Source of the DNA: Saccharothrix syringae
GTDB taxonomy: Bacteria; Actinomycetota; Actinomycetes; Mycobacteriales; Pseudonocardiaceae
Assembly: GCF_009498035.1 (NCBI RefSeq)
Contig: NZ_CP034550.1
Coordinates: forward strand, 9,672,001-9,736,000
DNA length: 64,000 nucleotides
Direction: 5' to 3'
Made by a program: the position numbers and the translations under genes. The notes beneath the pieces are model-generated. The model had not been told where the DNA came from, searched no databases, and saw only the letters and a program-made list of their open reading frames with translations. Shown here one piece after another: positions 1 through 64,000 of the stretch. How positions within the stretch are numbered: position 1 is the first letter of the stretch; each line of letters starts with the position of its first letter.

Positions 1-1
1 G

Positions 2-2848
2 CAGTGGCAGGACGAGGTCGCCCGGCGGTCGCTCAACGACCCCTACCCCCTGCCGGTGCGCTGGGACCCCGCACCGGCCGACCTGGTCGCGGACTGGGCC
101 GACATCACCCGGCTGGCGGTGAACGGGATCGGCAGGCCGCAGACCGGGGACCGCGCGGCGTGGGCCGCCTCGGCCGACGAGCTCGCCGGCGGCGACGTGC
201 TCGCGGCCTGGCGCAAGGTGCCCACCGGCCGGCTGGTGGTGCTGGGCGCACCGGGTACGGGCAAGACCGTGCTGCTCGCGCGGTTCGTCGTCGACCTGCT
301 CGACCCCACCACGCGCGTCAAGGGCTCTCCGGTGCCGGTCCTGGTCTCCATCGCCGCGTGGAACCCGGCCGAGAAGGGCCTGGCGGACTGGATGGTGGAA
401 CGCCTGGCCGTCGACCACCCCGCGCTCGACCGCGGGACCGCGACCGGCACGCCGCTGCTCAGGCAGCTGATGGGCCGGGAACTGGTCTTCCCGGTGCTGG
501 ACGGCTTGGACGAGATCCCGCAGCCGTTGCGAGCCGAGGCGATCGCGGAGCTGAACGCGGTGCTGGCAGGTGGCACGCCGCTGGTCATCAGCAGTCGCAC
601 CGACGCCTACCGCGACGCGATCCGCCCGCCTGGCGGAGCGGAGGTCACGCTGACCGGCGCGGCGGGCATCCGGTTGCGGGCGCTGGATGCCGAAGACGTG
701 ATCTCCTACCTGCGCAGCAGCGCGGGTGGGCCGGTGAACGCCCGGCGCTGGGACCGCGTCGCGGCGGCGTTGCCCCGGGGCGGCGCGCTGGCCGAGGTCA
801 TGCGGACACCGCTGATGACGACCCTGGCCCGGGACGTCCACAACCCGCGGCGCGGAGCCGGGACCGCCGACCTGCCGAGTCCCGACGTGCTGGTCGACCT
901 GCCCGACCGGGAGGCGATCGAACAGCACCTGTTCGACGGCTTCGTCCCGGCCGCATACCGGCCACACCCCACCAGACCGACGCGGTGGCACCCGGAGCAG
1001 GCCGTGGCGTGGCTCGGGCACCTGGCGTTCCACCTGGAGCGCAACCGGATGGGCCAACCGGACTTCGCCTGGTGGCAACTGCACCTGCGAACCAGGCCCA
1101 GGTCGCCTTCCCGGGGCGCGGCGCTGGCCGTCTGCACGGTGACGGGTCTGGTGGCGGGCATCGCGACAACAGCCCTGTATTCCTCGGCTTACTCGAACGC
1201 GTACTTCGTCTGGACCGGTCTGACGGTGTGCGTCACCGCGTACCTGGTCTTCGGATCGGTGTGGTGGCTCACCGACCGGTTCGGCGCGGCCCTCACCGCG
1301 AGCGCCGCAACCGCCATCTCCGGCGGTCTCGCCATCGACATCGTCGGTGACCTGGTCATCGGGCCGACGACCCCCGTGCTGCTGATCGCGGCCGGACTCG
1401 CCTCGGGGTTCGCCTACCCGCTCCGAAGACGGGGACCGTCCCCCGCGCGGGCCGGGATCGTCGTGGGGCTGGTGGCGTTGGTGGTCTACACCGCCTTGTA
1501 CGCGACGAACATGCCGTTCCCGGGGGCGTTGAACGCCGCGAGCGCGGACGCCACCCTCACCGGGCTCCTCGTGCTGGTCGCCGTCGTCCTGACCGGGGCC
1601 CGCACCGGGCGGTCGGTCCTCGCTTTCATCGCGACCGCCGGCGTGCTGCGCGGGTCCACCGCCTGGTTCGCGGGCTCCGACGGGCGCGAGGTGTTCTTCA
1701 CCGACCACCAGGTGGTGGTCGCGCTCGCGGCGGGCGTGACGGACGCCGCCCTGGTCGCCGTGGTCGTCCTGGTCGCCCACCGGATGACCCGTCCGGGTGG
1801 CGGCCGGCGCCGGGGACTGGTCTGCCTGCTGGTCGTGCTCGTCGTGGGAGCCGGTCACGGCAGCCGCTCCGGCCTCTTCAGCGGCATCTTGGCAGCGCTG
1901 CCGGCCGTGGTCGGTTGTCTGCTCGCGTGGCGACCGGTGGCGGCTCGCGACGCCTGGTCCCGGCTCGGCCTCGGGCTGCTCGCCACCGTGATCGCGGTGG
2001 TCGGAGGTGTCTACGCCGTCATCGACATCCCCGACCAGGCGATGCGGGAACTACCGGCACCGATCGCCGCCGCGGTCGTCGTCACCGTGCTGGGGGCGTT
2101 CATCGCGAAGCGCGACCACGAGCCGCGGGACTGGCTGCGGACGCCCCTCCTCTCCGGGGTCGGCTACGGTGCCGTGCACACCCTGTTCTACGGCCCGGTG
2201 TACGGGCTCGCCGTGGGCGTGGTGGTCGGCCTGGCGGTCGAACTGGTCGACCGCCAACTGGCCTCCGACACCCCCGCACGAGGTTTGCGGTTGGCGGAAC
2301 GAGGTCTCGTCCTCGGCCTCGCCGTCTCCGCGGTGCTGACCGCGCTGCTGGTGTGGCGGTACGACGTGGTGACGGCCGCCCTGCTCGGCCTGGTCGTCGG
2401 CGGGGCGGTGGGCATCGCCTACGGCATGGAGGCGCCCCGCACCCCCACCGCGGTGCGGACGCCGGCGGAGGTGCTGGCCCGCGACCGCACCGTGTTCCTG
2501 GTCAGCACAGCCGTCGTCACGGTGGCGGTCACCGTGGCGACCGGGTTCGTCGCGGGTTCCGGGTCCGGCTTCGACGTGACGACGGGGCTCGTCGGCGGCC
2601 TCACCTACGGTGCGGCCACCGGGGTCTTCGTGGCCGCCGGCCGCACGCAGTGGCTGCGCTACTTCATCGCCCGGTGCGCCCTCGCCCTGACCGGCCGCGT
2701 GCCGTGGCGGCTGATGGCGTTCCTGGAAGACGCCCACACCGTGCACGGCGTGCTGCGCCAGAACGGCGCCACCTACCAGTTCCGCCACCTCGACGTGCAG
2801 CGCCGCCTGGCCGCCACCTACGTCCGCTCCGCCCGGCACAGCAGGTAG
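2..2848 (+). CDS. NACHT-domain NTPase with multi-pass membrane region (5' end outside window)
   Basis: The reading frame is open from the first bases, so the N-terminus lies upstream; 948 residues are visible. The NACHT signature is clear: a P-loop GAPGTGKT near base 245 and a Walker B stretch LVFPVLDGLDEIP near base 485. After the NTPase part (about 350 visible residues) the protein becomes strongly hydrophobic, with roughly ten or more candidate membrane segments up to about residue 850. The C-terminal tail ends FLEDAHTVHGVLRQNG...YQFRHLDVQRRLA, which is the usual ending of actinobacterial NACHT proteins of this architecture. Such STAND-like ATPases are thought to be signalling or defence switches, but the trigger and output here are unknown. 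An N-terminal sensor or effector domain may exist outside the window. Its last 31 bp overlap the convergent gene on the minus strand. Confidence 0.9.
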   Translation, partial: QWQDEVARRSLNDPYPLPVRWDPAPADLVADWADITRLAVNGIGRPQTGDRAAWAASADELAGGDVLAAWRKVPTGRLVVLGAPGTGKTVLLARFVVDLLDPTTRVKGSPVPVLVSIAAWNPAEKGLADWMVERLAVDHPALDRGTATGTPLLRQLMGRELVFPVLDGLDEIPQPLRAEAIAELNAVLAGGTPLVISSRTDAYRDAIRPPGGAEVTLTGAAGIRLRALDAEDVISYLRSSAGGPVNARRWDRVAAALPRGGALAEVMRTPLMTTLARDVHNPRRGAGTADLPSPDVLVDLPDREAIEQHLFDGFVPAAYRPHPTRPTRWHPEQAVAWLGHLAFHLERNRMGQPDFAWWQLHLRTRPRSPSRGAALAVCTVTGLVAGIATTALYSSAYSNAYFVWTGLTVCVTAYLVFGSVWWLTDRFGAALTASAATAISGGLAIDIVGDLVIGPTTPVLLIAAGLASGFAYPLRRRGPSPARAGIVVGLVALVVYTALYATNMPFPGALNAASADATLTGLLVLVAVVLTGARTGRSVLAFIATAGVLRGSTAWFAGSDGREVFFTDHQVVVALAAGVTDAALVAVVVLVAHRMTRPGGGRRRGLVCLLVVLVVGAGHGSRSGLFSGILAALPAVVGCLLAWRPVAARDAWSRLGLGLLATVIAVVGGVYAVIDIPDQAMRELPAPIAAAVVVTVLGAFIAKRDHEPRDWLRTPLLSGVGYGAVHTLFYGPVYGLAVGVVVGLAVELVDRQLASDTPARGLRLAERGLVLGLAVSAVLTALLVWRYDVVTAALLGLVVGGAVGIAYGMEAPRTPTAVRTPAEVLARDRTVFLVSTAVVTVAVTVATGFVAGSGSGFDVTTGLVGGLTYGAATGVFVAAGRTQWLRYFIARCALALTGRVPWRLMAFLEDAHTVHGVLRQNGATYQFRHLDVQRRLAATYVRSARHSR

Positions 2849-3969
2849 ACCGGCCGCGAACCGACCCTGGTCAACGCCACGGTCGCCTCACCCGACCCGG
2901 TCAACTTCAACCGCCGCCGCAGCGCGTTGGGGTCCACGTCCAGCCCCCGCACCAGGATCTCCAGCCGTCCCACGTCGTGCGCGCGCAGCACCGACCGCAA
3001 GCCCTTCTCGCTGTAGTGCCCGTGCTCGACGACCCGGAACGCCCTGATCCCCGGCGGCGGCTCCGGCCCGGTCAGGTAGGCGATCCGCTCGTCCAGCTGC
3101 GCCAGCCCGTGCCGGGCCGCGTAGTGCCGGACCAGGCCCGCCCGCACCACCGCGCCGTCCGGGTCGACCAGCCACTCGCCGGGCGCGGTGACCGGGCAGT
3201 CGTCCGGTTCGGCGGAGGTGACCGCCCAGCCCGGACCGTCCGAGCGCAGCACCGTGGCCCGCCGCGCGACGCCCGGGGTGGCCAGGCCCCGCGTCCACAG
3301 GCACGCCTCGCGCACCTGGCCGTCCAGGGACACCAGCTCGACCTCGTCCGCCCACGGCGCCACCGCGAAGTCCACGCCCGGCGCGCACTTCACCGCCAGG
3401 TCGCGGTCCGCGAAAGCGGCGGCCAGCCCGTCCAGCGGCGGGGTGAAGTCCTCCGGGCGCCAGGTGCGCCTGCCCGCCGAGTCGCGCCGCGCCGGGTCGG
3501 CCAGCACCGCGACGCCCCGGGACACCGGGCGCAGCGCGTCGGCCCGCACCAGCGGCACGCCGTCGCCCAGGTTGTGCCGCGCCATGGCCAGCCGCACCGG
3601 GTCCAGGTCCGAGCCGAACGACCCCGGCGGCAGCGCCACCAGGTCCGCGCCGATCGAGCACGTCACGTCGTGCACCGGGCCGGTGAAGCGGCGCGCCCGG
3701 TGCACCGCGACCGGGTGGGCGGTGGCCTGCTGGAGCGCGTCGGAGGTGAACAGGCCGTCGGTGAAGGGGACCTTCGCGGCGGCCTTGCGCCGCAGCAGCA
3801 GCGTCTCCAGCACGGCGGCGAAGTGGTCCGGCGAGACCTCCCGGGCGGCGCGCACGTCGGCCAGCCGGGAGGCGTCGGTCAGCGGCAGGCCGGCCAGCGC
3901 GGCCAACGCGGCGCACCCGGCGTCCGAACGCAGGTGCGCCACGTCGTCGAGGCTGAACGCGTACCCCAC
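2818..3969 (-). CDS. THUMP-like / class I SAM methyltransferase-fold protein
   Basis: A 383-aa protein. The middle holds a Rossmann-type SAM-binding core: a glycine-acid motif around CSIGADLVAL, then GSDLDPVRLAMARHNL (the acidic ribose-binding end of strand 2) and VLADPARRDSAGRR (motif IV-like DPAR). The C-terminal about 100 residues match the THUMP-like domain of a widespread actinobacterial family. The substrate is unknown; RNA is a reasonable guess from the THUMP resemblance. The GTG start at 3969 was chosen because the upstream methyltransferase stops at TAG 3971-3969 and the two share one base (TAGTG), so translation is probably coupled. The open frame continues upstream but without similarity. 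The 3' end overlaps the NACHT gene tail-to-tail. Confidence 0.8.
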   Translation of the reverse strand: MGYAFSLDDVAHLRSDAGCAALAALAGLPLTDASRLADVRAAREVSPDHFAAVLETLLLRRKAAAKVPFTDGLFTSDALQQATAHPVAVHRARRFTGPVHDVTCSIGADLVALPPGSFGSDLDPVRLAMARHNLGDGVPLVRADALRPVSRGVAVLADPARRDSAGRRTWRPEDFTPPLDGLAAAFADRDLAVKCAPGVDFAVAPWADEVELVSLDGQVREACLWTRGLATPGVARRATVLRSDGPGWAVTSAEPDDCPVTAPGEWLVDPDGAVVRAGLVRHYAARHGLAQLDERIAYLTGPEPPPGIRAFRVVEHGHYSEKGLRSVLRAHDVGRLEILVRGLDVDPNALRRRLKLTGSGEATVALTRVGSRPVYLLCRAERT

Positions 3970-4946
3970 TAGACCGGCTTGCGGCCCGTCACCGACACGT
4001 TGTAGAAGACCTCCCGCGGCAGCACCCTGGCCAGCACGTTCTGGTCCACCCACGACAGCCGCTGCCAGGTGCGGTAGGCGAACATCGCCCAGTTCCAGCC
4101 CAGCTTCTCCCGCGGCACGGCGGCCTCGAACGTGCGCACCGGCCAGCCGAACAGCGCCGCCGACAGCTCGTCGGTCACCGCCCGCACGCCCACCGCGCCC
4201 GCGCCGCGCGCCACCCGCTCCAGCTCGCCCGGGTCGAACGTGTGCAGGTCGACCACGGCCTCCAGCGCCGCCGCCCGCGACGACTCGTCCAGCTCCTCCT
4301 GCGGCCGGCGCCAGTCGCTGAGCGGGCCGAGCCTGGTCACGTTGGTGGTCAGCCACCAGGTGAGCTGCCCGAGCTTGCGCGCGTAGAAGTTGCCGATGTT
4401 GGTGGGGTCGCCCGCGAACACGAACTTCCCGCCCGGCTTGAGCACCCGCAGCACCTCGCGCATGGCCGCCGGCACGTCCGGGATGTGGTGCAGCACCGCG
4501 TGCCCGACGACCAGGTCGAACGTGTCGTCGTCGTACGGGATGCGCTCGGCGTCGGCGACCCGGCCGTCCACCGGCAGGCCCAGGTGCTCCGCGTTGCGCA
4601 GCGCCACCTCGACCATGCCCGGCGACAGGTCGGTCACCGACCCCTTCCCGATCACCTCGCCCTGCATGAGGTTGAGCAGGAAGAACCCGGTGCCGCAGCC
4701 CAGCTCCAGCGCGTGCTCGTACGGCCCGACGTCGCCCGCGGCCGCGCGGAACCGCTCGGTGGCGTAGCTGATGCAGCGCTCGTCGTAGGAGATCGACCAC
4801 TTCTCGTCGTACGTGCCCGCCTCCCAGTCGTGGTAGAGCACGTTGGCGAGCTTGGGGTCGCCGTAGGCCGCCTGGACCTCCTCGGCGGTGGCGTGCGGGT
4901 GGGGCCTGGGGTCCCCGGTCGCGGGCTCGGCTGGATCAACGGCCAC
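3969..4946 (-). CDS. class I SAM-dependent methyltransferase
   Basis: A 325-aa protein with a standard Methyltransf_11/25-type fold. Motif I ELGCGTGFF is at about residue 82. Motif II contains TDLSPGMVEVA, then DAERIPYDDDTFDLVVGHAVLHHI (motif post-II/III) and LRVLKPGGKFVF. The stretch KWSISYDERCISYATERF before motif I is typical of a conserved actinobacterial methyltransferase subfamily. The substrate cannot be read from sequence. It overlaps the enoyl-CoA hydratase by 11 bp upstream and the THUMP-like gene by 1 bp downstream, so the three minus-strand genes look like one operon. Confidence 0.85.
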   Translation of the reverse strand: MAVDPAEPATGDPRPHPHATAEEVQAAYGDPKLANVLYHDWEAGTYDEKWSISYDERCISYATERFRAAAGDVGPYEHALELGCGTGFFLLNLMQGEVIGKGSVTDLSPGMVEVALRNAEHLGLPVDGRVADAERIPYDDDTFDLVVGHAVLHHIPDVPAAMREVLRVLKPGGKFVFAGDPTNIGNFYARKLGQLTWWLTTNVTRLGPLSDWRRPQEELDESSRAAALEAVVDLHTFDPGELERVARGAGAVGVRAVTDELSAALFGWPVRTFEAAVPREKLGWNWAMFAYRTWQRLSWVDQNVLARVLPREVFYNVSVTGRKPV

Positions 4947-5715
4947 TGAACTCCGCCTTCCCGGGGCCGTTCTCGATGAACGACGCCATGCCGGTCTTCT
5001 GGTCCTCGGTGGCGAACATCGCCGCGAACAGCTGGCTCTCCAGCTTCAGGCCGCTGCCGAGGTCGGTGTCCAGGCCGCCGTCGATGGCGGCCTTGGCGGC
5101 GGCGTACGCGCGGGCCGGGCCGTTGACGAACTGGCCGGCCCACCGCTTGGCCGCCTCGTACACGTCGTCGGGTGCCACGACCTCGTCGACCATGCCGATG
5201 CGCAGCGCCTCGTCGGCGGCGACGAACCGGCCGGTGTAGATGAGGTCCTTGGCGCGCGACGGGCCGACCAGCCGCGGCAGGCGCTGCGTGCCGCCCATGC
5301 CGGGGATGACGCCGAGCAGGATCTCCGGCTGGCCGACCTTGGCGTTGTCGCCCGCGATCCGCCGGTCGCAGCACAGCGCCAGCTCGAAGCCGCCGCCCAG
5401 CGCGTAGCCGGTGATCGCCGCGACGGTGGGCTTGGGGATCTCCTCCACCGCGCGCAGCGCCGAGGTGAACGCGCCCGCGCGGGTGGCCATCTCGGCGTAG
5501 GACAGCTCGGCCATCTCCTTGATGTCCGCGCCCGCGGCGAAGACCTTCGGCCCGCCGTAGACGATCACCGACCGCACGTCGGCGCGCTCGGCCGCCTCCA
5601 GCGCGGCGGCCCGGATCTCCTCCTGGACCTGCCTGTTGAGCGCGTTCATCGGGGGGCGGTCCAACCGGATGGTGCCGATCCCGCCCTCGACTTCGAGCGC
5701 CACGAACTCAGCCAC
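4936..5715 (-). CDS. enoyl-CoA hydratase/isomerase (crotonase family)
   Basis: A 259-aa protein, normal length for crotonases. The oxyanion-hole segment FAAGADIKEM is present. Both catalytic glutamates of true hydratases are in place: one in GYALGGGFELAL and one in GQPEILLGVIPGMGGTQRL. It should hydrate trans-2-enoyl-CoA in beta-oxidation or a related acyl-CoA route in the cytosol. The ATG at 5715 follows a GGAGGACTGC ribosome-binding region. An operator/promoter-like motif shared with the thiolase/epimerase and ccr regions lies 41-52 bp upstream. Confidence 0.92.
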   Translation of the reverse strand: MAEFVALEVEGGIGTIRLDRPPMNALNRQVQEEIRAAALEAAERADVRSVIVYGGPKVFAAGADIKEMAELSYAEMATRAGAFTSALRAVEEIPKPTVAAITGYALGGGFELALCCDRRIAGDNAKVGQPEILLGVIPGMGGTQRLPRLVGPSRAKDLIYTGRFVAADEALRIGMVDEVVAPDDVYEAAKRWAGQFVNGPARAYAAAKAAIDGGLDTDLGSGLKLESQLFAAMFATEDQKTGMASFIENGPGKAEFSGR

Positions 5716-5755
5716 GCAGTCCTCCTCGACCCGTGTGTCGGTAGACCCCGCAGGT

Positions 5756-5767
5756 TACCCCTCGGTA
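5756..5767 (-). promoter_or_regulatory. TACC-N4-GGTA operator/promoter-like motif upstream of enoyl-CoA hydratase
   Basis: Read on the plus strand the site is TACCCCTCGGTA, within GGTTACCCCTCGGTAG. The same 16-base frame, differing at two central bases, occurs at 55118-55129 between the thiolase and epimerase genes. On the minus strand the motif runs into TAACCT, a plausible -10 (TANNNT) for the hydratase. It may be a regulator site, a promoter element, or both. Confidence 0.4.
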
Positions 5768-5790
5768 GCCTGCGCGCCGGCCGAGACCGC

Positions 5791-6588
5791 TCACGCCTGC
5801 TTGCGGCGCGCGAAGTACCTCTCGCCCGACCGCTGGAGCTCCAGCGGCTGGTCGAAGGTCTTCGACAGGTTCTCCTCGGTCAGCACGTCGTCCAGCAGGC
5901 CCTGCGCCACGATGCCGCCGTCGCGCAGCAGCAGCACGTGGGTGAAGCCCGGCGGGATCTCCTCCACGTGGTGCGTGACCAGCACCATCGCCGGCGCGTC
6001 CGGGTCGAGGGCCAGCTCCGACAGCCGGGCCACCAGGTCCTCGCGGCCGCCCAGGTCCAGGCCCGCGGCCGGCTCGTCGAGCAGCAGCAGCTCCGGGTCG
6101 GTCATCAGCGCCCGCGCGATCAGCGTGCGCTTGCGCTCGCCCTCGGACAGGGTGCCGAAGGTGCGCTCGGCCAGGTGACCGATGCCCAGCGCGGCCAGCA
6201 GCTCCTTCGCCCGACCGGTGTCGAGCTTGTCGTACTCCTCGCGCCAGCGGCCCAGCACCGCGTACCCGGCGCTGACCACCAGGTCGACGACCTTCTCCTC
6301 GTTGGGCACGCGGTTGGCCAGCGCGGCCGAGCACAGCCCGATGCGGGGGCGCAGCTCGAACACGTCGGTGCGCCCGATGCGCTCCCCGAGCAGGTGCACC
6401 CTGCCCTTGGTGGGGTGCAGCTCGGCGCTCGCCAGCCGCAGCAGCGTGGTCTTGCCCGCGCCGTTCGGGCCGAGCACCACCCACCGCTCGTCCAGCTCCA
6501 CGCCCCAGTCGACGTCCCCCACCAGCGTGGTCTTGCCCCGTCGAACCGAAACACCCTGCATGTGGATGACCAGATCTTCGTTTTCCAC
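5791..6588 (-). CDS. ABC transporter ATP-binding protein (single, no permease nearby)
   Basis: About 265 aa. Walker A is GPNGAGKTT, the signature loop is the variant LSEGERKRT, Walker B is LLLLDEPAAGLD and the H-loop is VTHH. It resembles the stand-alone ATPases related to molybdate/iron-type ModF/YlmA proteins. No permease or binding protein is adjacent, so it may act alone or with a distant partner. The GTG at 6588 was preferred because GGCGAGGACGAGC gives a good ribosome-binding site five bases upstream. An in-frame GTG at 6612 would add eight residues. Confidence 0.85.
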   Translation of the reverse strand: MENEDLVIHMQGVSVRRGKTTLVGDVDWGVELDERWVVLGPNGAGKTTLLRLASAELHPTKGRVHLLGERIGRTDVFELRPRIGLCSAALANRVPNEEKVVDLVVSAGYAVLGRWREEYDKLDTGRAKELLAALGIGHLAERTFGTLSEGERKRTLIARALMTDPELLLLDEPAAGLDLGGREDLVARLSELALDPDAPAMVLVTHHVEEIPPGFTHVLLLRDGGIVAQGLLDDVLTEENLSKTFDQPLELQRSGERYFARRKQA

Positions 6589-6734
6589 GCTCGTCCTCGC
6601 CCCGATCGACACCTTCCCGCGCCATTGTTCTGCAAGGGCCGTGGCGGCCGGCGCGGCGGGGCGGTTGATGTGACGTTGTCGTAGCGCGGCGTGCTCGTTC
6701 CCGAACCGTCGGTGCGTACTGGGAGGATCGGACC

Positions 6735-8843
6735 ATGCCCGCCGACTCGATCCTGCTCGCCGGCCGACCGTTCCCCCTCGGGGCGCACCCCGAGGCCGGA
6801 GGCGTGCGCTTCGCCGTCTCCGCGCCGCCCGCCGAGGCCGTTGAGGTGTGCCTGATCAGCGAAGACGGCTCCGAGGAACGGGTGGAGCTGACCGAGCGCA
6901 CGTTCGGCGTGTGGCACGGGCTGATCTCCGGCGTGACGCCCGGCCAGCGCTACGGCTACCGGGTGCACGGCCCGTACGACCCGTCGCGCGGGCTGCGGTG
7001 CAACCCGGCGAAGATCCTCGTGGACCCGTATGCGACGAGGATCACGGGCGGGCTCACCGACCTGGACGCGGCGCTGGGCTACGAGGGCGACCCGATGCTC
7101 GGCGGCCCGTCGCCGGTGGACTCGCTGGGCAGCGTGCCGCTGTCGGTGGTGACCTCGCCCGGCGGGCCCGACACGGGCGTGAAGCCCGAGGTGCCGTTCG
7201 AGGAGGCGGTGGTCTACGAGCTGCACGTGCGGGGGTTCACCAAGCGGCACCCCGGCGTGCCCGAGCACCTGCGCGGCACCTACCTGGGGCTGGCCCACCC
7301 GGTCGTGGTCGAGCACCTGGTGCGGCTGGGCGTGACCTCGGTCGAACTGCTGCCCGTGCAGGCGTTCGTCGACGAGCCGTCGCTGATCAAGGGCGGGCGG
7401 CGCAACTACTGGGGCTACTCGCCGCTGAACTGGTTCGCGCCGCACCCCGGCTACGCCAGCGAGCCGGGCCGGGAGGTCGAGGAGTTCCGCACCATGGTGT
7501 CCGCGCTGCACGCCGCGGGCATCGAGGTGATCGTCGACGTGGTCTACAACCACACCTGCGAGGGCGGGCCGGACGGGCCCACGCTGTGCTACCGCGGGTT
7601 CGACGCCCCCGGCTACTACCTGCACATCGAGGGCGGCGGCACGCTCGACATCACCGGCTGCGGCAACACCACCGAGGCGGCGTCGCCGCAGTTCGTGCGG
7701 CTGGTGACCGACTCGCTGCGGTACTGGGCGACCGAGATGGGCGTGGACGGGTTCCGGTTCGACCTGGCCTCCACCCTCGGGCGGCCCGGCGGGCGCGGGT
7801 TCGACCGGGCGTCGGCGATGCTGACCGCGATCACCACCGACCCGGTGCTGTCGCGGTGCAAGCTGATCGCCGAGCCGTGGGACGCCACCGGCGACGGGTA
7901 CCGGGTGGGCGACTTCGGCGTGCAGTGGGCCGAGTGGAACGGCCGCTACCGCGACACCGTGCGCGACTTCTGGCGCGGCACGACCAACGTGCGCGACCTG
8001 GCCTACCGGCTGTCCGGGTCGTCCGACCTGTACGCCGACGACCTGCGGCGGCCGTGGCAGTCGATCAACTTCGTCACCGCGCACGACGGGTTCACCCTGC
8101 GCGACCTGGTCTCCTACAACGGCAAGCACAACCTGGCCAACGGCGAGGACAACCGGGACGGCACCGACGACAACCGGTCGTGGAACTGCGGCGCCGAGGG
8201 CGAGACGGACGACCCGGAGGTGCTGGCGCTGCGCGCGCGGCAGGCCCGCAACCTGTTCGCCACCCTGCTGCTGTCCACCGGCACCCCCATGATCACCGCC
8301 GGTGACGAGCTGTGGCGCACGCAGCGGGGCAACAACAACGCCTACTGCCTGGACGACGCGACGTCGTGGGTGGACTGGGCACTGTCGCCGGAGGCCGAGT
8401 CGGTGCTGGCCTTCGCCCGGCGGGTGATCAACCTGCGGGCGGACAGCCCGGCGCTGCGGCAGCCGGAGTTCTTCGACGGCCGCACCACGCCGTCGGGCGC
8501 GCCGGACCTGGTGTGGTTCCGCGCCGACGGCGAGGAGATGGCCGAGACGGACTGGTTCGACGACGGCCGGCGGTTCCTGGGCATGTGGATCGACGGGTCC
8601 ACGTCGCTGTCCCGGTCCCGCGACGGCGAGCTGGTGTCGGACCACTCGTGGCTGCTCCTGCTGCACGCGGGCGCCGACCCGGTGGACGTCACCCTCCCCG
8701 GGCCCGAGTACGGCGGGCGCTACGAGCCGGTGCTCGACACCACCACCGCCGACGGGTCGCCGGCCGCGCCGGTCTCGCTGGCGGCCGGGACGATGGTCAC
8801 GCTCAGTGGCCGATCGCTGGTGCTGTTCCGCGTGCCCGAGTAA
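6735..8843 (+). CDS. glgX: glycogen debranching enzyme GlgX
   Basis: A 702-aa protein, the usual GlgX length. It has an N-terminal CBM48-like sandwich (residues about 10-110) and a GH13 barrel with the family motifs: DVVYNHT, GVDGFRFDLAS (catalytic Asp), LIAEPWD (catalytic Glu) and FVTAHDGFTLRDLV. The GlgX/isoamylase hallmark NGEDNRDG is present. It hydrolyses alpha-1,6 branches of phosphorylase-trimmed glycogen, so it complements glgP at 11601-14153. The ATG at 6735 has a GGGAGGATCGG ribosome-binding region just upstream. It stands alone rather than inside the glgE operon. Confidence 0.97.
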   Translation: MPADSILLAGRPFPLGAHPEAGGVRFAVSAPPAEAVEVCLISEDGSEERVELTERTFGVWHGLISGVTPGQRYGYRVHGPYDPSRGLRCNPAKILVDPYATRITGGLTDLDAALGYEGDPMLGGPSPVDSLGSVPLSVVTSPGGPDTGVKPEVPFEEAVVYELHVRGFTKRHPGVPEHLRGTYLGLAHPVVVEHLVRLGVTSVELLPVQAFVDEPSLIKGGRRNYWGYSPLNWFAPHPGYASEPGREVEEFRTMVSALHAAGIEVIVDVVYNHTCEGGPDGPTLCYRGFDAPGYYLHIEGGGTLDITGCGNTTEAASPQFVRLVTDSLRYWATEMGVDGFRFDLASTLGRPGGRGFDRASAMLTAITTDPVLSRCKLIAEPWDATGDGYRVGDFGVQWAEWNGRYRDTVRDFWRGTTNVRDLAYRLSGSSDLYADDLRRPWQSINFVTAHDGFTLRDLVSYNGKHNLANGEDNRDGTDDNRSWNCGAEGETDDPEVLALRARQARNLFATLLLSTGTPMITAGDELWRTQRGNNNAYCLDDATSWVDWALSPEAESVLAFARRVINLRADSPALRQPEFFDGRTTPSGAPDLVWFRADGEEMAETDWFDDGRRFLGMWIDGSTSLSRSRDGELVSDHSWLLLLHAGADPVDVTLPGPEYGGRYEPVLDTTTADGSPAAPVSLAAGTMVTLSGRSLVLFRVPE

Positions 8844-8944
8844 GTTCGCCGGCCGCTCCCGAGGGGTACCCGGGTCGGTGTCCGACGCATTCCTGCCTGC
8901 TGGGACGACCTGCGTCGGCCGCCGGCCCGTGGCACCATGCAGGA

Positions 8945-9055
8945 GTGCCCCGACGGCTGCTGACCTGGTGCGACCGCACGATCGACCTCCTGCTGGTGGC
9001 GTCGTGCGGCTGTAGCGGGACGCGGCGCGGCCGGTTGGGCCACCCGTTGACCTGA
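8945..9055 (+). CDS. cysteine-containing leader peptide (uORF) before cysteine dioxygenase
   Basis: A 36-codon GTG-initiated frame reading VPRRLLTWCDRTIDLLLVA, then SCGC, then a short basic tail and TGA. The RLLTWxxxxIDLLxVA core matches the small putative leader peptides that actinobacteria place before sulfur-metabolism genes. Cysteine codons are at 8969, 9005 and 9011, and the last two almost abut the left arm of a hairpin (9019-9067). The stop lies 65 bp before the cysteine dioxygenase start. Cysteine-responsive attenuation by such uORFs is known in mycobacteria; its operation here is inferred. No good ribosome-binding site precedes the GTG. A CACCAT element six bases upstream would fit a leaderless transcript. 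Confidence 0.6.
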   Translation: MPRRLLTWCDRTIDLLLVASCGCSGTRRGRLGHPLT

Positions 9056-9067
9056 CGGCGCCGCGTC
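9019..9067 (+). promoter_or_regulatory. attenuator-like hairpin overlapping the leader peptide
   Basis: GACGCGGCGC at 9019-9028 pairs perfectly with GCGCCGCGTC at 9058-9067. The left arm lies inside the leader ORF, starting five bases after its last cysteine codon; the right arm begins just after the leader's stop codon. Ribosome position on the leader would therefore decide whether the hairpin forms. This is an architectural inference. Confidence 0.5.
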
Positions 9068-9120
9068 GCGTCTTGATCGCTACCCCGCACTTCCCCGTAG
9101 CCTTCGAGGAGCGACACACC

Positions 9121-9699
9121 GTGACGACCACGATCCCAGGTGCCTACCTGCACCCGAAGCTGGACGTGCAGCTGCTGCGCGACATCATCCACCCCGACCG
9201 CGACCTGTGGACGCCGCGCGAGCTGCGCGAGCTGACCTCGACCGTGGCGGCCGAGCTGACCAGCCCGCTGCTGGAGGTCCTGGAGTACTCCGCGGAGCGC
9301 CGCTGGTGGGTCCGGCTGGGGCTGACCACCGGCGTCGAGCTGTGGCTGCTGAGCTGGTTGCCCGGTCAGGGCACCGAGCCGCACGACCACGGCGGGGCGG
9401 CCGGGTCGTTCACCGTGCTGACCGGCGAGCTGGCCGAGGACTACCGGTACCCGGGTGGGCCGGTCCGCAGCGCCGCGCGGCCGGTGGGCAGCGCGCTCGG
9501 GTTCGGGGCGGGCCGGGCGCACCAGGTGGTCAACCGGGGGCCGGTGGGCGCGGCCAGCGTGCACGCCTACTCCCCGCCGCTCGTGCCGACCCGCGAGTAC
9601 CCGAGCCTGGCCGACGTGCCGGACGTGATCGAGGCGCTGCCCGCGCAGCGCCTGCCGCTGGACCAGCTGGACCTGCTGACCGAACTGGAGGGCCCGTGA
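9121..9699 (+). CDS. cysteine dioxygenase, cupin fold
   Basis: A 192-aa protein. The cupin iron site is visible as EPHDHGGAAGSFTVLTGELAE (His-x-His, then Glu) with a second histidine in RAHQVVNRG. The family oxidises L-cysteine to cysteine sulfinate. The GTG at 9121 was chosen over a longer frame from 9073 because GAGGAG lies eight bases upstream. Its stop overlaps the rhodanese start by GTGA, so the two are co-translated. A cysteine-codon leader and hairpin precede it, suggesting control by cysteine supply. Confidence 0.88.
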   Translation: MTTTIPGAYLHPKLDVQLLRDIIHPDRDLWTPRELRELTSTVAAELTSPLLEVLEYSAERRWWVRLGLTTGVELWLLSWLPGQGTEPHDHGGAAGSFTVLTGELAEDYRYPGGPVRSAARPVGSALGFGAGRAHQVVNRGPVGAASVHAYSPPLVPTREYPSLADVPDVIEALPAQRLPLDQLDLLTELEGP

Positions 9700-10082
9700 G
9701 CGCGGAGCGGTTGCTGGACGAGGCGCGGCGCGACCTGCGCCGCGTGACCCCCGACGACCTGGCGGACCTGCCGGACGCCCTGGTGGTCGACATCCGCCCC
9801 CAGCACAACCGCGCCGCGGAGGGCGAGGTACCCGGCTCGATCCCCGTGGAGCGCATCGTCCTGGAGTGGCGCCTCGACCCGACCGGCGACCACCGCATCC
9901 CCGGCTTCACCGCCGACACCACCGTGGTCGTCGTCTGCAACGAGGGCTACGCCTCCAGCCTGGCCGCCCGCGACCTCCAGCGCCTCGGCCTCCCCAACGC
10001 CACCGACCTGGTGGGCGGCTTCCGCGCCTACGCCGCCGCCGGCCTCCCCACCCGCCCGGGCCCCACACCCCCCATCACCTAA
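9696..10082 (+). CDS. rhodanese-like sulfurtransferase domain protein
   Basis: A 128-aa single rhodanese domain. The strand/loop ALVVDIRP near residue 28 and the active-site loop VVVCNEGYASSLAA with the catalytic cysteine are intact, followed by the usual LGLPNATDLVGGFRAYAAAGLP ending. It probably handles persulfide sulfur produced during cysteine breakdown. The GTGA overlap with cysteine dioxygenase mirrors the cysteine dioxygenase-rhodanese fusions known in other bacteria. The GTG start is fixed by that overlap. Confidence 0.85.
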   Translation: MSAERLLDEARRDLRRVTPDDLADLPDALVVDIRPQHNRAAEGEVPGSIPVERIVLEWRLDPTGDHRIPGFTADTTVVVVCNEGYASSLAARDLQRLGLPNATDLVGGFRAYAAAGLPTRPGPTPPIT

Positions 10083-10097
10083 CTCCCACCCACCCCC

Positions 10098-10338
10098 GCG
10101 CGTGTCCTCCACTCCAACACCACGTGTCCTCCAGTCCGACACCGCGAGTCGAACCTTCCGGACCCCCGTGTCGAACCTCCCGGACCCCCGAGTTCCACAT
10201 TCGCAGAGCCCAGGCGCTCGACCTGGGGGGCGTGAACGTGGAACTCGGGGGTTCTGAACGTTCGACACGACGGGTCTGAACGTTCGACTCGCGGTGTCTG
10301 GGTGGAGGACACGCGGTGTCGGAGTGGAGGACTCGCGG
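10098..10338. repeat. about 240-bp hierarchical palindrome built of repeated modules
   Basis: The left half strings together modules of two types: GTGTCCTCCAGTCCGACACC-like (twice) and CGAGTCGAACCT-n-CGGACCCCC-like (twice), then GAGTTCCAC. The right half is the same series in inverted order: GTGGAACTC, GGGGGTTCTGAACGTTCGAC, GTTCGACTCG, then two GGTGTC...TGGAGGAC copies. The centre holds a small hairpin, CCCAGG/CCTGGG. The arms pair in blocks of 9-12 perfect bases separated by short mismatches. Copies of the same modules, all in one orientation, flank the insertion sequence at 58701-59648. It may act as a terminator or as a mobile intergenic repeat. Translation of this stretch in the next gene's frame is repeat-like and not counted as coding. 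Confidence 0.85.
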
Positions 10339-10373
10339 GGAACCGGGGTGGGGGTGGGTGCGTCTGGTGGTGG

Positions 10374-11531
10374 GTGTGGAAGGTGCTGACCGCGGTCGTC
10401 GTGGTGGTGTTGGCGGTTTGGCGGCCCGGGGTGGCGGTGTTCGGCGGGGCCGCGGTGGGGGCCTGGGCGGTGTACGCGCTGGTCAGCGGCGGGTTGCTGG
10501 TCGGGGCGCTGCTGTGCGGGGTGCGGGTGTCGCTGGTCGTGGTCGGGGTCGGCGGTGAGGTGCGGACCTGGACTCGGCCCGGGCGGCGGGTGGTGTGGCG
10601 GACCGTGCCGCTGGTGGTGGCGGTCGGGTTGACGTCGGTCAAGGCGCCGGTGCGGTGGCGGTTGTGGGGGGCCGCGGTGACCGCCGCGGTCGGGGTGGGG
10701 GCGGTGGTCGTGGCTGCTTGGGGGGCGGCTGACTGGGGTGCGGGCGGCTGGGGGTGGGCCGGGAGCAGCGGGGAGCCGGGGTGGCGGGAGTTCTGGCTCG
10801 GGTTCGCGGTGGCCGGGACGGCGGTGGTGGGCAACGCGCTGTGGCCGCGGCGGGTGCCGGGGATGACGTCGATCGGGTGGTTCCTGTTCGCGTTGCCCCG
10901 GCTGGCGGGGCGGCCGCTGGAGGAGTACGAGGCGATGCCGCTGGTCACCCGGGTGACGGACGCGCTCGCGGTGGGGAGGCTCGACGAGGCCGACGCGGTG
11001 TCGGCGGAGCTGCTGGAGCGCCACCCGGGGTTGCTGGTGGCCGCCGGGGCGCGGATCGCGACCTTGACCCTGCGCACGCGGTACGCCGAGGCGTTGCAAC
11101 TGGTCACGTCGATGGTCGGCCGGCGGGACCTGGAACCCCGGGACATGGCGTTCGTGCTGGCGCAGATGGCCGGTTCCACGGTCAACGCGGTGGAGGCCGG
11201 GCTGGTGCCGCGGGACGTCGGGCTGCCGGCGGCCAAGCGGGCGCTGGAGGGTGCGGTGCAGCTGGGCTACCCGCGTTACCGATGCGCGTCCGCGCTGGCC
11301 CGGGTGGCGTTGCTGGAGGGCGACCACGCCACCGCGCTCACCCTCGCCGACCAGGCCGGGCAGACCAGCGAGGACGGGTTGGACCGGGCCGACGCGCTGG
11401 CCACGCTGGCCCGCGCGCAGATGGCCGCGGGCGACAACGCGGCGGCCCGCGCCACGCTGGTCGAGGCCGAGCGGCTGGCCGGCTGGCTGCCCCGGGTCGT
11501 CGAGACCGGTGCCCGGCTCAACATCGACTGA
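10374..11531 (+). CDS. membrane protein with C-terminal TPR-like helical repeats
   Basis: About 385 aa. The first 190 residues contain four to five hydrophobic segments (for example VLTAVVVVVLAV and TAVVGNALWP). The rest is a soluble helical region with TPR-like pairs (ALAVGRLDEADAVSAELLERHPG, ALARVALLEGDHATALTLADQAG). No enzymatic motif is seen and the function is unknown. The GTG at 10374 was chosen because residues encoded upstream come from the palindromic repeat; a longer frame opens at 10302. It is convergent with glgP, with a shared terminator hairpin between them. Confidence 0.7.
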   Translation: MWKVLTAVVVVVLAVWRPGVAVFGGAAVGAWAVYALVSGGLLVGALLCGVRVSLVVVGVGGEVRTWTRPGRRVVWRTVPLVVAVGLTSVKAPVRWRLWGAAVTAAVGVGAVVVAAWGAADWGAGGWGWAGSSGEPGWREFWLGFAVAGTAVVGNALWPRRVPGMTSIGWFLFALPRLAGRPLEEYEAMPLVTRVTDALAVGRLDEADAVSAELLERHPGLLVAAGARIATLTLRTRYAEALQLVTSMVGRRDLEPRDMAFVLAQMAGSTVNAVEAGLVPRDVGLPAAKRALEGAVQLGYPRYRCASALARVALLEGDHATALTLADQAGQTSEDGLDRADALATLARAQMAAGDNAAARATLVEAERLAGWLPRVVETGARLNID

Positions 11532-11563
11532 AGGGTTGAAGGACGGGGACCGAAGGACCGGAC

Positions 11564-11595
11564 CCGGGTGCGGACCAGAACCGGCCCGCACCCGG
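11564..11595. terminator. bidirectional terminator hairpin between convergent genes
   Basis: CCGGGTGCGG (11564-11573) pairs with CCGCACCCGG (11586-11595). It sits in the 69-bp gap between the ends of the membrane/TPR gene and glgP. There is no U-tract, as is common in actinobacteria. Confidence 0.6.
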
Positions 11596-11600
11596 TCGGA

Positions 11601-14153
11601 TCAGCCGGCCAGGACGACGCGGCCCAGTTCGGCCGGTGACGCCAGCAGGTCGTGGCGGGGCAGGACGCGCACCGTGTACCCCACCGCGCCGGCGTGCGAC
11701 AGCGGCACCTCGACCTCGTAGTTGCCGTTGCCCGCGTAGTCCATGGGGTGCGTGACCACGTCGTACAGCTCGTCCGAGTCGCCCACGCGCCCCAGCGCGA
11801 CCTGCACGTCCACCTCGGACGGCTCCAGCCCGGCCAGCTCGATCCGCGCCCGCACGCCCACCGGCGAGCCGAGCAGCGGCGTGGCCGAGCCGTTCAGCGA
11901 CACCTCCGAGTCGAGCACCCGCACCCGCGTCCACGACGCCCGCAGCCGCTGCCGGTACGCCGCCAGCTCCTTGGCACCCCGGTACCCGTCGCCGACCACG
12001 GACGCCGCCGACGCCGCCGCGGGCGCGTACAGGGCCTCCACGTACTCGCGCACCATCCGCGACGCCTGCACGGCCGGGCCGAGCGAGGCCAGCGTGTGCC
12101 GGACCATCGACAGCCACCGGGTGGGCACGCCGTCCTCGCCGCGGTCGTAGAACAGCGGCGCGACCTGGTTGCCCAGCAGGTCGTAGAGGGCGGCGGCCTC
12201 CAGGTCGTCGCGCCGGTTGGGGTCGCCGACGCCGTCCGCGGTCGGGATGGCCCAGCCGTTGCTGCCGTCGTAGAGCTCGTCCCACCAGCCGTCGCGGATG
12301 GACAGGTTCAGGCCGCCGTTGAGCGCGGACTTCATGCCGGACGTGCCGCACGCCTCCAGCGGGCGCATCGGGTTGTTCAGCCACACGTCGCAGCCCCAGT
12401 ACAGGTACCGGGCCATGGACATGTCGTAGTCGGGCAGGAACACGATCCGGTGACGCACGCCCGCGTCGTCGGCGAACCGCACGATCTGCTGGATCAGCGC
12501 CTTGCCGCCGTCGTCGGCCGGGTGCGACTTGCCCGCCACGACCAGCTGCACGGGCCGCTCGGGGTGCAGCAGCAGGGCGCGCAGCCGCTCGGCGTCGCGC
12601 AGCATGAGGGTGAGCCGCTTGTAGGTGGGCACGCGGCGGGCGAAGCCGACGGTCAGCACGTCGGGGTCGAACACCGAGTCGGTCCAGCCCAGCTCCAACG
12701 CGCTGGCGCCGCGCTGGAGCCAGGACGCGCGGGTCCGGCGGCGGACCTCCTCCACGAGCTTGGCGCGCAGGTCGTTGCGCAGCCCCCACAGGCGCTCGTC
12801 GGTGACCGGCTCGAAGCCGCGCAGGCCCACGCCCGGGTCGTCGGTCTCGCCGAGCAGCCTGCTCATCTCGGTGGCCGTCCAGGTGGGGCCGTGGACGCCG
12901 TTGGTGATGGACCCGATGGGCACCTCGGTGGCGTCGAAGCCCGGCCACAGGCCGCGGAACATCTCGCGGCTGACCGAGCCGTGCAGCTCGGACACGCCGT
13001 TGGCGCGCTGGGCGAGCCGCAGGCCCATGTGGGCCATGTTGAACAGGCCGGGGTTGTCCTCGGCGCCCAGGGCGAGGACGCGCTGGGTGTTCACGCCCGG
13101 CAGCAGCTGCTCGGAGCCGAAGTAGTGCTGGACCAGGTCGACCGGGAACCGGTCGATGCCGGCGGGCACGGGGGTGTGCGTGGTGAACACCGTGCCCGCG
13201 CGCACGGCGGCCAGCGCCTGGTCGAAGTCCAGGCCCTCGCCGGTGACCAGCTCGCGGATGCGCTCCAGGCCGAGGAACCCCGCGTGTCCCTCGTTCGTGT
13301 GAAACACCTCGGGCGCCGGGTGCCCGGTCAGGTCGCAGTAGGTGCGCACCGCCCGCACGCCGCCGACGCCGGCCAGGATCTCCTGCTTGATGCGGTGGTC
13401 CTGGTCGCCGCCGTAGAGGCGGTCGGTGACGCCGCGCAGGTCGTCGTCGTTCTCCTCCACGTCGGAGTCGAGCAGCAGCAGCGGGACGCGGCCGACCCGC
13501 GCCTTCCACACCTTGGCGCGCAGCACGCGGTCGCCGGGCATGGCGACGTGCACCAGGATCGGCGCGCCGGACGGCTCGGTGAGCAGCTCCAGCGGCAGGC
13601 CGCGCGGGTCGAGCACGGGGTAGTGCTCGATCTGCCAGCCGTCGAGCGACAGGGCCTGGCGGAAGTAGCCGGACCGGTAGAGCAGGCCGACCGCGATCAG
13701 CGGCACGCCGAGGTCGGAGGCCGCCTTGAGGTGGTCGCCCGCCAGCACGCCGAGGCCGCCGGAGTAGTTCGGCAGGGCCTCGGTGACGCCGAACTCCATG
13801 GAGAAGTAGGCGATGGCCCGGGGCAGCGGTGGCCCGCCGTGCTGCCGGACCTCCTCCTGGCGGCGCTGGAACCAGCGGGGCCCGGTGGTGTAGCGGTGCA
13901 GGTCCTCGTCCAGGGCGCGGAGGTGCGCGAGGAACTGCTCGTCGCGCGCCAGCGCGTCCAGCCGCCCGGGGTCTACCTCGGACAGCAGCCGGAGGGGGTC
14001 GTTGCCGACGGCCCACCGCTCCGGGTCCACTGAGGCGAACAGGTCCTGGGTGGGCTGGTGCCACGTCCAGCGCAGGTTCGTGGCGAGGGTGCCCAGGGCC
14101 GCCAGCGGCTCGGGCAGGCTGGCTCGGACGGTGAACCGGCGAAGTGCTCGCAT
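11601..14153 (-). CDS. glgP: alpha-glucan (glycogen) phosphorylase
   Basis: An 850-aa protein starting MRALRRFTVRASLPEPL. The N-terminal about 110 residues form the DUF3417 extension (LGTLATNLRWTWHQP) typical of the actinobacterial/AlgP branch. The GT35 core follows, with SMEFGVTEALPNYSGGLGVLAGDHLK and the pyridoxal-phosphate lysine in CGTSGMKSALNGGLN. It phosphorolyses alpha-1,4-glucan ends to glucose-1-phosphate, feeding central metabolism, with GlgX as debranching partner. The ATG at 14153 is preceded eight bases upstream by TAAGGT, so the transcript may be leaderless. An in-frame start 13 residues upstream looks unlikely. It is divergent from the glgE operon. Confidence 0.96.
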   Translation of the reverse strand: MRALRRFTVRASLPEPLAALGTLATNLRWTWHQPTQDLFASVDPERWAVGNDPLRLLSEVDPGRLDALARDEQFLAHLRALDEDLHRYTTGPRWFQRRQEEVRQHGGPPLPRAIAYFSMEFGVTEALPNYSGGLGVLAGDHLKAASDLGVPLIAVGLLYRSGYFRQALSLDGWQIEHYPVLDPRGLPLELLTEPSGAPILVHVAMPGDRVLRAKVWKARVGRVPLLLLDSDVEENDDDLRGVTDRLYGGDQDHRIKQEILAGVGGVRAVRTYCDLTGHPAPEVFHTNEGHAGFLGLERIRELVTGEGLDFDQALAAVRAGTVFTTHTPVPAGIDRFPVDLVQHYFGSEQLLPGVNTQRVLALGAEDNPGLFNMAHMGLRLAQRANGVSELHGSVSREMFRGLWPGFDATEVPIGSITNGVHGPTWTATEMSRLLGETDDPGVGLRGFEPVTDERLWGLRNDLRAKLVEEVRRRTRASWLQRGASALELGWTDSVFDPDVLTVGFARRVPTYKRLTLMLRDAERLRALLLHPERPVQLVVAGKSHPADDGGKALIQQIVRFADDAGVRHRIVFLPDYDMSMARYLYWGCDVWLNNPMRPLEACGTSGMKSALNGGLNLSIRDGWWDELYDGSNGWAIPTADGVGDPNRRDDLEAAALYDLLGNQVAPLFYDRGEDGVPTRWLSMVRHTLASLGPAVQASRMVREYVEALYAPAAASAASVVGDGYRGAKELAAYRQRLRASWTRVRVLDSEVSLNGSATPLLGSPVGVRARIELAGLEPSEVDVQVALGRVGDSDELYDVVTHPMDYAGNGNYEVEVPLSHAGAVGYTVRVLPRHDLLASPAELGRVVLAG

Positions 14154-14161
14154 GGCGTCGG

Positions 14162-14167
14162 ACCTTA
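14162..14167 (-). promoter_or_regulatory. -10 element of glgP (leaderless type)
   Basis: TAAGGT on the minus strand ends eight bases before the glgP ATG. A TANNNT element this close to the start codon is the signature of a leaderless actinobacterial transcript. Confidence 0.45.
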
Positions 14168-14865
14168 TCCCCCATCCAGCGGTGCCGGGCAATGGTCACC
14201 CGAACCGATGCAGGGATCGATGCAGCTCTACCTGCGCGGATGCTTGCTTGCAAGTTGTTTCGCCCGCACGCGCCGACCGTTAACACGAGTGGCCGCCGGT
14301 CACCCGTTCTCCCGATCCGCGACCGCGCCGGCGGTCACTCTCCGGGGTGCCCCGGAGGCCCCGGTGATCCACCCCCGGGAGAGTGATGATCTTCACACGG
14401 ACGGGACTCCGAACGCACCGACCGAAGGCGCACGCCACCGGCCGCGCCGCCCCGCCGGCCGCCGCCGGGGGTCGCGCGCCACCGCACGCGGGGATCGCCG
14501 GCGGGACACGTCGGGGCGGCGGCCGAAAAGGGGATAGTCGAAGGCGGACAAGGGTTCCACCGGTCACCCGGATCGCCCCGGTCACCCGATCGCGTGGCCA
14601 CGGACGGGTGCCGCCGGCCCTCCCGGCGCTCGGCCGGCCGGGTGGGCGCCTCGCCCGAACGGGACCGGCGCGGCAGCCCGGGCGCGCCGCCGCGAGCCGG
14701 CAGCCTGGTCCCCCGATGCGAGATTGGCGGCGGTGCCGAGTGTGCGATCCGGGCGGACGGGGTAGGAAGACCGGGTAATACAAGAATCCCCGGTGACGGC
14801 CCGCCCGATCGCTGCGGGCAAACTTGACCGTGCAAGCGTCGCACCACGCGAGAGGGGCGCTGCCG
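14168..14865. promoter_or_regulatory. divergent control region between glgP and glgE
   Basis: About 700 bp without a convincing gene. It contains CTTGCAAG (14247-14254) inside TGCTTGCTTGCAAGTTG, resembling half-sites of MalR/AglR-type LacI regulators. It also holds a nearby direct repeat (GATGCAG twice, 14201-14225), a TCCGGGGTGCCCCGGA hairpin near 14340, and two spaced copies of CCGGTCACCCG (around 14561 and 14578). The length suggests regulated promoters for both divergent operons. No individual promoter toward glgE could be fixed. Confidence 0.4.
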
Positions 14866-16842
<1,977 letters not shown>

Positions 16843-16966
16843 GACGAGGTCCGAGCAGCTAGGCAAGCACCAACCCGGTCCCCTTTCACCCACAGTCCCC
16901 GCGTCCGCCGAAGGGCGCGGGGCTGTCGAACGTACCCCCGATGAAGTGGGGCGAGGTGGAGCACAG

Positions 16967-18772
<1,806 letters not shown>

Positions 18773-18777
18773 GGGAC

Positions 18778-20114
18778 GTGACCGATCCGCACGACCTGGT
18801 CGAGAAGGTGGTCACCGAGCTGCCGGCGTGGTTGCCCGCGCAGCGGTGGTTCGGTGGGAAGGACCGCCCGGTCACCTCGGTGCGCCCCCTGCGGACCACG
18901 GTGCTGCGGGGCGAGGAGCCGCTGCTGGTGCACCTGGTGGTCGAGGTGGAGCAGCCGGACCGGCGCGAGCCGTACCAGCTGCTGGTCACCGACCAGGTGG
19001 AGAACTACGACGCGACGCACGACGCCGAGCTGAACGGGCTGCTGCTCGACCTCATCGCGGGCAACCGGGAGGTCGACGGGCTGCGGTTCGCGCACGAGCC
19101 CGGCGTGGAGGTCCAGACCGGCCTGCGCGGCCGGGCGATCAGCGCCGAGCAGTCCAACACCTCGCTGGTGTTCGGCAGCCAGTACATCCTCAAGCTGTTC
19201 CGCAAGCTGACCCAGGGCGAGAACCCGGACCTGGTGCTCCAGCGCGCGCTGCACGAGGTCGGCTGCGAGCACATCGCCCAGCCGCTGGGGTCGATCACCG
19301 GCGAGCTGGACGGGGAGACCACCACGGTCGGCATGCTCCAGCAGTTCCTGCCCGACGCGGTGGACGGCTGGGCGATGGCCACCACGAGCGTGCGGGACCT
19401 GATGGCCGAGGGCGACCTGCACGCCGACGAGGTCGGCGGCGACTTCGCCGGCGAGGCGCACCGGCTCGGGCAGGCCGTGGCCACCGTGCACGCGGACCTG
19501 GAACGCGCGCTCGGCTCGCAGCGCGCCGACGCCAACGACATCGAGCGCAGCGTCCAGGCCATGATCACCAGGCTGGACGAGGTGGCCGAGCGGGTGCCGG
19601 ACCTGCAGCCGTACGTGCCCGCGCTGCGCGAGGCGTTCGAGCAGGCCCGCAACACCCCCGGGGCCATCGCCATCCAGCACATCCACGGCGACCTGCACCT
19701 GGGCCAGGTGCTGCGCACCGTGCACGGCTGGCTGCTGATCGACTTCGAGGGCGAGCCGGGCGCGCCGATCGCCCAGCGCACCGCGCTCCGGTCGCCGCTG
19801 CGCGACGTGGCGGGCATGCTGCGCTCGTTCGACTACGCGGCGCACCAGCTCCTCGTCGGCCGGCCGGAGGACCACCAGCTGGCCGTGCGGGCGCTGGAGT
19901 GGGCGCGGCGCAACCGGGCCGCCTTCACCGAGGGCTACGCGGAGGCCGCGTCCGAGGCGGTGGGCGACCCGCGCAAGCGGGGCTACCTGCTGCGGGCGTT
20001 CGAGCTGGACAAGGCCGTGTACGAGGTCGCCTACGAGCACGCGAACCGGCCGGAGTGGTTGACGGTGCCCCTGTCGTCGATCACCCGGATCACTGGAGAG
20101 GGAGCTGTGCAGTC

Positions 20115-20118
<4 letters not shown>
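18778..20118 (+). CDS. mak: maltokinase (Mak/Pep2)
   Basis: A 446-aa stand-alone maltokinase (in many actinomycetes fused or adjacent to treS). The kinase-like C-lobe shows [13 protein letters not shown] (catalytic HGDLH) and LIDFEGEP (Mg-binding DFE). The N-terminal cap begins [17 protein letters not shown], the family hallmark. It makes maltose-1-phosphate from maltose and ATP, the donor for GlgE. The GTG at 18778 sits five bases after the treS stop, with GAGGTGAGGG as ribosome-binding region. It overlaps glgB by ATGA. Confidence 0.95.
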
Positions 20119-22316
<2,198 letters not shown>

Positions 22317-22325
22317 CGCGCGGTT

Positions 22326-22359
22326 CCCCCGCGCCCGGGTCCGGCCCCGGGCGCGGGGG
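22326..22359 (+). terminator. terminator of the glgE-treS-mak-glgB operon
   Basis: CCCCCGCGCCCGGG (22326-22339) pairs perfectly over 14 bp with CCCGGGCGCGGGGG (22346-22359) around a six-base loop. It lies ten bases after the glgB stop. Confidence 0.85.
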
Positions 22360-22369
22360 GACGCGGTCG

Positions 22370-23063
22370 GGTCAGGTCCGGGGCGAACGGCAGGAACTCG
22401 TCGGCCCCGTAGGGGGACAGGATCAACGCCGGGACGCCCAGCCCGGCGGCGGCCGTGGCGGCGAGCGTGTCGAACCGCTGCCGCGCCTCCCCGTCCTGCG
22501 CCACCGCCAAGGTCGACATGCCCATCAGCAGCGCCTGGAGCCGGTCGACCTCCTCCGCCGGCTCGGTGCTCACCGCCTCGCGGTGCCGCAGCGCGTTGCG
22601 GTGCGTGGCGGCCCACGGGCTCGGTCGCGGGCCCGGCTCAGCGCCGAGGACAGCTCCACGTCCCCTCGGCCGGCCCCTTGGCGGTGGTGACGGCGACCTC
22701 GGCCGGTTCGCCGCCGACGTGGTGCGCCGGGTGGGCCGGTGCGGCGAGCAGGTCCCCGTCGAGCGCGGTGGGCATGGTCCCCCCGGTGCCACCCGCCGCG
22801 CTCGGACCAGGCGGCCCGCACCAGCAGGGCGACCGCGCACCCTCCCCGGCGGCCACGGTCACCCCGGCCGACCACGATCCGGCGCTCGCCGGGAGCAGCA
22901 GCGGGACCTCCAGCATCGCCCCGGCGCCCGACCGCCCCCAGGCCCTCCGGGGGTCGCTGGACGGGCCGCCGGCCTCGACGGTCACCACCGCCCGGATGCC
23001 GCAGCCCTCCTCGGCCGGGTCACCGGCCGGCAGGTGGTTCCGGTCGTCGGCGGAGGGGTGCAT
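22370..23063 (-). pseudogene. decayed, frame-broken gene of unknown function
   Basis: No intact gene fits this stretch, but protein-like segments appear in successive minus-strand frames. They run from AVVTVEAGGPSSDPRRAWGR and AMLEVPLLLPA, through VALLVRAAWSER in another frame, to ELSSALSRARD and finally EPAEEVDRLQALLMGMSTLA with LAATAAAGLGVPALILSPYG. The order is consistent with one gene of about 230 residues split by at least two frameshifts. Sequencing error is an alternative. The family was not recognised. The flank 23064-23323 holds nothing clear. Confidence 0.4.
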
Positions 23064-23323
23064 GCGGGATTCCCACGGCCAGTGGATCACCGGTTCGGGC
23101 GAGCCCGTTCACGCGTTGGTGGACCCTTCGGACGCGCTCGGTGACGTCGACCAGGTCGTGGGGCCGGGCGGCCCGGGGTGCCCGGACGCGGAAACCGGGA
23201 GCGGGCGGCGCTCGCACGACCCTACTTCCGGGGCTGGTGATCACCCGCGCACCGCTGGTTGTTTGGGTGCGGGAGCCACCCTGTCACCGGCTTCCGGCTT
23301 TCCCTGCCAACGAGGAGAACACC

Positions 23324-23899
23324 ATGTCCGTGCGCAAGGTCGCGCGCACCGCAACGCTCGTGCTGAGCCTGCTCCTGCCGCTGGTCGCGGTGGGCGCGCC
23401 CAGCGCGGCTGCGGCGCCGGCGGAGCCCGGTGCGCTGGTCCGCACCCTGTACTACGACACCAGCCAGGCCCAGGAGTTCGCCGCCGACTGGGACAAGGCG
23501 GCGGCGAACTGGAACGCCTCCGTCACCAGCGTCCGGCTGGTCAAGCGGAGCACCGGCACGCCGACCAACATCCGGATCTACGCCGACAACGGCTGGCCGC
23601 GCGCCTACGTCACGTCGCTGGGCAACGGCACCGTCTACATGGGACGCCAGGCCGTCGACCAGGGCTACTACCGGCCCCGCATCAGCACCCACGAGATCGG
23701 GCACATCCTGGGCCTGCCCGACCGGCGCACCGGCCTGTGCTCGGACCTGATGTCCGGCTCCAGCGCGCCGGTGTCGTGCCAGAACCAGCTGCCCAACGCC
23801 GCCGAGCGCGCCGAGGTCGAGCGCCGGTTCGCCGGTTCGCTCGCGACGGCCGACGCGCGCGTGGCCGGCTACGCGAGCACGGAGTGCTACGTGTACTGA
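23324..23899 (+). CDS. secreted snapalysin-family zinc metalloprotease
   Basis: A 191-aa precursor. A Sec signal peptide (MSVRKVARTATLVLSLLLPL, then VAVGAPSAAAAPA) predicts cleavage near residue 31. The mature part carries the metzincin zinc site HEIGHILGLPD with the aspartate of the M7 (snapalysin) family as third ligand. A LMSGSS turn fits the Met-turn. It should be an extracellular small neutral protease. CGAGGAG six bases before the ATG is a good ribosome-binding site. A 12-bp terminator stem follows immediately. Confidence 0.9.
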   Translation: MSVRKVARTATLVLSLLLPLVAVGAPSAAAAPAEPGALVRTLYYDTSQAQEFAADWDKAAANWNASVTSVRLVKRSTGTPTNIRIYADNGWPRAYVTSLGNGTVYMGRQAVDQGYYRPRISTHEIGHILGLPDRRTGLCSDLMSGSSAPVSCQNQLPNAAERAEVERRFAGSLATADARVAGYASTECYVY

Positions 23900-23909
23900 C
23901 CCGGTGGGA

Positions 23910-23939
23910 CCCGTGGCCGCCCCGCCTGGCGGCCACGGG
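23910..23939 (+). terminator. terminator of the snapalysin-like gene
   Basis: CCCGTGGCCGCC (23910-23921) pairs perfectly with GGCGGCCACGGG (23928-23939), loop six bases, 11 bp after the stop codon. Confidence 0.8.
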
Positions 23940-23987
23940 CCGACCGAACACCACCCTTTAGGGGGTCGGGCCGGGCACAATGGGTCA

Positions 23988-25364
23988 ATGCGGCTCGTAT
24001 CGGCTCGCCTGGCCCTGCTGACGGCGGTCCTGCTCGTGACCTCGGCCTGCGCCCAGGTGGTGCCGGGCAACCCCGTGGCCGGGGAGACCGTGACCAGGGG
24101 GAAGGTCGACCCCGGCTTCATCCGGGGCACCGACGGCGGCCCCATCGACCAGCTCGCGGCCACCGCCATCACCGACATCAACGCCTTCTGGGAGGACGCC
24201 TTCCCCGAGGTGTTCGGCGACCCGTGGCGGGAGCTGGAGGGCGGGATCTACTCGGTGGACACCTCCGACCCGTCGGCCGCGCCGCCGCCGTGCACCGAGA
24301 AGGCCGCCGACGTGGAGGGCAACGCCTTCTACTGCCCCAGCGCCGACGCCATCGCGTGGGACCGGGCGGCGCTGCTGCCCGTGCTCCAGGACCGGTTCGG
24401 CGACGCGGCCGTGGTGATCGTGCTCGCCCACGAGTGGGGGCACGCGGTGCAGAACCGGATGGGCATCACGCCCGAGGCCGAGCGGCGCGAGCCGCGGCGG
24501 TTCCCCACGATCCTGACCGAGGCGATGGCCGACTGCTTCGCGGGCTCGTTCATCAAGTGGGTCAACGACGGCGAGTCCGGGCACCTGGACATCGGCTCGG
24601 ACGTGCTGGACTCGGCGCTGGGCGCGCTGGTCGACTTCCGCGACCCGGTCGGCACGTCGCCGACCGACCGGTCCGCGCACGGCAACGCGTTCGACCGCGT
24701 GTCCGCCTTCCAGGACGGCTACCAGCAGGGCACGAAGTTCTGCGCGGCGATGACGGTGGAGAACCGGGCGTTCACGCAGGAGGCGTTCACCAGCCGCCAG
24801 GACCGCGAGCGCGGTGGCAACCTGCCGTTCGACGAGCTGCTGACCGAGATCACCCCCGACCTGAACGCCTACTACGAGGCGGTCGTGCGCCAGGCCGGCG
24901 GGCAGTGGGCCGAGCCGAGGACCACCCCCACCGAGGAGGAGCCGGACTGCTCCGGCGACCAGGGGCCGGTGGCGTTCTGCCCGGCGGACGGGTCGGTGGA
25001 GGTCGAGGTCAAGGAGGAGCTGCCCGAGCTGCACGCGGAGATCGGCGACTTCGCCACGGGCCTGCTGCTGGCCAGCCGGTACGGGCTGGTGGCGCGGAAG
25101 GCGGTCGGCGGGGGGCTGGAGGGCGAGGGCGCGGCGACCGGCGCGTTGTGCCTGGCCGGCGCGTACACGCGGGAGGTGTTCACCCGGCAGCAGGGCTTCG
25201 GCCTGTCGCCCGGTGACCTCGACGAGGCGGTGAAGGTGCTGCTCGCTTACGACTACGCGGCGCGGGACGCGGTGGGCGAGTCGGCGCTGGAACCGGGGTT
25301 CAAGCGGGTCGAGGTGTTCCGCGGCGGCGTGCTGGAGGGGATCAAAGCCTGCGGATTGACCTGA
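23988..25364 (+). CDS. lipoprotein neutral zinc metallopeptidase (first of a tandem pair)
   Basis: A 458-aa protein with a lipoprotein signal (ARLALLTAVLLVTSAC, lipobox VTSAC). The peptidase domain matches the putative neutral zinc metallopeptidase (YpfJ-like) family: WDRAALLPVLQDRFGD, then the zinc motif HEWGH and downstream EAMADCFAGSF. The C-terminal 150 residues repeat the cysteine-bearing half seen in its neighbour. It is presumably anchored on the outer face of the membrane; substrates are unknown. ATG 23988 starts right at the signal. It shares full-length architecture with the next gene, so the two arose by duplication. Confidence 0.85.
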   Translation: MRLVSARLALLTAVLLVTSACAQVVPGNPVAGETVTRGKVDPGFIRGTDGGPIDQLAATAITDINAFWEDAFPEVFGDPWRELEGGIYSVDTSDPSAAPPPCTEKAADVEGNAFYCPSADAIAWDRAALLPVLQDRFGDAAVVIVLAHEWGHAVQNRMGITPEAERREPRRFPTILTEAMADCFAGSFIKWVNDGESGHLDIGSDVLDSALGALVDFRDPVGTSPTDRSAHGNAFDRVSAFQDGYQQGTKFCAAMTVENRAFTQEAFTSRQDRERGGNLPFDELLTEITPDLNAYYEAVVRQAGGQWAEPRTTPTEEEPDCSGDQGPVAFCPADGSVEVEVKEELPELHAEIGDFATGLLLASRYGLVARKAVGGGLEGEGAATGALCLAGAYTREVFTRQQGFGLSPGDLDEAVKVLLAYDYAARDAVGESALEPGFKRVEVFRGGVLEGIKACGLT

Positions 25365-25382
25365 TCGGGCGATCCGGCCAAG

Positions 25383-25388
25383 TAGGGT
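25383..25388 (+). promoter_or_regulatory. -10 element, leaderless type, second metallopeptidase
   Basis: TAGGGT ends seven bases before the ATG at 25396, leaving no room for a ribosome-binding site. Confidence 0.45.
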
Positions 25389-25395
25389 CTCCGGC

Positions 25396-26832
25396 ATGGC
25401 TCGACGGGCATTCCTCCTCACCACGGCTCTCACCGCCGTGCTGGCGTTGACCGGGTGCACGCAGTTGGTGGGCGGTGTGGCCCGGACCGAGCGGCCCGAC
25501 GTCACCAAGGTGGCCGGGCTCGACATCACCACCGGCGAGAGCGGTCCGAAACCGGGCGTGCCGGACGCCGACCTGCGGGTGGAGAACGGCGACGGCGGCG
25601 AGATGGACCGGCTGGCCATCAACACCCTGGCCGACGTCGGCGCGTACTGGGCCGAGCAGCTGCCGGCGCGGTTCGACGTGCCGTTCGAGCCGGTCCGGCG
25701 CCTGGTGTCGTACGACTCGAACGGCGCGGGCGTGGAGATCTGCCGCACCAACACCAAGGGCGTGGCCAACGCGTTCTACTGCTCGCTGGACGACTCGATC
25801 GCCTGGGACCGCGGCGAGCTGCTGCCCATGCTGGACGACTCGTTCGGGCCGATGGCGGTGGTGACCGTGCTGGCCCACGAGATGGGTCACGCGATCCAGT
25901 ACAAGCTCGGCGACAAGGGCGGGATCACCCAGGCCACGCCCTCGATCGTCAAGGAGCAGCAGGCCGACTGCTACGCGGGCAACTTCTTCCGGTGGGTGGC
26001 CGAGGGCAAGGCCGAGCACTTCCGCATCTCCACCGGCCCCGGCCTGAACCAGGTGCTGGCGACGATGTTCTTCATCCGGGACGGGGCGGGCACGTCGGCG
26101 GAGAAGCAGGGCGCGCACGGCAGCGCGTTCGACCGGGTGGCGGCGTTCCAGTTCGGCTTCGCCGGCGACCCGCGGCGGTGCGCGGCGATCGACGAGGCGG
26201 AGATCAGGTCGCGGATCACGCAGCAGCCGTTCGCCCGGGAGGACGTCGACCGGGGGCAGGGCAAGGGCAACCTCCCGGTGGACGACCCGAAGGCGCTGGA
26301 GGCGCTGGAGGAGTCGCTGCGGGAGGCCCACAAGCAGACCGGTGCCGTGCCGCCCGGGTTCGCCACCTCCGGTGGGACCTGCGCGGACGCGCGCGAGACC
26401 TCGCCCGCGTCGTACTGCCCGGCGACCAACTCGATCTCCATCGACCTGACCGAGCTGGTGCGCATCGGGACGCCGCCGAAGCGGGGGCAGCGGGGCGGGA
26501 TCGGCGACTTCGCGGCGTTCGCGGAGATCGCCTCGCGGTACGCGCTGTCGATCCAGAAGGCGACCGGGTACTCGCTGGAGGGCCCGGCGGCCGGGTTGCG
26601 CACCGCCTGCCTGACCGGGGCGTGGGCGGGCAAGACGACGGCCGAGCAGGCGCGGCTGAAGCTGTCGTCGGGTGACCTCGACGAGGCGGTGGCCGAGCTG
26701 CTGGCGGACAAGAGCCTGATCGCGGCCGACGTGAACGGGACCGTGGTGCCGTCCGGGTTCGCCCGGGTGGAGGCGTTCCGGGACGGGTTCTTCGACGGTG
26801 CGGGGCGCTGCACGCGGAAGTACTCGGGCTGA
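25396..26832 (+). CDS. lipoprotein neutral zinc metallopeptidase (second of a tandem pair)
   Basis: A 478-aa paralogue of the preceding gene. Its lipobox is LALTGC. The zinc motif is HEMGH in VTVLAHEMGHAIQYK, followed by EQQADCYAGNFFRWV. Conserved cysteines (CRTN, FYCS, DCYAG) suggest disulfides in the exported domain. The tail SSGDLDEAVAELL aligns with SPGDLDEAVKVLL of the first copy. A TAGGGT element immediately upstream gives it its own likely leaderless promoter despite the 31-bp gap. Confidence 0.85.
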   Translation: MARRAFLLTTALTAVLALTGCTQLVGGVARTERPDVTKVAGLDITTGESGPKPGVPDADLRVENGDGGEMDRLAINTLADVGAYWAEQLPARFDVPFEPVRRLVSYDSNGAGVEICRTNTKGVANAFYCSLDDSIAWDRGELLPMLDDSFGPMAVVTVLAHEMGHAIQYKLGDKGGITQATPSIVKEQQADCYAGNFFRWVAEGKAEHFRISTGPGLNQVLATMFFIRDGAGTSAEKQGAHGSAFDRVAAFQFGFAGDPRRCAAIDEAEIRSRITQQPFAREDVDRGQGKGNLPVDDPKALEALEESLREAHKQTGAVPPGFATSGGTCADARETSPASYCPATNSISIDLTELVRIGTPPKRGQRGGIGDFAAFAEIASRYALSIQKATGYSLEGPAAGLRTACLTGAWAGKTTAEQARLKLSSGDLDEAVAELLADKSLIAADVNGTVVPSGFARVEAFRDGFFDGAGRCTRKYSG

Positions 26833-26879
26833 CCGCCGGCCGGGGTCGGGCTCGCGCCTGGTCCGGCTCGCACTCGCGC

Positions 26880-27188
26880 CCGGAAATCGTCGGACCCCAC
26901 CGGCAGCTCGTGCCGGGGCAGACCGCCGAGCTGGGTGTGGAGCAGCGGCCGGCCGGTCCTGACCGTGAACGCGTAGTCCGCGCCCCGGTCGCGCAGGTGG
27001 TCGGCGTGGCCGCGCCGGGTGTGCGGGGCGTCGGCGGCGACCACCACCCCGGCCGGAAAAACCCGCAGGTCATCGACCCGACCAACGGGAAGTGCCGACC
27101 ACTCGACCGACACCGCGGGCATCAGGCGCGACAACGAGGCGGGCACGGCCCCCCTCCGATCACGGGACTTCGACAGCCACATGATCAC
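26880..27188 (-). pseudogene. remnant of an ISAs1-type transposase
   Basis: On the minus strand the stretch GVVVAADAPHTRRGHADHLRDRGADYAFTVRTGRPLL, then HTQLGGLPRHELPV, matches the middle of ISAs1-family DDE transposases (DALHT...ADYVFTVKxNQPxL). Only about 50-60 residues align. The N-terminal part and the downstream catalytic segments are gone. This is a relic of an old insertion. Confidence 0.6.
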
Positions 27189-27224
27189 TTGAGGTGCCGT
27201 GCCCGTCCCACCGGCAGGGCAAAA

Positions 27225-27253
27225 GCAGGGGTCCCCCGGCGGGGGACCCCTGC
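27225..27253 (-). terminator. rho-independent terminator of the minus-strand operon 27313-29501
   Basis: GCAGGGGTCCCCC and GGGGGACCCCTGC form a perfect 13-bp stem with a three-base loop. On the minus strand it is followed by TTTTG, so this is a classical terminator with a U-run, about 60 bp after the gene end. Confidence 0.85.
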
Positions 27254-27312
27254 ACCGCGATCAGGACCCGGCGGCACCGCACCGCCCAACCGGCGCGGCA
27301 CCGCCCGGAACG

Positions 27313-28281
27313 TCAGAACAGGGCGCTGGCCAGGTTCCGGCGGGCCTTGGCCACCCGCTCGTCATCCGCCGGGAACAGCTCGAACAGCCCCACCAGGTGC
27401 TCCCGCACCCGGTTCCGCTCGTCCCCGAACACCCGCCGCACCGTGTTGACCAGGCGGGTGAACGCCTGCTCGACCCGGTTGTCCGCCACCTCCAGGTCCG
27501 CGGCGGCCAGTTGGGCGTCCACGTCGTCCGGGTTGGCGTCGGCCCGCGCCACGGCGTCGGCGTCCAGGGCCTCGGCCCGCGCGGTGAACCGGACCTGCGC
27601 CAGGGCCGCCTTGGCGTCGGCGTTGCCGGGCTCGGCCGCCAGGATGGCCTCGTACGCCGCCTCGGCCGCCGCGTAGTCGCCCTGCTCGAAGGCGTCCTCG
27701 GCGGCGGTGAAGCGGGGGTCCTCGACCTCCTGCGCCGGCTCGCCGCCGGCCTGCGCCTCCGCCGCCCGGATGCCGGGCAGCCGGTCGCGCAGCGCGTCCA
27801 GCAGCCGCGCGACCCACTGGGTGAACTCGGCTTCCGGCAGCGGCCCGGCGAAGGCGTCCACGGGCTGCCCGGCGGCGACCGCGACGACCGTGGGCACGGA
27901 CTGGACGCCGAACAGCTGCCCGATGCGCGGGCTGGCGTCGAGGTCGACGCGCGCCAGCAGCCACGTGCCGCCGCCCGCGCGGGCCGCCCGCTCCAGCACC
28001 GGCGAGAGCTGGCCGGCCTCGGGGCTCCACGACGCGGTCAGCTCGACGACCACGGGGACTTCCAGCGAGCGCTCGACGACCGACTGGAACGTCGCCTCGG
28101 TGACGTCCAGCACCCACGGGCTCGGGCCCTCGCCCGGGGAACCCGGGTCCCCGGCGGGCGGGGGCGGTGCGGCGGCTCGCTGCCTCGCGGCGTCGGCCCG
28201 GGCCTTCAGCGCGCCCAGGTCGACCGCCCCGGACAACGCGGCGGACAGTGCGGCGGTCTTGCGGGGGTCTGGCCTCGTCAC
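27313..28281 (-). CDS. thioredoxin-like/TPR co-chaperone (YbbN/CnoX-like) lacking the CxxC
   Basis: A 322-aa protein. An Ala/Pro-rich N-terminus is followed by a thioredoxin fold (residues about 55-160: [36 protein letters not shown]) and a C-terminal TPR-type region ([27 protein letters not shown]). The usual WCxxC is WSPEA, so redox activity is lost and a holdase role as in YbbN relatives is likely. The GTG at 28281 overlaps the upstream gene stop by GTGA. A clear terminator follows. Confidence 0.85.
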
Positions 28282-29171
28282 GCTTCCATCCTGGCACGAG
28301 ACGCCCGCTGCCCCGCGCCCGGCTGGTCGGCGAGTTGCCGGACCGGATCGATGGCCATGGGATTGGTCCGCATGGCGTCGTTGAGGTCGCCCAGGCGGCG
28401 GGCCACCGGTGTCATCAGCCGGGCGAACCGCTCCGCCCGCTCCCGGCCGAGCGCCCGCCACGGCCTGGCCGCCGCCTCGTCGGTGCGGCGCTCGACCTCC
28501 GCGCGCAGCTCCCGCCCCGCCTCGGTGAGGCCGTCGGCGAGCAGGCCGCGCGAGCGCAGCGACTCCGCGGCCGCCTCCCACTCCTCCTCCGACCAGCCGC
28601 GGGCCTTGCGCAGGTAGGCCGGGTCCAGCTCGTTGTCGGCGCCGAAGAGCACCAGCGCCTCGCACGCGCCCAGGTCGGCGGCCACCAGCGCGGCCACGTG
28701 CCCGTCGCCGCGCGACTCGCGCAGCGTGGTGCACGCCTGCCACAGCGCCAGGTGCGGTTCGCCGGGCACGGGCAGCGCCCGGTTGGCCGCGCCCAGCACC
28801 CGCCCCTCCACGGGCGCGGCGGCGGCCGCCTCGACGGCCAGTTCCGCGGCCTCGGCCAGGTCCAGGCTCGCCAGCATCCGCCGCAGCGCGCCGTCCACGC
28901 CCTCCAGCCGCGCCGCCAGGAACCGCTCCGGGCCGGCGACGTGCCAGGCGTCGGGCAGGGCGCGGGCGACCAGGCGCGGGTGGAAGCTGAAGAACGCGGC
29001 GGTGACCACCTCGGGCGAGGCGGCGCCCAGCGGGGCCGCGCGCATGCCGAAGTAGCCCATCCAGCCGCCCCGGCAGCCCAGGGCGTCGGTGACCGCCCGC
29101 GACTCCGGTGTGAAGTAGGTGACGTCGTGGTAGGTCTCGAAGCGCAGCCACAGCTCGCGAGGGGTGGTCAT
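28278..29171 (-). CDS. SCO6745-family protein
   Basis: A 297-aa soluble protein of the actinobacterial SCO6745 family: an N-terminal [16 protein letters not shown], a central alpha-helical region, and a winged-helix-like stretch ([23 protein letters not shown]...LTEAGREL). The biochemical role is not known. The start codon lies eight bases after TAAATT on the minus strand, so the message is probably leaderless. A perfect 18-bp palindrome overlaps that -10, implying tight repression. Downstream it is coupled to the YbbN-like gene. Confidence 0.8.
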
Positions 29172-29179
29172 GCCCCCGC

Positions 29180-29201
29180 AATTTAGTAGGACGTCCTACT
29201 A
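29180..29201 (-). promoter_or_regulatory. -10 element and 18-bp operator palindrome before the SCO6745 gene
   Basis: TAGTAGGACGTCCTACTA (29184-29201) is a perfect inverted repeat. It overlaps by two bases the minus-strand -10 TAAATT (29185-29180) and also covers the stop codon of the upstream thiamine-binding gene. Symmetry and placement fit a dimeric repressor. The MarR gene close by is one candidate; a TetR/GntR protein elsewhere is equally possible. Confidence 0.65.
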
Positions 29202-29501
29202 CTTGTCGCCGGCCAGGTGTTGCTCGACACGCTCCACCTTGGCGCGCAGCTGCCCGGTGTGCCCGGGGCGGATGTCGGCCTTGAGCACCAGGCTGACCCG
29301 CGGCGCGGTGGCCTGCACGGCCTCGGTGGCCCGCTTCACCACCGCCATCACCTCGTCCCACTCGCCCTCGACCAGGGTGAACATCGCGTTGGTCTCGTTG
29401 GGCAACCCGGACTCCCGGACCACCCGCACGGCCTCCGCGACCGCGGCGGCCACGCCGTCGGACTCCCCGCCGAGCGGGCTGACGCTGAACGCGACGAGCA
29501 C
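29199..29501 (-). CDS. MTH1187-family thiamine-binding protein
   Basis: A 100-aa ferredoxin-like fold protein. It starts [11 protein letters not shown] and contains [25 protein letters not shown], the core of the MTH1187/YkoF-like family that binds thiamine or its pyrimidine moiety. GGAGGAGG precedes the GTG start. It is divergent from the MarR gene and upstream of the SCO6745 gene on the same strand. Confidence 0.85.
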
Positions 29502-29533
29502 TGGTTCCTCCTCCGGGTTGGGGTACCCACTGG

Positions 29534-29539
29534 TAGCTT
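29534..29539 (+). promoter_or_regulatory. -10 element of the MarR gene (leaderless type)
   Basis: TAGCTT ends six bases before the ATG at 29546. It lies within TACC-N4-GGTA (29524-29535), a weak cousin of the motif at the acyl-CoA genes. Confidence 0.4.
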
Positions 29540-29545
29540 CGGCGC

Positions 29546-30049
29546 ATGACGTCCCAGCCGCTCCCGTTCGACCCCATCGCGCGCGCCGCCGAGCTGTGGG
29601 AGAAGCGGATCGGACCGTCGACGTCGATGGCCGCGGTCACCAGCGTCATGCGAGTACAGCAGATCATCCAGTCGGCCGTGGACACCGCCCTCAAGCCGCA
29701 CGGGTTGACCTTCGCCCGGTTCGAGGCGCTGGTCCTGCTGACCTTCTCCCGCGCGGGCAGCCTGCCGATGCGCGTCATGGGCGAGCGCCTCCAGCTCCAC
29801 CCGACGAGCGTGACCAACATCGTGGACCGCCTGGAGGCCGACGGGCTGGTGCGCCGCACGCCGCACCCGACCGACCGCCGCACCACGCTGGTGGAGATCA
29901 CCGAGGCCGGGCACGCCCGGCGCGAGGCCGCCACCGAGGCGGTGACGTCGGTGGAGTTCGGGCTGCGCGGCCTGACCGACCGGCAGACCGAGCAGCTGAC
30001 CGAGCTGCTGGCCAAGGTCCGGCGCGCGGTCGGCGACTTCACCGACTGA
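29546..30049 (+). CDS. MarR-family transcriptional regulator
   Basis: A 167-aa winged-helix regulator. The recognition region is [50 protein letters not shown], with the DRR wing typical of MarR proteins. Flanking helices supply dimerisation. It is transcribed away from the thiamine-binding gene, and the 44-bp gap may hold a shared operator. Its targets could include the palindrome at 29184-29201, but this is only proximity. After its stop, 30050-30128 contains short GACCGACCGGG direct repeats. Confidence 0.9.
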
Positions 30050-30128
30050 GACCGACCGGGACCGGCCGGGACCGACCGGGCGGGTAAACCGGTCGACACC
30101 GACCGCCCCCGACCGCCACCCTGCCGGG

Positions 30129-31160
30129 GTGCGCGAGGTCAGGGCGTTGGTGACGGTCGACGGGCGGTACGTCGGCGAGGCGGGGCGGTTCACCGTCGAC
30201 AGCCCCTGGTGGAACGACGTCGAACCGGTGACCGCGCACCTGGACCGCGCCCTGGGCGTCACCACGAGCGTGCTGCGCCTGGTCGCCACCACCACGTCCA
30301 CCACGCGCGACGGCCTGGTGACCTACCAGGTGGAGGCCGACCGCGTGCCCGCCGGGCTCACCCGGACCGGGGAGCACGAGTTCCCCGACCACCCGCTGCG
30401 GCTGCCGTGGGCCAGGCCGGGCGGGCCGGCGGCGCTGGTCGACTGGGCCGCCCGGCACGTGCGGCCCACCGGCAAACCGGTCCAGGTCAAGACCTGGAAC
30501 CTGTCGTGCCTCTACCGGCTGCCCACCGCCGAGGGCCCGGTGTGGGCGAAGGCCACACCGCCGTTCATGGCCGACGAGGCCGAGGTGATCCGGCTGGTGG
30601 CGTCGGTGGACCCGGCGCTCGCGCCGGTGGTGCTGGCCGCCGAACCGGGCCGGCTGCTGCTGGCCGAGGCGCCCGGCCACGACTGCTGGCACCCCGACGA
30701 CGAGGTGGTGGAGCGCGTCGTGCCCCGCTGGGTGGCCGTCCAGGCCGCGCTGGCCGGGCCGCCCCGGCTGCGGGTGCGCGGGGTGGACGTGCCGGGCTTC
30801 GGCCTGCCCGCCACCCTGCTGCACGGCGACTTCCACCCCGGCAACTGGCGCTCCGGCGGCGTGGTGCTCGACTGGGGCGACGCGCACTGGGGCCACCCGG
30901 CGCTCGACGCCGCCCGCCTGGTCGGGTTCGTGCGGCCGGAGCTGCGCGCGGGGATCGAGCGCGTCTGGGCGGGTGCGTGGCTGGAGCACCGGCCCGGCAG
31001 CGACCCCGCGGAGGCCCTGCGGCACGCCCGCCCGGCCGCGCACCTGGTGGGCGCGCTGGTCTACCGGGAGTTCCTGGACAACATCGAGCCCAGCGAGCGG
31101 GTCTACCACGAGGGCGACCCCGAGGCCGAGCTGGCGCGCGCTCAGTCCCTGGCGGTCTGA
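30129..31160 (+). CDS. aminoglycoside-phosphotransferase-fold kinase
   Basis: A 343-aa protein. The C-terminal half has the APH kinase signature [11 protein letters not shown] (catalytic Asp) and [16 protein letters not shown] (Mg-binding Asp). The N-terminal lobe is divergent, without an obvious glycine loop. It is likely a small-molecule kinase; the substrate is unknown and antibiotic resistance should not be assumed. It starts at GTG 30129. Its end overlaps the convergent DUF3817 gene by 19 bp. Confidence 0.8.
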
Positions 31161-31486
31161 ACCGCGTCGAGCCGCCCGGTGCGCGCGGCCCACCGCTCGA
31201 ACACGACCGTGCCGAACGGCGGGATGCTCGCCACCAGCGCCCAGAACAGCGTCACCCGGTCCCACCGCTGCGCGAGCATCAGGGCCACCAGCACGTAGCC
31301 GACGAAGATCACGCCGTGGATCGGCCCGAAGACCTTCACGCCGATCTCGTTGCCGACCACCACGTACTTGAAGAACATGCCGGTCAACAGGCCGGCCCAG
31401 GACACCGCCTCGGCCATGGCGAGGAGGCGGAACCGGCCAACGGGGCTGGAGAGCATGCCTCCATTGTGGGTGGTGACGGCGCTCAC
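31142..31486 (-). CDS. DUF3817 membrane protein
   Basis: A 114-aa protein with three predicted membrane helices. It shows the DUF3817 pattern FRLLAMAEAVSWAGLLTGMFFKY, then GPIHGVIFVGYVLVAL and ASIPPFGTVVFERW. Members are conserved integral membrane proteins of actinobacteria with no defined role. The GTG at 31486 is used here. An ATG at 31456 (MLSSPVGRF) is an equally reasonable start. Confidence 0.8.
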   Translation of the reverse strand: MSAVTTHNGGMLSSPVGRFRLLAMAEAVSWAGLLTGMFFKYVVVGNEIGVKVFGPIHGVIFVGYVLVALMLAQRWDRVTLFWALVASIPPFGTVVFERWAARTGRLDAVQTARD

Positions 31487-31517
31487 CAGCCCGGCGGGGT
31501 GTCCGGTTCGCCCCGTT

Positions 31518-32561
31518 TCAGTCCTCCCAGCGGAACACCCGGGCGGCGATGGTGCCGACCACGAGGGTGAAGCCGACGAGCACCGCGGCCGGCACGAGCA
31601 GCGCCTCCACGCCCTTGCCGCGCACCAGCACGTCGAGCATGCCGTCGTTCATGTGCCGCAGCGGGAAGGCGTAGGACACCTTCTGCAGCCACTCGGGCGC
31701 GTTCTCCACCGGGAAGAACGTGCCGGACAGGAACGCCATCGGCATGATGACGATGTTCGCCGCGCCGGACGCCGCCTCCTCGGTCTTGGCGAACGCGCCG
31801 ACGAGCATGCCGATGGCGAAGAACGCGATCGTGCCGAGCACCAGCAGCGGCAGGGCCAGGTACCACTGGCCGGTGAGCTTGAGCCCGAACGCGGGCAGCA
31901 GCGCGACGGCGATGAACACCACGCCCTGCACCAGCGCCGTGCCGACCGAGACGAGGACGCGCGAGCTGAGCACGGCGGCCGCGCCGACCGGGGCGAGCCG
32001 GATGCGGCGCAGCACCTGCTTGCGGCGCCACGACACCATGGTCAGCGCCGCGCCGAACACGCCGGCGAACGAGATCGCCCACGACAGGATGCCGGGCGTC
32101 AGGTACTGGATGGGCTTGAGCGAGGCGTCCTCGACCGGGCTGGCCTCCAGGGTGAACCTGGGCTGCACGTTCGCCGCGGCCACGTTCATCTTGTCGACCA
32201 CGCCGGACACGAGGCCGACGACGGTGCCCGCGGCGACCTGGTCGCTGGCCGCGAACGCGAGCTCGACGTCGTCGCCGGACACCACCACGGCGGCGGGCAG
32301 GTCGCCGTCGGTGACCTTCCGCCGGGCGGCGTCCGCGCTGTCGTAGCGCTCCAGCTCCACCGCGCCGGTCTCCTCCAGCGCGGTGAGCACCGGGCCGTCG
32401 CCGACCGCGCCGACCTTGGTCTTGTCGTCGCCGGGGTCGCCCAGCAGCAGGCCGAACACGACCAGGAACATCAGCGGGAACAGGAACATGAAGAACAGCG
32501 TCATCCGGTCGCGCAGGAAGCCCTTGATCATCGCGACGGACAGGCTCTTGAAGGCGGTCAT
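31518..32561 (-). CDS. ABC-2 type exporter permease
   Basis: A 347-aa permease. One N-terminal membrane helix (MTLFFMFLFPLMFLVVFGLLLG) is followed by an extracytoplasmic domain of about 130 residues, then five helices (from YLTPGILSWAISFAGVFGAALTM onward). The ABC2_membrane motif FLSGTFFPVENAPEWLQ is present. Its start overlaps the stop of the ATPase gene (ATGA), so the pair forms one exporter. The substrate is a drug, lipid or peptide; the sequence does not say which. Confidence 0.9.
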   Translation of the reverse strand: MTAFKSLSVAMIKGFLRDRMTLFFMFLFPLMFLVVFGLLLGDPGDDKTKVGAVGDGPVLTALEETGAVELERYDSADAARRKVTDGDLPAAVVVSGDDVELAFAASDQVAAGTVVGLVSGVVDKMNVAAANVQPRFTLEASPVEDASLKPIQYLTPGILSWAISFAGVFGAALTMVSWRRKQVLRRIRLAPVGAAAVLSSRVLVSVGTALVQGVVFIAVALLPAFGLKLTGQWYLALPLLVLGTIAFFAIGMLVGAFAKTEEAASGAANIVIMPMAFLSGTFFPVENAPEWLQKVSYAFPLRHMNDGMLDVLVRGKGVEALLVPAAVLVGFTLVVGTIAARVFRWED

Positions 32562-33472
32562 GCGCGGTACTCCCGCCCGGTCAGCTCCAGGAAGACGTCC
32601 TCCAGCGTGGCGGTGCGCACCTGGAGCCCGTCGAGCGTGCCGCGCTCGGCCAGCGCGGACAGCACGGGCGCGGGCCTGCGGGTGGAGATGGTCAGCGAGA
32701 CGTCGTCCTCGTGCGCCTGCTCCACGCCGGCGATGGCCCGCGCGTCCTCCTCGGTCAGCGCGCCCTTCTGCAGCACCACGTGGGTGGGCGCGTCCAGGCC
32801 GCGCACGAGCGTGGCCGGGGTGTCCATGGCCAGCACGCGGCCGTGGTCCATGATCGCCACCCGGTCGCACAGGATCTCGGCCTCGTCGAGGTAGTGCGTG
32901 GTGTAGACGATGGTCTTGCCGCGCGCCTGGATGGCCCGCAGCACGTCCCACAGGTTGCGGCGGGCCTGCGGGTCCAGGGCGGCGGTCGGCTCGTCCAGGA
33001 ACACCACGTCCGGGTCGTGCACCAGCGAGCAGGCGATGGACAGGCGCTGCCGCTGGCCGCCGGAGAGCTTGTTCTCCTGCACGTCGGCCTTGTCGGACAG
33101 GCCGACCAGCTCCAGCATCTCGTCGGCCTTGCGCGGGTGCACGCCGTACAGGGAGCCGAAGGTGCGCAACTGCTCGCGGGCGGTCAGCTTCTCGAAGAAG
33201 CTCGACGCCTGGAGCTGCACGCCGATCCTGGGCAGCAGCGCGGGGTTGCGCGGCCACGGCTCCTCACCCAGCAGCGTCACCCGGCCCGAGTCGGGCTTGC
33301 GCAGGCCCTCGACGATCTCCAGCGTGGTGGTCTTGCCCGCGCCGTTCGGCCCGAGGATGCCGAAGAACTCCCCCTCCGCCACGGTGAACGAAACGCCGTC
33401 CACCGCCTTCAGCTCGCCGTAGTGCTTGCGGATGTCCGCCACCACGACAGCCGGTATGCGTGCCCCAGTCAT
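32558..33472 (-). CDS. ABC exporter ATP-binding protein (DrrA/CcmA type)
   Basis: A 304-aa protein. Walker A is GPNGAGKTTT, the Q-loop is IGVQLQASSF, the signature is LSGGQRQRLSIA, Walker B is VVFLDEPTAALD and the H-loop is YTTHYLDEAE. The C-terminal DUF4162-like extension (LEDVFLELTGREYRA) is typical of drug/antibiotic exporter ATPases of the DrrA class. It drives the adjacent permease. Confidence 0.93.
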   Translation of the reverse strand: MTGARIPAVVVADIRKHYGELKAVDGVSFTVAEGEFFGILGPNGAGKTTTLEIVEGLRKPDSGRVTLLGEEPWPRNPALLPRIGVQLQASSFFEKLTAREQLRTFGSLYGVHPRKADEMLELVGLSDKADVQENKLSGGQRQRLSIACSLVHDPDVVFLDEPTAALDPQARRNLWDVLRAIQARGKTIVYTTHYLDEAEILCDRVAIMDHGRVLAMDTPATLVRGLDAPTHVVLQKGALTEEDARAIAGVEQAHEDDVSLTISTRRPAPVLSALAERGTLDGLQVRTATLEDVFLELTGREYRA

Positions 33473-33607
33473 GGCTGGACCGTAATGCGCGGGGCGCCGC
33501 GAAAAGTGGCCGATCCACTGAAGTGAACGGGGATCGAGACTTTAGGCGCACGCCGCCGTCGCGCTCCGCTCCCGTTCGGTGACGACCCGTTCTCCACATC
33601 GTTTCAA

Positions 33608-35794
33608 CTACCCCGGTTCCTCGGTCAACCGGTGTTCGAGCCGCGCACCGCGCAAATCCGCCAGATCCACCCAAACCTCGCCGTGCGGCACCCCGTCGCG
33701 CAGCAGGGACCGGGTGTACTGGAGCTTGGCCGGGTCCGCGCCGTCCGCCGCGACCACCACGTCCCGGCCGTCCTCCAGGTGCACCACCGCCCGGCCGAAC
33801 CGGGGCGCGTTGAGCACGAACCGCCCCGTGCCGGGCGTCACCGGGTACAGCCCCAGGGCCGAGAACACGTACCAGGCCGACATCTGCCCCAGGTCGTCGT
33901 TGCCGGTGACGCCGTCCGGCGCCGCCCGGAACAGGGTCTGCGCGGCCCGCACCACCGCGGAGGTCTTCCACGGCTGCCCGATCAGCGCGTACATCCACGG
34001 CACGTGCAGGTCCGGCTCGTTGTTGGGGTTGTAGCGGTGCTGGTCGTAGTAGTCGTACGGGCCGACGACCCACTTGCCGCGCGCGGTGCCGGCCGGGTCG
34101 GCGACCAGGTCCGGGTAGGCGAAGAACTCGTCCAGCCGCCCCAGCGCGGCCGCCGCGCCGCCCAGCAGCGCGACCAGGCCGGGCACGTCCTGCTGCGCCA
34201 GCCACTGGTACTGCCACGCGGTGCCCTCGTGGAAGCCCTCCGGGCCGCGCGGGCTGAACGGGCCCAGCCAGGAGCCGTCGGCCAGCCTGGGGCGCGGGAA
34301 CCCGGCGAAGCCGCGGTCGGCGATGGCGGCGTCCCACAGCACCCGGTGGTTCAGGCCGCGCCGCCGCAGCGCGACCGCGTCCGCCTCGTGCCCCAGCCCG
34401 GCGGCCATGATGGACAGCGAGTGGTCGGCCAGCGCGTACTCCATGGTCGCCGACGCGCCGTGGTGCGGGTCGACGTCCTGCCCCTTCTTCGGGAAGTTCC
34501 GGTCGTGGGGCACGAAACCGCGGGCCAGGTAGGTCGGGTTGCCCGCGCGGCCCTCGAACGGCGAGGACGGGGGCGGCACCGAGTCCGAGTTCTGCCGCAG
34601 CGCCGCGTAGGCCCGCTCCTCCAGGCCCTCCAGCGCGCCGAACCGCCACAGGTCGACCAGGAACGGGGTCACCGGGTCGCCCGTCATGGTGTTGGTCTCC
34701 TGGTTGGCGTACGCCCAGCGGGGCAGCCAGCCGCCCTGCTCGTGGATCGCCAGCACGGACCGCGCCACGTCCCGCGCCCGGCCGGGCCGCAGCAGCGCCA
34801 GCAGCTGGTTGTGCGCCCGGTAGGTGTCCCACAGCGAGAAGTACTCGTGGTAGGTCCAGCCGTCCGCCCGGTGCACCCGGTCGTCGAAGCCCCGGTAGCG
34901 GCCGTCGGCGTCGCTGCCGGTCAGCGGTTGCAGCAGCACGTGGTACAGCGCGGTGTAGAAGACGGTGAGGTCGTCGGCGTCGGCCGAGGAGACCTCGACG
35001 CAGCCCAGCTCGCGCCGCCAGGTCTCCCGCACGGCCGCGCGCAGCTCGTCGAACGACCGGCCGCGCGCCTCGGCGAGGTTGCCCGCCGCGCCCTCGGCGT
35101 CCACGTGCGACACGGCCGTCGCGGCGGTCACCGGGGCGCCCTCGTCGAACCGCACCCACTGCCCGCGCAGGCCCGCGCGGCCCTCGGCGCCGCCCCAGTT
35201 GCCGGTCGCGCGGAACGGCCGGTCGAACGCGGTGGTGAAGTACGTGGTGTACGCCCGGCCGCCGCAGAACGCCTGCGCGGTGACGGTGCCGGCCAGCGTC
35301 CGGTCGTCCACCACGCGGACGCTGCTGGCGAACACCGGCTCCTTGTCGTTGGCCTGCCCCACGTTCACCAGCACGTGCGGCGCGGTGCCGGCGGGGAAGG
35401 TGAAGCGCTCGACGCCGGTGCGGGTGGTCGCGGTGCACTCCACCGCGATGCCCGACCGCAGCACCACGCGGTAGTAGCCGGGTTCGCCCACCTCGCCGTC
35501 GTGGGTGTAGGCCGCGCCGTAGCGCCGGTGGTCGAACGAGCCGGGCAGCCCGCCGGTCGGCAGGACCGACACCAGGCCGCCCTGCTCCCAGCAGCCCGCG
35601 CCGGACAGGAAGAAGTGCCCGAAACCGCGGATCACCGGGTCGTCGTAGCGGTAGCCCGCGTAGTGCGAGCCGATCGGGCTGGAGTGGGCCATGCCGAACG
35701 GCGCGGACGCGCCGGGGAAGGTGTTGCCCTCGTCGTCCGTGCCGATGAACGTGTCCACCGCCCCGACCGGGTCGAAGGCCGCCACGGGGTTCAC
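33608..35794 (-). CDS. GH92 alpha-mannosidase, probably cytoplasmic
   Basis: A 728-aa protein of the glycosyl hydrolase 92 family (Ca-dependent exo-alpha-mannosidases). It begins directly with the family start DTFIGTDDEGNTFPGASAPFGM and has no signal peptide. Later motifs are FSLWDTYRAHNQLL, PHHGASATMEYALADHS, EGTAWQYQW (general-acid region), PNNEPDLHVPWMY and GNDDLGQMSAWYVFSALGLYPV (base region). The GTG at 35794 overlaps the stop of the larger secreted paralogue (GTGA), so both are made together. Lack of an export signal suggests it trims imported manno-oligosaccharides. Confidence 0.92.
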   Translation of the reverse strand: MNPVAAFDPVGAVDTFIGTDDEGNTFPGASAPFGMAHSSPIGSHYAGYRYDDPVIRGFGHFFLSGAGCWEQGGLVSVLPTGGLPGSFDHRRYGAAYTHDGEVGEPGYYRVVLRSGIAVECTATTRTGVERFTFPAGTAPHVLVNVGQANDKEPVFASSVRVVDDRTLAGTVTAQAFCGGRAYTTYFTTAFDRPFRATGNWGGAEGRAGLRGQWVRFDEGAPVTAATAVSHVDAEGAAGNLAEARGRSFDELRAAVRETWRRELGCVEVSSADADDLTVFYTALYHVLLQPLTGSDADGRYRGFDDRVHRADGWTYHEYFSLWDTYRAHNQLLALLRPGRARDVARSVLAIHEQGGWLPRWAYANQETNTMTGDPVTPFLVDLWRFGALEGLEERAYAALRQNSDSVPPPSSPFEGRAGNPTYLARGFVPHDRNFPKKGQDVDPHHGASATMEYALADHSLSIMAAGLGHEADAVALRRRGLNHRVLWDAAIADRGFAGFPRPRLADGSWLGPFSPRGPEGFHEGTAWQYQWLAQQDVPGLVALLGGAAAALGRLDEFFAYPDLVADPAGTARGKWVVGPYDYYDQHRYNPNNEPDLHVPWMYALIGQPWKTSAVVRAAQTLFRAAPDGVTGNDDLGQMSAWYVFSALGLYPVTPGTGRFVLNAPRFGRAVVHLEDGRDVVVAADGADPAKLQYTRSLLRDGVPHGEVWVDLADLRGARLEHRLTEEPG

Positions 35795-38700
35795 GCCGCC
35801 GCGACGGCGAACACGTGGAACGTGCCGCCGGTGACCGTGGCGGGCAGCGTCACCGACCGCACCTGCCTGCCCTCCCGCAACGCGATGGGCGCGGTGGCGA
35901 ACACGTGCACGTCCATCCGCTGCGACTCGCCGCCGGTGCTGTTGCGGTACGGCGTGGTGGCCACGATCCGGTTGCCGTAGGAGGGCTGCTGGTTCGCCGC
36001 GCCGCCGAGCGCCCAGTCCGAGAGGCCCACGTCGGCCGTCTGCGTGGTGCCGTCGGTGTAGGTGATGGTGAGCGTGCCCGAGGACCGGCCGCCCCCCGCG
36101 CTGCCGAGCAGGCCGAGCCTGGTGGCGCCCTGCGGCGCGGCGACCACCACGGTCTCGCCGGAGGCGTTGACGTTGTCCGCCTCGCCGGCCGGGGACGCGG
36201 GCCAGGTGTAGGTCAGGCCGTCGGAGGTGACCTGGTCGCCGGGTGCCAGCCCGACCTCGGCCAGCGCGTCGCGCGAGTAGCTCCAGCCGAAGCCGTCGAA
36301 GTTGCCCAGGCCCTGCTCCTCGTCCGGCGAGGTGCCGACGTTGTCGAACGCCGCGCGCAGGCTGCCCGGCTCGGCCACCAGCACGGTGACCACGGCGCGC
36401 TGCCCGTCGGAGAACTCCACCGGCACGCGCAGGGTCTGCTCGGCCGTGCCGGGCGCCACCGAGACCGCCACCGCCACCTGCGCCCGGTCGCCCGGCGGCG
36501 GTTCCAGCCGGCCCGACGCCGGGGCGAGGGTGAGCCCGGCGGGCGGCCGGGCGGTCCAGGTCACCGCGCCGGCGCGGCCGGAGAGGTCCTGCGTGCCCAC
36601 GGTCACCTCGGCCGTGCCGCCCGCCGGAACGACCAGCCTGCCCGGTTCGACGAACGCCCGGCGCGGCAGTTCGCCCTGCCGGAACGACGGCGGCGCGTCG
36701 GCCGCGCCGGTGCCCCACGCGGTCGCGGTGACCGAGCGGGAGAACTCGACCGTGCCGCCGCCCGTGACCAGGGATTCCGGCAGCCAGGTGCGGCCCTGCG
36801 CGCGGCCGTTGAGCCTGAGGTCCGAGACGTACGCGCCCTCGCCGCTCGCCCGGATGGTGATCGGCGCGGCGTTCGGCCGGGTGATCACGACCTCGTCGAA
36901 CAGCGGGCTGTTGACCACCAGCTCGGCCCGCCCCGGGATGGCCGGGTACACGCCCAGCGCGGCCCACACGTACCAGGAGGACATCTGGCCGAGGTCGTCG
37001 TTGCCCATCAGGCCGTCCGGGCCGGGGCCGAACAGCTCGTCCACCGCGCGCCGGACCACCTCCTGGGTCCTCGCGGGCGCGCCCGCCCAGTTGTAGAGCC
37101 ACAGCGAGTGCATGATCGGCTCGTTGCCCAGGAACGCGTACGGCTCGGTCGGCCCGGCGTTGAGCTTGGTGAAGAAGTGGTCCAGCCGCTCGCGCGCCAC
37201 CGCGTCGCCGCCCAGCGCGGTGAACAGGCCGCGCACGTTGTAGGGGACCATCCAGGTGTACTGGGCGGCGTTGCCCTCGACCCAGTTGTCCGGGCTGCCC
37301 GGCGAGAACGGTTCCGCGAACGAACCGTCGCGGTTGCGCGGCTGGGCGTGGCCGGTGGCCGGGTTGAACACGTTCTGCCAGTACTGGGCGCGCGTCATGA
37401 ACGCCTGCCAGGTGGCGCCGTCGCCCAGCCTGCGGGCCAGCTCGGCGATGGCGAAGTCGGCGGTGGTGTACTCCAGCGTGGTCGCGGGCGGCCCCCACAC
37501 GTTCGCCGCGCCCACCGGCACGTAACCCAGGTCCAGGTACTCCGCCAGCCCCGGCCGCTCCTCGTACCCCAGGGTCTTCTGGGTCGCGCCGCGCAGCATC
37601 AGCAGCAGCGCCCTGGACGCGTCGAAGTCCCTGGCGCCGAAGGCGTACGCGCTGGAGACCATCACGTGGTACGGGTCGCCGACCATCACGCCGGTGTAGC
37701 CGTTGGCCACGGTCCACCGGTCCCAGGCGCCGCCCTGCTCGGCGAAGGCCACCAGGGACCGGATCATGTCCGACGCCTCCGCGGGCGCCAGCAGCGACAG
37801 CAGCTGCATCTCGCTGCGGTAGACGTCCCAGCCGGAGAAGTTGGTGTAGACGGCGTGGCCGCGCTCGGCGGTGCGCACCCGGCCGTCGAACCCGGGGTAG
37901 CGGCCGTCGACGTCGGAGAAGACGTTGGGCTGCAACAGGGAGTGGTACAGCGCGGTGTAGAAGGTGGTGCGCCGGGCGTCCGTGCCTCCGGTGACCCGCA
38001 CCTGGCCCAGCCGGTCGTTCCAGGCCGCGCGGGCGGCGGCGCGCACCTCGTCGAACGAGCGGCCCTCGTTCTCGGCCGCCAGGTTCCGCTTCGCGCCGTC
38101 GACCGAGACGAACGACAGGCCGACGCGCATGGTCACGTCCGGGTCGTCGAAGGTCACCCAGCCGCCCGAGCCGGGACCCGAGACCACGGTGTCCTGCGCC
38201 GCCGGCGGCCGGTCGCCCTGGGCGTCGAGGGTCTTCGGCGCGTCACCCAGCTCCTCGCGCACCCCGGAACCGCCGCGCTCCTCCGCGCGGCCCGGCGTGA
38301 CCGCGCCGTTCTTCCACGTGCCGACCGAGGCGAACGGGCGGTCGAAGGTGGCGTGGAAGTAGACGCGGTAGCGGTGGTCGGCGCCGCAGAACCGGCCGCT
38401 GGTCGCCCAGCCGCTGATGCTGTCCGCGCCGATGTCGATCTCGGCGTCGTCGGTGCCCGAGATGGAGCCGGAGGTGTTGACCAGCAACGTGGACGTCGCG
38501 CCGCCCGGGTAGGCGAACCGGCCCACCCCGGTGCGCTGGGTGACGGTCAGCTCGACCCGCGCCCCGCTGTCGAGGTCGACGCGGTAGTAGCCGGGGCTCG
38601 CCTCCTCGTGCTCGTGCGAGAACGTCGCGACGTACCGGGCGGGGTCGGCCGCGGGCGAGGTGGTCACCTCGCCGACGAACGGCGTGATCGGGATGTCCTG

Positions 38701-39036
38701 GTAGGTGGAGCAGCCCGGCCCGGACAGGTGGGTGAGGCTGAAGCCCCGGATGCGGTCGTCCTCGTAGGAGTAGCCGCCGTGCTGGTGGGTCACCGTGTCC
38801 GGGCTCCACTGCACCATGCCGAACGGCACGTCCGCGCCCGGGAAGTTGTTGCCCGCGCCGCCGCCGGTGCCGTGGTCGGGCCCGCCCGGCTCGGTGCCGA
38901 CGAACGGGTTCACCCAGCCCGCCGGGTCCTCGGGCCGGGGTTGCGCTTCGACCGTCGTCGGATGGGCCATCGTGAGAGCCACCGCCATCGCCAGTAGTGC
39001 CGGAGCTGTCCGCACGAGCCGCCTCCTCGTGGCCAC
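35791..39036 (-). CDS. secreted GH92 alpha-mannosidase with C-terminal accessory domains
   Basis: A 1081-aa precursor with an N-terminal signal (RTAPALLAMAVALTMAHPTT, cleavage near AQP). The GH92 catalytic part spans about residues 40-760 (VNPFVGTEPGG, FSGWDVYRSEMQLL, EGNAAQYTWMVPYNV, GNDDLGQMSSWYVWAALGVYP). Then come an Ig-like/NEW2-type region and a C-terminal beta-rich NPCBM-like module (GNFDGFGWSYSRDALAE...). It should release mannose from alpha-mannans or N-glycans outside the cell. The GTG at 39036 is the likely start. It faces the LacI-led sugar operon across 139 bp. Confidence 0.93.
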   Translation of the reverse strand: MATRRRLVRTAPALLAMAVALTMAHPTTVEAQPRPEDPAGWVNPFVGTEPGGPDHGTGGGAGNNFPGADVPFGMVQWSPDTVTHQHGGYSYEDDRIRGFSLTHLSGPGCSTYQDIPITPFVGEVTTSPAADPARYVATFSHEHEEASPGYYRVDLDSGARVELTVTQRTGVGRFAYPGGATSTLLVNTSGSISGTDDAEIDIGADSISGWATSGRFCGADHRYRVYFHATFDRPFASVGTWKNGAVTPGRAEERGGSGVREELGDAPKTLDAQGDRPPAAQDTVVSGPGSGGWVTFDDPDVTMRVGLSFVSVDGAKRNLAAENEGRSFDEVRAAARAAWNDRLGQVRVTGGTDARRTTFYTALYHSLLQPNVFSDVDGRYPGFDGRVRTAERGHAVYTNFSGWDVYRSEMQLLSLLAPAEASDMIRSLVAFAEQGGAWDRWTVANGYTGVMVGDPYHVMVSSAYAFGARDFDASRALLLMLRGATQKTLGYEERPGLAEYLDLGYVPVGAANVWGPPATTLEYTTADFAIAELARRLGDGATWQAFMTRAQYWQNVFNPATGHAQPRNRDGSFAEPFSPGSPDNWVEGNAAQYTWMVPYNVRGLFTALGGDAVARERLDHFFTKLNAGPTEPYAFLGNEPIMHSLWLYNWAGAPARTQEVVRRAVDELFGPGPDGLMGNDDLGQMSSWYVWAALGVYPAIPGRAELVVNSPLFDEVVITRPNAAPITIRASGEGAYVSDLRLNGRAQGRTWLPESLVTGGGTVEFSRSVTATAWGTGAADAPPSFRQGELPRRAFVEPGRLVVPAGGTAEVTVGTQDLSGRAGAVTWTARPPAGLTLAPASGRLEPPPGDRAQVAVAVSVAPGTAEQTLRVPVEFSDGQRAVVTVLVAEPGSLRAAFDNVGTSPDEEQGLGNFDGFGWSYSRDALAEVGLAPGDQVTSDGLTYTWPASPAGEADNVNASGETVVVAAPQGATRLGLLGSAGGGRSSGTLTITYTDGTTQTADVGLSDWALGGAANQQPSYGNRIVATTPYRNSTGGESQRMDVHVFATAPIALREGRQVRSVTLPATVTGGTFHVFAVAAA

Positions 39037-39137
39037 CGCCGTCCACGAACCACGCGTAATCGCATAATTGCGGAGCGTGCCGGGGTGGCGTCAACCCCGA
39101 TCACCCGGGATTGTCCGGTTCGAGACATCGCGGGGCG

Positions 39138-39166
39138 TTGACATACGGAAACGCGGGGTGTGTGAT
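39138..39166 (+). promoter_or_regulatory. promoter of the LacI-manA-ABC operon
   Basis: TTGACA (39138-39143) is a perfect -35. TGTGAT lies 17 bases further on (39161-39166) as -10. Transcription would begin within a few bases of the ATG at 39176, giving a leaderless or near-leaderless message. Confidence 0.6.
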
Positions 39167-39175
39167 TCGGCCACT

Positions 39176-40216
39176 ATGACAACGTTGTCCCCGTCCGGCG
39201 CGGCAGGCGGCCGCAAGGTGCGGCGCGCCACGATGAACGACGTGGCGCGGCTGGCGGGCGTGAGCATCAAGACCGTCTCGCGCGTGGTGAACGACGAGGC
39301 CGGCGTGCACCCGGCCACGGCCGAGCGGGTGCTGGCCGCGATCGACCAGCTCGGCTTCCGGCGCAACCTCAGCGCCCGCAACCTGCGCCGCGGCTCGTCG
39401 ACCGGCACCGTCGGGCTGGTGCTGGAGGACGTGGGCAACCCGTTCTACTCGGGCGTGACGCGCGCGGTGGAGGAGATCGCCCGGCTGCGCGGGCGCCAGG
39501 TCATCACCGGGTCGTCGGACGAGGACCCGGCGCGCGAGCGCGAGCTGGCGCTGGAGTTCTGCTCGCGCCGGGTCGACGGGCTGCTGGTGGTGCCCGCCGG
39601 GCTCCAGCACGGGTACCTGGTGCCGGAGATGCGGGCCGGGACGCCGGTGGTGTTCCTGGACCGGCCCGCGGGCGACGTGGTGGTGGACACCGTGCTGGTG
39701 GACAACGTCGGCGGCACGGTCGAGGCGGTGGCGCACCTGGCCTCGTTCGGGCACCGGCGGATCGCGTTCCTCGGTGACGCGCCGGACATCTTCACCGCCA
39801 ACGAGCGCCTGCGCGGCTACCGCGAGGGCTGCGCGCGGGCGGGCATCGGCTACCACGAGTCGCTGGTGGTCATGGGCCCGCACGACGAGGAGTCGGTGCG
39901 CAAGGCGCTGTGGGGGCTGCGCACCATGGCCGACCCGGCGACCGCGGTGGTGACCGGCAACAACCGGATCACCGTGCACGCGCTGCGCGCCCTGGCCGGC
40001 GCGCCCGAGCGGCCCGCGCTCGTGGGCTTCGACGACTTCGAGCTGGCCGACCTGCTGTCGCCGCCGGTGACCGTGATCGCGCACGACGCGAGCGCGCTCG
40101 GCAAGGCGGCGGCGGACCTGCTGTTCGCCCGGCTCGACGGCGACTGCTCGCCACCCCGGCGCGTCGTGCTGCCGGTCAGGTTGGTGGCACGTGGATCAGG
40201 AGAGGTAACCGCATGA
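39176..40216 (+). CDS. LacI-family transcriptional repressor of the mannoside locus
   Basis: A 346-aa protein. The LacI HTH with hinge reads MNDVARLAGVSIKTVSRVVN, followed by LGFRRNLSARNLRRGSSTGTVGLV. The periplasmic-binding-protein-like effector domain fills the rest. The ATG at 39176 lies at the promoter's expected start point; the frame extends upstream without similarity. A perfect palindromic operator is embedded in its first codons, so autorepression is likely. The inducer is probably mannose, a manno-oligosaccharide or a phosphorylated derivative. It overlaps manA by ATGA. Confidence 0.92.
   Translation: MTTLSPSGAAGGRKVRRATMNDVARLAGVSIKTVSRVVNDEAGVHPATAERVLAAIDQLGFRRNLSARNLRRGSSTGTVGLVLEDVGNPFYSGVTRAVEEIARLRGRQVITGSSDEDPARERELALEFCSRRVDGLLVVPAGLQHGYLVPEMRAGTPVVFLDRPAGDVVVDTVLVDNVGGTVEAVAHLASFGHRRIAFLGDAPDIFTANERLRGYREGCARAGIGYHESLVVMGPHDEESVRKALWGLRTMADPATAVVTGNNRITVHALRALAGAPERPALVGFDDFELADLLSPPVTVIAHDASALGKAAADLLFARLDGDCSPPRRVVLPVRLVARGSGEVTA
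39178..39189. promoter_or_regulatory. LacI-family operator
   Basis: GACAACGTTGTC is a perfect 12-bp palindrome with the central CG and the ACGT core favoured by LacI regulators. It begins at the third base of the lacI start codon, just after the promoter, so binding would block its own operon. Confidence 0.65.
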
Positions 40217-41223
40217 GCTCCGACAACCAGCCCGTCGCGCTGCCGGCCAACCAGCCGCGCCAGTTCTACCGGGGCGGTGCGGCGATCGCGGCGCTGCGGG
40301 ACGAGGACGTCGCCGGGCGCGGGCCCGAGGACTGGGTGGCGTCGACCACCACGCAGTTCGGCAAGGCCGAGGCCGGGCTGTCGCGGCTGCCCGACGGGCG
40401 CCTGCTGCGCGACGCGGTGGCCGCCGACCCGGTGTCCTGGCTCGGGTCCGGGCACGTGGCCGAGTTCGGCGCGGACACCGCGCTGCTGGTCAAGCTGCTC
40501 GACGCCGGGCAGCGGCTGCCCGTGCACTGCCACCCGTCCAACGCCTTCGCCGCCGAGCACTTCGGCTGCCGGCACGGCAAGACCGAGGCGTGGGTGGTCA
40601 TCGGCACCTCCGGCCCGGACCCGACGGTGTACCTGGGCTTCCGCGAGGACGTGCCGCCCGACGTGGTGGAGGGGTGGGTGGCCGGCCAGGACGCGGCGGC
40701 GATGCTGGCCGCGCTGAACCCGGTGCGGGTCTCCCCCGGCGACGCGGTGTTCGTGCCCGCGGGCGTGCCGCACGCCATCGGCGAGGGCGTGTTCATCGTC
40801 GAGCTCCAGCAGCCGACCGACTTCTCGATCACGCTGGAGTGGCGCGGTTTCCTCGACGGCCCCGACGCCGGGCACCTCGGCCTGGGCTACGACAAGGCAC
40901 TGGGGTGCGTGGAGCGCCGCGCCCAGGACGTCGAGGCCCTGGTGCGGCGCACCCGCGCGCTCACCGGCGCGTCGGTGGACCTGCTGGTGCCGCGGGCGGC
41001 CCCGTTCTTCCGCGCCGACCGGCTGCACGTGTCGGGCCGGGCGGCGCTGGAGCCCTCGTTCGCCGTGCTGGTCGTGCTGGAGGGCGCGGGCGCGGTCGGG
41101 CCCGTCGCGGTGCACCGGGGCAGCACGGTCGTCGTGCCGCACGCGGCGGGCGAGGTCGAGGTGATCGGCGACGTGGTCGCCGTCCGGTGCAGGCCGCCAA
41201 GGGTGTCCGACCTCGGGAGCTGA
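40213..41223 (+). CDS. manA: class I mannose-6-phosphate isomerase-like protein
   Basis: A 336-aa type I phosphomannose-isomerase cupin. Metal-site segments are LPVHCHPSNAFAAEHFGCRHGKTEAW and the second-half VFVPAGVPHAIGEGVFIVELQQ. The N-terminal half is shorter and more divergent than in E. coli ManA. It should convert mannose-6-phosphate to fructose-6-phosphate. ATG 40213 overlaps the lacI stop. No mannokinase is encoded beside it, so phosphorylation must come from elsewhere. Confidence 0.82.
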   Translation: MSSDNQPVALPANQPRQFYRGGAAIAALRDEDVAGRGPEDWVASTTTQFGKAEAGLSRLPDGRLLRDAVAADPVSWLGSGHVAEFGADTALLVKLLDAGQRLPVHCHPSNAFAAEHFGCRHGKTEAWVVIGTSGPDPTVYLGFREDVPPDVVEGWVAGQDAAAMLAALNPVRVSPGDAVFVPAGVPHAIGEGVFIVELQQPTDFSITLEWRGFLDGPDAGHLGLGYDKALGCVERRAQDVEALVRRTRALTGASVDLLVPRAAPFFRADRLHVSGRAALEPSFAVLVVLEGAGAVGPVAVHRGSTVVVPHAAGEVEVIGDVVAVRCRPPRVSDLGS

Positions 41224-41225
41224 CC

Positions 41226-41987
41226 ATGGCGTTACCCCTGTTAGACGCACGGGAGTTGGTGAAGCACTACGGGAGTGTCGAAGCGTTGCGCGGTGCCTCG
41301 TTCACCGCGCACGCGGGCGAGGTCGTCGCGCTCGTCGGCGACAACGGGGCCGGCAAGTCGACCCTGGTGAAGTGCCTGTCCGGCGTGGTGCGGCCGGACT
41401 CGGGCGAGGTCCTGTTCGACGGCTCGCCGGTGGTGCTGGACTCGCCGCCGGCGGCGCGGGCGCTGGGCATCGAGACCGTGTACCAGGACCTGGCCGTGGC
41501 GCCGGACCTGGACCCGGCGGCGAACCTGTACCTGGGGCGGGAGCTGCGCCGCCCCGGGCTGCTCGGCCGGCTCGGCGTGCTGGACCGGCGGGAGATGCGG
41601 CGGCGGGCCGCGGCGTCGTTCGAGGAGCTGGGCGTGACGCTGCCCAGCGCGGACGCGCCGGTCGGGTCGCTGTCGGGCGGCCAGCGGCAGAGCGTGGCGG
41701 TGGCGCGGTCGGTGGTGTGGGCCAGCCGGCTGGTGTTCATGGACGAGCCGACCGCCGCGCTGGGCGTGGTGCAGCGGGAACGCGTGCTCGACGTGGTGCG
41801 GCGGGTCCGCGACCGGGGCATGGCGGTGGTGCTGATCAGCCACAACATGCCCGAGGTGCTGGCCGTGGCGGACCGGGTGGAGGTGCTGCGGCTGGGGCGC
41901 CGGGTGGCGCGGTTCGACGCGGCGTCCACGTCGGTGGAGGAGCTGGTCGGCGCGATGACCGGCGCGCTCACCCAGGAGGACTCGTGA
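41226..41987 (+). CDS. sugar ABC transporter ATPase, single-domain CUT2 (FrcA-like)
   Basis: A 253-aa protein. Walker A is GDNGAGKSTLVK, the signature is LSGGQRQSVAVARS, Walker B is LVFMDEPTAAL and the H-loop is LISHN. The VYQDLAVAPDLDPAANLYLGRE stretch is typical of the ribose/xylose (CUT2) group. Most CUT2 ATPases are tandem about 500-aa proteins. A single-domain form is what FrcA of the rhizobial fructose/mannose/ribose system FrcBCA has, so mannose is a sensible substrate. It overlaps the permease by GTGA. Confidence 0.9.
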   Translation: MALPLLDARELVKHYGSVEALRGASFTAHAGEVVALVGDNGAGKSTLVKCLSGVVRPDSGEVLFDGSPVVLDSPPAARALGIETVYQDLAVAPDLDPAANLYLGRELRRPGLLGRLGVLDRREMRRRAAASFEELGVTLPSADAPVGSLSGGQRQSVAVARSVVWASRLVFMDEPTAALGVVQRERVLDVVRRVRDRGMAVVLISHNMPEVLAVADRVEVLRLGRRVARFDAASTSVEELVGAMTGALTQEDS

Positions 41988-42973
41988 GCACCCTGGCGCG
42001 CCGGCTGTCCGGCTCCAACACGCTGTGGATCACCCTGGTGCTGGTGGCGCTGGTCGCGGTGTTCGGCGCCCTGCGGCCCGACGCCGTGCTGACGGTGTTC
42101 ACGCTCCAGACCACGCTGGTCGAGACGTCGGTGCTGCTGGTGCTCTCGGTCGGCATGACGTACGTGATCATCACCTCGGGCATCGACCTGTCGGTGGGGT
42201 CGGTGCTGGTGTTCTCCGGCGTCACCTCGGCGATGGCCATGAACGCCCTCAACGGCGGCAACGCCACCGACGCCGGGTGGGGCACGGTGCTCGTCGGCCT
42301 GCTGGTGGCCCTGGCCTCCGGTGCGGCGTGGGGCCTGCTCAACGGGGTGCTGGTGGCGCGCACCGGCATCCCGCCGCTGATCGTGACGCTCGGGTCGTTC
42401 GGCGCGGCGCTCGGGGCCGGGCAGCTGCTGTCGAACGGGTCGAACGTCAGCGGCGTGCCGACCGCGCTGGGCAACGGCCTGGGCACCGGGACGTGGTTCG
42501 GCGTGCCCAACCTGGTGCTGCTGGCCGCGGCGGTGACCGCGGTGGGCGCGCTGGTGCTGGGCACCACGGCGTTCGGGCGGCACACCCACGCGATCGGCTC
42601 GAACGAGGAGGCCGCGCGGCGGGCGGGCATCCCGGTGACCCGGCACCTGGTGCGGGTCTACCTGCTGGCGGGCGTGCTGGCCGGGCTGGCCGGGTTCATG
42701 GCGCTGGCCTACTTCCGGGTGGCGTCGATCACCGGGCACGACACGGACAACCTCAACGCCGTGGCGGCGGTGGTGATCGGCGGCACCAGCCTGTTCGGCG
42801 GGGTCGGGTCGGTGGTGGGCACGGTGCTGGGCGTGTTCGTCCCGGCCGTGCTGCGCAAGGGTTTCGTGATCGTCGGCGTGAACGTGTACTGGCAGCCGAT
42901 CGCGGTGGCGCTGGTCCTGGTGGCGGCCGTGTGGTTCGACCAGTCGCGGAGGAGGGCGAGGAACAGGCGTTAG
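41984..42973 (+). CDS. sugar ABC transporter permease (RbsC/FrcC-like)
   Basis: A 329-aa BPD_transp_2 permease with about eight to nine membrane helices. The conserved patterns SVGMTYVIITSGIDLSVGS (first third), FGRHTHAIGSNEEAARRAGIPV (cytoplasmic loop) and AVVIGGTSLFGGVGSVVGT are those of CUT2 permeases. The start is the GTG overlapping the ATPase stop. Confidence 0.93.
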   Translation: MSTLARRLSGSNTLWITLVLVALVAVFGALRPDAVLTVFTLQTTLVETSVLLVLSVGMTYVIITSGIDLSVGSVLVFSGVTSAMAMNALNGGNATDAGWGTVLVGLLVALASGAAWGLLNGVLVARTGIPPLIVTLGSFGAALGAGQLLSNGSNVSGVPTALGNGLGTGTWFGVPNLVLLAAAVTAVGALVLGTTAFGRHTHAIGSNEEAARRAGIPVTRHLVRVYLLAGVLAGLAGFMALAYFRVASITGHDTDNLNAVAAVVIGGTSLFGGVGSVVGTVLGVFVPAVLRKGFVIVGVNVYWQPIAVALVLVAAVWFDQSRRRARNRR

Positions 42974-42989
42974 CAGAGAGGGCGGGTTG

Positions 42990-43952
42990 ATGAAGGCTGT
43001 TGCTCTTCTATCGGTGGCTCTTTTCTCGGTGGCGGCGTGCGGTGGCGGGCAGATCGGCGACACCGGCGGCGCGGGTGACGCCAAGCGGATGGTGCTCATC
43101 CCCGGCGTGGCCGCCGAGCCGTTCTACATCTCCCTGGAGTGCGGGTTCCGCGAGGCGGCCTCGGAAGCCGGGTACTCGGTCGACGTGCAGGCGCCCGCGA
43201 AGTTCGACTCGACGCTGCAGGCGCCCATCGTCACGGGCGTGCTCGCGAACAAGCCGGGCGCGGTGCTCATCGCGCCGACCGACGACAAGGCGATGGCGGG
43301 GCCGGTCAAGCAGCTCGCCGACGCGGGCATCAAGGTCGTCGAGGTGGACACGAGGCTGGAGGACACCTCGATCGCCGTGTCCACGGTGTCGTCGAACAAC
43401 GAGCAGGGCGGGCGGCTGGCCGCCCGGACCCTGGCCCGCCTGGTCGGTGGCGGGACGGGTTCGGTGCTGGTGCTCAACACGAGGGCGGGGACCTCCACCA
43501 CCGACGCGCGGGCGGCCGGGTTCGAGGACGAGGTGAAGAAGTACCCGAACCTGCGGTACGTGGGCCAGCAGTACACCGACAACGAGCCCGACCAGGCGGC
43601 GTCCAAGGTGACCGCCACGCTGGCCGCGAACCCCGATTTGGTCGGGGTGTTCGCGACCAACCTGAACACCGGCGAGGGCGCCGCCACGGGCCTGCGCAAC
43701 GCGGGCCGGACCGGCGCGGTGAACCTGGTGGGGTTCGACGCCTCGCCCAAGCAGGTGGCCGACCTGCGGGCCGGGGCGGTGCAGGCGCTGATCGCGCAGG
43801 ACCCGGCGACCATCGGTCGGACCGGGGTGGAGCAGGCGGTGGCCGCCCTGGAGGGGCGTGAGGTGCGGCGGGACGTCGAGACCGACCTGGTGGCGTTGAC
43901 CAGGGAGGACATGGACGCCAACTCGCGGTACTTCTACAAGCAGCAGTGCTGA
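42990..43952 (+). CDS. sugar-binding lipoprotein of the ABC transporter
   Basis: A 320-aa precursor with lipobox FSVAAC (cleavage before Cys18). The rest is a Peripla_BP_4 sugar-binding fold (FYISLECGFREAASEAGY, VTGVLANKPGAVLIAPTDDKAM, VFATNLNTGEGAATGLRNAG, VGFDASPKQVADLRAG). It captures the sugar for the CUT2 permease. The ATG at 42990 follows GAGAGGGCGGG. It is the last gene of the operon and precedes a terminator. Confidence 0.92.
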   Translation: MKAVALLSVALFSVAACGGGQIGDTGGAGDAKRMVLIPGVAAEPFYISLECGFREAASEAGYSVDVQAPAKFDSTLQAPIVTGVLANKPGAVLIAPTDDKAMAGPVKQLADAGIKVVEVDTRLEDTSIAVSTVSSNNEQGGRLAARTLARLVGGGTGSVLVLNTRAGTSTTDARAAGFEDEVKKYPNLRYVGQQYTDNEPDQAASKVTATLAANPDLVGVFATNLNTGEGAATGLRNAGRTGAVNLVGFDASPKQVADLRAGAVQALIAQDPATIGRTGVEQAVAALEGREVRRDVETDLVALTREDMDANSRYFYKQQC

Positions 43953-43972
43953 GGCCGCGGGGCTGACCGGTC

Positions 43973-43995
43973 GGGGCGGGGAGCGCCCCCGCCCC
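43973..43995 (+). terminator. terminator of the mannoside-uptake operon
   Basis: GGGGCGGG (43973-43980) pairs with CCCGCCCC (43988-43995), loop seven bases, 20 bp after the last stop. The rest of the gap to 44185 shows no gene. Confidence 0.7.
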
Positions 43996-44185
43996 GGCTG
44001 CCGCGCTCGCCGCGAGGCGGGAGCAGTGATCGCCGTCTACCGGCCGACGGCCGCGAGCCTTCTGCCCCTGAGGCGTGTGACACAGCCGGAGATGGAGCCC
44101 GATTATTGCGGACTTCCAGTTCTTTCATGTGGATACCCTGGCCCGTTGGAGAGCAGCCGTCGGGCCGTTACGGGAGCAGTCGGAC

Positions 44186-44641
44186 ATGAGCTACTACGAT
44201 GACGACGAGGACGACCGCTACTCCGGACCGACTTACAACGACGCGTCAGGCTGGTCGCACAACTCGATCCAAGCTCGCAACATATATGACGGAGTGCATT
44301 ATTACGCCCCCGACACGGGGGACGGACCGATCGTCTACTTCCGACCGGGTGCGATAGTCGTACTGGTCGGTGTCCTGTACATAATCGCCTCGGCTTACGC
44401 CCACGCGATACTCAACCTGGACCTGACGGTCTGGGAGTGGGCAAAACTTGCCGTTAGCAGCCTGCTCGTCATTCCCGTTTTTTATGCCACCGAGCGCACG
44501 TTTCACCTGGACGTCTTCGTTGCCCTACGCCTCTTCATCACTCTCGCCATCATAGTCCTTGCATTCTTGCACGGAACGGATTGGGCACTCACTCAAGGAC
44601 TTGCGAGTTTCATCGGGGACTGGCTGGTCTGGCGCTTCTGA
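44186..44641 (+). CDS. small membrane protein with RHIM/BASS-like N-terminal motif
   Basis: A 151-aa protein starting MSYYDDDEDDRYSG. Residues about 24-37 read HNSIQARNIYDGVHYY. This resembles the N-x-[IV]-[IV]QA...GGVHF motif shared by actinobacterial NLR/NACHT proteins and their effectors (bacterial amyloid signalling motifs). Three to four hydrophobic segments follow (IVVLVGVLYIIASAYAHAIL, LAVSSLLVIPVFYA, LFITLAIIVLAFL). It could be a membrane-disrupting effector triggered by an amyloid-seeding NLR, but this is inference. GC content and codon use (many A/T-ending codons) differ from neighbours, suggesting acquisition. An upstream GTG at 44129 would add 19 residues. Confidence 0.65.
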   Translation: MSYYDDDEDDRYSGPTYNDASGWSHNSIQARNIYDGVHYYAPDTGDGPIVYFRPGAIVVLVGVLYIIASAYAHAILNLDLTVWEWAKLAVSSLLVIPVFYATERTFHLDVFVALRLFITLAIIVLAFLHGTDWALTQGLASFIGDWLVWRF

Positions 44642-44660
44642 GCAGTCCACCGCGCTCCGG

Positions 44661-44666
44661 TAGCGT
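44661..44666 (+). promoter_or_regulatory. -10 element of the NUDIX gene (leaderless type)
   Basis: TAGCGT ends eight bases before the GTG at 44675. Confidence 0.4.
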
Positions 44667-44674
44667 TCTGCCCT

Positions 44675-45232
44675 GTGGCTGCCGAGGAGACCCCTACCGA
44701 GTTGACTCGCTGGACCATCCACGGCGAGCGCCTGGTGGACGACACCCGCAAGCTCAACGTCAGCATCGCCCACGTCGAGCTGCCCGACGGCGTGCACTTC
44801 GAGCAGTGGGTGCTGCGGATGCCCAAGGCCGTCATGACGCTGGTCTTGGACGACGCCCGCGACCATGTCCTGATGATCTACCGCCACCGCTGGATCATGG
44901 ATCGCTGGACGTGGGAGCTGCCCGGCGGCTACCTCGATCCGGACGAGGACCCTGCCGACTGCGCGATGCGCGAAGCCATTGAGGAGACCGGCTGGAAGCC
45001 ACGCAGCGTCGAGCTGCTGACCACATTCCAGCCGCTCACCGGCACCGCCGACTTCGAAAACCTGATCTACGTGGGCCACGGAGCCGAGAACACCGGCCAG
45101 CAGGCCGACATCAACGAAGCCGAGCGCGTCGCCTGGATCCCCCTCGCCAAGATCAAGGACATGCTCGCAGGCGGCGAGATCATCGGAGCCGCCGCGCAGA
45201 TCGGTCTGCTACACGTCCTGGCCTTCCGCTGA
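44675..45232 (+). CDS. NUDIX hydrolase
   Basis: A 185-aa protein. The Nudix box is complete: GYLDPDEDPADCAMREAIEE followed by TGW, fitting GX5EX7REUXEEXGU. The RWIMDRWTWELPGG strand before the box resembles ADP-ribose/ADP-sugar pyrophosphatases. The substrate is unproven. It is translated from a GTG close behind a TAGCGT element. Its last 24 bp overlap the convergent XRE regulator gene. Confidence 0.88.
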   Translation: MAAEETPTELTRWTIHGERLVDDTRKLNVSIAHVELPDGVHFEQWVLRMPKAVMTLVLDDARDHVLMIYRHRWIMDRWTWELPGGYLDPDEDPADCAMREAIEETGWKPRSVELLTTFQPLTGTADFENLIYVGHGAENTGQQADINEAERVAWIPLAKIKDMLAGGEIIGAAAQIGLLHVLAFR

Positions 45233-46594
45233 CCCGACGATCCCCATAGCCCGCATCTCCGCGAACAGCTCCCCCGCCACCGGCTCACCCGCGAAGGGCG
45301 CCAGCCGAGCGGCCACGTCCGCCAGGTACGTCACCGTCCGCACCGAGTTCAGGTTGACCGCCATCCGCAGCGCGGCCAGTCCGACCTCGCACGCCTCCTC
45401 CACCCGCCGCTGGTCGGCCAGGATCGAGGCGAGCAACGCCGTGTTGAACAACCGCCCCCGCTCGTACCCCTCGCTCATCTCCAACGACCGCCGAGCGAAC
45501 CCCTCCGCCTCATCCGAACGCCCGAGATCCCGGAAGCAGTGCGCGAACTTCGCCGCCAGGTACGCCGCGTCGAAGTAGCCCAACCACTCCGGCACCGACG
45601 AGCCCTCAGCCGCCGAGAACAACGCCTCAGCCTCCCGCAACACCGCCACGGCCTTCCGAGAGTCGCGCTGCAACGCCAGCCCGTGCGCCTCCATCACCGC
45701 GGCTTCGGCCTGCAACACCCCCAGCCCGGTCCGCGAAGCACTGTCCCGAGCCCCACGCGCCAGGTCGACCGCCACCAACGGCGACCGGAAGAACGCCGCG
45801 TGATGACTCATCCCCGCCAGCATCTCCGCAGCCAGCGCGTCATCCCCCACGTCCTTGCACAACCGCAACGCCTGCCGCAGGTGCTTGCGCCCCGCGTCGA
45901 CGTCCCCCACGTCGTAGGCCATCCACCCGGCGAGCTGGTTCATCTCCGCCACAGCTCCGAACAGCTCCCGCCGCACCCCGTCCCGGAACCGCCCAGCCCG
46001 CAGCAACGGCACAGCCTCGCCAACGAGGTACTGACTCACCGTCGCCCGCGCGTGCCCACCACCGAACCGGTTGTCGAGCTGCCGGAACGTCCGCGTCATC
46101 GCCCGCAGCGTCTCCACGTCAGGCGTCCCCACGACCCGCTCCACAGCCGGCACGGGAGCCCCCGCCGTGAACCACCCGAACGACCGTCCCCGGCGCTCCT
46201 GTAGAGACTCCACCGAAGCCTCCTGGAACCGGAACCACAGCAGCGCCTCAGGTACCCGCAGCGCCCGCGCCCACCGTTCGAGCTTCACCAGGTCGCTCGG
46301 AGGCGTGCGACCGGCCTCGACGTGGGACACATGCCCCTGCGACAGGCCGAGCCAACGCCCCAGCCGAGCCTGCGTCAAAGCCGGGGTGTGAGCGAACCGG
46401 TAGGCCCGCATGATCCGCCCGAAATGGCGCGAGGCGAAAGCCTCACGAAACTCATCGGTAGCCCAGAAGTCCACCGGCTTGACAGGCGCACAGCTCGCCT
46501 GAGCATCACGCCGCCCACAAGCCGCGCACAGCCAGGCACGATTGTCGGCCGCTAGCCTCGCCCCGCACCCCCGGCACTGCCGTTTCGCGCCCAT
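45209..46594 (-). CDS. XRE-family regulator with zinc ribbon and TPR-like C-terminus
   Basis: A 461-aa protein. A small N-terminal zinc ribbon (CRGCG...CAACG) precedes a Cro/C1-type HTH (LTQARLGRWLGLSQGHVSHVEAGR). About 300 residues of TPR-type helices follow (LGVLQAEAAVMEAHGLALQR, AAYLAAKFAHCFRDLGRSDEAEGFA). This is the common actinomycete layout for regulators paired with small exported or phage-like proteins. The ATG at 46594 (MGAKRQCRGCG) is preferred to a frame opening 39 bp upstream. It diverges from the 88-aa gene. Confidence 0.85.
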   Translation of the reverse strand: MGAKRQCRGCGARLAADNRAWLCAACGRRDAQASCAPVKPVDFWATDEFREAFASRHFGRIMRAYRFAHTPALTQARLGRWLGLSQGHVSHVEAGRTPPSDLVKLERWARALRVPEALLWFRFQEASVESLQERRGRSFGWFTAGAPVPAVERVVGTPDVETLRAMTRTFRQLDNRFGGGHARATVSQYLVGEAVPLLRAGRFRDGVRRELFGAVAEMNQLAGWMAYDVGDVDAGRKHLRQALRLCKDVGDDALAAEMLAGMSHHAAFFRSPLVAVDLARGARDSASRTGLGVLQAEAAVMEAHGLALQRDSRKAVAVLREAEALFSAAEGSSVPEWLGYFDAAYLAAKFAHCFRDLGRSDEAEGFARRSLEMSEGYERGRLFNTALLASILADQRRVEEACEVGLAALRMAVNLNSVRTVTYLADVAARLAPFAGEPVAGELFAEMRAMGIVGSAEGQDV

Positions 46595-46751
46595 CACCAC
46601 CCCTGACCTGCGCCTGGACCCGAGTGTAGCCACGTGGACACCCGCCGACCTGCGGATATTGGCAGCGTCGATATCTCATGCACCAACGTGGTGCATCGAG
46701 CCCGAGCCGTCCCGCATCGTCGTGATCAGAAGAACGACGGAGGAAGTCGGA

Positions 46752-47018
46752 ATGGCCTTCTACGTGCTCGCACAACCGGAAGAACAGGCATCGGCCGCAC
46801 TGGTCGAGCAGACGCCCGGACAACCGAACCTGATCGCCGACGTCGGCGGTTCGCAGATCGCCGTACAGGTGGCCAACCACCCGGAGGGCCTGAAGCTGGC
46901 CGCCGGTTTCGCCTGGGAACTCGCCAGGGCCGCCACGGAGTTCGCCACCCGGTGCCAGGAACTGGCGATGTCCCAGGACCCCAACGCCTACGGCAGGCAC
47001 GCCGAGATCACCGGCTGA
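46752..47018 (+). CDS. small conserved hypothetical protein (88 aa)
   Basis: MAFYVLAQPEEQASAALVEQ begins a short soluble protein with a central strand pair (IADVGGSQIAVQVAN) and a helix (AAGFAWELARAATEFATRCQEL). The family is found next to XRE regulators in actinomycetes, but no function is known to me. GGAGGAAG eight bases before the ATG fixes the start. The next frame begins five bases after its stop. Confidence 0.6.
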   Translation: MAFYVLAQPEEQASAALVEQTPGQPNLIADVGGSQIAVQVANHPEGLKLAAGFAWELARAATEFATRCQELAMSQDPNAYGRHAEITG

Positions 47019-47022
47019 CGCC

Positions 47023-47175
47023 ATGACCCCGGAGGACGTGAAGAGCCTGCTCACCTACGACATGTACACCGATCACCCGTGCCACCCTCGTGGTGGCCGG
47101 TTCGCGGCCACCGGCCCTCACAGGTACTTGTTGGCCAACTCCGAGTACTCCTTCTCCAGGTCGTCGGCCAGGTAG
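47023..47175 (+). pseudogene. truncated 5' end of a gene (MTPEDVKSLLTYDMYTD...)
   Basis: About 20 natural-looking residues, MTPEDVKSLLTYDMYTDHPC, follow the 88-aa gene at operon spacing. The frame then runs through the terminator hairpin and into the end of the opposite gene until TAG 47175. The rest of the gene has probably been deleted. Confidence 0.4.
47092..47112 (-). terminator. terminator hairpin of the TPR gene
   Basis: GGTGGCCG and CGGCCACC (8-bp perfect stem, loop GTTCG) sit six bases beyond the gene end at 47118. It may serve both strands. Confidence 0.6.
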
Positions 47176-48116
47176 GCGACATAGGCCCAAGGCACCTCGT
47201 GCACGTGGTCGCGCATGCCCAGCAGGTGCCGCTTGGCCCGGGGCGCGTCGTCCGCCAGCGCGAAGGCCGCCGCGAAGAGGTTGTGCGCCTGCAGCGCCCG
47301 CGGGTGCGGTTTGCCGGATTCGGCGTCCCACTTGTCGGCCGCCGCGGCGATCTCGTCGCGGTGGCGGCTGAAGTAGCGCATCTTGAGACCGGCGATCTTC
47401 AACGCGCTGCGCGCCTGCACGGCGTCCTCGAACTGCTCCAGGAAGATCTCGAAGTGCGCCAGCGGCAGCATCGCCACCACCGGGTTGCCCGGCGGCGCGG
47501 CGTCCACGCTGCCCTGCGCGAACGCCATCATCTCCTCGGCCGAGCCGCCCCACTTGGCGGCCAGGATCTGCAACCGCGTCCAGTGCGCCGGGTACAGCGT
47601 CGGGCAGCGGGACGCGATCTCGCGCCACACCTCGTCCTTCTGCTCCCGGTCGACCTGCAACCCCAGGCCCGCGGTCTGGAGCTGCGCCCACGGCACGGCG
47701 TCGCGCGGGAGGAGCTTGGCCGCCTCGTGGAGGGGGCCGACGGCCTTGCGCAGGGTGCCGAAGAAGACCTTGAACCGGTCCTTGCCGACGCTGTCCGCCC
47801 GCCCCGACCCCCGGATCGCCCACGCCTCCCGCACGAACGCCGTGCCGGCCAGCAGCCACAGGTCGGGGTCGCCGTTGCCCTTGGCCAGCTCCAGCAGCTC
47901 GTCGGCGTGGCCGATGGCGTGCTCGCCCAGCACCTCGACGCGCAGCGCGCGCACCTCGGGCTCCTCGCGGCACTCCGCCAGCACGGTCGTGGCGGCCCTC
48001 AGGTGACCCGCGTCCATCTCCTCCGCGGCGATGTCCAGGATCGCGTCGTCGTAGGTGTGGTCGCGCACGACCTCGCGGGCCACCGCGGCCGGGCGCTTCC
48101 TCCGGAAAATCCCCAC
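47118..48116 (-). CDS. TPR-type hypothetical protein
   Basis: A 332-aa soluble, helix-rich protein beginning VGIFRRKRPAAVAREVVRDH. Repeating helical pairs (AAEEMDAGHLRAATTVLAECR, HADELLELAKGNGDPDLWLLAGTAFVREAWAIRG, FEIFLEQFEDAVQARSALKIAG) suggest a TPR-like scaffold. No catalytic motif is seen. The GTG at 48116 is seven bases after TAAGGT, so it is probably leaderless; the frame extends upstream without similarity. It diverges from the S33 peptidase gene. Confidence 0.75.
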   Translation of the reverse strand: MGIFRRKRPAAVAREVVRDHTYDDAILDIAAEEMDAGHLRAATTVLAECREEPEVRALRVEVLGEHAIGHADELLELAKGNGDPDLWLLAGTAFVREAWAIRGSGRADSVGKDRFKVFFGTLRKAVGPLHEAAKLLPRDAVPWAQLQTAGLGLQVDREQKDEVWREIASRCPTLYPAHWTRLQILAAKWGGSAEEMMAFAQGSVDAAPPGNPVVAMLPLAHFEIFLEQFEDAVQARSALKIAGLKMRYFSRHRDEIAAAADKWDAESGKPHPRALQAHNLFAAAFALADDAPRAKRHLLGMRDHVHEVPWAYVAYLADDLEKEYSELANKYL

Positions 48117-48123
48117 TCCAGCG

Positions 48124-48129
48124 ACCTTA
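48124..48129 (-). promoter_or_regulatory. -10 element of the TPR gene (leaderless type)
   Basis: TAAGGT on the minus strand ends seven bases before the GTG at 48116. Confidence 0.4.
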
Positions 48130-48244
48130 CTTCTCTCCGAGCCCGACCGGCTTAAGTCTTTCGTAGAGCCGAACAGGGCCTTTTTGCGCTTGTCCCCCAC
48201 AGTACGCACGCGATGGGGTGGGGACCTCGACCGGAGGGGGATCC

Positions 48245-49789
48245 ATGCGAAGAAGACTGTCCACCGCACTGGCCGCGGTCCTGCTCGCCGCCGGGCTGCC
48301 CGCCCTGGCCCAGGCCGCACCGGGCCGGCAGTCGGACCGGCAGCCGAACCCGCACTTCGACCAGGTGCTGAGCTGGGCGCCGTGCACCGACCTCGACGGC
48401 CTGGAGTGCGCCACCTACACCGCGCCGATGGACTGGCGCACCCCGGCCGACGGCCGGGCCATCACCATCGCGATCAGCCGGCTCAGGCCGGCGAGCGGCC
48501 AGGCCAAGGGCGTCGTGCTGACCAACCCCGGCGGCCCCGGCGGTCCGGGCCGCGCGCTGCCGCTGGCGTTCGCGCACCGCGCCAAGCTCGTGGACAACAT
48601 GGAGGTCATCGGCATCGACGTGCGCGGCACGGGCGCGAGCGACAACCTCACGTGCGGCGGCTTCAACTTCCTGTCGCTGACCGACCCGCGCGACCGGAGC
48701 CGGGCCAACACCAGGCTGATCTACGACTCCGCCGAGCTCCAGGCCACCGCCTGCCAGGCCCGCTCGGGCGAGTTCGGCAAGGTGGTCAACACCGAGCAGA
48801 CCGTCCGCGACCTGGACCTGCTGCGGCACCTGCTGGGCCGCGAGAAGGTGAGCTGGATCGGCTACTCCGGCGGCACCTGGATGGGCGCCTACTACGCGAC
48901 CTACTTCCCGGACCGCGTGGACAAGTTCGTGCTCGACTCGAACACCGACTTCACCAGCACGTTCCAGGACGTCTTCGACAACTTCGGCTACGGCTTCGAG
49001 CGCCGGTTCCGGGTCGACTTCCTGCCGTGGGTCGCCCGGTACGACGAGCTGTACCACCTGGGCACGACCGCCGAGCAGGTGCGGCAGGTGTACGAGACGA
49101 CGCGGGCGAAGCTGGCCACCGACCCGCTGCTCCTGCCGGACGGCACCCCGATCGACGCGGTGGCGCTGGACCTCACCCTGGTGCAGGTGCAGTACTCCAA
49201 GACGGCGTTCCCCGACGGCGCGCAGTTCCTGGCGGCGGTGGCGCAGGCCACCGCCGCGGGCGCGCGCACCGTCGCCGACGTCGGCCTGGCGCGGTACCCG
49301 CTCGTCGACTCGATCCTCGGCACCCGGTACGCCATCACCTGCAACGACACGAAGTTCCGCCACAACCGCACCACGCTGGCGCTGGAGGCGGAACGCCTGG
49401 GCCGGCAGTACCCGCTGATGGGCTACTACCAGCTGCTGGCGCCGTGCGCGTTCTGGGACCGGCCGGCGCTGGAGCTGAAGCGGCCGACCGGCCGGGGCGT
49501 GCCGCCGGTGCTGATGGTGCAGTCGGTGCGCGACCCGGCCACGCCGCTGGAGGGCGCGCAGCGGGCGCAGCGCCGGTTCGAGGGCGCGCGGCTGCTGACC
49601 GTGACCGACGAGGGCGACCACGGCATCTACGCGTTCGGCAACGCCTGCGTGGACGACGTGGTGGAGGCGTTCATCGTCGACGGCGCGGTGCCGCCGGCGC
49701 AGTCGACCTGCCCGGGTGTGCCGCTGCCCGACCCGACCGCGCCGACCGCCGCCGCGCAGCGGCCGACGTCGTTCGTCTGGCCGCTGTGA
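48245..49789 (+). CDS. secreted S33-family aminopeptidase (tripeptidyl aminopeptidase-like)
   Basis: A 514-aa precursor with a Sec signal (STALAAVLLAAGLPALAQAA). The alpha/beta-hydrolase core has NPGGPGGPG (oxyanion region), GYSGGTWMGAYY (nucleophile Ser), DPATPLEGA (Asp) and EGDHGIYAFGNAC (His). The C-terminal cap domain (TAP_C) with paired cysteines is typical of Streptomyces tripeptidyl aminopeptidases. It should clip peptides extracellularly. GGAGGGGGATCC before the ATG is a strong ribosome-binding site. Confidence 0.93.
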   Translation: MRRRLSTALAAVLLAAGLPALAQAAPGRQSDRQPNPHFDQVLSWAPCTDLDGLECATYTAPMDWRTPADGRAITIAISRLRPASGQAKGVVLTNPGGPGGPGRALPLAFAHRAKLVDNMEVIGIDVRGTGASDNLTCGGFNFLSLTDPRDRSRANTRLIYDSAELQATACQARSGEFGKVVNTEQTVRDLDLLRHLLGREKVSWIGYSGGTWMGAYYATYFPDRVDKFVLDSNTDFTSTFQDVFDNFGYGFERRFRVDFLPWVARYDELYHLGTTAEQVRQVYETTRAKLATDPLLLPDGTPIDAVALDLTLVQVQYSKTAFPDGAQFLAAVAQATAAGARTVADVGLARYPLVDSILGTRYAITCNDTKFRHNRTTLALEAERLGRQYPLMGYYQLLAPCAFWDRPALELKRPTGRGVPPVLMVQSVRDPATPLEGAQRAQRRFEGARLLTVTDEGDHGIYAFGNACVDDVVEAFIVDGAVPPAQSTCPGVPLPDPTAPTAAAQRPTSFVWPL

Positions 49790-49817
49790 GCCGTCGTGAA
49801 CCGCCGTGGGGGAGGGG

Positions 49818-50471
49818 TCAGAACGCCGAGCCGCCGTTCTGCCGCCTGCGCGCCGCGTACACACCGGCCTCGGTGCGCCGGTCGAAGCCCAGCTTGTGCA
49901 GCAGTGACGACACGTAGTTCTTGACCGTCTTCTCGGCCAGGTACAGCCGGTTCGCGATCTGCCGGTTGGTCAGGCCCTCGGCGATCAGGTCGAGGATCCG
50001 CCGCTCCTGCGGGCTCAGCGCCGCGTAGCGCGGGTCCTCGACCGGTCCGCCGCGCAGCCGCTGGAGCACCGTCGCGGTCACGCCCGAGTGCAGCAGCGAC
50101 CCGCCCGCCGCCAGCGTGCGGATCGCGGAGACCAGGTCGTTGCCCGAGACCTGCTTGAGCATGTACCCGGCGGCGCCCGCCATGATCGCGCCGAACAGCG
50201 CCTCGTCGTCGGAGTACGAGGTGAGCATCAGGCACGCGGGCGGCGGCTGGACCGTCGACCGGATCTCGCGGCACACGGTGACCCCGTCGCCGTCGGGCAG
50301 CCGCACGTCGATCACCGCCACGTCGGGGCGGTGGGTCACGGCGGCGGTCACGGCCGCGGCCGCGCTCTCCGCCTCGCCGACGACCTCGATGTCGGGTTCC
50401 ACGGCGAGCAGCTGCTGCAGGCCGCGCCGGACTATCTCGTGGTCGTCCACGAGCAGCACCGAGATGGACAT
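49818..50471 (-). CDS. NarL/LuxR response regulator (DevR/DosR-like)
   Basis: A 217-aa protein. The receiver domain has the acidic pocket (LLVDDHE), phospho-acceptor in VAVIDVRLPDGDG, Thr in LMLTSYSD and Lys in YMLKQVSG. The C-terminal LuxR HTH is LSPQERRILDLIAEGLTNRQIANRLYLAEKTVKNYVSSLL. The spacing and the DevR-specific sequence AEKTVKNYVSSLL fit the dormancy-type regulators. It lies directly after its cognate GAF kinase (23-bp gap). Confidence 0.9.
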   Translation of the reverse strand: MSISVLLVDDHEIVRRGLQQLLAVEPDIEVVGEAESAAAAVTAAVTHRPDVAVIDVRLPDGDGVTVCREIRSTVQPPPACLMLTSYSDDEALFGAIMAGAAGYMLKQVSGNDLVSAIRTLAAGGSLLHSGVTATVLQRLRGGPVEDPRYAALSPQERRILDLIAEGLTNRQIANRLYLAEKTVKNYVSSLLHKLGFDRRTEAGVYAARRRQNGGSAF

Positions 50472-50494
50472 TCCGCCTCCCCGCCCCGACAGCC

Positions 50495-52096
50495 CTACCC
50501 GGATACCAACGGCACTGACCACGTCACCGTTACACCACGCCCCTCTTCCGAGTGAACTTCGCACCCGCCGTCCCACCGCCTGGCCCGCGCGGCCATGTTG
50601 ACCAGACCGCCGCTGTGCCGGGTGCGACCCGTCGGCAGGCCGGAGCCGTCGTCCCGCACGACCAGCCGCAACGACGTGGCCGCGCGGTCCACCGCCACCT
50701 CCACCTCGACGCGGCTCGCGCCCGCGTGCCGGGCGGCGTTGGCCAGCGCCTCGCGCAGCGTGGCCAGCAGGTCCGGCCGCAGGTGGTCGGGCACCACCGA
50801 GTCGACCGGCCCGTCCAGCGCCAGGCCGGGCTCGAACCCGAGCAGCCGGGTCGAGTCCTGCACCACCTTGAGCAGCTGGGCGCGCAGGTCGGCGGCGCCC
50901 GCGGGCGGTTCGTGCAGCGAGAAGATGGTGCGCCGGATCTCCCGGATGGTCTGGTCGACCTCGGTGACGAAGTCGGCGAGCCGCCGCGCCACCAGCGGCT
51001 GCTCCACCAGCCCGTTGAGGCCCTGCAGCCCCAGGCCGAGGCCGAACAGCCGCTGCACGACCAGGTCGTGCAGGTCGCGGGCGATCCGGTCGCGGTCCTC
51101 CAGCACGGCCAGCCGCCGCGCGGCACCGGTGGCGCGGGTGAACTCCAGGATCAGCGCGGCCTGCCGGGCGAACGACTCGACCAGCGCCACGTCCGAGGCG
51201 TCGAACCCGTGCCGGTCGCCCGCCCGCGCCACCAGCAGCACGCCCAGCACCCGCTCGCCCGCGGCCAGCGGCACGGCCACCGCGGGCCCGCCCCGGCCGG
51301 TGTGCCCGGGCAGGGCGTCGAGCACCCCGGCGCGGCCGGTGTCGAACACCCTGGCGCGGCCGGTGTCGAACACCTCGGCGCACTCGCTGACCGCGTCGAC
51401 CCCGCGCAGGTCGCCGTCGAGCACCCGCGCCACCAGCTCGCCCTGGAGGTCCGGCAGCACCAGCACGGCGGCCTGGCCGTCGGCGGCCAGCCGCGCCCGC
51501 ACCGCGACCAGGCGCAGCGCGTCCCGGTCGGGGCTGCCGGTGAGCAGCGCGTTGGTGACCTCGTTGGCGGCCCGCAGCCACACCTCGCGCTGCCGGGACT
51601 GCTCGTAGAGGCGGGCGTTCTCGATGGCGATGCCCGCGGCGGCGGCCACCGCGAGCACGACCTCGTGGTCGGCGCGGGTGAAGTCGGCGCCGTCCTCCTT
51701 GTCGCTGAGGTAGAGGTTGCCGAACACCTCGCCGCGCACGTGCACCGGCACGCCGAGGAACCCGGGCCCCGACGGGTCGAACGCGGTCTCGCCCGGGACC
51801 TGCGCCCCCGGCCGGGGCCCGTCGTGCTGGTGGCCCTCACCGTGGGTGAACTCCAGCAGCTGCCGGTTCGGGCCGACCACGGCCAGCGCGCCGTAGCGCG
51901 CGCCGATCAGGTCGCACGACGACTCGACGATGCGGCGCAGCACGTCCGGCAGCGACAGGTCGCTGGCCAGCGACACCACCGCGGCGAGCAGCCGGTGCAG
52001 CCGCTCCTGCGAGAAGATCACCTCGGCGGTGCGGTCGGTCAGCTCGCGCAGCAGGCCGTCCAGCCGCCCCGCTTTGTCGTCCGGGGGTCCGGGCAC
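50495..52096 (-). CDS. GAF-domain sensor histidine kinase (DevS/DosS-like)
   Basis: A 533-aa protein. Two tandem GAF domains (about residues 40-180 and 200-345) are followed by the HisKA_3 dimerisation helix with the phospho-His (RIARDLHDLVVQRLFGLGL) and a HATPase domain (LREALANAARHAGAS, VRDDGSGLP). The layout equals mycobacterial DevS, whose first GAF binds haem; a haem ligand is not obvious by eye here. An unusual tandem of near-identical VFDTGRA units lies in the second GAF (DNA 51319-51390). It partners the downstream response regulator. Confidence 0.9.
   Translation of the reverse strand: MPGPPDDKAGRLDGLLRELTDRTAEVIFSQERLHRLLAAVVSLASDLSLPDVLRRIVESSCDLIGARYGALAVVGPNRQLLEFTHGEGHQHDGPRPGAQVPGETAFDPSGPGFLGVPVHVRGEVFGNLYLSDKEDGADFTRADHEVVLAVAAAAGIAIENARLYEQSRQREVWLRAANEVTNALLTGSPDRDALRLVAVRARLAADGQAAVLVLPDLQGELVARVLDGDLRGVDAVSECAEVFDTGRARVFDTGRAGVLDALPGHTGRGGPAVAVPLAAGERVLGVLLVARAGDRHGFDASDVALVESFARQAALILEFTRATGAARRLAVLEDRDRIARDLHDLVVQRLFGLGLGLQGLNGLVEQPLVARRLADFVTEVDQTIREIRRTIFSLHEPPAGAADLRAQLLKVVQDSTRLLGFEPGLALDGPVDSVVPDHLRPDLLATLREALANAARHAGASRVEVEVAVDRAATSLRLVVRDDGSGLPTGRTRHSGGLVNMAARARRWDGGCEVHSEEGRGVTVTWSVPLVSG
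51319..51390. repeat. three-copy 24-bp tandem repeat inside the kinase gene
   Basis: Three consecutive units of the type CGAACACCCTGGCGCGGCCG with a GTGT joint, the third diverged. They encode the VFDTGRARVFDTGRAGVLD stretch of the second GAF domain in frame, so copy number can change without frameshift. Confidence 0.65.
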
Positions 52097-52143
52097 TGCG
52101 AAACCACCTTCGGCTGGGGGGTCACCGAGGTTAACGCGTCCGG

Positions 52144-52542
52144 CTACGGAATGCGACGACCCGACAGCACCTCCAGGGCCACGACCAGGTAGTGGTCGTG
52201 GTCGCCGTGGTTGCGCGTGGGCAGCGGCAGCTCGCGGAACCGGCCGAGCAGCACCTCGTCCTCGGCCTCGGTGACGTGCCCGATGCCGGTCACCGACCAG
52301 CCGCGGGACAGGTCACCGGCCACGTCGTCGATCTGGAAGGCCGCGATCGTGTCCCGGGCGACCAGCGCCGCGCTGCCGTCGGGCACCCGCAGGACCACGG
52401 ACTCCCCGTCGAGCACGTAGACCACGGGGTGCACGACGGGCAACGCCTGGTTGGTGTAGACGAGGCGCCCGACGGCGGACGCCCCGAGCAGTCGTAGGCA
52501 CTCCTCGCGGGAGAGGACCTGGAGGCCGGCGGAGTCGTACAT
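52144..52542 (-). CDS. pyridoxamine 5'-phosphate oxidase-fold flavin protein
   Basis: A 132-aa split-barrel protein: LSREECLRLLGASAVGRLVYTNQALPVVHPVVYVLDGESVVLRV is the typical N-terminal half of Rv1155/PPOX-like FMN or F420 binders. Similar proteins are members of mycobacterial DosR regulons. ATG 52542 has AGAGGGA upstream. Two possible control sites lie in the 5' region (an inverted repeat and a DosR-box-like sequence), and the gene adjoins the DosS/DosR-like pair. Confidence 0.85.
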   Translation of the reverse strand: MYDSAGLQVLSREECLRLLGASAVGRLVYTNQALPVVHPVVYVLDGESVVLRVPDGSAALVARDTIAAFQIDDVAGDLSRGWSVTGIGHVTEAEDEVLLGRFRELPLPTRNHGDHDHYLVVALEVLSGRRIP

Positions 52543-52573
52543 GGCGTCCCTCTGCTCCCCTGTTTGCGGGGTT

Positions 52574-52593
52574 ATCACGTTCTGCTCCGTGAT
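52574..52593. promoter_or_regulatory. inverted repeat ATCACG-N8-CGTGAT before the PPOX gene
   Basis: Perfect six-base arms around an eight-base spacer, 32-51 bp upstream of the start. It may be a regulator site or a transcription-start hairpin. Confidence 0.35.
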
Positions 52594-52605
52594 CGTCCTT
52601 GCCTA

Positions 52606-52619
52606 GGGTCGGAAGTCCC
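52606..52619 (-). promoter_or_regulatory. DosR-box-like sequence
   Basis: GGGTCGGAAGTCCC (plus strand) matches 10 of 14 positions of the DosR core GGGACTTTAGTCCC, about 64-77 bp upstream of the PPOX start. The spacing is suitable for activation. The remaining gap to 52904 shows no gene. Confidence 0.4.
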
Positions 52620-52904
52620 GGCTTCCACCACCGACCCGGATGGGGGATCTTGGCCACGGCCCGGTACGGCGTGCCGACCTCCCCGCGCGACCCGGCCTGA
52701 CCAGCGCGGAGCCACCGGCGTCAAGGCACCGGACCGGCCGCGCGGCGCATTCGCGGAACGGGTGCCTGACGAGACGCCGGAAACGCTGTTCGGGCAGTTC
52801 CCGCCCCGGCACGGGGCTCACGCCAGGCCGACGACCGGCGCGGTCGTGCCGCCGACCGGCTCACCGCCGGGGCCACGCCCCCAGTCCCCTCGGCCGGCCG
52901 GGCC

Positions 52905-53870
52905 TCACGCCCCGGCCCCCTCCACCAGCCGGTCGGCCGCCGCGTAGGGGTCCAGCTCACCGGCCACGACCCGCTTGGCCAGCGTCTCCAGCGCGTCGCC
53001 GCCGCGCAGCCCGCCGAACCGGGACCGCACCCGCTCCAGCGCGATCGCCTCGACCTCGCGCGCGGCCCGCGCGGCCCGCCGCCGGTCCAGCTCGCCGTGC
53101 TCGACCATCCAGGCGTGGTGGGCGTCGATCGCGTCCACCACCTCGGCCACGCCCTCACCGCGCGAGGCGACCGCCTTCACCACGGGCGGCCGCCACAGCC
53201 CGCCCTCCCGGTCCCGCCGCCCCAGCGAGATCATGTGCTTGAGGTCCCGCGCGGTCTGGTCGGCGCCCTCGCGGTCGGCCTTGTTGACCACGAACACGTC
53301 GGCGATCTCCAGCACCCCGGCCTTGGCCGCCTGGACCCCGTCACCCATCCCGGGCGCGAGCAGGACCGCGGTGGTGTCGGCCAGCGACACCACCTCCACC
53401 TCCGACTGCCCGACCCCGACCGTCTCGACCAGCACCACGTCGCAGCCCGCCGCGTCGAGCACGCGCAGCGCCTGCGGCGTGGCCCAGGACAGGCCGCCCA
53501 GGTGCCCGCGGGTGGCCATGGAGCGGATGAACACGCCCGGGTCGGTGGCGTGCGCGCCCATCCGCACCCGGTCGCCGAGCAGCGCGCCGCCCGAGAACGG
53601 CGACGACGGGTCGACCGCCAGCACGCCGACCCGCGCGCCGCGCGCCCGGTAGGCCGCCACCAGGGCGGAGGTGGTCGTCGACTTGCCCACGCCGGGCGCG
53701 CCGGTCAGGCCGACCACCCGCGCGTTGCCGCAGAACGGGGCGAGCGCCGCGGCCACCTCCCGCAGCCGCGGGCTGGCGTCCTCCACCAGGGAGATCAGCC
53801 GGCCGACCGCGCGCGCCTGGCCGGCCCGCGCGCGGTCGACCAGCCCCGCCACGTCGACGGTGCCGGTCAC
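52905..53870 (-). CDS. meaB: MeaB/ArgK-family GTPase (methylmalonyl-CoA mutase chaperone)
   Basis: A 321-aa P-loop GTPase: Walker A is GAPGVGKSTTTSALV, the base-recognition motif is VVNKADREGA, and MeaB hallmarks LLGDRVRMGAHATDPGVFIRSMATRG and LVETVGVGQSEVEV are present. It protects and loads cobalamin-dependent acyl-CoA mutases. No mutase gene lies in the window. The GTG at 53870 is five bases after the thiolase stop, so the two form an operon. Confidence 0.93.
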   Translation of the reverse strand: MTGTVDVAGLVDRARAGQARAVGRLISLVEDASPRLREVAAALAPFCGNARVVGLTGAPGVGKSTTTSALVAAYRARGARVGVLAVDPSSPFSGGALLGDRVRMGAHATDPGVFIRSMATRGHLGGLSWATPQALRVLDAAGCDVVLVETVGVGQSEVEVVSLADTTAVLLAPGMGDGVQAAKAGVLEIADVFVVNKADREGADQTARDLKHMISLGRRDREGGLWRPPVVKAVASRGEGVAEVVDAIDAHHAWMVEHGELDRRRAARAAREVEAIALERVRSRFGGLRGGDALETLAKRVVAGELDPYAAADRLVEGAGA

Positions 53871-53875
53871 ACCCG

Positions 53876-55063
53876 TCAGCCCCTGGGCACGCGCACGATC
53901 AGGGCGTCGCCCTGGCCGCCGCCGCCGCACAGCGCGGCCGCGCCGACGCCGCCGCCGCGGCGCTTGAGCTCCAGGGCCAGGTGCAGCGCGATCCGGGCGC
54001 CCGACATGCCGATCGGGTGGCCCAGCGCGATCGCGCCGCCGTTGACGTTGACCCGGTCCTCGGGGATGCCGAGCAGCCGGGTGGAGACGACGCCGACCGC
54101 GGCGAACGCCTCGTTGATCTCGACCAGGTCCAGCTCGGCCGGGTCGATGCCCTCCTTGGCGCAGGCGGCCTTGATCGCGTTGGCGGGCTGCTCGTGCAGG
54201 CTGGCGTCGGGACCGGCCACGACGCCGTGCGCGCCGATCTCGGCCAGCCAGGTCAGGCCCAGCTCCTCGGCCTTGGCCCTGCTCATCACGACCACGGCGG
54301 CCGCGCCGTCGGAGATCTGCGAGGCCGAGCCGGCGGTGATGGTGCCGTCGGGGGCGAACGCCGGGCGCAGCTTGGCCAGCGTCTCGACCGTGGTGTCGCC
54401 GCGCACGCCCTCGTCGGACAGGACCAGCACGGGCTCGCCCCGGCGCTGCGGGACCTCGACCGGCGCGATCTCCTCGTCGAACAGGCCCCGCTCCACCGCC
54501 TTGGCGGCGAGCTGGTGGGACCGCGCGGCGAACGCGTCCTGCTCCTCGCGGGTCAGGCCGTAGCGGGAGTTGTGCTTCTCCGTGGAGGCGCCCATGGCGA
54601 CCTGGTCGAAGGCGCAGAACAGGCCGTCGTGCGCCATGTGGTCGACCACGGTCACGTCGCCGTACTTGAACCCGGCGCGCGACTTGGGCAGCAGGTGCGG
54701 CGCCTGGGTCATCGACTCCTGGCCGCCCGCGACGACGATGTCGAACTCGCCCGCGCGGATGAGCTGGTCGGCCAGCGCGATGGCGTCGATGCCGGACAGG
54801 CACACCTTGTTGATCGTCAGGGCGGGCACGGACATCGGGATGCCCGCGTGCGCCGCGGCCTGGCGCGCCGGGATCTGCCCCGCACCCGCGGTGAGCACCT
54901 GGCCCATGATGACGTACTGGACCTGCTCGGGCGCCACCCCGGCCCGCTCCAGCGCGGCCTTGATGGCGACGCCGCCGAGCTGGGCGCCGGAGAAGTCCTT
55001 GAGCGATCCGAGCAGTCGCCCCATCGGGGTACGGGCCCCGGCGACGATGACGGAACCGGACAC
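53876..55063 (-). CDS. acetyl-CoA C-acetyltransferase (thiolase)
   Basis: A 395-aa thiolase. The acyl-accepting cysteine is in [13 protein letters not shown], the catalytic His in [16 protein letters not shown] and the second cysteine in [13 protein letters not shown]. It probably condenses two acetyl-CoA to acetoacetyl-CoA (biosynthetic direction) for the ccr branch, although degradation is possible. The GTG at 55063 has GGAGG five bases upstream and is preferred over GTG 55075. It is divergent from methylmalonyl-CoA epimerase. Confidence 0.94.
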
Positions 55064-55117
55064 AGCAGCCTCCACAGCGGGTGTAAGCGGTTGTTAACAC
55101 GCCACGATACAGAGGGT

Positions 55118-55129
55118 TACCGATCGGTA
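55118..55129. promoter_or_regulatory. TACCGATCGGTA palindrome between thiolase and epimerase
   Basis: A perfect 12-bp palindrome of TetR-operator style in a divergent promoter region. The plus-strand half runs into TAGGCT, a possible -10. The flanks GGTTACC..TCGGTAG repeat exactly at 5754-5768. Confidence 0.5.
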
Positions 55130-55188
55130 GGCTTGTGAGACGTCGCACAGCGGCACCTGCACCGATTCGGTGGTTACCGTTCCCAGCC

Positions 55189-55632
55189 ATGGAAGAACGC
55201 CGCGGTTTCGCAACCGCCATCGACCACGTGGGCATCGCGGTGCCGGACCTCGACGCCGCGATCGCCTTCCACCGGGAGCACTTCGGCCTGGAGGTGGCGC
55301 ACGAGGAGGTCAACGAGGAGCAGGGCGTGCGGGAGGCCATGCTGCGCGCACCGGGCGACGACGGCACGGGCGCCGCGGTGCAGCTCCTCGCGCCGCTGAC
55401 CCCCGAGTCGACCATCGCGAAGTTCATCGGGCGGTCCGGGCCGGGGCTCCAGCAGCTGGCCTACCGGGTGTCCGATGTGGACGCGGCCTCCGCCGAGCTG
55501 CGCGCCAGGGGCCTGCGGCTGCTGTACGACGTGCCCAAGCGGGGCACCGCGAACAGCCGGGTCAACTTCGTGCACCCCAAGGACGCGGGCGGCGTGCTGG
55601 TCGAACTGGTCGAACCGGCCGCCGAGCACTGA
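55189..55632 (+). CDS. mce: methylmalonyl-CoA epimerase
   Basis: A 147-aa VOC-fold protein. The first metal His is in AIDHVGIAVPDLD and the C-terminal Glu in GGVLVELVEPA, with SRVNFVHPKDAGG as the family signature. The position usually read as a second histidine is QQ (GLQQLAYRV), as in many actinobacterial members. It epimerises (S)- to (R)-methylmalonyl-CoA and often ethylmalonyl-CoA. The ATG at 55189 (MEERRGF) is preferred to the upstream GTG at 55135. Confidence 0.92.
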   Translation: MEERRGFATAIDHVGIAVPDLDAAIAFHREHFGLEVAHEEVNEEQGVREAMLRAPGDDGTGAAVQLLAPLTPESTIAKFIGRSGPGLQQLAYRVSDVDAASAELRARGLRLLYDVPKRGTANSRVNFVHPKDAGGVLVELVEPAAEH

Positions 55633-55818
55633 GATGCCGATCACTCCGACGAGATAAACCAGGACGCCGGTCACACCCCGGCCCTTTTCGCCCACCCCTC
55701 CCCTTCGGCCCACCGGCCACATCCCGCCTGCTCGCGGCACCGACCGACCGCCCGGTCAACCGACGACCGAACGGGCGAAAAAGCGAGTGCGGTGGCTCAC
55801 AGGCCGGACATCTGAATC

Positions 55819-55836
55819 GGTTACTCGTGGGTAACC
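55819..55836 (+). promoter_or_regulatory. inverted repeat/-10 region before ccr
   Basis: GGTTAC-TCGTGG-GTAACC has perfect six-base arms and continues into TAACCT, a TANNNT -10. It resembles the sites at 5756 and 55118 (TAC[CT]-N4-GGTA). The start codon lies about 70 bp further on. Confidence 0.45.
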
Positions 55837-55908
55837 TCCGGCAACCCGAGTGGACACATTTCAGCGCCCACCACATTTCCCCATTGCCCCCGAATGGGAG
55901 GGAACGCC

Positions 55909-57222
55909 GTGCAGAAGATCCTCGATGCGATCCTCGCCGACGAACTGGAGGCGATCGGATCGCTGCCCGTACCGGAGAGCTACCGGGGCGTGACGGTCCA
56001 CGCCGACGAGGTCGGCATGTTCGAGGGTCTGGCCACCAGGGACAAGGACCCGCGCAAGTCGCTGCACGTCGACGAGGTCCCCACGCCCGAGCTGGCCCCC
56101 GGCGAGGCGCTGGTGGCGGTGATGGCCAGCGCCATCAACTACAACACCGTGTGGACCTCGATCTTCGAGCCGCTGCCGACCTTCGCCTTCCTCAAGAAGT
56201 ACGGCGGCCGGCACGACCAGCCCTACCACGTGGTGGGCTCGGACCTGGCGGGCGTGGTGCTGCGCACCGGGCCGGGCGTGCGGGCGTGGAAGCCCGGTGA
56301 CCGGGTGGTCGCGCACTGCCTGGACGTGCAGCTGGAGCACCCGGACGGGCACAGCGACACCATGCTCGACCCGGAGCAGCGCATCTGGGGCTTCGAGACC
56401 AACTACGGCGGCCTCGCCGAGGTCGCGCTGGTCAAGGCCAACCAGCTGATGCCGATGCCCGCCCACCTGACGTGGGAGGAGGCGGCGTCACCCGGTCTGG
56501 TGAACTCCACCGCCTACCGGCAGCTCGTGTCGGCCAACGGCGCCGACATGAAGCAGGGCGACACCGTGCTGATCTGGGGCGCCTCCGGCGGCCTCGGCTC
56601 GTACGCGACCCAGTTCGCGCTCAACGGCGGCGCGACCCCGGTGTGCGTCGTGTCGTCGCCGGAGAAGGCGGAGATCTGCCGCCGGATGGGCGCGGAGCTG
56701 ATCATCGACCGCACCGCCGAGGACTACCGGTTCTGGAAGGACGAGCACACCCAGGACGTCTCGGAGTGGAAGCGGTTCGGCGCCCGCATCCGCGAGCTGA
56801 CCGGTGGCGACGACCCCGACATCGTGTTCGAGCACCCGGGCCGGGAGACCTTCGGCGCGTCGGTGTACGTGGCGCGCAAGGGCGGCACGATCGTGACCTG
56901 CGCCTCCACCAGCGGGTACATGCACCAGTACGACAACCGGTACCTGTGGATGCACCTCAAGCGGATCGTCGGCTCGCACTTCGCCAACTACCGCGAGGCG
57001 TGGGAGGCCAACCGGTTGGTCGCCAAGGGGAAGATCCACCCGACACTGTCCAAGGTGTACTCGTTGGAGGACACCGGCCAAGCCGCGCACGACGTGCACC
57101 GCAACGCCCACCAGGGCAAGGTCGGCGTGCTGGCGCTGGCCCCCGAGGAGGGCCTGGGCGTGCGCGACCACGAGCTGCGCGAGCGCCACTTGACCGGAAT
57201 CAACCGGTTCCGGGGCGTTTAA
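55909..57222 (+). CDS. ccr: crotonyl-CoA carboxylase/reductase
   Basis: A 437-aa MDR-superfamily enzyme. NADPH site: IWGASGGLGSYATQFALNGG. The CO2-binding residues known from family structures can be placed: Asn in AINYNTVWTS, Phe-Glu in GFETNYGGLAEVA and His in SHFANYREAW. All four are present, so it should carboxylate, giving ethylmalonyl-CoA from crotonyl-CoA. The GTG at 55909 has GGGAGGG at good spacing; ATG 55894 would put the Shine-Dalgarno inside the gene. It serves acetate assimilation and polyketide extender supply. Confidence 0.95.
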   Translation: MQKILDAILADELEAIGSLPVPESYRGVTVHADEVGMFEGLATRDKDPRKSLHVDEVPTPELAPGEALVAVMASAINYNTVWTSIFEPLPTFAFLKKYGGRHDQPYHVVGSDLAGVVLRTGPGVRAWKPGDRVVAHCLDVQLEHPDGHSDTMLDPEQRIWGFETNYGGLAEVALVKANQLMPMPAHLTWEEAASPGLVNSTAYRQLVSANGADMKQGDTVLIWGASGGLGSYATQFALNGGATPVCVVSSPEKAEICRRMGAELIIDRTAEDYRFWKDEHTQDVSEWKRFGARIRELTGGDDPDIVFEHPGRETFGASVYVARKGGTIVTCASTSGYMHQYDNRYLWMHLKRIVGSHFANYREAWEANRLVAKGKIHPTLSKVYSLEDTGQAAHDVHRNAHQGKVGVLALAPEEGLGVRDHELRERHLTGINRFRGV

Positions 57223-57278
57223 AGCGGAATTCCCCCCGATGTGCGGCCGGCAGGTGCCGGCCGCGCATCGGGAGCGGG

Positions 57279-57284
57279 TAGCGT
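57279..57284 (+). promoter_or_regulatory. -10 element of the coiled-coil gene (leaderless type)
   Basis: TAGCGT ends seven bases before the ATG at 57292. Confidence 0.45.
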
Positions 57285-57291
57285 GCACGGC

Positions 57292-58608
57292 ATGGGCCTC
57301 GCCGACGACCGTGACCTCGTCCCCCTGGGATCCGGCTTCGACATCGTCAAGCGCGGGTACGACCGCGGGCAGGTCGAGGAACACCTGGAGCGCCTCGACT
57401 CCGACCTGCGCCTGCTCGCCGCCGACCGGGACGCGGCGGTGTCGCAGACCAACGACCTCGCCCGCCAGTTGGAGGCGGCCCGGTCCGAGGTCGCCGAGCT
57501 GCGCGGCCAGGTGGAGCGGCTTTCGCTGCCGCCGACCACCCTGGAGGGGTTGAGCGAGCGCCTCCAGCGCATGCTGCGGCTCGCGCAGGACGAGGCCAAC
57601 GAGATCAAGGCGCGGGCCGAGGCCGAGGGCGGGCACATCCGCGCCAAGGCCGAGGCGGACGCGGCGGCGCTGCGCACCCGGTACGAGAAGCTGCTCACCG
57701 AGCTGGACCAGCGCCGGGCCGAGATGGAGGCCGAGCACCGGGGCGTGCTGGAGAAGGCGCGGGCCGAGGCCGAGCGGATCGTGGGCGAGGCGCGCGAGGC
57801 GGCGGCCCGGTTGGACGAGGAGTCCCTGCAGCGGCGGACCACGGTCGAGGAGGACTTCGAGATCGCGATGGCGGCCCGCCGGGTCGAGTCGATGAAGACC
57901 CTCGCCGAGCAGGAGGCGGCGTCCAAGGCCGAGGCCGACCGGCGCGTGCGCGAGGCGGCCGAGGAGGCGGCGCGCGTGCGGGCCCAGATCAGCCAGGAGC
58001 AGGCCGCGTCGACCGCCGAGGCCCAGCGGCTGGTGCGCGAGGCGACCGAGGAGGCCAACCGCAGGCGGCACGACTCGATCAGCGAGGCGACCGCCCGGGT
58101 GCAGGAGGCGACCGACGAGGCGAACCGCCGCGTGCGCGAGGCCACCGAGGAGTCCAACCGCCGGGTCAGCCAGGCGAGCCAGCAGGTCGACGCCCTCAAG
58201 CAGCTGCGCAACCGGCTGTCCCAGCAGCTGCACGCCGTCCGCACCGCCCTGCACGACGTGACCCCCATGCTCGACCCGCTGGACGAGGAACGCCCCCAGC
58301 CCACCCGCCAGCCCCAGCCCACCCCCCAGCAGCCCCAGGCCCAGCAGCCGCCCACCCAGCAGCCCCCGGCCCAACAGCCCCAGGCCCAACAGCCCGCTGC
58401 CGCGTCCCCCACCGCTTCCACCACCGCCGCGGCCCCCGAGGCACCCCCGGCCCAGCCGGAAGCCCCCGCTCCGACCCAGCAGCCCAAGTCGGACACCACC
58501 CCCGGCGCCGACCAGCCCGCACCTCCCCAGGTCACCAAGCCCACCCCGGACGGCCCAACCCAGAAGATCGCCCGCCCCACCCCCAAGGCCCGCCCCGCCA
58601 AGCGCTGA
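57292..58608 (+). CDS. DivIVA-like coiled-coil cytoskeletal protein with Pro/Gln-rich tail
   Basis: A 438-aa protein. The N-terminal VPLGSGFDIVKRGYDRGQVEEHL matches the DivIVA-type membrane/curvature module. About 270 residues of heptad-rich coiled coil follow (many A/E/R repeats such as EANRRVREATEESNRRV). The last 110 residues are low-complexity P/Q/A (PQQPQAQQP units). It resembles the Scy/FilP and 'cellulose-binding' coiled-coil proteins that organise polar growth in filamentous actinomycetes. ATG 57292 is seven bases after TAGCGT. Confidence 0.82.
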   Translation: MGLADDRDLVPLGSGFDIVKRGYDRGQVEEHLERLDSDLRLLAADRDAAVSQTNDLARQLEAARSEVAELRGQVERLSLPPTTLEGLSERLQRMLRLAQDEANEIKARAEAEGGHIRAKAEADAAALRTRYEKLLTELDQRRAEMEAEHRGVLEKARAEAERIVGEAREAAARLDEESLQRRTTVEEDFEIAMAARRVESMKTLAEQEAASKAEADRRVREAAEEAARVRAQISQEQAASTAEAQRLVREATEEANRRRHDSISEATARVQEATDEANRRVREATEESNRRVSQASQQVDALKQLRNRLSQQLHAVRTALHDVTPMLDPLDEERPQPTRQPQPTPQQPQAQQPPTQQPPAQQPQAQQPAAASPTASTTAAAPEAPPAQPEAPAPTQQPKSDTTPGADQPAPPQVTKPTPDGPTQKIARPTPKARPAKR

Positions 58609-58617
58609 GCCCCCTCG

Positions 58618-58700
58618 CGCCCCCGCGAGTCGACCCCTCACCCCCGGCGAGTCGAACCTCCAGCACCCCCGAGTTCAACACTCAACCCGCGCGTGTCCTC
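58618..58700. repeat. modular repeat, left part (interrupted by IS)
   Basis: Modules GCGAGTCGA...ACCCCC, GCGAGTCGAACCTCCAGCAC-CCCC and GAGTTCAACA, then the start of GCGTGTCCTC. They match those of the 10098-10338 palindrome but all point one way. The last module is cut after CTC by the insertion sequence and resumes at 59649. Confidence 0.75.
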
Positions 58701-58716
58701 GAGCGTTATTCAGAAG

Positions 58717-59526
58717 TCATCGGCTCAGGCGGTAGTGCTCGAGGTTGGTGACGATGCGGATGATGGTGGGGAGTTCGGCCAGGCGGGCGCGGTAGCCGGT
58801 GGCGAGGATTTTCCAGTTCTTCAGGTGGGCGATGGCGCGTTCGACGGGCCACCGGTGCCGGGCGAGCAGGGTGTTCCATGCCTGGTCTGTGGGGGTGTGG
58901 CGGGTGTGGCCGGGGCGTTTGCGGCGTGGGGTGGTCACGCCGGTGCCCTGGTAGCCCAGATCGCCGATCACGACGGTGGTGGCCAGCAGGTCGGCCAGGC
59001 CGGAGAGGCGGTAGGCGCGGCTGTCGTGGGTGCGGCCGGGCAGGGGTGGGAGGACGGCGAGCAGTCGGCCTCGCCGGTCGGTCAGGACCTGGATCGAGAG
59101 TCCTTGTTTGCGGTGTTTGCCGTTGTGGTTGGGGTGCGGGCCGCGCCGTGGCGCGTCGGTGGGGTGCGGGTCGGGGTGGGCGCGTGTGCCGGTGGGGATC
59201 AGGGTGCCGTCGACCAGCACCGTGGTCAGGCGGGCCGGCAGGTCGGGCAGGCGCGGGGTGTGCAGACAGAGGACCTGGCCGATCAGGGGCGTGAAGCGAC
59301 GGAAGATCCGGGAGACGGTGGGTTGGGAGACGCCGAACAGGTCGGCCGCGAGGGTCTGGGACAGGTTGTGGCGCAGCAGCACCAGCGTGAGCAGCACACA
59401 ACGGTGCAGGCTGAGCGCGGGCGGTCGTCCCCGTCGCAGGTCGGGATCGGGGACGACCTGGCGGATCCGGGTGGTCAGCTCCCGCAGCTGGGCAGGGGAC
59501 AGCCCGGTCGTAGAGTGGTAGCGCAA
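58717..59526 (-). CDS. IS5-family (DDE_Tnp_4 type) transposase
   Basis: A 269-aa protein. An N-terminal HTH region (LSQTLAADLFGVSQPTVSRIFRRF) precedes the DDE core: VLVDGTLIP (first D), VVIGDLGYQG (second D) and RWPVERAIAHLKNW (E). No frameshift is needed. The TTG start at 59526 lies within the left arm of a 14-bp inverted repeat, so its translation may be blocked in read-through transcripts. It ends just inside the left terminal repeat. Confidence 0.9.
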   Translation of the reverse strand: MRYHSTTGLSPAQLRELTTRIRQVVPDPDLRRGRPPALSLHRCVLLTLVLLRHNLSQTLAADLFGVSQPTVSRIFRRFTPLIGQVLCLHTPRLPDLPARLTTVLVDGTLIPTGTRAHPDPHPTDAPRRGPHPNHNGKHRKQGLSIQVLTDRRGRLLAVLPPLPGRTHDSRAYRLSGLADLLATTVVIGDLGYQGTGVTTPRRKRPGHTRHTPTDQAWNTLLARHRWPVERAIAHLKNWKILATGYRARLAELPTIIRIVTNLEHYRLSR

Positions 59527-59593
59527 CAGCCCTGTCCTGGTGGTCGTGCTTCTGTGAGAGGAAACCGACCCTATCCGGGCAGGGCTGTTGCGC
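59521..59593 (-). promoter_or_regulatory. foldback hairpin and internal promoter of the transposase
   Basis: GCGCAACAGCCCTG (59521-59534) and CAGGGCTGTTGCGC (59580-59593) are perfect 14-bp complements. Between them the minus strand carries TAGGGT (59573-59568), a -10. Transcripts from it lack the outer arm, whereas those entering from outside carry both arms and bury the TTG start. Confidence 0.65.
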
Positions 59594-59648
59594 TGTCAGC
59601 CCAGGCATCACCACCGGCCACCCCAGCCAGCAGTTCTGAATAACGCTC

Positions 59649-59700
59649 CTCCACTCAGACACCGCGTGTCGTCCAGTCCGACACCGTGTGTCCTCCAGTC
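59649..59700. repeat. modular repeat, right part (interrupted by IS)
   Basis: Continues the module cut at 58700 (CTCCACTCAGACACC) and adds GCGTGTCGTCCAGTCCGACACC-type and GTGTGTCCTCCAGTCAC modules, ending at the stop of the hydrolase gene. Confidence 0.75.
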
Positions 59701-60409
59701 ACACCCCGACCCGGCGCCGCCACCCCAGCACCGCCGAGGCGAACGCCTCCGGCGCCTCCAACGGCGTCAGGTGCCCGACCCCGGCCAACTCGACGTACTC
59801 ACCCCGCCGCAGCACCCCGGCCAGTTCCCGCGCCAACGGCGGCGGTGTGAGCGCGTCGTGCTCCCCCACCAGCACCAACGCCGGGACGTCGGCCGCCGCC
59901 AGCACGTCCGTCGAGTCCGGCCGCACCGCCATCGCCCGCTGCGCCCACGCCACCTCCGCCGGGTCCTGCCCCAGCACCAGCTCCCGCGCCCGCCCGAAGA
60001 CCGCCGCGTCCGGCGCCGGCCCGAGCAGCCCCGCCAGCACCGCGTCCGGCACCCACCCGACCCCCTCCGCCGCCACCCGCGCGGCCATCCCCAGGCGGTT
60101 CGCCCGCGCCTCGTCGGTGTCGGCCCCGGCCCGCGTGTCGGCCAGCACGAGCCCGGCCACCCGCTCCGGCGCGCGCCGCAGCACCGCCATCGCCACGTAG
60201 CCGCCCATCGAGCACCCGCCGAGCACCGCCCGCTCGATCCCGCGCTCGTCCAACATCGCCACCACGTCGTCCGCGATGACCACCAGATCGGGTGAACGAT
60301 CCCCGCCGCGCTGGTCGAAGGTGATCGGTTTCAGCAGGTCACGGACCCCGTCCCACATCCGCGAGTCGAACGGGAAGGCGTGCAGCAGCACCAGGGGCAA
60401 GGAAGTCAC
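59699..60409 (-). CDS. alpha/beta hydrolase
   Basis: A 236-aa hydrolase: LLHAFPFDSRMWD (oxyanion HAFP), GCSMGGYVAMAV (nucleophile Ser), LVGEHDALTPP (Asp) and ELAGVGHLTPLEAP (His). It resembles 3-oxoadipate enol-lactonase/esterase-type enzymes; the substrate is open. The GTG at 60409 is chosen because the longer frame from 60448 would collide head-on with the GNAT start. Confidence 0.85.
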   Translation of the reverse strand: MTSLPLVLLHAFPFDSRMWDGVRDLLKPITFDQRGGDRSPDLVVIADDVVAMLDERGIERAVLGGCSMGGYVAMAVLRRAPERVAGLVLADTRAGADTDEARANRLGMAARVAAEGVGWVPDAVLAGLLGPAPDAAVFGRARELVLGQDPAEVAWAQRAMAVRPDSTDVLAAADVPALVLVGEHDALTPPPLARELAGVLRRGEYVELAGVGHLTPLEAPEAFASAVLGWRRRVGV

Positions 60410-60433
60410 CCCTGAATTGTCGGGCCCCCTCGT

Positions 60434-60439
60434 TACCGT
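60434..60439 (+). promoter_or_regulatory. -10 element of the GNAT gene (leaderless type)
   Basis: TACCGT ends seven bases before the ATG at 60447. Confidence 0.4.
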
Positions 60440-60446
60440 CGCGACC

Positions 60447-60977
60447 ATGACCTCCGACCCGGATCAGATCCGCACCGACCGCCTCCTGCTGCGGCGCGTC
60501 GGCCCGGGTGACGTGCGCGCGGCGATCGCCGTGCTGTCCGATCCGGGGACGAACCGCTTCAGCCCGGCCGGTCCGCCGTCCGCGGAGGAGGCGGCGAAGG
60601 CGCTGGTGGCGTGGCAGGCCCACTGGGCCCGTGACGGCATCGGCTACTGGGCGGTGGAACTGCCGGAGACCGGGGAGGTCATCGGCTTCGGCGGCCTGCG
60701 CCACCACGAGCTGGACGGGGAACCGGTGCTCAACCTGTCCTACCGGTTCCGCCCCCGGCACTGGGGCCGCGGCTACGCACCGGAGATGGCACGCGCGGCC
60801 GTCGACTGGGCGAGCCGGTCCCGGCCGGGGCGCCCGGTCGTGATCACGACCGTCCCCGACAACGCGCCCTCCCAGCGCGTCGCGGAGAAGCTGGGCTTCG
60901 CGCACGTGGGCGACAGCAGGACGGTCGAGGGCCGGGTGCTGGTCTGGCGGCGTCAGGAGGTGGCGATGACCACTTGA
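60447..60977 (+). CDS. GNAT-family N-acetyltransferase (RimJ-like)
   Basis: A 176-aa protein. IRTDRLLLRRVGPGDVRAA opens the fold, and the acetyl-CoA loop is seen in SYRFRPRHWGRGYAPEMARAAVDWA, with VVITTVPDNAPSQRVAEKLGFAHVG as the typical C-terminal half. The acceptor could be a protein N-terminus or a small amine. Its last 25 bp overlap the convergent hydrolase. Confidence 0.88.
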   Translation: MTSDPDQIRTDRLLLRRVGPGDVRAAIAVLSDPGTNRFSPAGPPSAEEAAKALVAWQAHWARDGIGYWAVELPETGEVIGFGGLRHHELDGEPVLNLSYRFRPRHWGRGYAPEMARAAVDWASRSRPGRPVVITTVPDNAPSQRVAEKLGFAHVGDSRTVEGRVLVWRRQEVAMTT

Positions 60978-61711
60978 CGCTGCTCGTGCGGTCCGGACCA
61001 GGTGCGCGGCAACGGCGTGGGCACCTCGGGCACGACCGCGGACGCGATCGCGTCGAGCACCTCCTCGGCCTGCCCGACCATGAGGTGCTTGGCCCCGGGG
61101 AAGTCGATCACGTCCGCGGTCGGGACGTCCGCGCCGAACCGCCGCCTGGCCTGGGCCGGTGGCAGGTAGGTGTCGAACTCGGGCACCAGGCACACCACCG
61201 GCTTGCCGGAACGCGCCCAGGCACGCAGGTGATCACCGGTGCTCCACCGCAACGGAGGGGAGATCAGCACGGCACCGCGGACAACGGGGGCACACCCGTA
61301 CATCAGCGCGAGGTCGGTCCCGAACGACCAGCCGACGAGCCACACCGAGGGCAGCCCGCGCTCGACCGCGAACGCCAGGGCGGCGGCCACGTCCAGCCGC
61401 TCACCGACGGCGTGGTCGAACGCCCCCTCGCTGCGCCCGGCCTCACTGGCGGTACCGCGCGTGTTGAACCGCAACACCGCGAGGTCCGCCAGCGCGGGCA
61501 ACCGCCACGCCGCCTTGCGGTAGAGGTGGGAGTCCATCATGCCGCCGTGCGTGGGCAGGGGGTGCAGCAGCACCACGGTGGCCCGCGGCGCCCGGCCCAG
61601 CGGCAACGACAGCTCGCCGACCAACGCGAGCCCGTCGTCGGTCCGCAACGTCACCGCCTCCCGGCGCGCCGGGAGCACGGTGTTGGCCTTGATCGGAACC
61701 TCCTCGCCCAC
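60953..61711 (-). CDS. alpha/beta hydrolase (dienelactone hydrolase-like fold)
   Basis: A 252-aa protein: VVLLHPLPTHGGMMDS (oxyanion), FNTRGTASEAG, VGWSFGTDLALMYG (nucleophile Ser), VPEFDTYLPPAQA (Asp) and GAKHLMVGQ (His). It follows the pattern of actinobacterial YdaF/CocE-like small hydrolases acting on unknown esters. The GTG at 61711 was chosen with AGGA upstream; the open frame extends 65 codons further without similarity. Confidence 0.82.
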   Translation of the reverse strand: MGEEVPIKANTVLPARREAVTLRTDDGLALVGELSLPLGRAPRATVVLLHPLPTHGGMMDSHLYRKAAWRLPALADLAVLRFNTRGTASEAGRSEGAFDHAVGERLDVAAALAFAVERGLPSVWLVGWSFGTDLALMYGCAPVVRGAVLISPPLRWSTGDHLRAWARSGKPVVCLVPEFDTYLPPAQARRRFGADVPTADVIDFPGAKHLMVGQAEEVLDAIASAVVPEVPTPLPRTWSGPHEQRQVVIATS

Positions 61712-61879
61712 ACCACCGATCCTGCCACCCGCCAGGAGGCGCCACGCCGTCGGCGCGGCAGGCGAGGCAGGCACGGTGGCCCCCACACCACTACGGCGCA
61801 CAGCGGCCGTGGTGGGGCCCTGGAGAGCCGCGCGGGCACCCGCCCACAACGGTCTCCTGGATGGCAACGGCAGGCGTGA

Positions 61880-62106
61880 CCACAGCTCACCGGCTGATCC
61901 AGCCACCGGCCGCTCTGGCCACCGGCCACCGGCCGCCTCGGGGCGTCAGCCGCAGCAGGCTGCGTCGGAGCCAGGCCGATGACGTCCGGCTCGTGGCCAC
62001 CAGCGGCGACGGCCGGCGGCCGTCACCGACGGCGATCACGGCCACCGCCACCAGCGGCCGTCACCAGTGCCCAGCGGCCGTCACCGGTGCCCATCGCCCG
62101 TGGCCG
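61880..62106. repeat. degenerate GGCCACCGGCC / GCGGCCGTCACC repeats
   Basis: Short imperfect repeats, first of the GGCCACCGGCC type (about 61905-61935), then of CAGCGGCCGTCACC (four imperfect copies, about 62005-62115). They fill the gap between two minus-strand genes. No coding or RNA signal was seen in 61712-62106. Confidence 0.5.
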
Positions 62107-62400
62107 TCACCAGCGGCGGGAGCTGGGACCTCTTCGGTTCCGCGCGGTCCAGCAGCCCTGGTGCCAGTGGCGGCGGTCCTCGACCGAGCCGTAGTCGGCG
62201 GCGGGCCAGGCGACGACGTGCGGGGTGCCGGGACGGATCTCGTGGTCGCAGCCCGGGCAGCGGTAGGTCTTGGTGGTGGCCGTGCCGGAGACCGAGCGAA
62301 CCAGCCACTCGCCGTCCGGACCGCTCTCGGCCCGCGCCCACCCGTGGCCGCCGAGGGGTGGCGGTTCTTCGCGGCGGTCTGGGCGGTTCCGGCGTGGCAC
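62107..62400 (-). CDS. conserved small actinobacterial protein with Cys-x2-Cys/His motif
   Basis: A 97-aa protein. A basic N-terminus VPRRNRPDRREEP is followed by WLVRSVSGTATTKTYRCPGCDHEIRPGTPHVVAW and RRHWHQGCW. The CPGC...H...HxxC pattern looks like a zinc-binding fold. It belongs to a family often labelled 'ATP/GTP-binding', but no nucleotide motif is visible. GTG 62400 is the likely start. It diverges from the membrane protein gene. Confidence 0.7.
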   Translation of the reverse strand: MPRRNRPDRREEPPPLGGHGWARAESGPDGEWLVRSVSGTATTKTYRCPGCDHEIRPGTPHVVAWPAADYGSVEDRRHWHQGCWTARNRRGPSSRRW

Positions 62401-62439
62401 GAGTGACCAGGGTATCCGGGCTCGCGCTCCGTGATCGCC

Positions 62440-62445
62440 TACGGT
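62440..62445 (+). promoter_or_regulatory. -10 element of the membrane protein/fmdB pair (leaderless type)
   Basis: TACGGT ends seven bases before the GTG at 62453. Confidence 0.45.
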
Positions 62446-62452
62446 CCATTGG

Positions 62453-62869
62453 GTGAGCAAGTGGCAACGGGGCATATTGACCGTACTGCTGGTGCTGGAG
62501 GTACTGATCACGATCTTGCCGGCGGTGCGCGGGCTGCTGTTCGAAGCCCCCGCGCGCAGCGTTCCGGCCGCCGCGCGGAACGAGGTCGTTCTTCGGGAAA
62601 CCGATGTGCCGGTCGGCCAGCCACGCGGGGTCCGCCAGGGCGTGCTGCTGGCAACCACGGCGTTGATGCTGGTCACGGCCCTGTCAGCACTGGTGCTGAT
62701 CTGGTCGCGCCCCGACGCGCGAACGTGGGTGGTGACCTTCACCGGCACCCACGCCGCCGCCGCGGGCCTCGGTTGGGTGCACAGCCTGCCCCTGTTGACG
62801 TTGCTCGCGACCGTGACGGCGGTGGCGGTGCCTCTGGTGGCGCTGGCGCCCGGGCGACGGGGACAATGA
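62453..62869 (+). CDS. small membrane protein
   Basis: A 138-aa protein with an N-terminal helix (GILTVLLVLEVLITILPAV) and two or three later hydrophobic stretches (LLATTALMLVTALSALVLIW, LLTLLATVTAVAVPLVAL). No family was recognised. Its stop overlaps an ATG of the fmdB frame (ATGA), so the two are co-transcribed. Confidence 0.7.
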   Translation: MSKWQRGILTVLLVLEVLITILPAVRGLLFEAPARSVPAAARNEVVLRETDVPVGQPRGVRQGVLLATTALMLVTALSALVLIWSRPDARTWVVTFTGTHAAAAGLGWVHSLPLLTLLATVTAVAVPLVALAPGRRGQ

Positions 62870-62874
62870 GCGCC

Positions 62875-63084
62875 GTGCCCACATACGAGTTCCGCTGCAA
62901 GGCGTGCGGTTCGACCTTCGACGTGAAGCGGTCGATGGACGAGGCGTCCGCACCCGCCCCCTGTCCGAACGGCCACGACGACACCGTCAAGCTGCTGACC
63001 ATGGCCGGCCTCGGCGGCAAGGCCAACGCGCCCGCAGGCGGTGCGGCCGGCGGCGGCTGCTGCGGTGGCGGCTGCTGCGGCTGA
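62875..63084 (+). CDS. FmdB-family zinc ribbon protein
   Basis: A 69-aa protein: [20 protein letters not shown], then CPNGHDD, the CxxC...CxxxH zinc ribbon of the FmdB/CxxC_CXXC_SSSS family. It ends with a glycine-cysteine tail (GGGCCGGGCCG), usual in actinobacterial members. The GTG at 62875 gives the normal PTYEF start; ATG 62866, overlapping the previous stop, would add three residues. Confidence 0.85.
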
Positions 63085-63099
63085 GCGAGCCCTCAACCC

Positions 63100-63300
63100 C
63101 GCCCAACTCTGGCCCAGCCCGCCCAACCCGGCCCAGCCAGCCCAACTCAGCCCGACCCGGCCCAGCCAGCCCAACCCGGCCCAACCCGCTCAACCAGCCC
63201 AACCCGCTCAACCAGCCCAACCCGCTCAACCGGCCCAGCCAGCCCAACCGGCCGAGCCCGCTCAACCAGCCGAGCCCGTTCAGCCCGCCCAGCCCTGGCC
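63100..63300. repeat. CCCAACCCGCTCAACCAG-type minisatellite
   Basis: A run of 9- and 18-bp units (CCCAACCCGCTCAACCAG three times in a row near 63180-63230, plus CCCAGCCAG and CCGAGCCCG variants) just after fmdB. Read on the plus strand it would give PAQPAQ repeats, but no start or domain supports a gene. The stretch 63301-63534 holds nothing recognisable. Confidence 0.65.
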
Positions 63301-63534
63301 TCGGATAGCTACGGCTCGGCCGGCGGCCAGGTTATCCATGTCTGCTGACGGGTTGGGCTGACCGACCGGGGGGCCGGGCGAGCGGCTGAGGCTGAAAGCC
63401 GGCCGAACCCGGCCAAGCCGAAGACCGGGCAGTTCAGCCGCAACCGGCCTGACGCGCCGAGCCACGCCGAAGCCGGACAAAGCAGCCGAAACCGCCGCCG
63501 CACCCCGAAACCGGCCGCCGCCCGCCCAACCCGA

Positions 63535-64000
63535 TCAGCCCGTCGGCTCCTTGGACAGCAGCACCTCGGCGACCTTCTTCCCCTGCTCGCAAATGGCCCC
63601 GAACCGCGCCGACCCGTCGATCACGATGATCCCGACGCCACCACCGGCGTAGTCCATCACCAGCACGCACGAGGGCTGCACCGACGTGTCCGTGGTCCGG
63701 TCGAAGTAGGTCACCTTGCGGTCCCCGACCTGGTACTCGCCGTTGCTCTCCTCGAGGCTGATCGACCGCCCCTCGCGGAACCGCAGCGTCACGCCCACGT
63801 CCAGGTTCCCGACCGAGGTCTGCCACTTGCACGACTGGTCGAAGTCGTCGTCGTAGCCCGTCTCGGTCGGCTTGGCCTTCTTGTCCGGCACCTCGTAGGG
63901 CAGGTCACCCCACCCCACCAGCTCGCAGATGTCACCGACCGCGCCCGCGTCCGGGTCACCCGGCTCCGAGGGCTCCGACGACCCGGTGGACGGCGCCTGC
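63535..64000 (-). CDS. DUF3558-like lipoprotein (5' end outside window)
   Basis: The frame is open to the window edge, so the signal peptide is missing. About 154 residues are visible: an S/E/P/G-rich linker (APSTGSSEPSEPGDPDAG), then VGDICELVGWGDLPYEV and a paired cysteine in SCKWQ, with TDTSVQPSCVLVMDYAGG later. This is the layout of actinobacterial DUF3558 exported lipoproteins. The role is unknown. Confidence 0.7.
   Translation of the reverse strand, partial: QAPSTGSSEPSEPGDPDAGAVGDICELVGWGDLPYEVPDKKAKPTETGYDDDFDQSCKWQTSVGNLDVGVTLRFREGRSISLEESNGEYQVGDRKVTYFDRTTDTSVQPSCVLVMDYAGGGVGIIVIDGSARFGAICEQGKKVAEVLLSKEPTG

Follow-up and report, generated by a model that had tools for sequence, protein, structure and literature searches.

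A family of 22-bp modules, set head to tail in arrays, is dispersed through the genome of Saccharothrix syringae and, as far as tested, is restricted to the Pseudonocardiaceae. The variable core of the module is characteristic of the genome and follows species rather than locus, a pattern of concerted evolution, and no described repeat family or mobile element tested accounts for them. Our preferred reading, which we regard as evenly balanced in likelihood, is a REP-like family homogenised by copying, whose palindromic copies probably act as transcription barriers; we infer both the barrier and the homogenising mechanism.

An earlier note on the window (the whole stretch of 64,000 nucleotides that was analysed) had described a nested, modular palindrome of about 240 bp. 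This structure is real. Two arms of exactly five 22-bp modules each (10102-10211 and 10225-10334) flank a 13-bp centre, giving ten modules in 10102-10334 that read inward from both sides. In module orientation and from the outside to the centre, both arms carry CCTCC, CCTCC, CGAAC, CGAAC and a GAGTTC end module, which lies beside the centre and raises the earlier count of two module types to three. The locus is laid out as follows:

9696..10082, plus strand: upstream gene for a rhodanese-like domain protein, its stop codon 19 nt before module 1
10102..10123, plus strand: module 1, GTGT-CCTCC type, left arm
10124..10145, plus strand: module 2, GTGT-CCTCC type, left arm
10146..10167, plus strand: module 3, GAGT-CGAAC type, left arm
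10168..10189, plus strand: module 4, GTGT-CGAAC type, left arm
10190..10211, plus strand: module 5, GAGTT-CCAC end module, left arm
10212..10224, no strand: 13-bp palindrome centre
10225..10246, minus strand: GAGTT-CCAC end module, right arm
10247..10268, minus strand: GTGT-CGAAC module, right arm
10269..10290, minus strand: GAGT-CGAAC module, right arm
10291..10312, minus strand: GTGT-CCTCC module, right arm
10313..10334, minus strand: GAGT-CCTCC module, right arm
10374..11531, plus strand: downstream gene, co-directional, without a Pfam family at E 0.001

The modules lie within a wider inverted repeat (10076-10214 / 10222-10360) that is 77% complementary. Between mirrored modules of the palindrome, the first 13 bases agree at 11-12 positions and the last 9 at 4-8.

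The recurrence of modules 48 kb away, also noted earlier, was confirmed as a one-sided array of six modules that starts at 58627 and is split by an insertion sequence. Module starts and positions, the ends of the insertion sequence and its duplication were counted or read by eye:

58627..58700, plus strand: second array, modules at 58627, 58649 and 58671 and the first part of the fourth (58693)
58701..59648, no strand: insertion sequence inside the fourth module
59649..59705, plus strand: remainder of the fourth module and two further modules (59666 and 59688)

The gene whose stop codon precedes this array matches DivIVA slightly below the curated cut-off. The insertion sequence encodes a DDE_Tnp_4 transposase (58717-59397, minus strand), ends in GAGCGTTATTCAGAA and TTCTGAATAACGCTC and has an apparent 3-bp duplication, CTC. 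The sequence GWGTCCTCCA is also found at 43357 and 57065 of the window, within coding-like sequence, and these two matches look like chance.

Throughout the host genome (10.93 Mb, a single contig), GWGTCCTCCA occurs in 288 copies vs 15 for the reversed control, and a general two-module pattern in 22-bp register finds 608 neighbouring pairs vs 1. The proposal of a genome-wide intergenic family is thus borne out, with hundreds of copies rather than modules at two loci. A CCTCC-specific two-module pattern matched 1 of 200 family genomes, namely the host genome. With a core-free pattern, at least 10 matches were found in 15 of 25 genomes of the genus Saccharothrix and none in the other 10 (counted by hand). 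Across the Pseudonocardiaceae, 105 of 390 genomes had at least one match, and abundant arrays (at least 10 pairs) were present in 43 of the 390, from 12 genera (again a hand count); the reversed control gave 7 matches in one of these genomes (G159) and at most 3 in every other. A sample of 246 genomes from the class yielded 10 with matches, the host and nine with one or two each; the reversed control matched five genomes of this sample, and the counts of the nine are near control. Among the matches listed are Saccharothrix, Amycolatopsis, Kutzneria, Lentzea, Haloechinothrix, Actinophytocola, Pseudonocardia, Labedaea and Kibdelosporangium, some of them by a single match, as well as single matches in three unrelated metagenome bins. 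A distant-mode search of a plasmid collection gave no match. In searches of the open-access literature, none of the titles and abstracts listed described such repeats in Pseudonocardiaceae, and an older description may exist.

We analysed the unit in 441 body modules drawn from 120 listed loci, a 400-kb host sample and the window; the 120 loci are the matches listed (at least 120 exist, 80 of them listed by name) and form a sample chosen for carrying the pattern. The module is CGC-G(A/T)GTC-nnn-C-GTTC plus a 9-base tail, and the logo of the 441 modules reads C-G-C-G(A/T)GTC-nnn-C-G-(T/C)TC, after which comes a loose tail of nine bases, the letters fixed by the search pattern being fixed by construction. 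In 87 end modules GWGTT, mostly GAGTT, replaces GWGTC. A GAGTT module closes the array in many Saccharothrix arrays, with exceptions such as L206. The register is strict: same-strand neighbours (n = 355) are spaced by 22 bp in 315 cases, 44 bp in 18, 21 bp in 15, 66 bp in 3 and other distances in 4, so that 336 of the 355 spacings are multiples of 22. One-sided arrays taken alone show the 22-bp spacing in 169 of 189 neighbours.

Arrays that face each other form a nested palindrome, and otherwise the array is one-sided. Among 122 arrays, 48 run in both directions and 74 in a single one; because the search pattern misses degenerate modules, some of the 74 scored as one-sided may be partly two-sided. 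The pattern can also match one module on both strands, and statements on direction rest on a cleaned list; such false matches numbered 3 in the syntenic blocks described below (all in G201) and 0 in the 120 loci, the host sample and the window. We rejected a hairpin within the single module, since none rose above shuffles: over the 441 modules the best dyad has 5.05 pairs vs 5.00 in shuffled sequence, and the MFE is -3.2 vs -3.6.

The position of the arrays relative to genes, which were called by a simple GC-frame script and not taken from annotation, is biased. The arrays lie at gene 3' ends, and many begin 5-10 nt past the stop codon. In the 120 listed loci, the 83 intergenic regions that carry arrays comprise 57 convergent, 22 tandem and 4 divergent ones, vs 61, 190 and 114 for the remaining regions of 60 bp or longer in these loci. 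The convergent enrichment has an odds ratio of 10.9 (p 8e-20) in this sample chosen for carrying the pattern. In the 400-kb host sample and the window together, 11 array regions divide into 4 convergent, 7 tandem and 0 divergent; here the convergent excess is weak (4/11 vs 30/200, p 0.08), and the value for divergent regions is p 0.04. Just 2 of 110 module clusters lie inside called genes, with 18 at locus edges left out. Modules pointing away from the gene begin 5-9 nt past its stop codon in 25 of 83 cases, 20-39 nt past it in 29 (about one module later, as in TGACCCGCG-GWGTC) and at least 60 nt from it in 18. Gene-facing modules are placed more loosely relative to the stop codon.

Comparison among congeners showed that several of these positions are shared. 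Syntenic blocks from eight genomes (200 kb each, except 157 kb for G204 and 204 kb for the host) have 232 intergenic regions in common, and in 13 of these one genome or more has an array. A number of arrays are found at corresponding places across the eight congeners and some also agree in direction, which is not kept at every locus. At the site orthologous (by eye) to the second array, 6 of 7 genomes have a one-sided array of common direction, and the remaining one, G204, has a single module that matches the pattern. One convergent locus has an inward palindrome in 6 of 7 genomes and is empty in the host. Locus (103,104) has six arrays, half of them inward palindromes and half one-sided, and locus (14,15) has three one-sided arrays and two inward ones.

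The locus of the window's palindrome is variable. Arrays are present there in G159, G201, G172, G088, G127, G209, G207, G204, G202 and G203, none of them with a CCTCC core, and no array was seen in G143, G208, G205, G110, G184, G210, G212, G195, G213 and G200, the last two judged by eye only. Four genomes are left out of this tally: G211, in which the flanking genes lie about 2.85 kb apart, and G021, G059 and G206, which matched only in pieces. In seven syntenic genomes the array at this locus points outward in five, is one-sided in G201 and points inward in the host. The array in G201 (L083) consists of six nearly identical tandem copies of one module, which suggests a recent local expansion. 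In G208 (L093), other, partly coding-like sequence fills the region.

The variable core behaves differently from the positions. It is mostly CCAAC in Saccharothrix sp. ALI-22-I (34 of 44 body modules), CGTAC in Actinophytocola gossypii (24 of 27) and CCAAC in an Actinophytocola bin (19 of 19); the host sample is mixed (CATGC 15, CGAAC 15 and CCTCC 9 of 42). For 37 arrays at 8 loci in 8 genomes, core identity is 0.704 between different loci of the same species, 0.611 between species at the same locus and 0.583 when both differ. The species effect has p 0.003 and the locus effect p 0.22, or 0.25 on the cleaned list. In one orthologous array, with the loci aligned at 87%, both arms have CGAAC-type body modules in one genome vs mostly CCAAC-type in the other. 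We had also considered the CGAAC-type modules as look-alikes of a tRNA T-arm and dropped the idea because other cores break the resemblance.

Module number changes as well. The sister genomes G203 and G143 are 98.4% identical over 2.5 kb. Of eight G203 arrays selected for comparison, seven were compared, since no flank was located for the eighth. In G143, each of the seven sites has two or more modules. Gaps of 5 bp or longer number 11 in the alignments: 22 bp in six cases, 44 bp in one, and 23, 17, 15 and 7 bp in one each; two of the seven arrays have no such gap. Module number therefore varies between relatives, as the earlier note had anticipated. Its idea of growth by module pairs is not supported: 7 of the 11 gaps are of 22 or 44 bp, and these fall in single arms and in either direction, as expected of single modules. 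Changes by whole modules suggest that unequal exchange or slippage takes place inside an array. At the palindrome's locus the two genomes differ completely, with a five-module array in G203 vs a 40-bp near-perfect palindrome in G143 (L092) that looks related to the arrays and has flanks about 98% identical to those of G203. Over 180 kb around this locus, the pattern finds this one array in G203 and none in G143.

Species-wide cores at shared positions fit either copying between arrays or coevolution with a sequence reader. In our preferred reading, copying between the arrays of one genome, by gene conversion or template switching, would homogenise the cores, local unequal exchange would change the number of modules, and the location at gene ends would reflect tolerated insertion together with usefulness as a transcription barrier. 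A review of 1988, cited in a survey of REPs (PMC3733652), reportedly raises in its title the question of REP evolution by gene conversion. Coevolution with a binding protein would be expected to leave a very similar pattern. The module might then be the binding site of a sequence-specific protein, and the phased 22-bp arrays at gene ends would form a polar or two-way roadblock to RNA polymerase, possibly a roadblock terminator against colliding transcription, or else a chromosome-organising signal; site and protein specificities would change together, and the core would shift genome-wide as they did. The strong frame GWGTC-nnn-C-G-YTC (its letters partly imposed by the search pattern) with loose tails, the fixed 22-bp period that includes one-sided arrays, a core coordinated by species, direction kept at several loci and the close approach of away-pointing modules to stop codons (25/83 at 5-9 nt and 29/83 at 20-39 nt) all speak for such a site. 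We nevertheless rate it as rather unlikely. A putative binder would have to tolerate CATGC, CGAAC and CCTCC, which coexist in the host, and the patchy presence of arrays (none in 10 of 25 genus genomes) argues against an essential role. If a factor did read the arrays, those at old positions common to several species would receive a 3-4-base core specific to each species, and the family would parallel, in bacteria, a fast-evolving binding protein that has hundreds of sites.

The barrier that our preferred reading assigns to the palindromic copies rests on their folding. Folding the transcript, as the earlier note had proposed, gave a strong hairpin for 10080-10360 (-217 kcal/mol, z -15; none of 200 shuffles folded as well); folded as DNA, 10095-10341 reached -108.8 kcal/mol (z -14). 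This hairpin probably reduces the transcription that runs on from the rhodanese-like gene into its co-directional neighbour. Fold z is below -3 in 46 of 48 palindromic arrays vs 8 of 52 folded one-sided arrays, for which the median is -1.3. Since one-sided arrays (74 of 122) have little RNA structure, a hairpin barrier is not the general function of the family, and the roles suggested earlier (terminator, RNA stabiliser or cruciform) may apply to the palindromic copies. No T-tract terminator was found in window positions 9000-12000, and Rfam gave no match at the gathering cut-off in the window and five host-genome loci. Many actinobacterial terminators lack a T-tract. At the palindrome's locus, eight array-less congeners were folded; another stable hairpin was found in G110 (z -6.6) and G143 (z -3.9), and no special hairpin in the remaining six (G205, G195, G208, G184, G210 and G212).

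The two arms of an array are alike to differing degrees. Innermost cores are equal in 15 of 18 arrays vs 11.05 expected (p 0.04). In one data set mirrored tails are no more alike than tails from other loci (0.548 vs 0.542), and in another the two arms of one locus are more alike than arms from different loci (0.630 vs 0.515). The data sets thus disagree on pairing or copying between arms and on strict arm-by-arm compensation. The equal innermost cores, the strong hairpins of the palindromic copies, the convergent enrichment with divergent depletion and the different hairpins that two of the eight folded congeners have at the palindrome's locus would fit ordinary two-way terminators of convergent genes, selected for the hairpin only. 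This explanation is unlikely, however, because a hairpin needs no conserved frame, no one-sided 22-bp register and no genome-wide core, and because most arrays scored are one-sided and weakly structured. The missing T-tract in 9000-12000 counts against it too, and the palindrome at 10102-10334 itself lies between co-directional genes.

We also considered selfish repeats with no host function, spread by a putative transposase and kept where they are harmless, after stop codons. Their patchy distribution and depletion between divergent genes are compatible with this, as are arrays that stand opposite empty orthologous sites. Three G202 arrays stand at sites that are empty in the relatives compared, and one of them, a palindromic array in region (30,31), shows a possible 5-bp direct repeat, GGTCA (by eye); inspection by eye revealed none beside the remaining two. 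Several arrays are, however, retained among congeners, and no transposase for the family was found with the PF01797 profile in the host or in a screen of 243 flanking genes for recurring families. Those genes, from part of the loci, include no recurring gene family: their largest similarity clusters have 4 members, one cluster consisting mostly of orthologues. Three genes with arrays on both sides encode three different proteins (by eye). On this evidence we consider a purely selfish origin quite unlikely. Among the matches listed for G202, few of the CGAAC type fall within the first 4.2 Mb of the contig and they are dense beyond it, while pairs of the CCTAC type are present in its first 1.5 Mb.

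Known systems resemble the family in part. Like the MIRU/VNTR repeats of mycobacteria, the arrays change copy number by whole units, but the present family consists of hundreds of dispersed arrays with one frame, at stop codons and often facing each other; MIRU loci are fewer and are not known to be arranged as facing gene-end arrays. Actinobacterial terminators without a U-tract share the strong GC-rich hairpins after genes and differ from the arrays, which have a conserved sequence frame and one-sided forms. MITEs are likewise short, non-coding and dispersed (PMC3733652, consulted in part), whereas the arrays have internal tandem structure and at most one candidate target duplication, the GGTCA read by eye.

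The closest likeness is to REP/BIME elements, which the earlier note had invoked. According to the sections consulted of a survey that covers the GTAG and CGTC superfamilies (PMC3733652), REPs occur in high copy number in intergenic regions and lie mainly 3' of genes, in the gaps between convergent or co-directional neighbours; oppositely oriented units combine into larger hairpins, and types differ between species. The arrays share the abundance, the gene-end placement, the opposed units that form larger hairpins and the difference in type between species. By contrast, the 22-bp unit is non-palindromic and stands in an exact 22-bp tandem register, and the host has no RAYT match. The unit contains no palindrome that an end tag could mark; the REP tag GTAG is found in 5 of 441 modules and CGTC in 65, as plain substrings at any position, and the fixed module ends are GWGT. 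A word search of the survey text consulted (PMC3733652) gave no mention of actinobacteria. As placement and copy number agree and both the palindromic unit and the RAYT fail, we describe the family as REP-like in behaviour and not as a member of the REP family. Mobilisation of the family by a RAYT (Y1 transposase), the proteobacterial mode, is highly improbable despite placement and copy number like those of published REPs (PMC3733652, in the sections consulted): Y1_Tnp (PF01797) has no match in the host genome and matches 6 of 60 genomes selected, among them some that have arrays and some that lack them, and the modules are not palindromic and rarely contain GTAG.

A second repeat of about 100-150 bp lies beside the arrays in 5 of 16 host loci listed (L001, L006, L012, L014 and L021). 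In L014 its two ends read CGATTTGACATGGG and CCCATGTCAAATCG, and its end 16-mer has 13 copies in the host genome vs 0 for the control.

The arrays offer an unusually clear natural case of concerted evolution among dispersed bacterial repeats, in which several arrays hold their position and the core is rewritten in each species. The Pseudonocardiaceae are known for antibiotic production. If the arrays end transcription, they would set gene boundaries and would affect both the expression and the annotation of gene clusters in this family.
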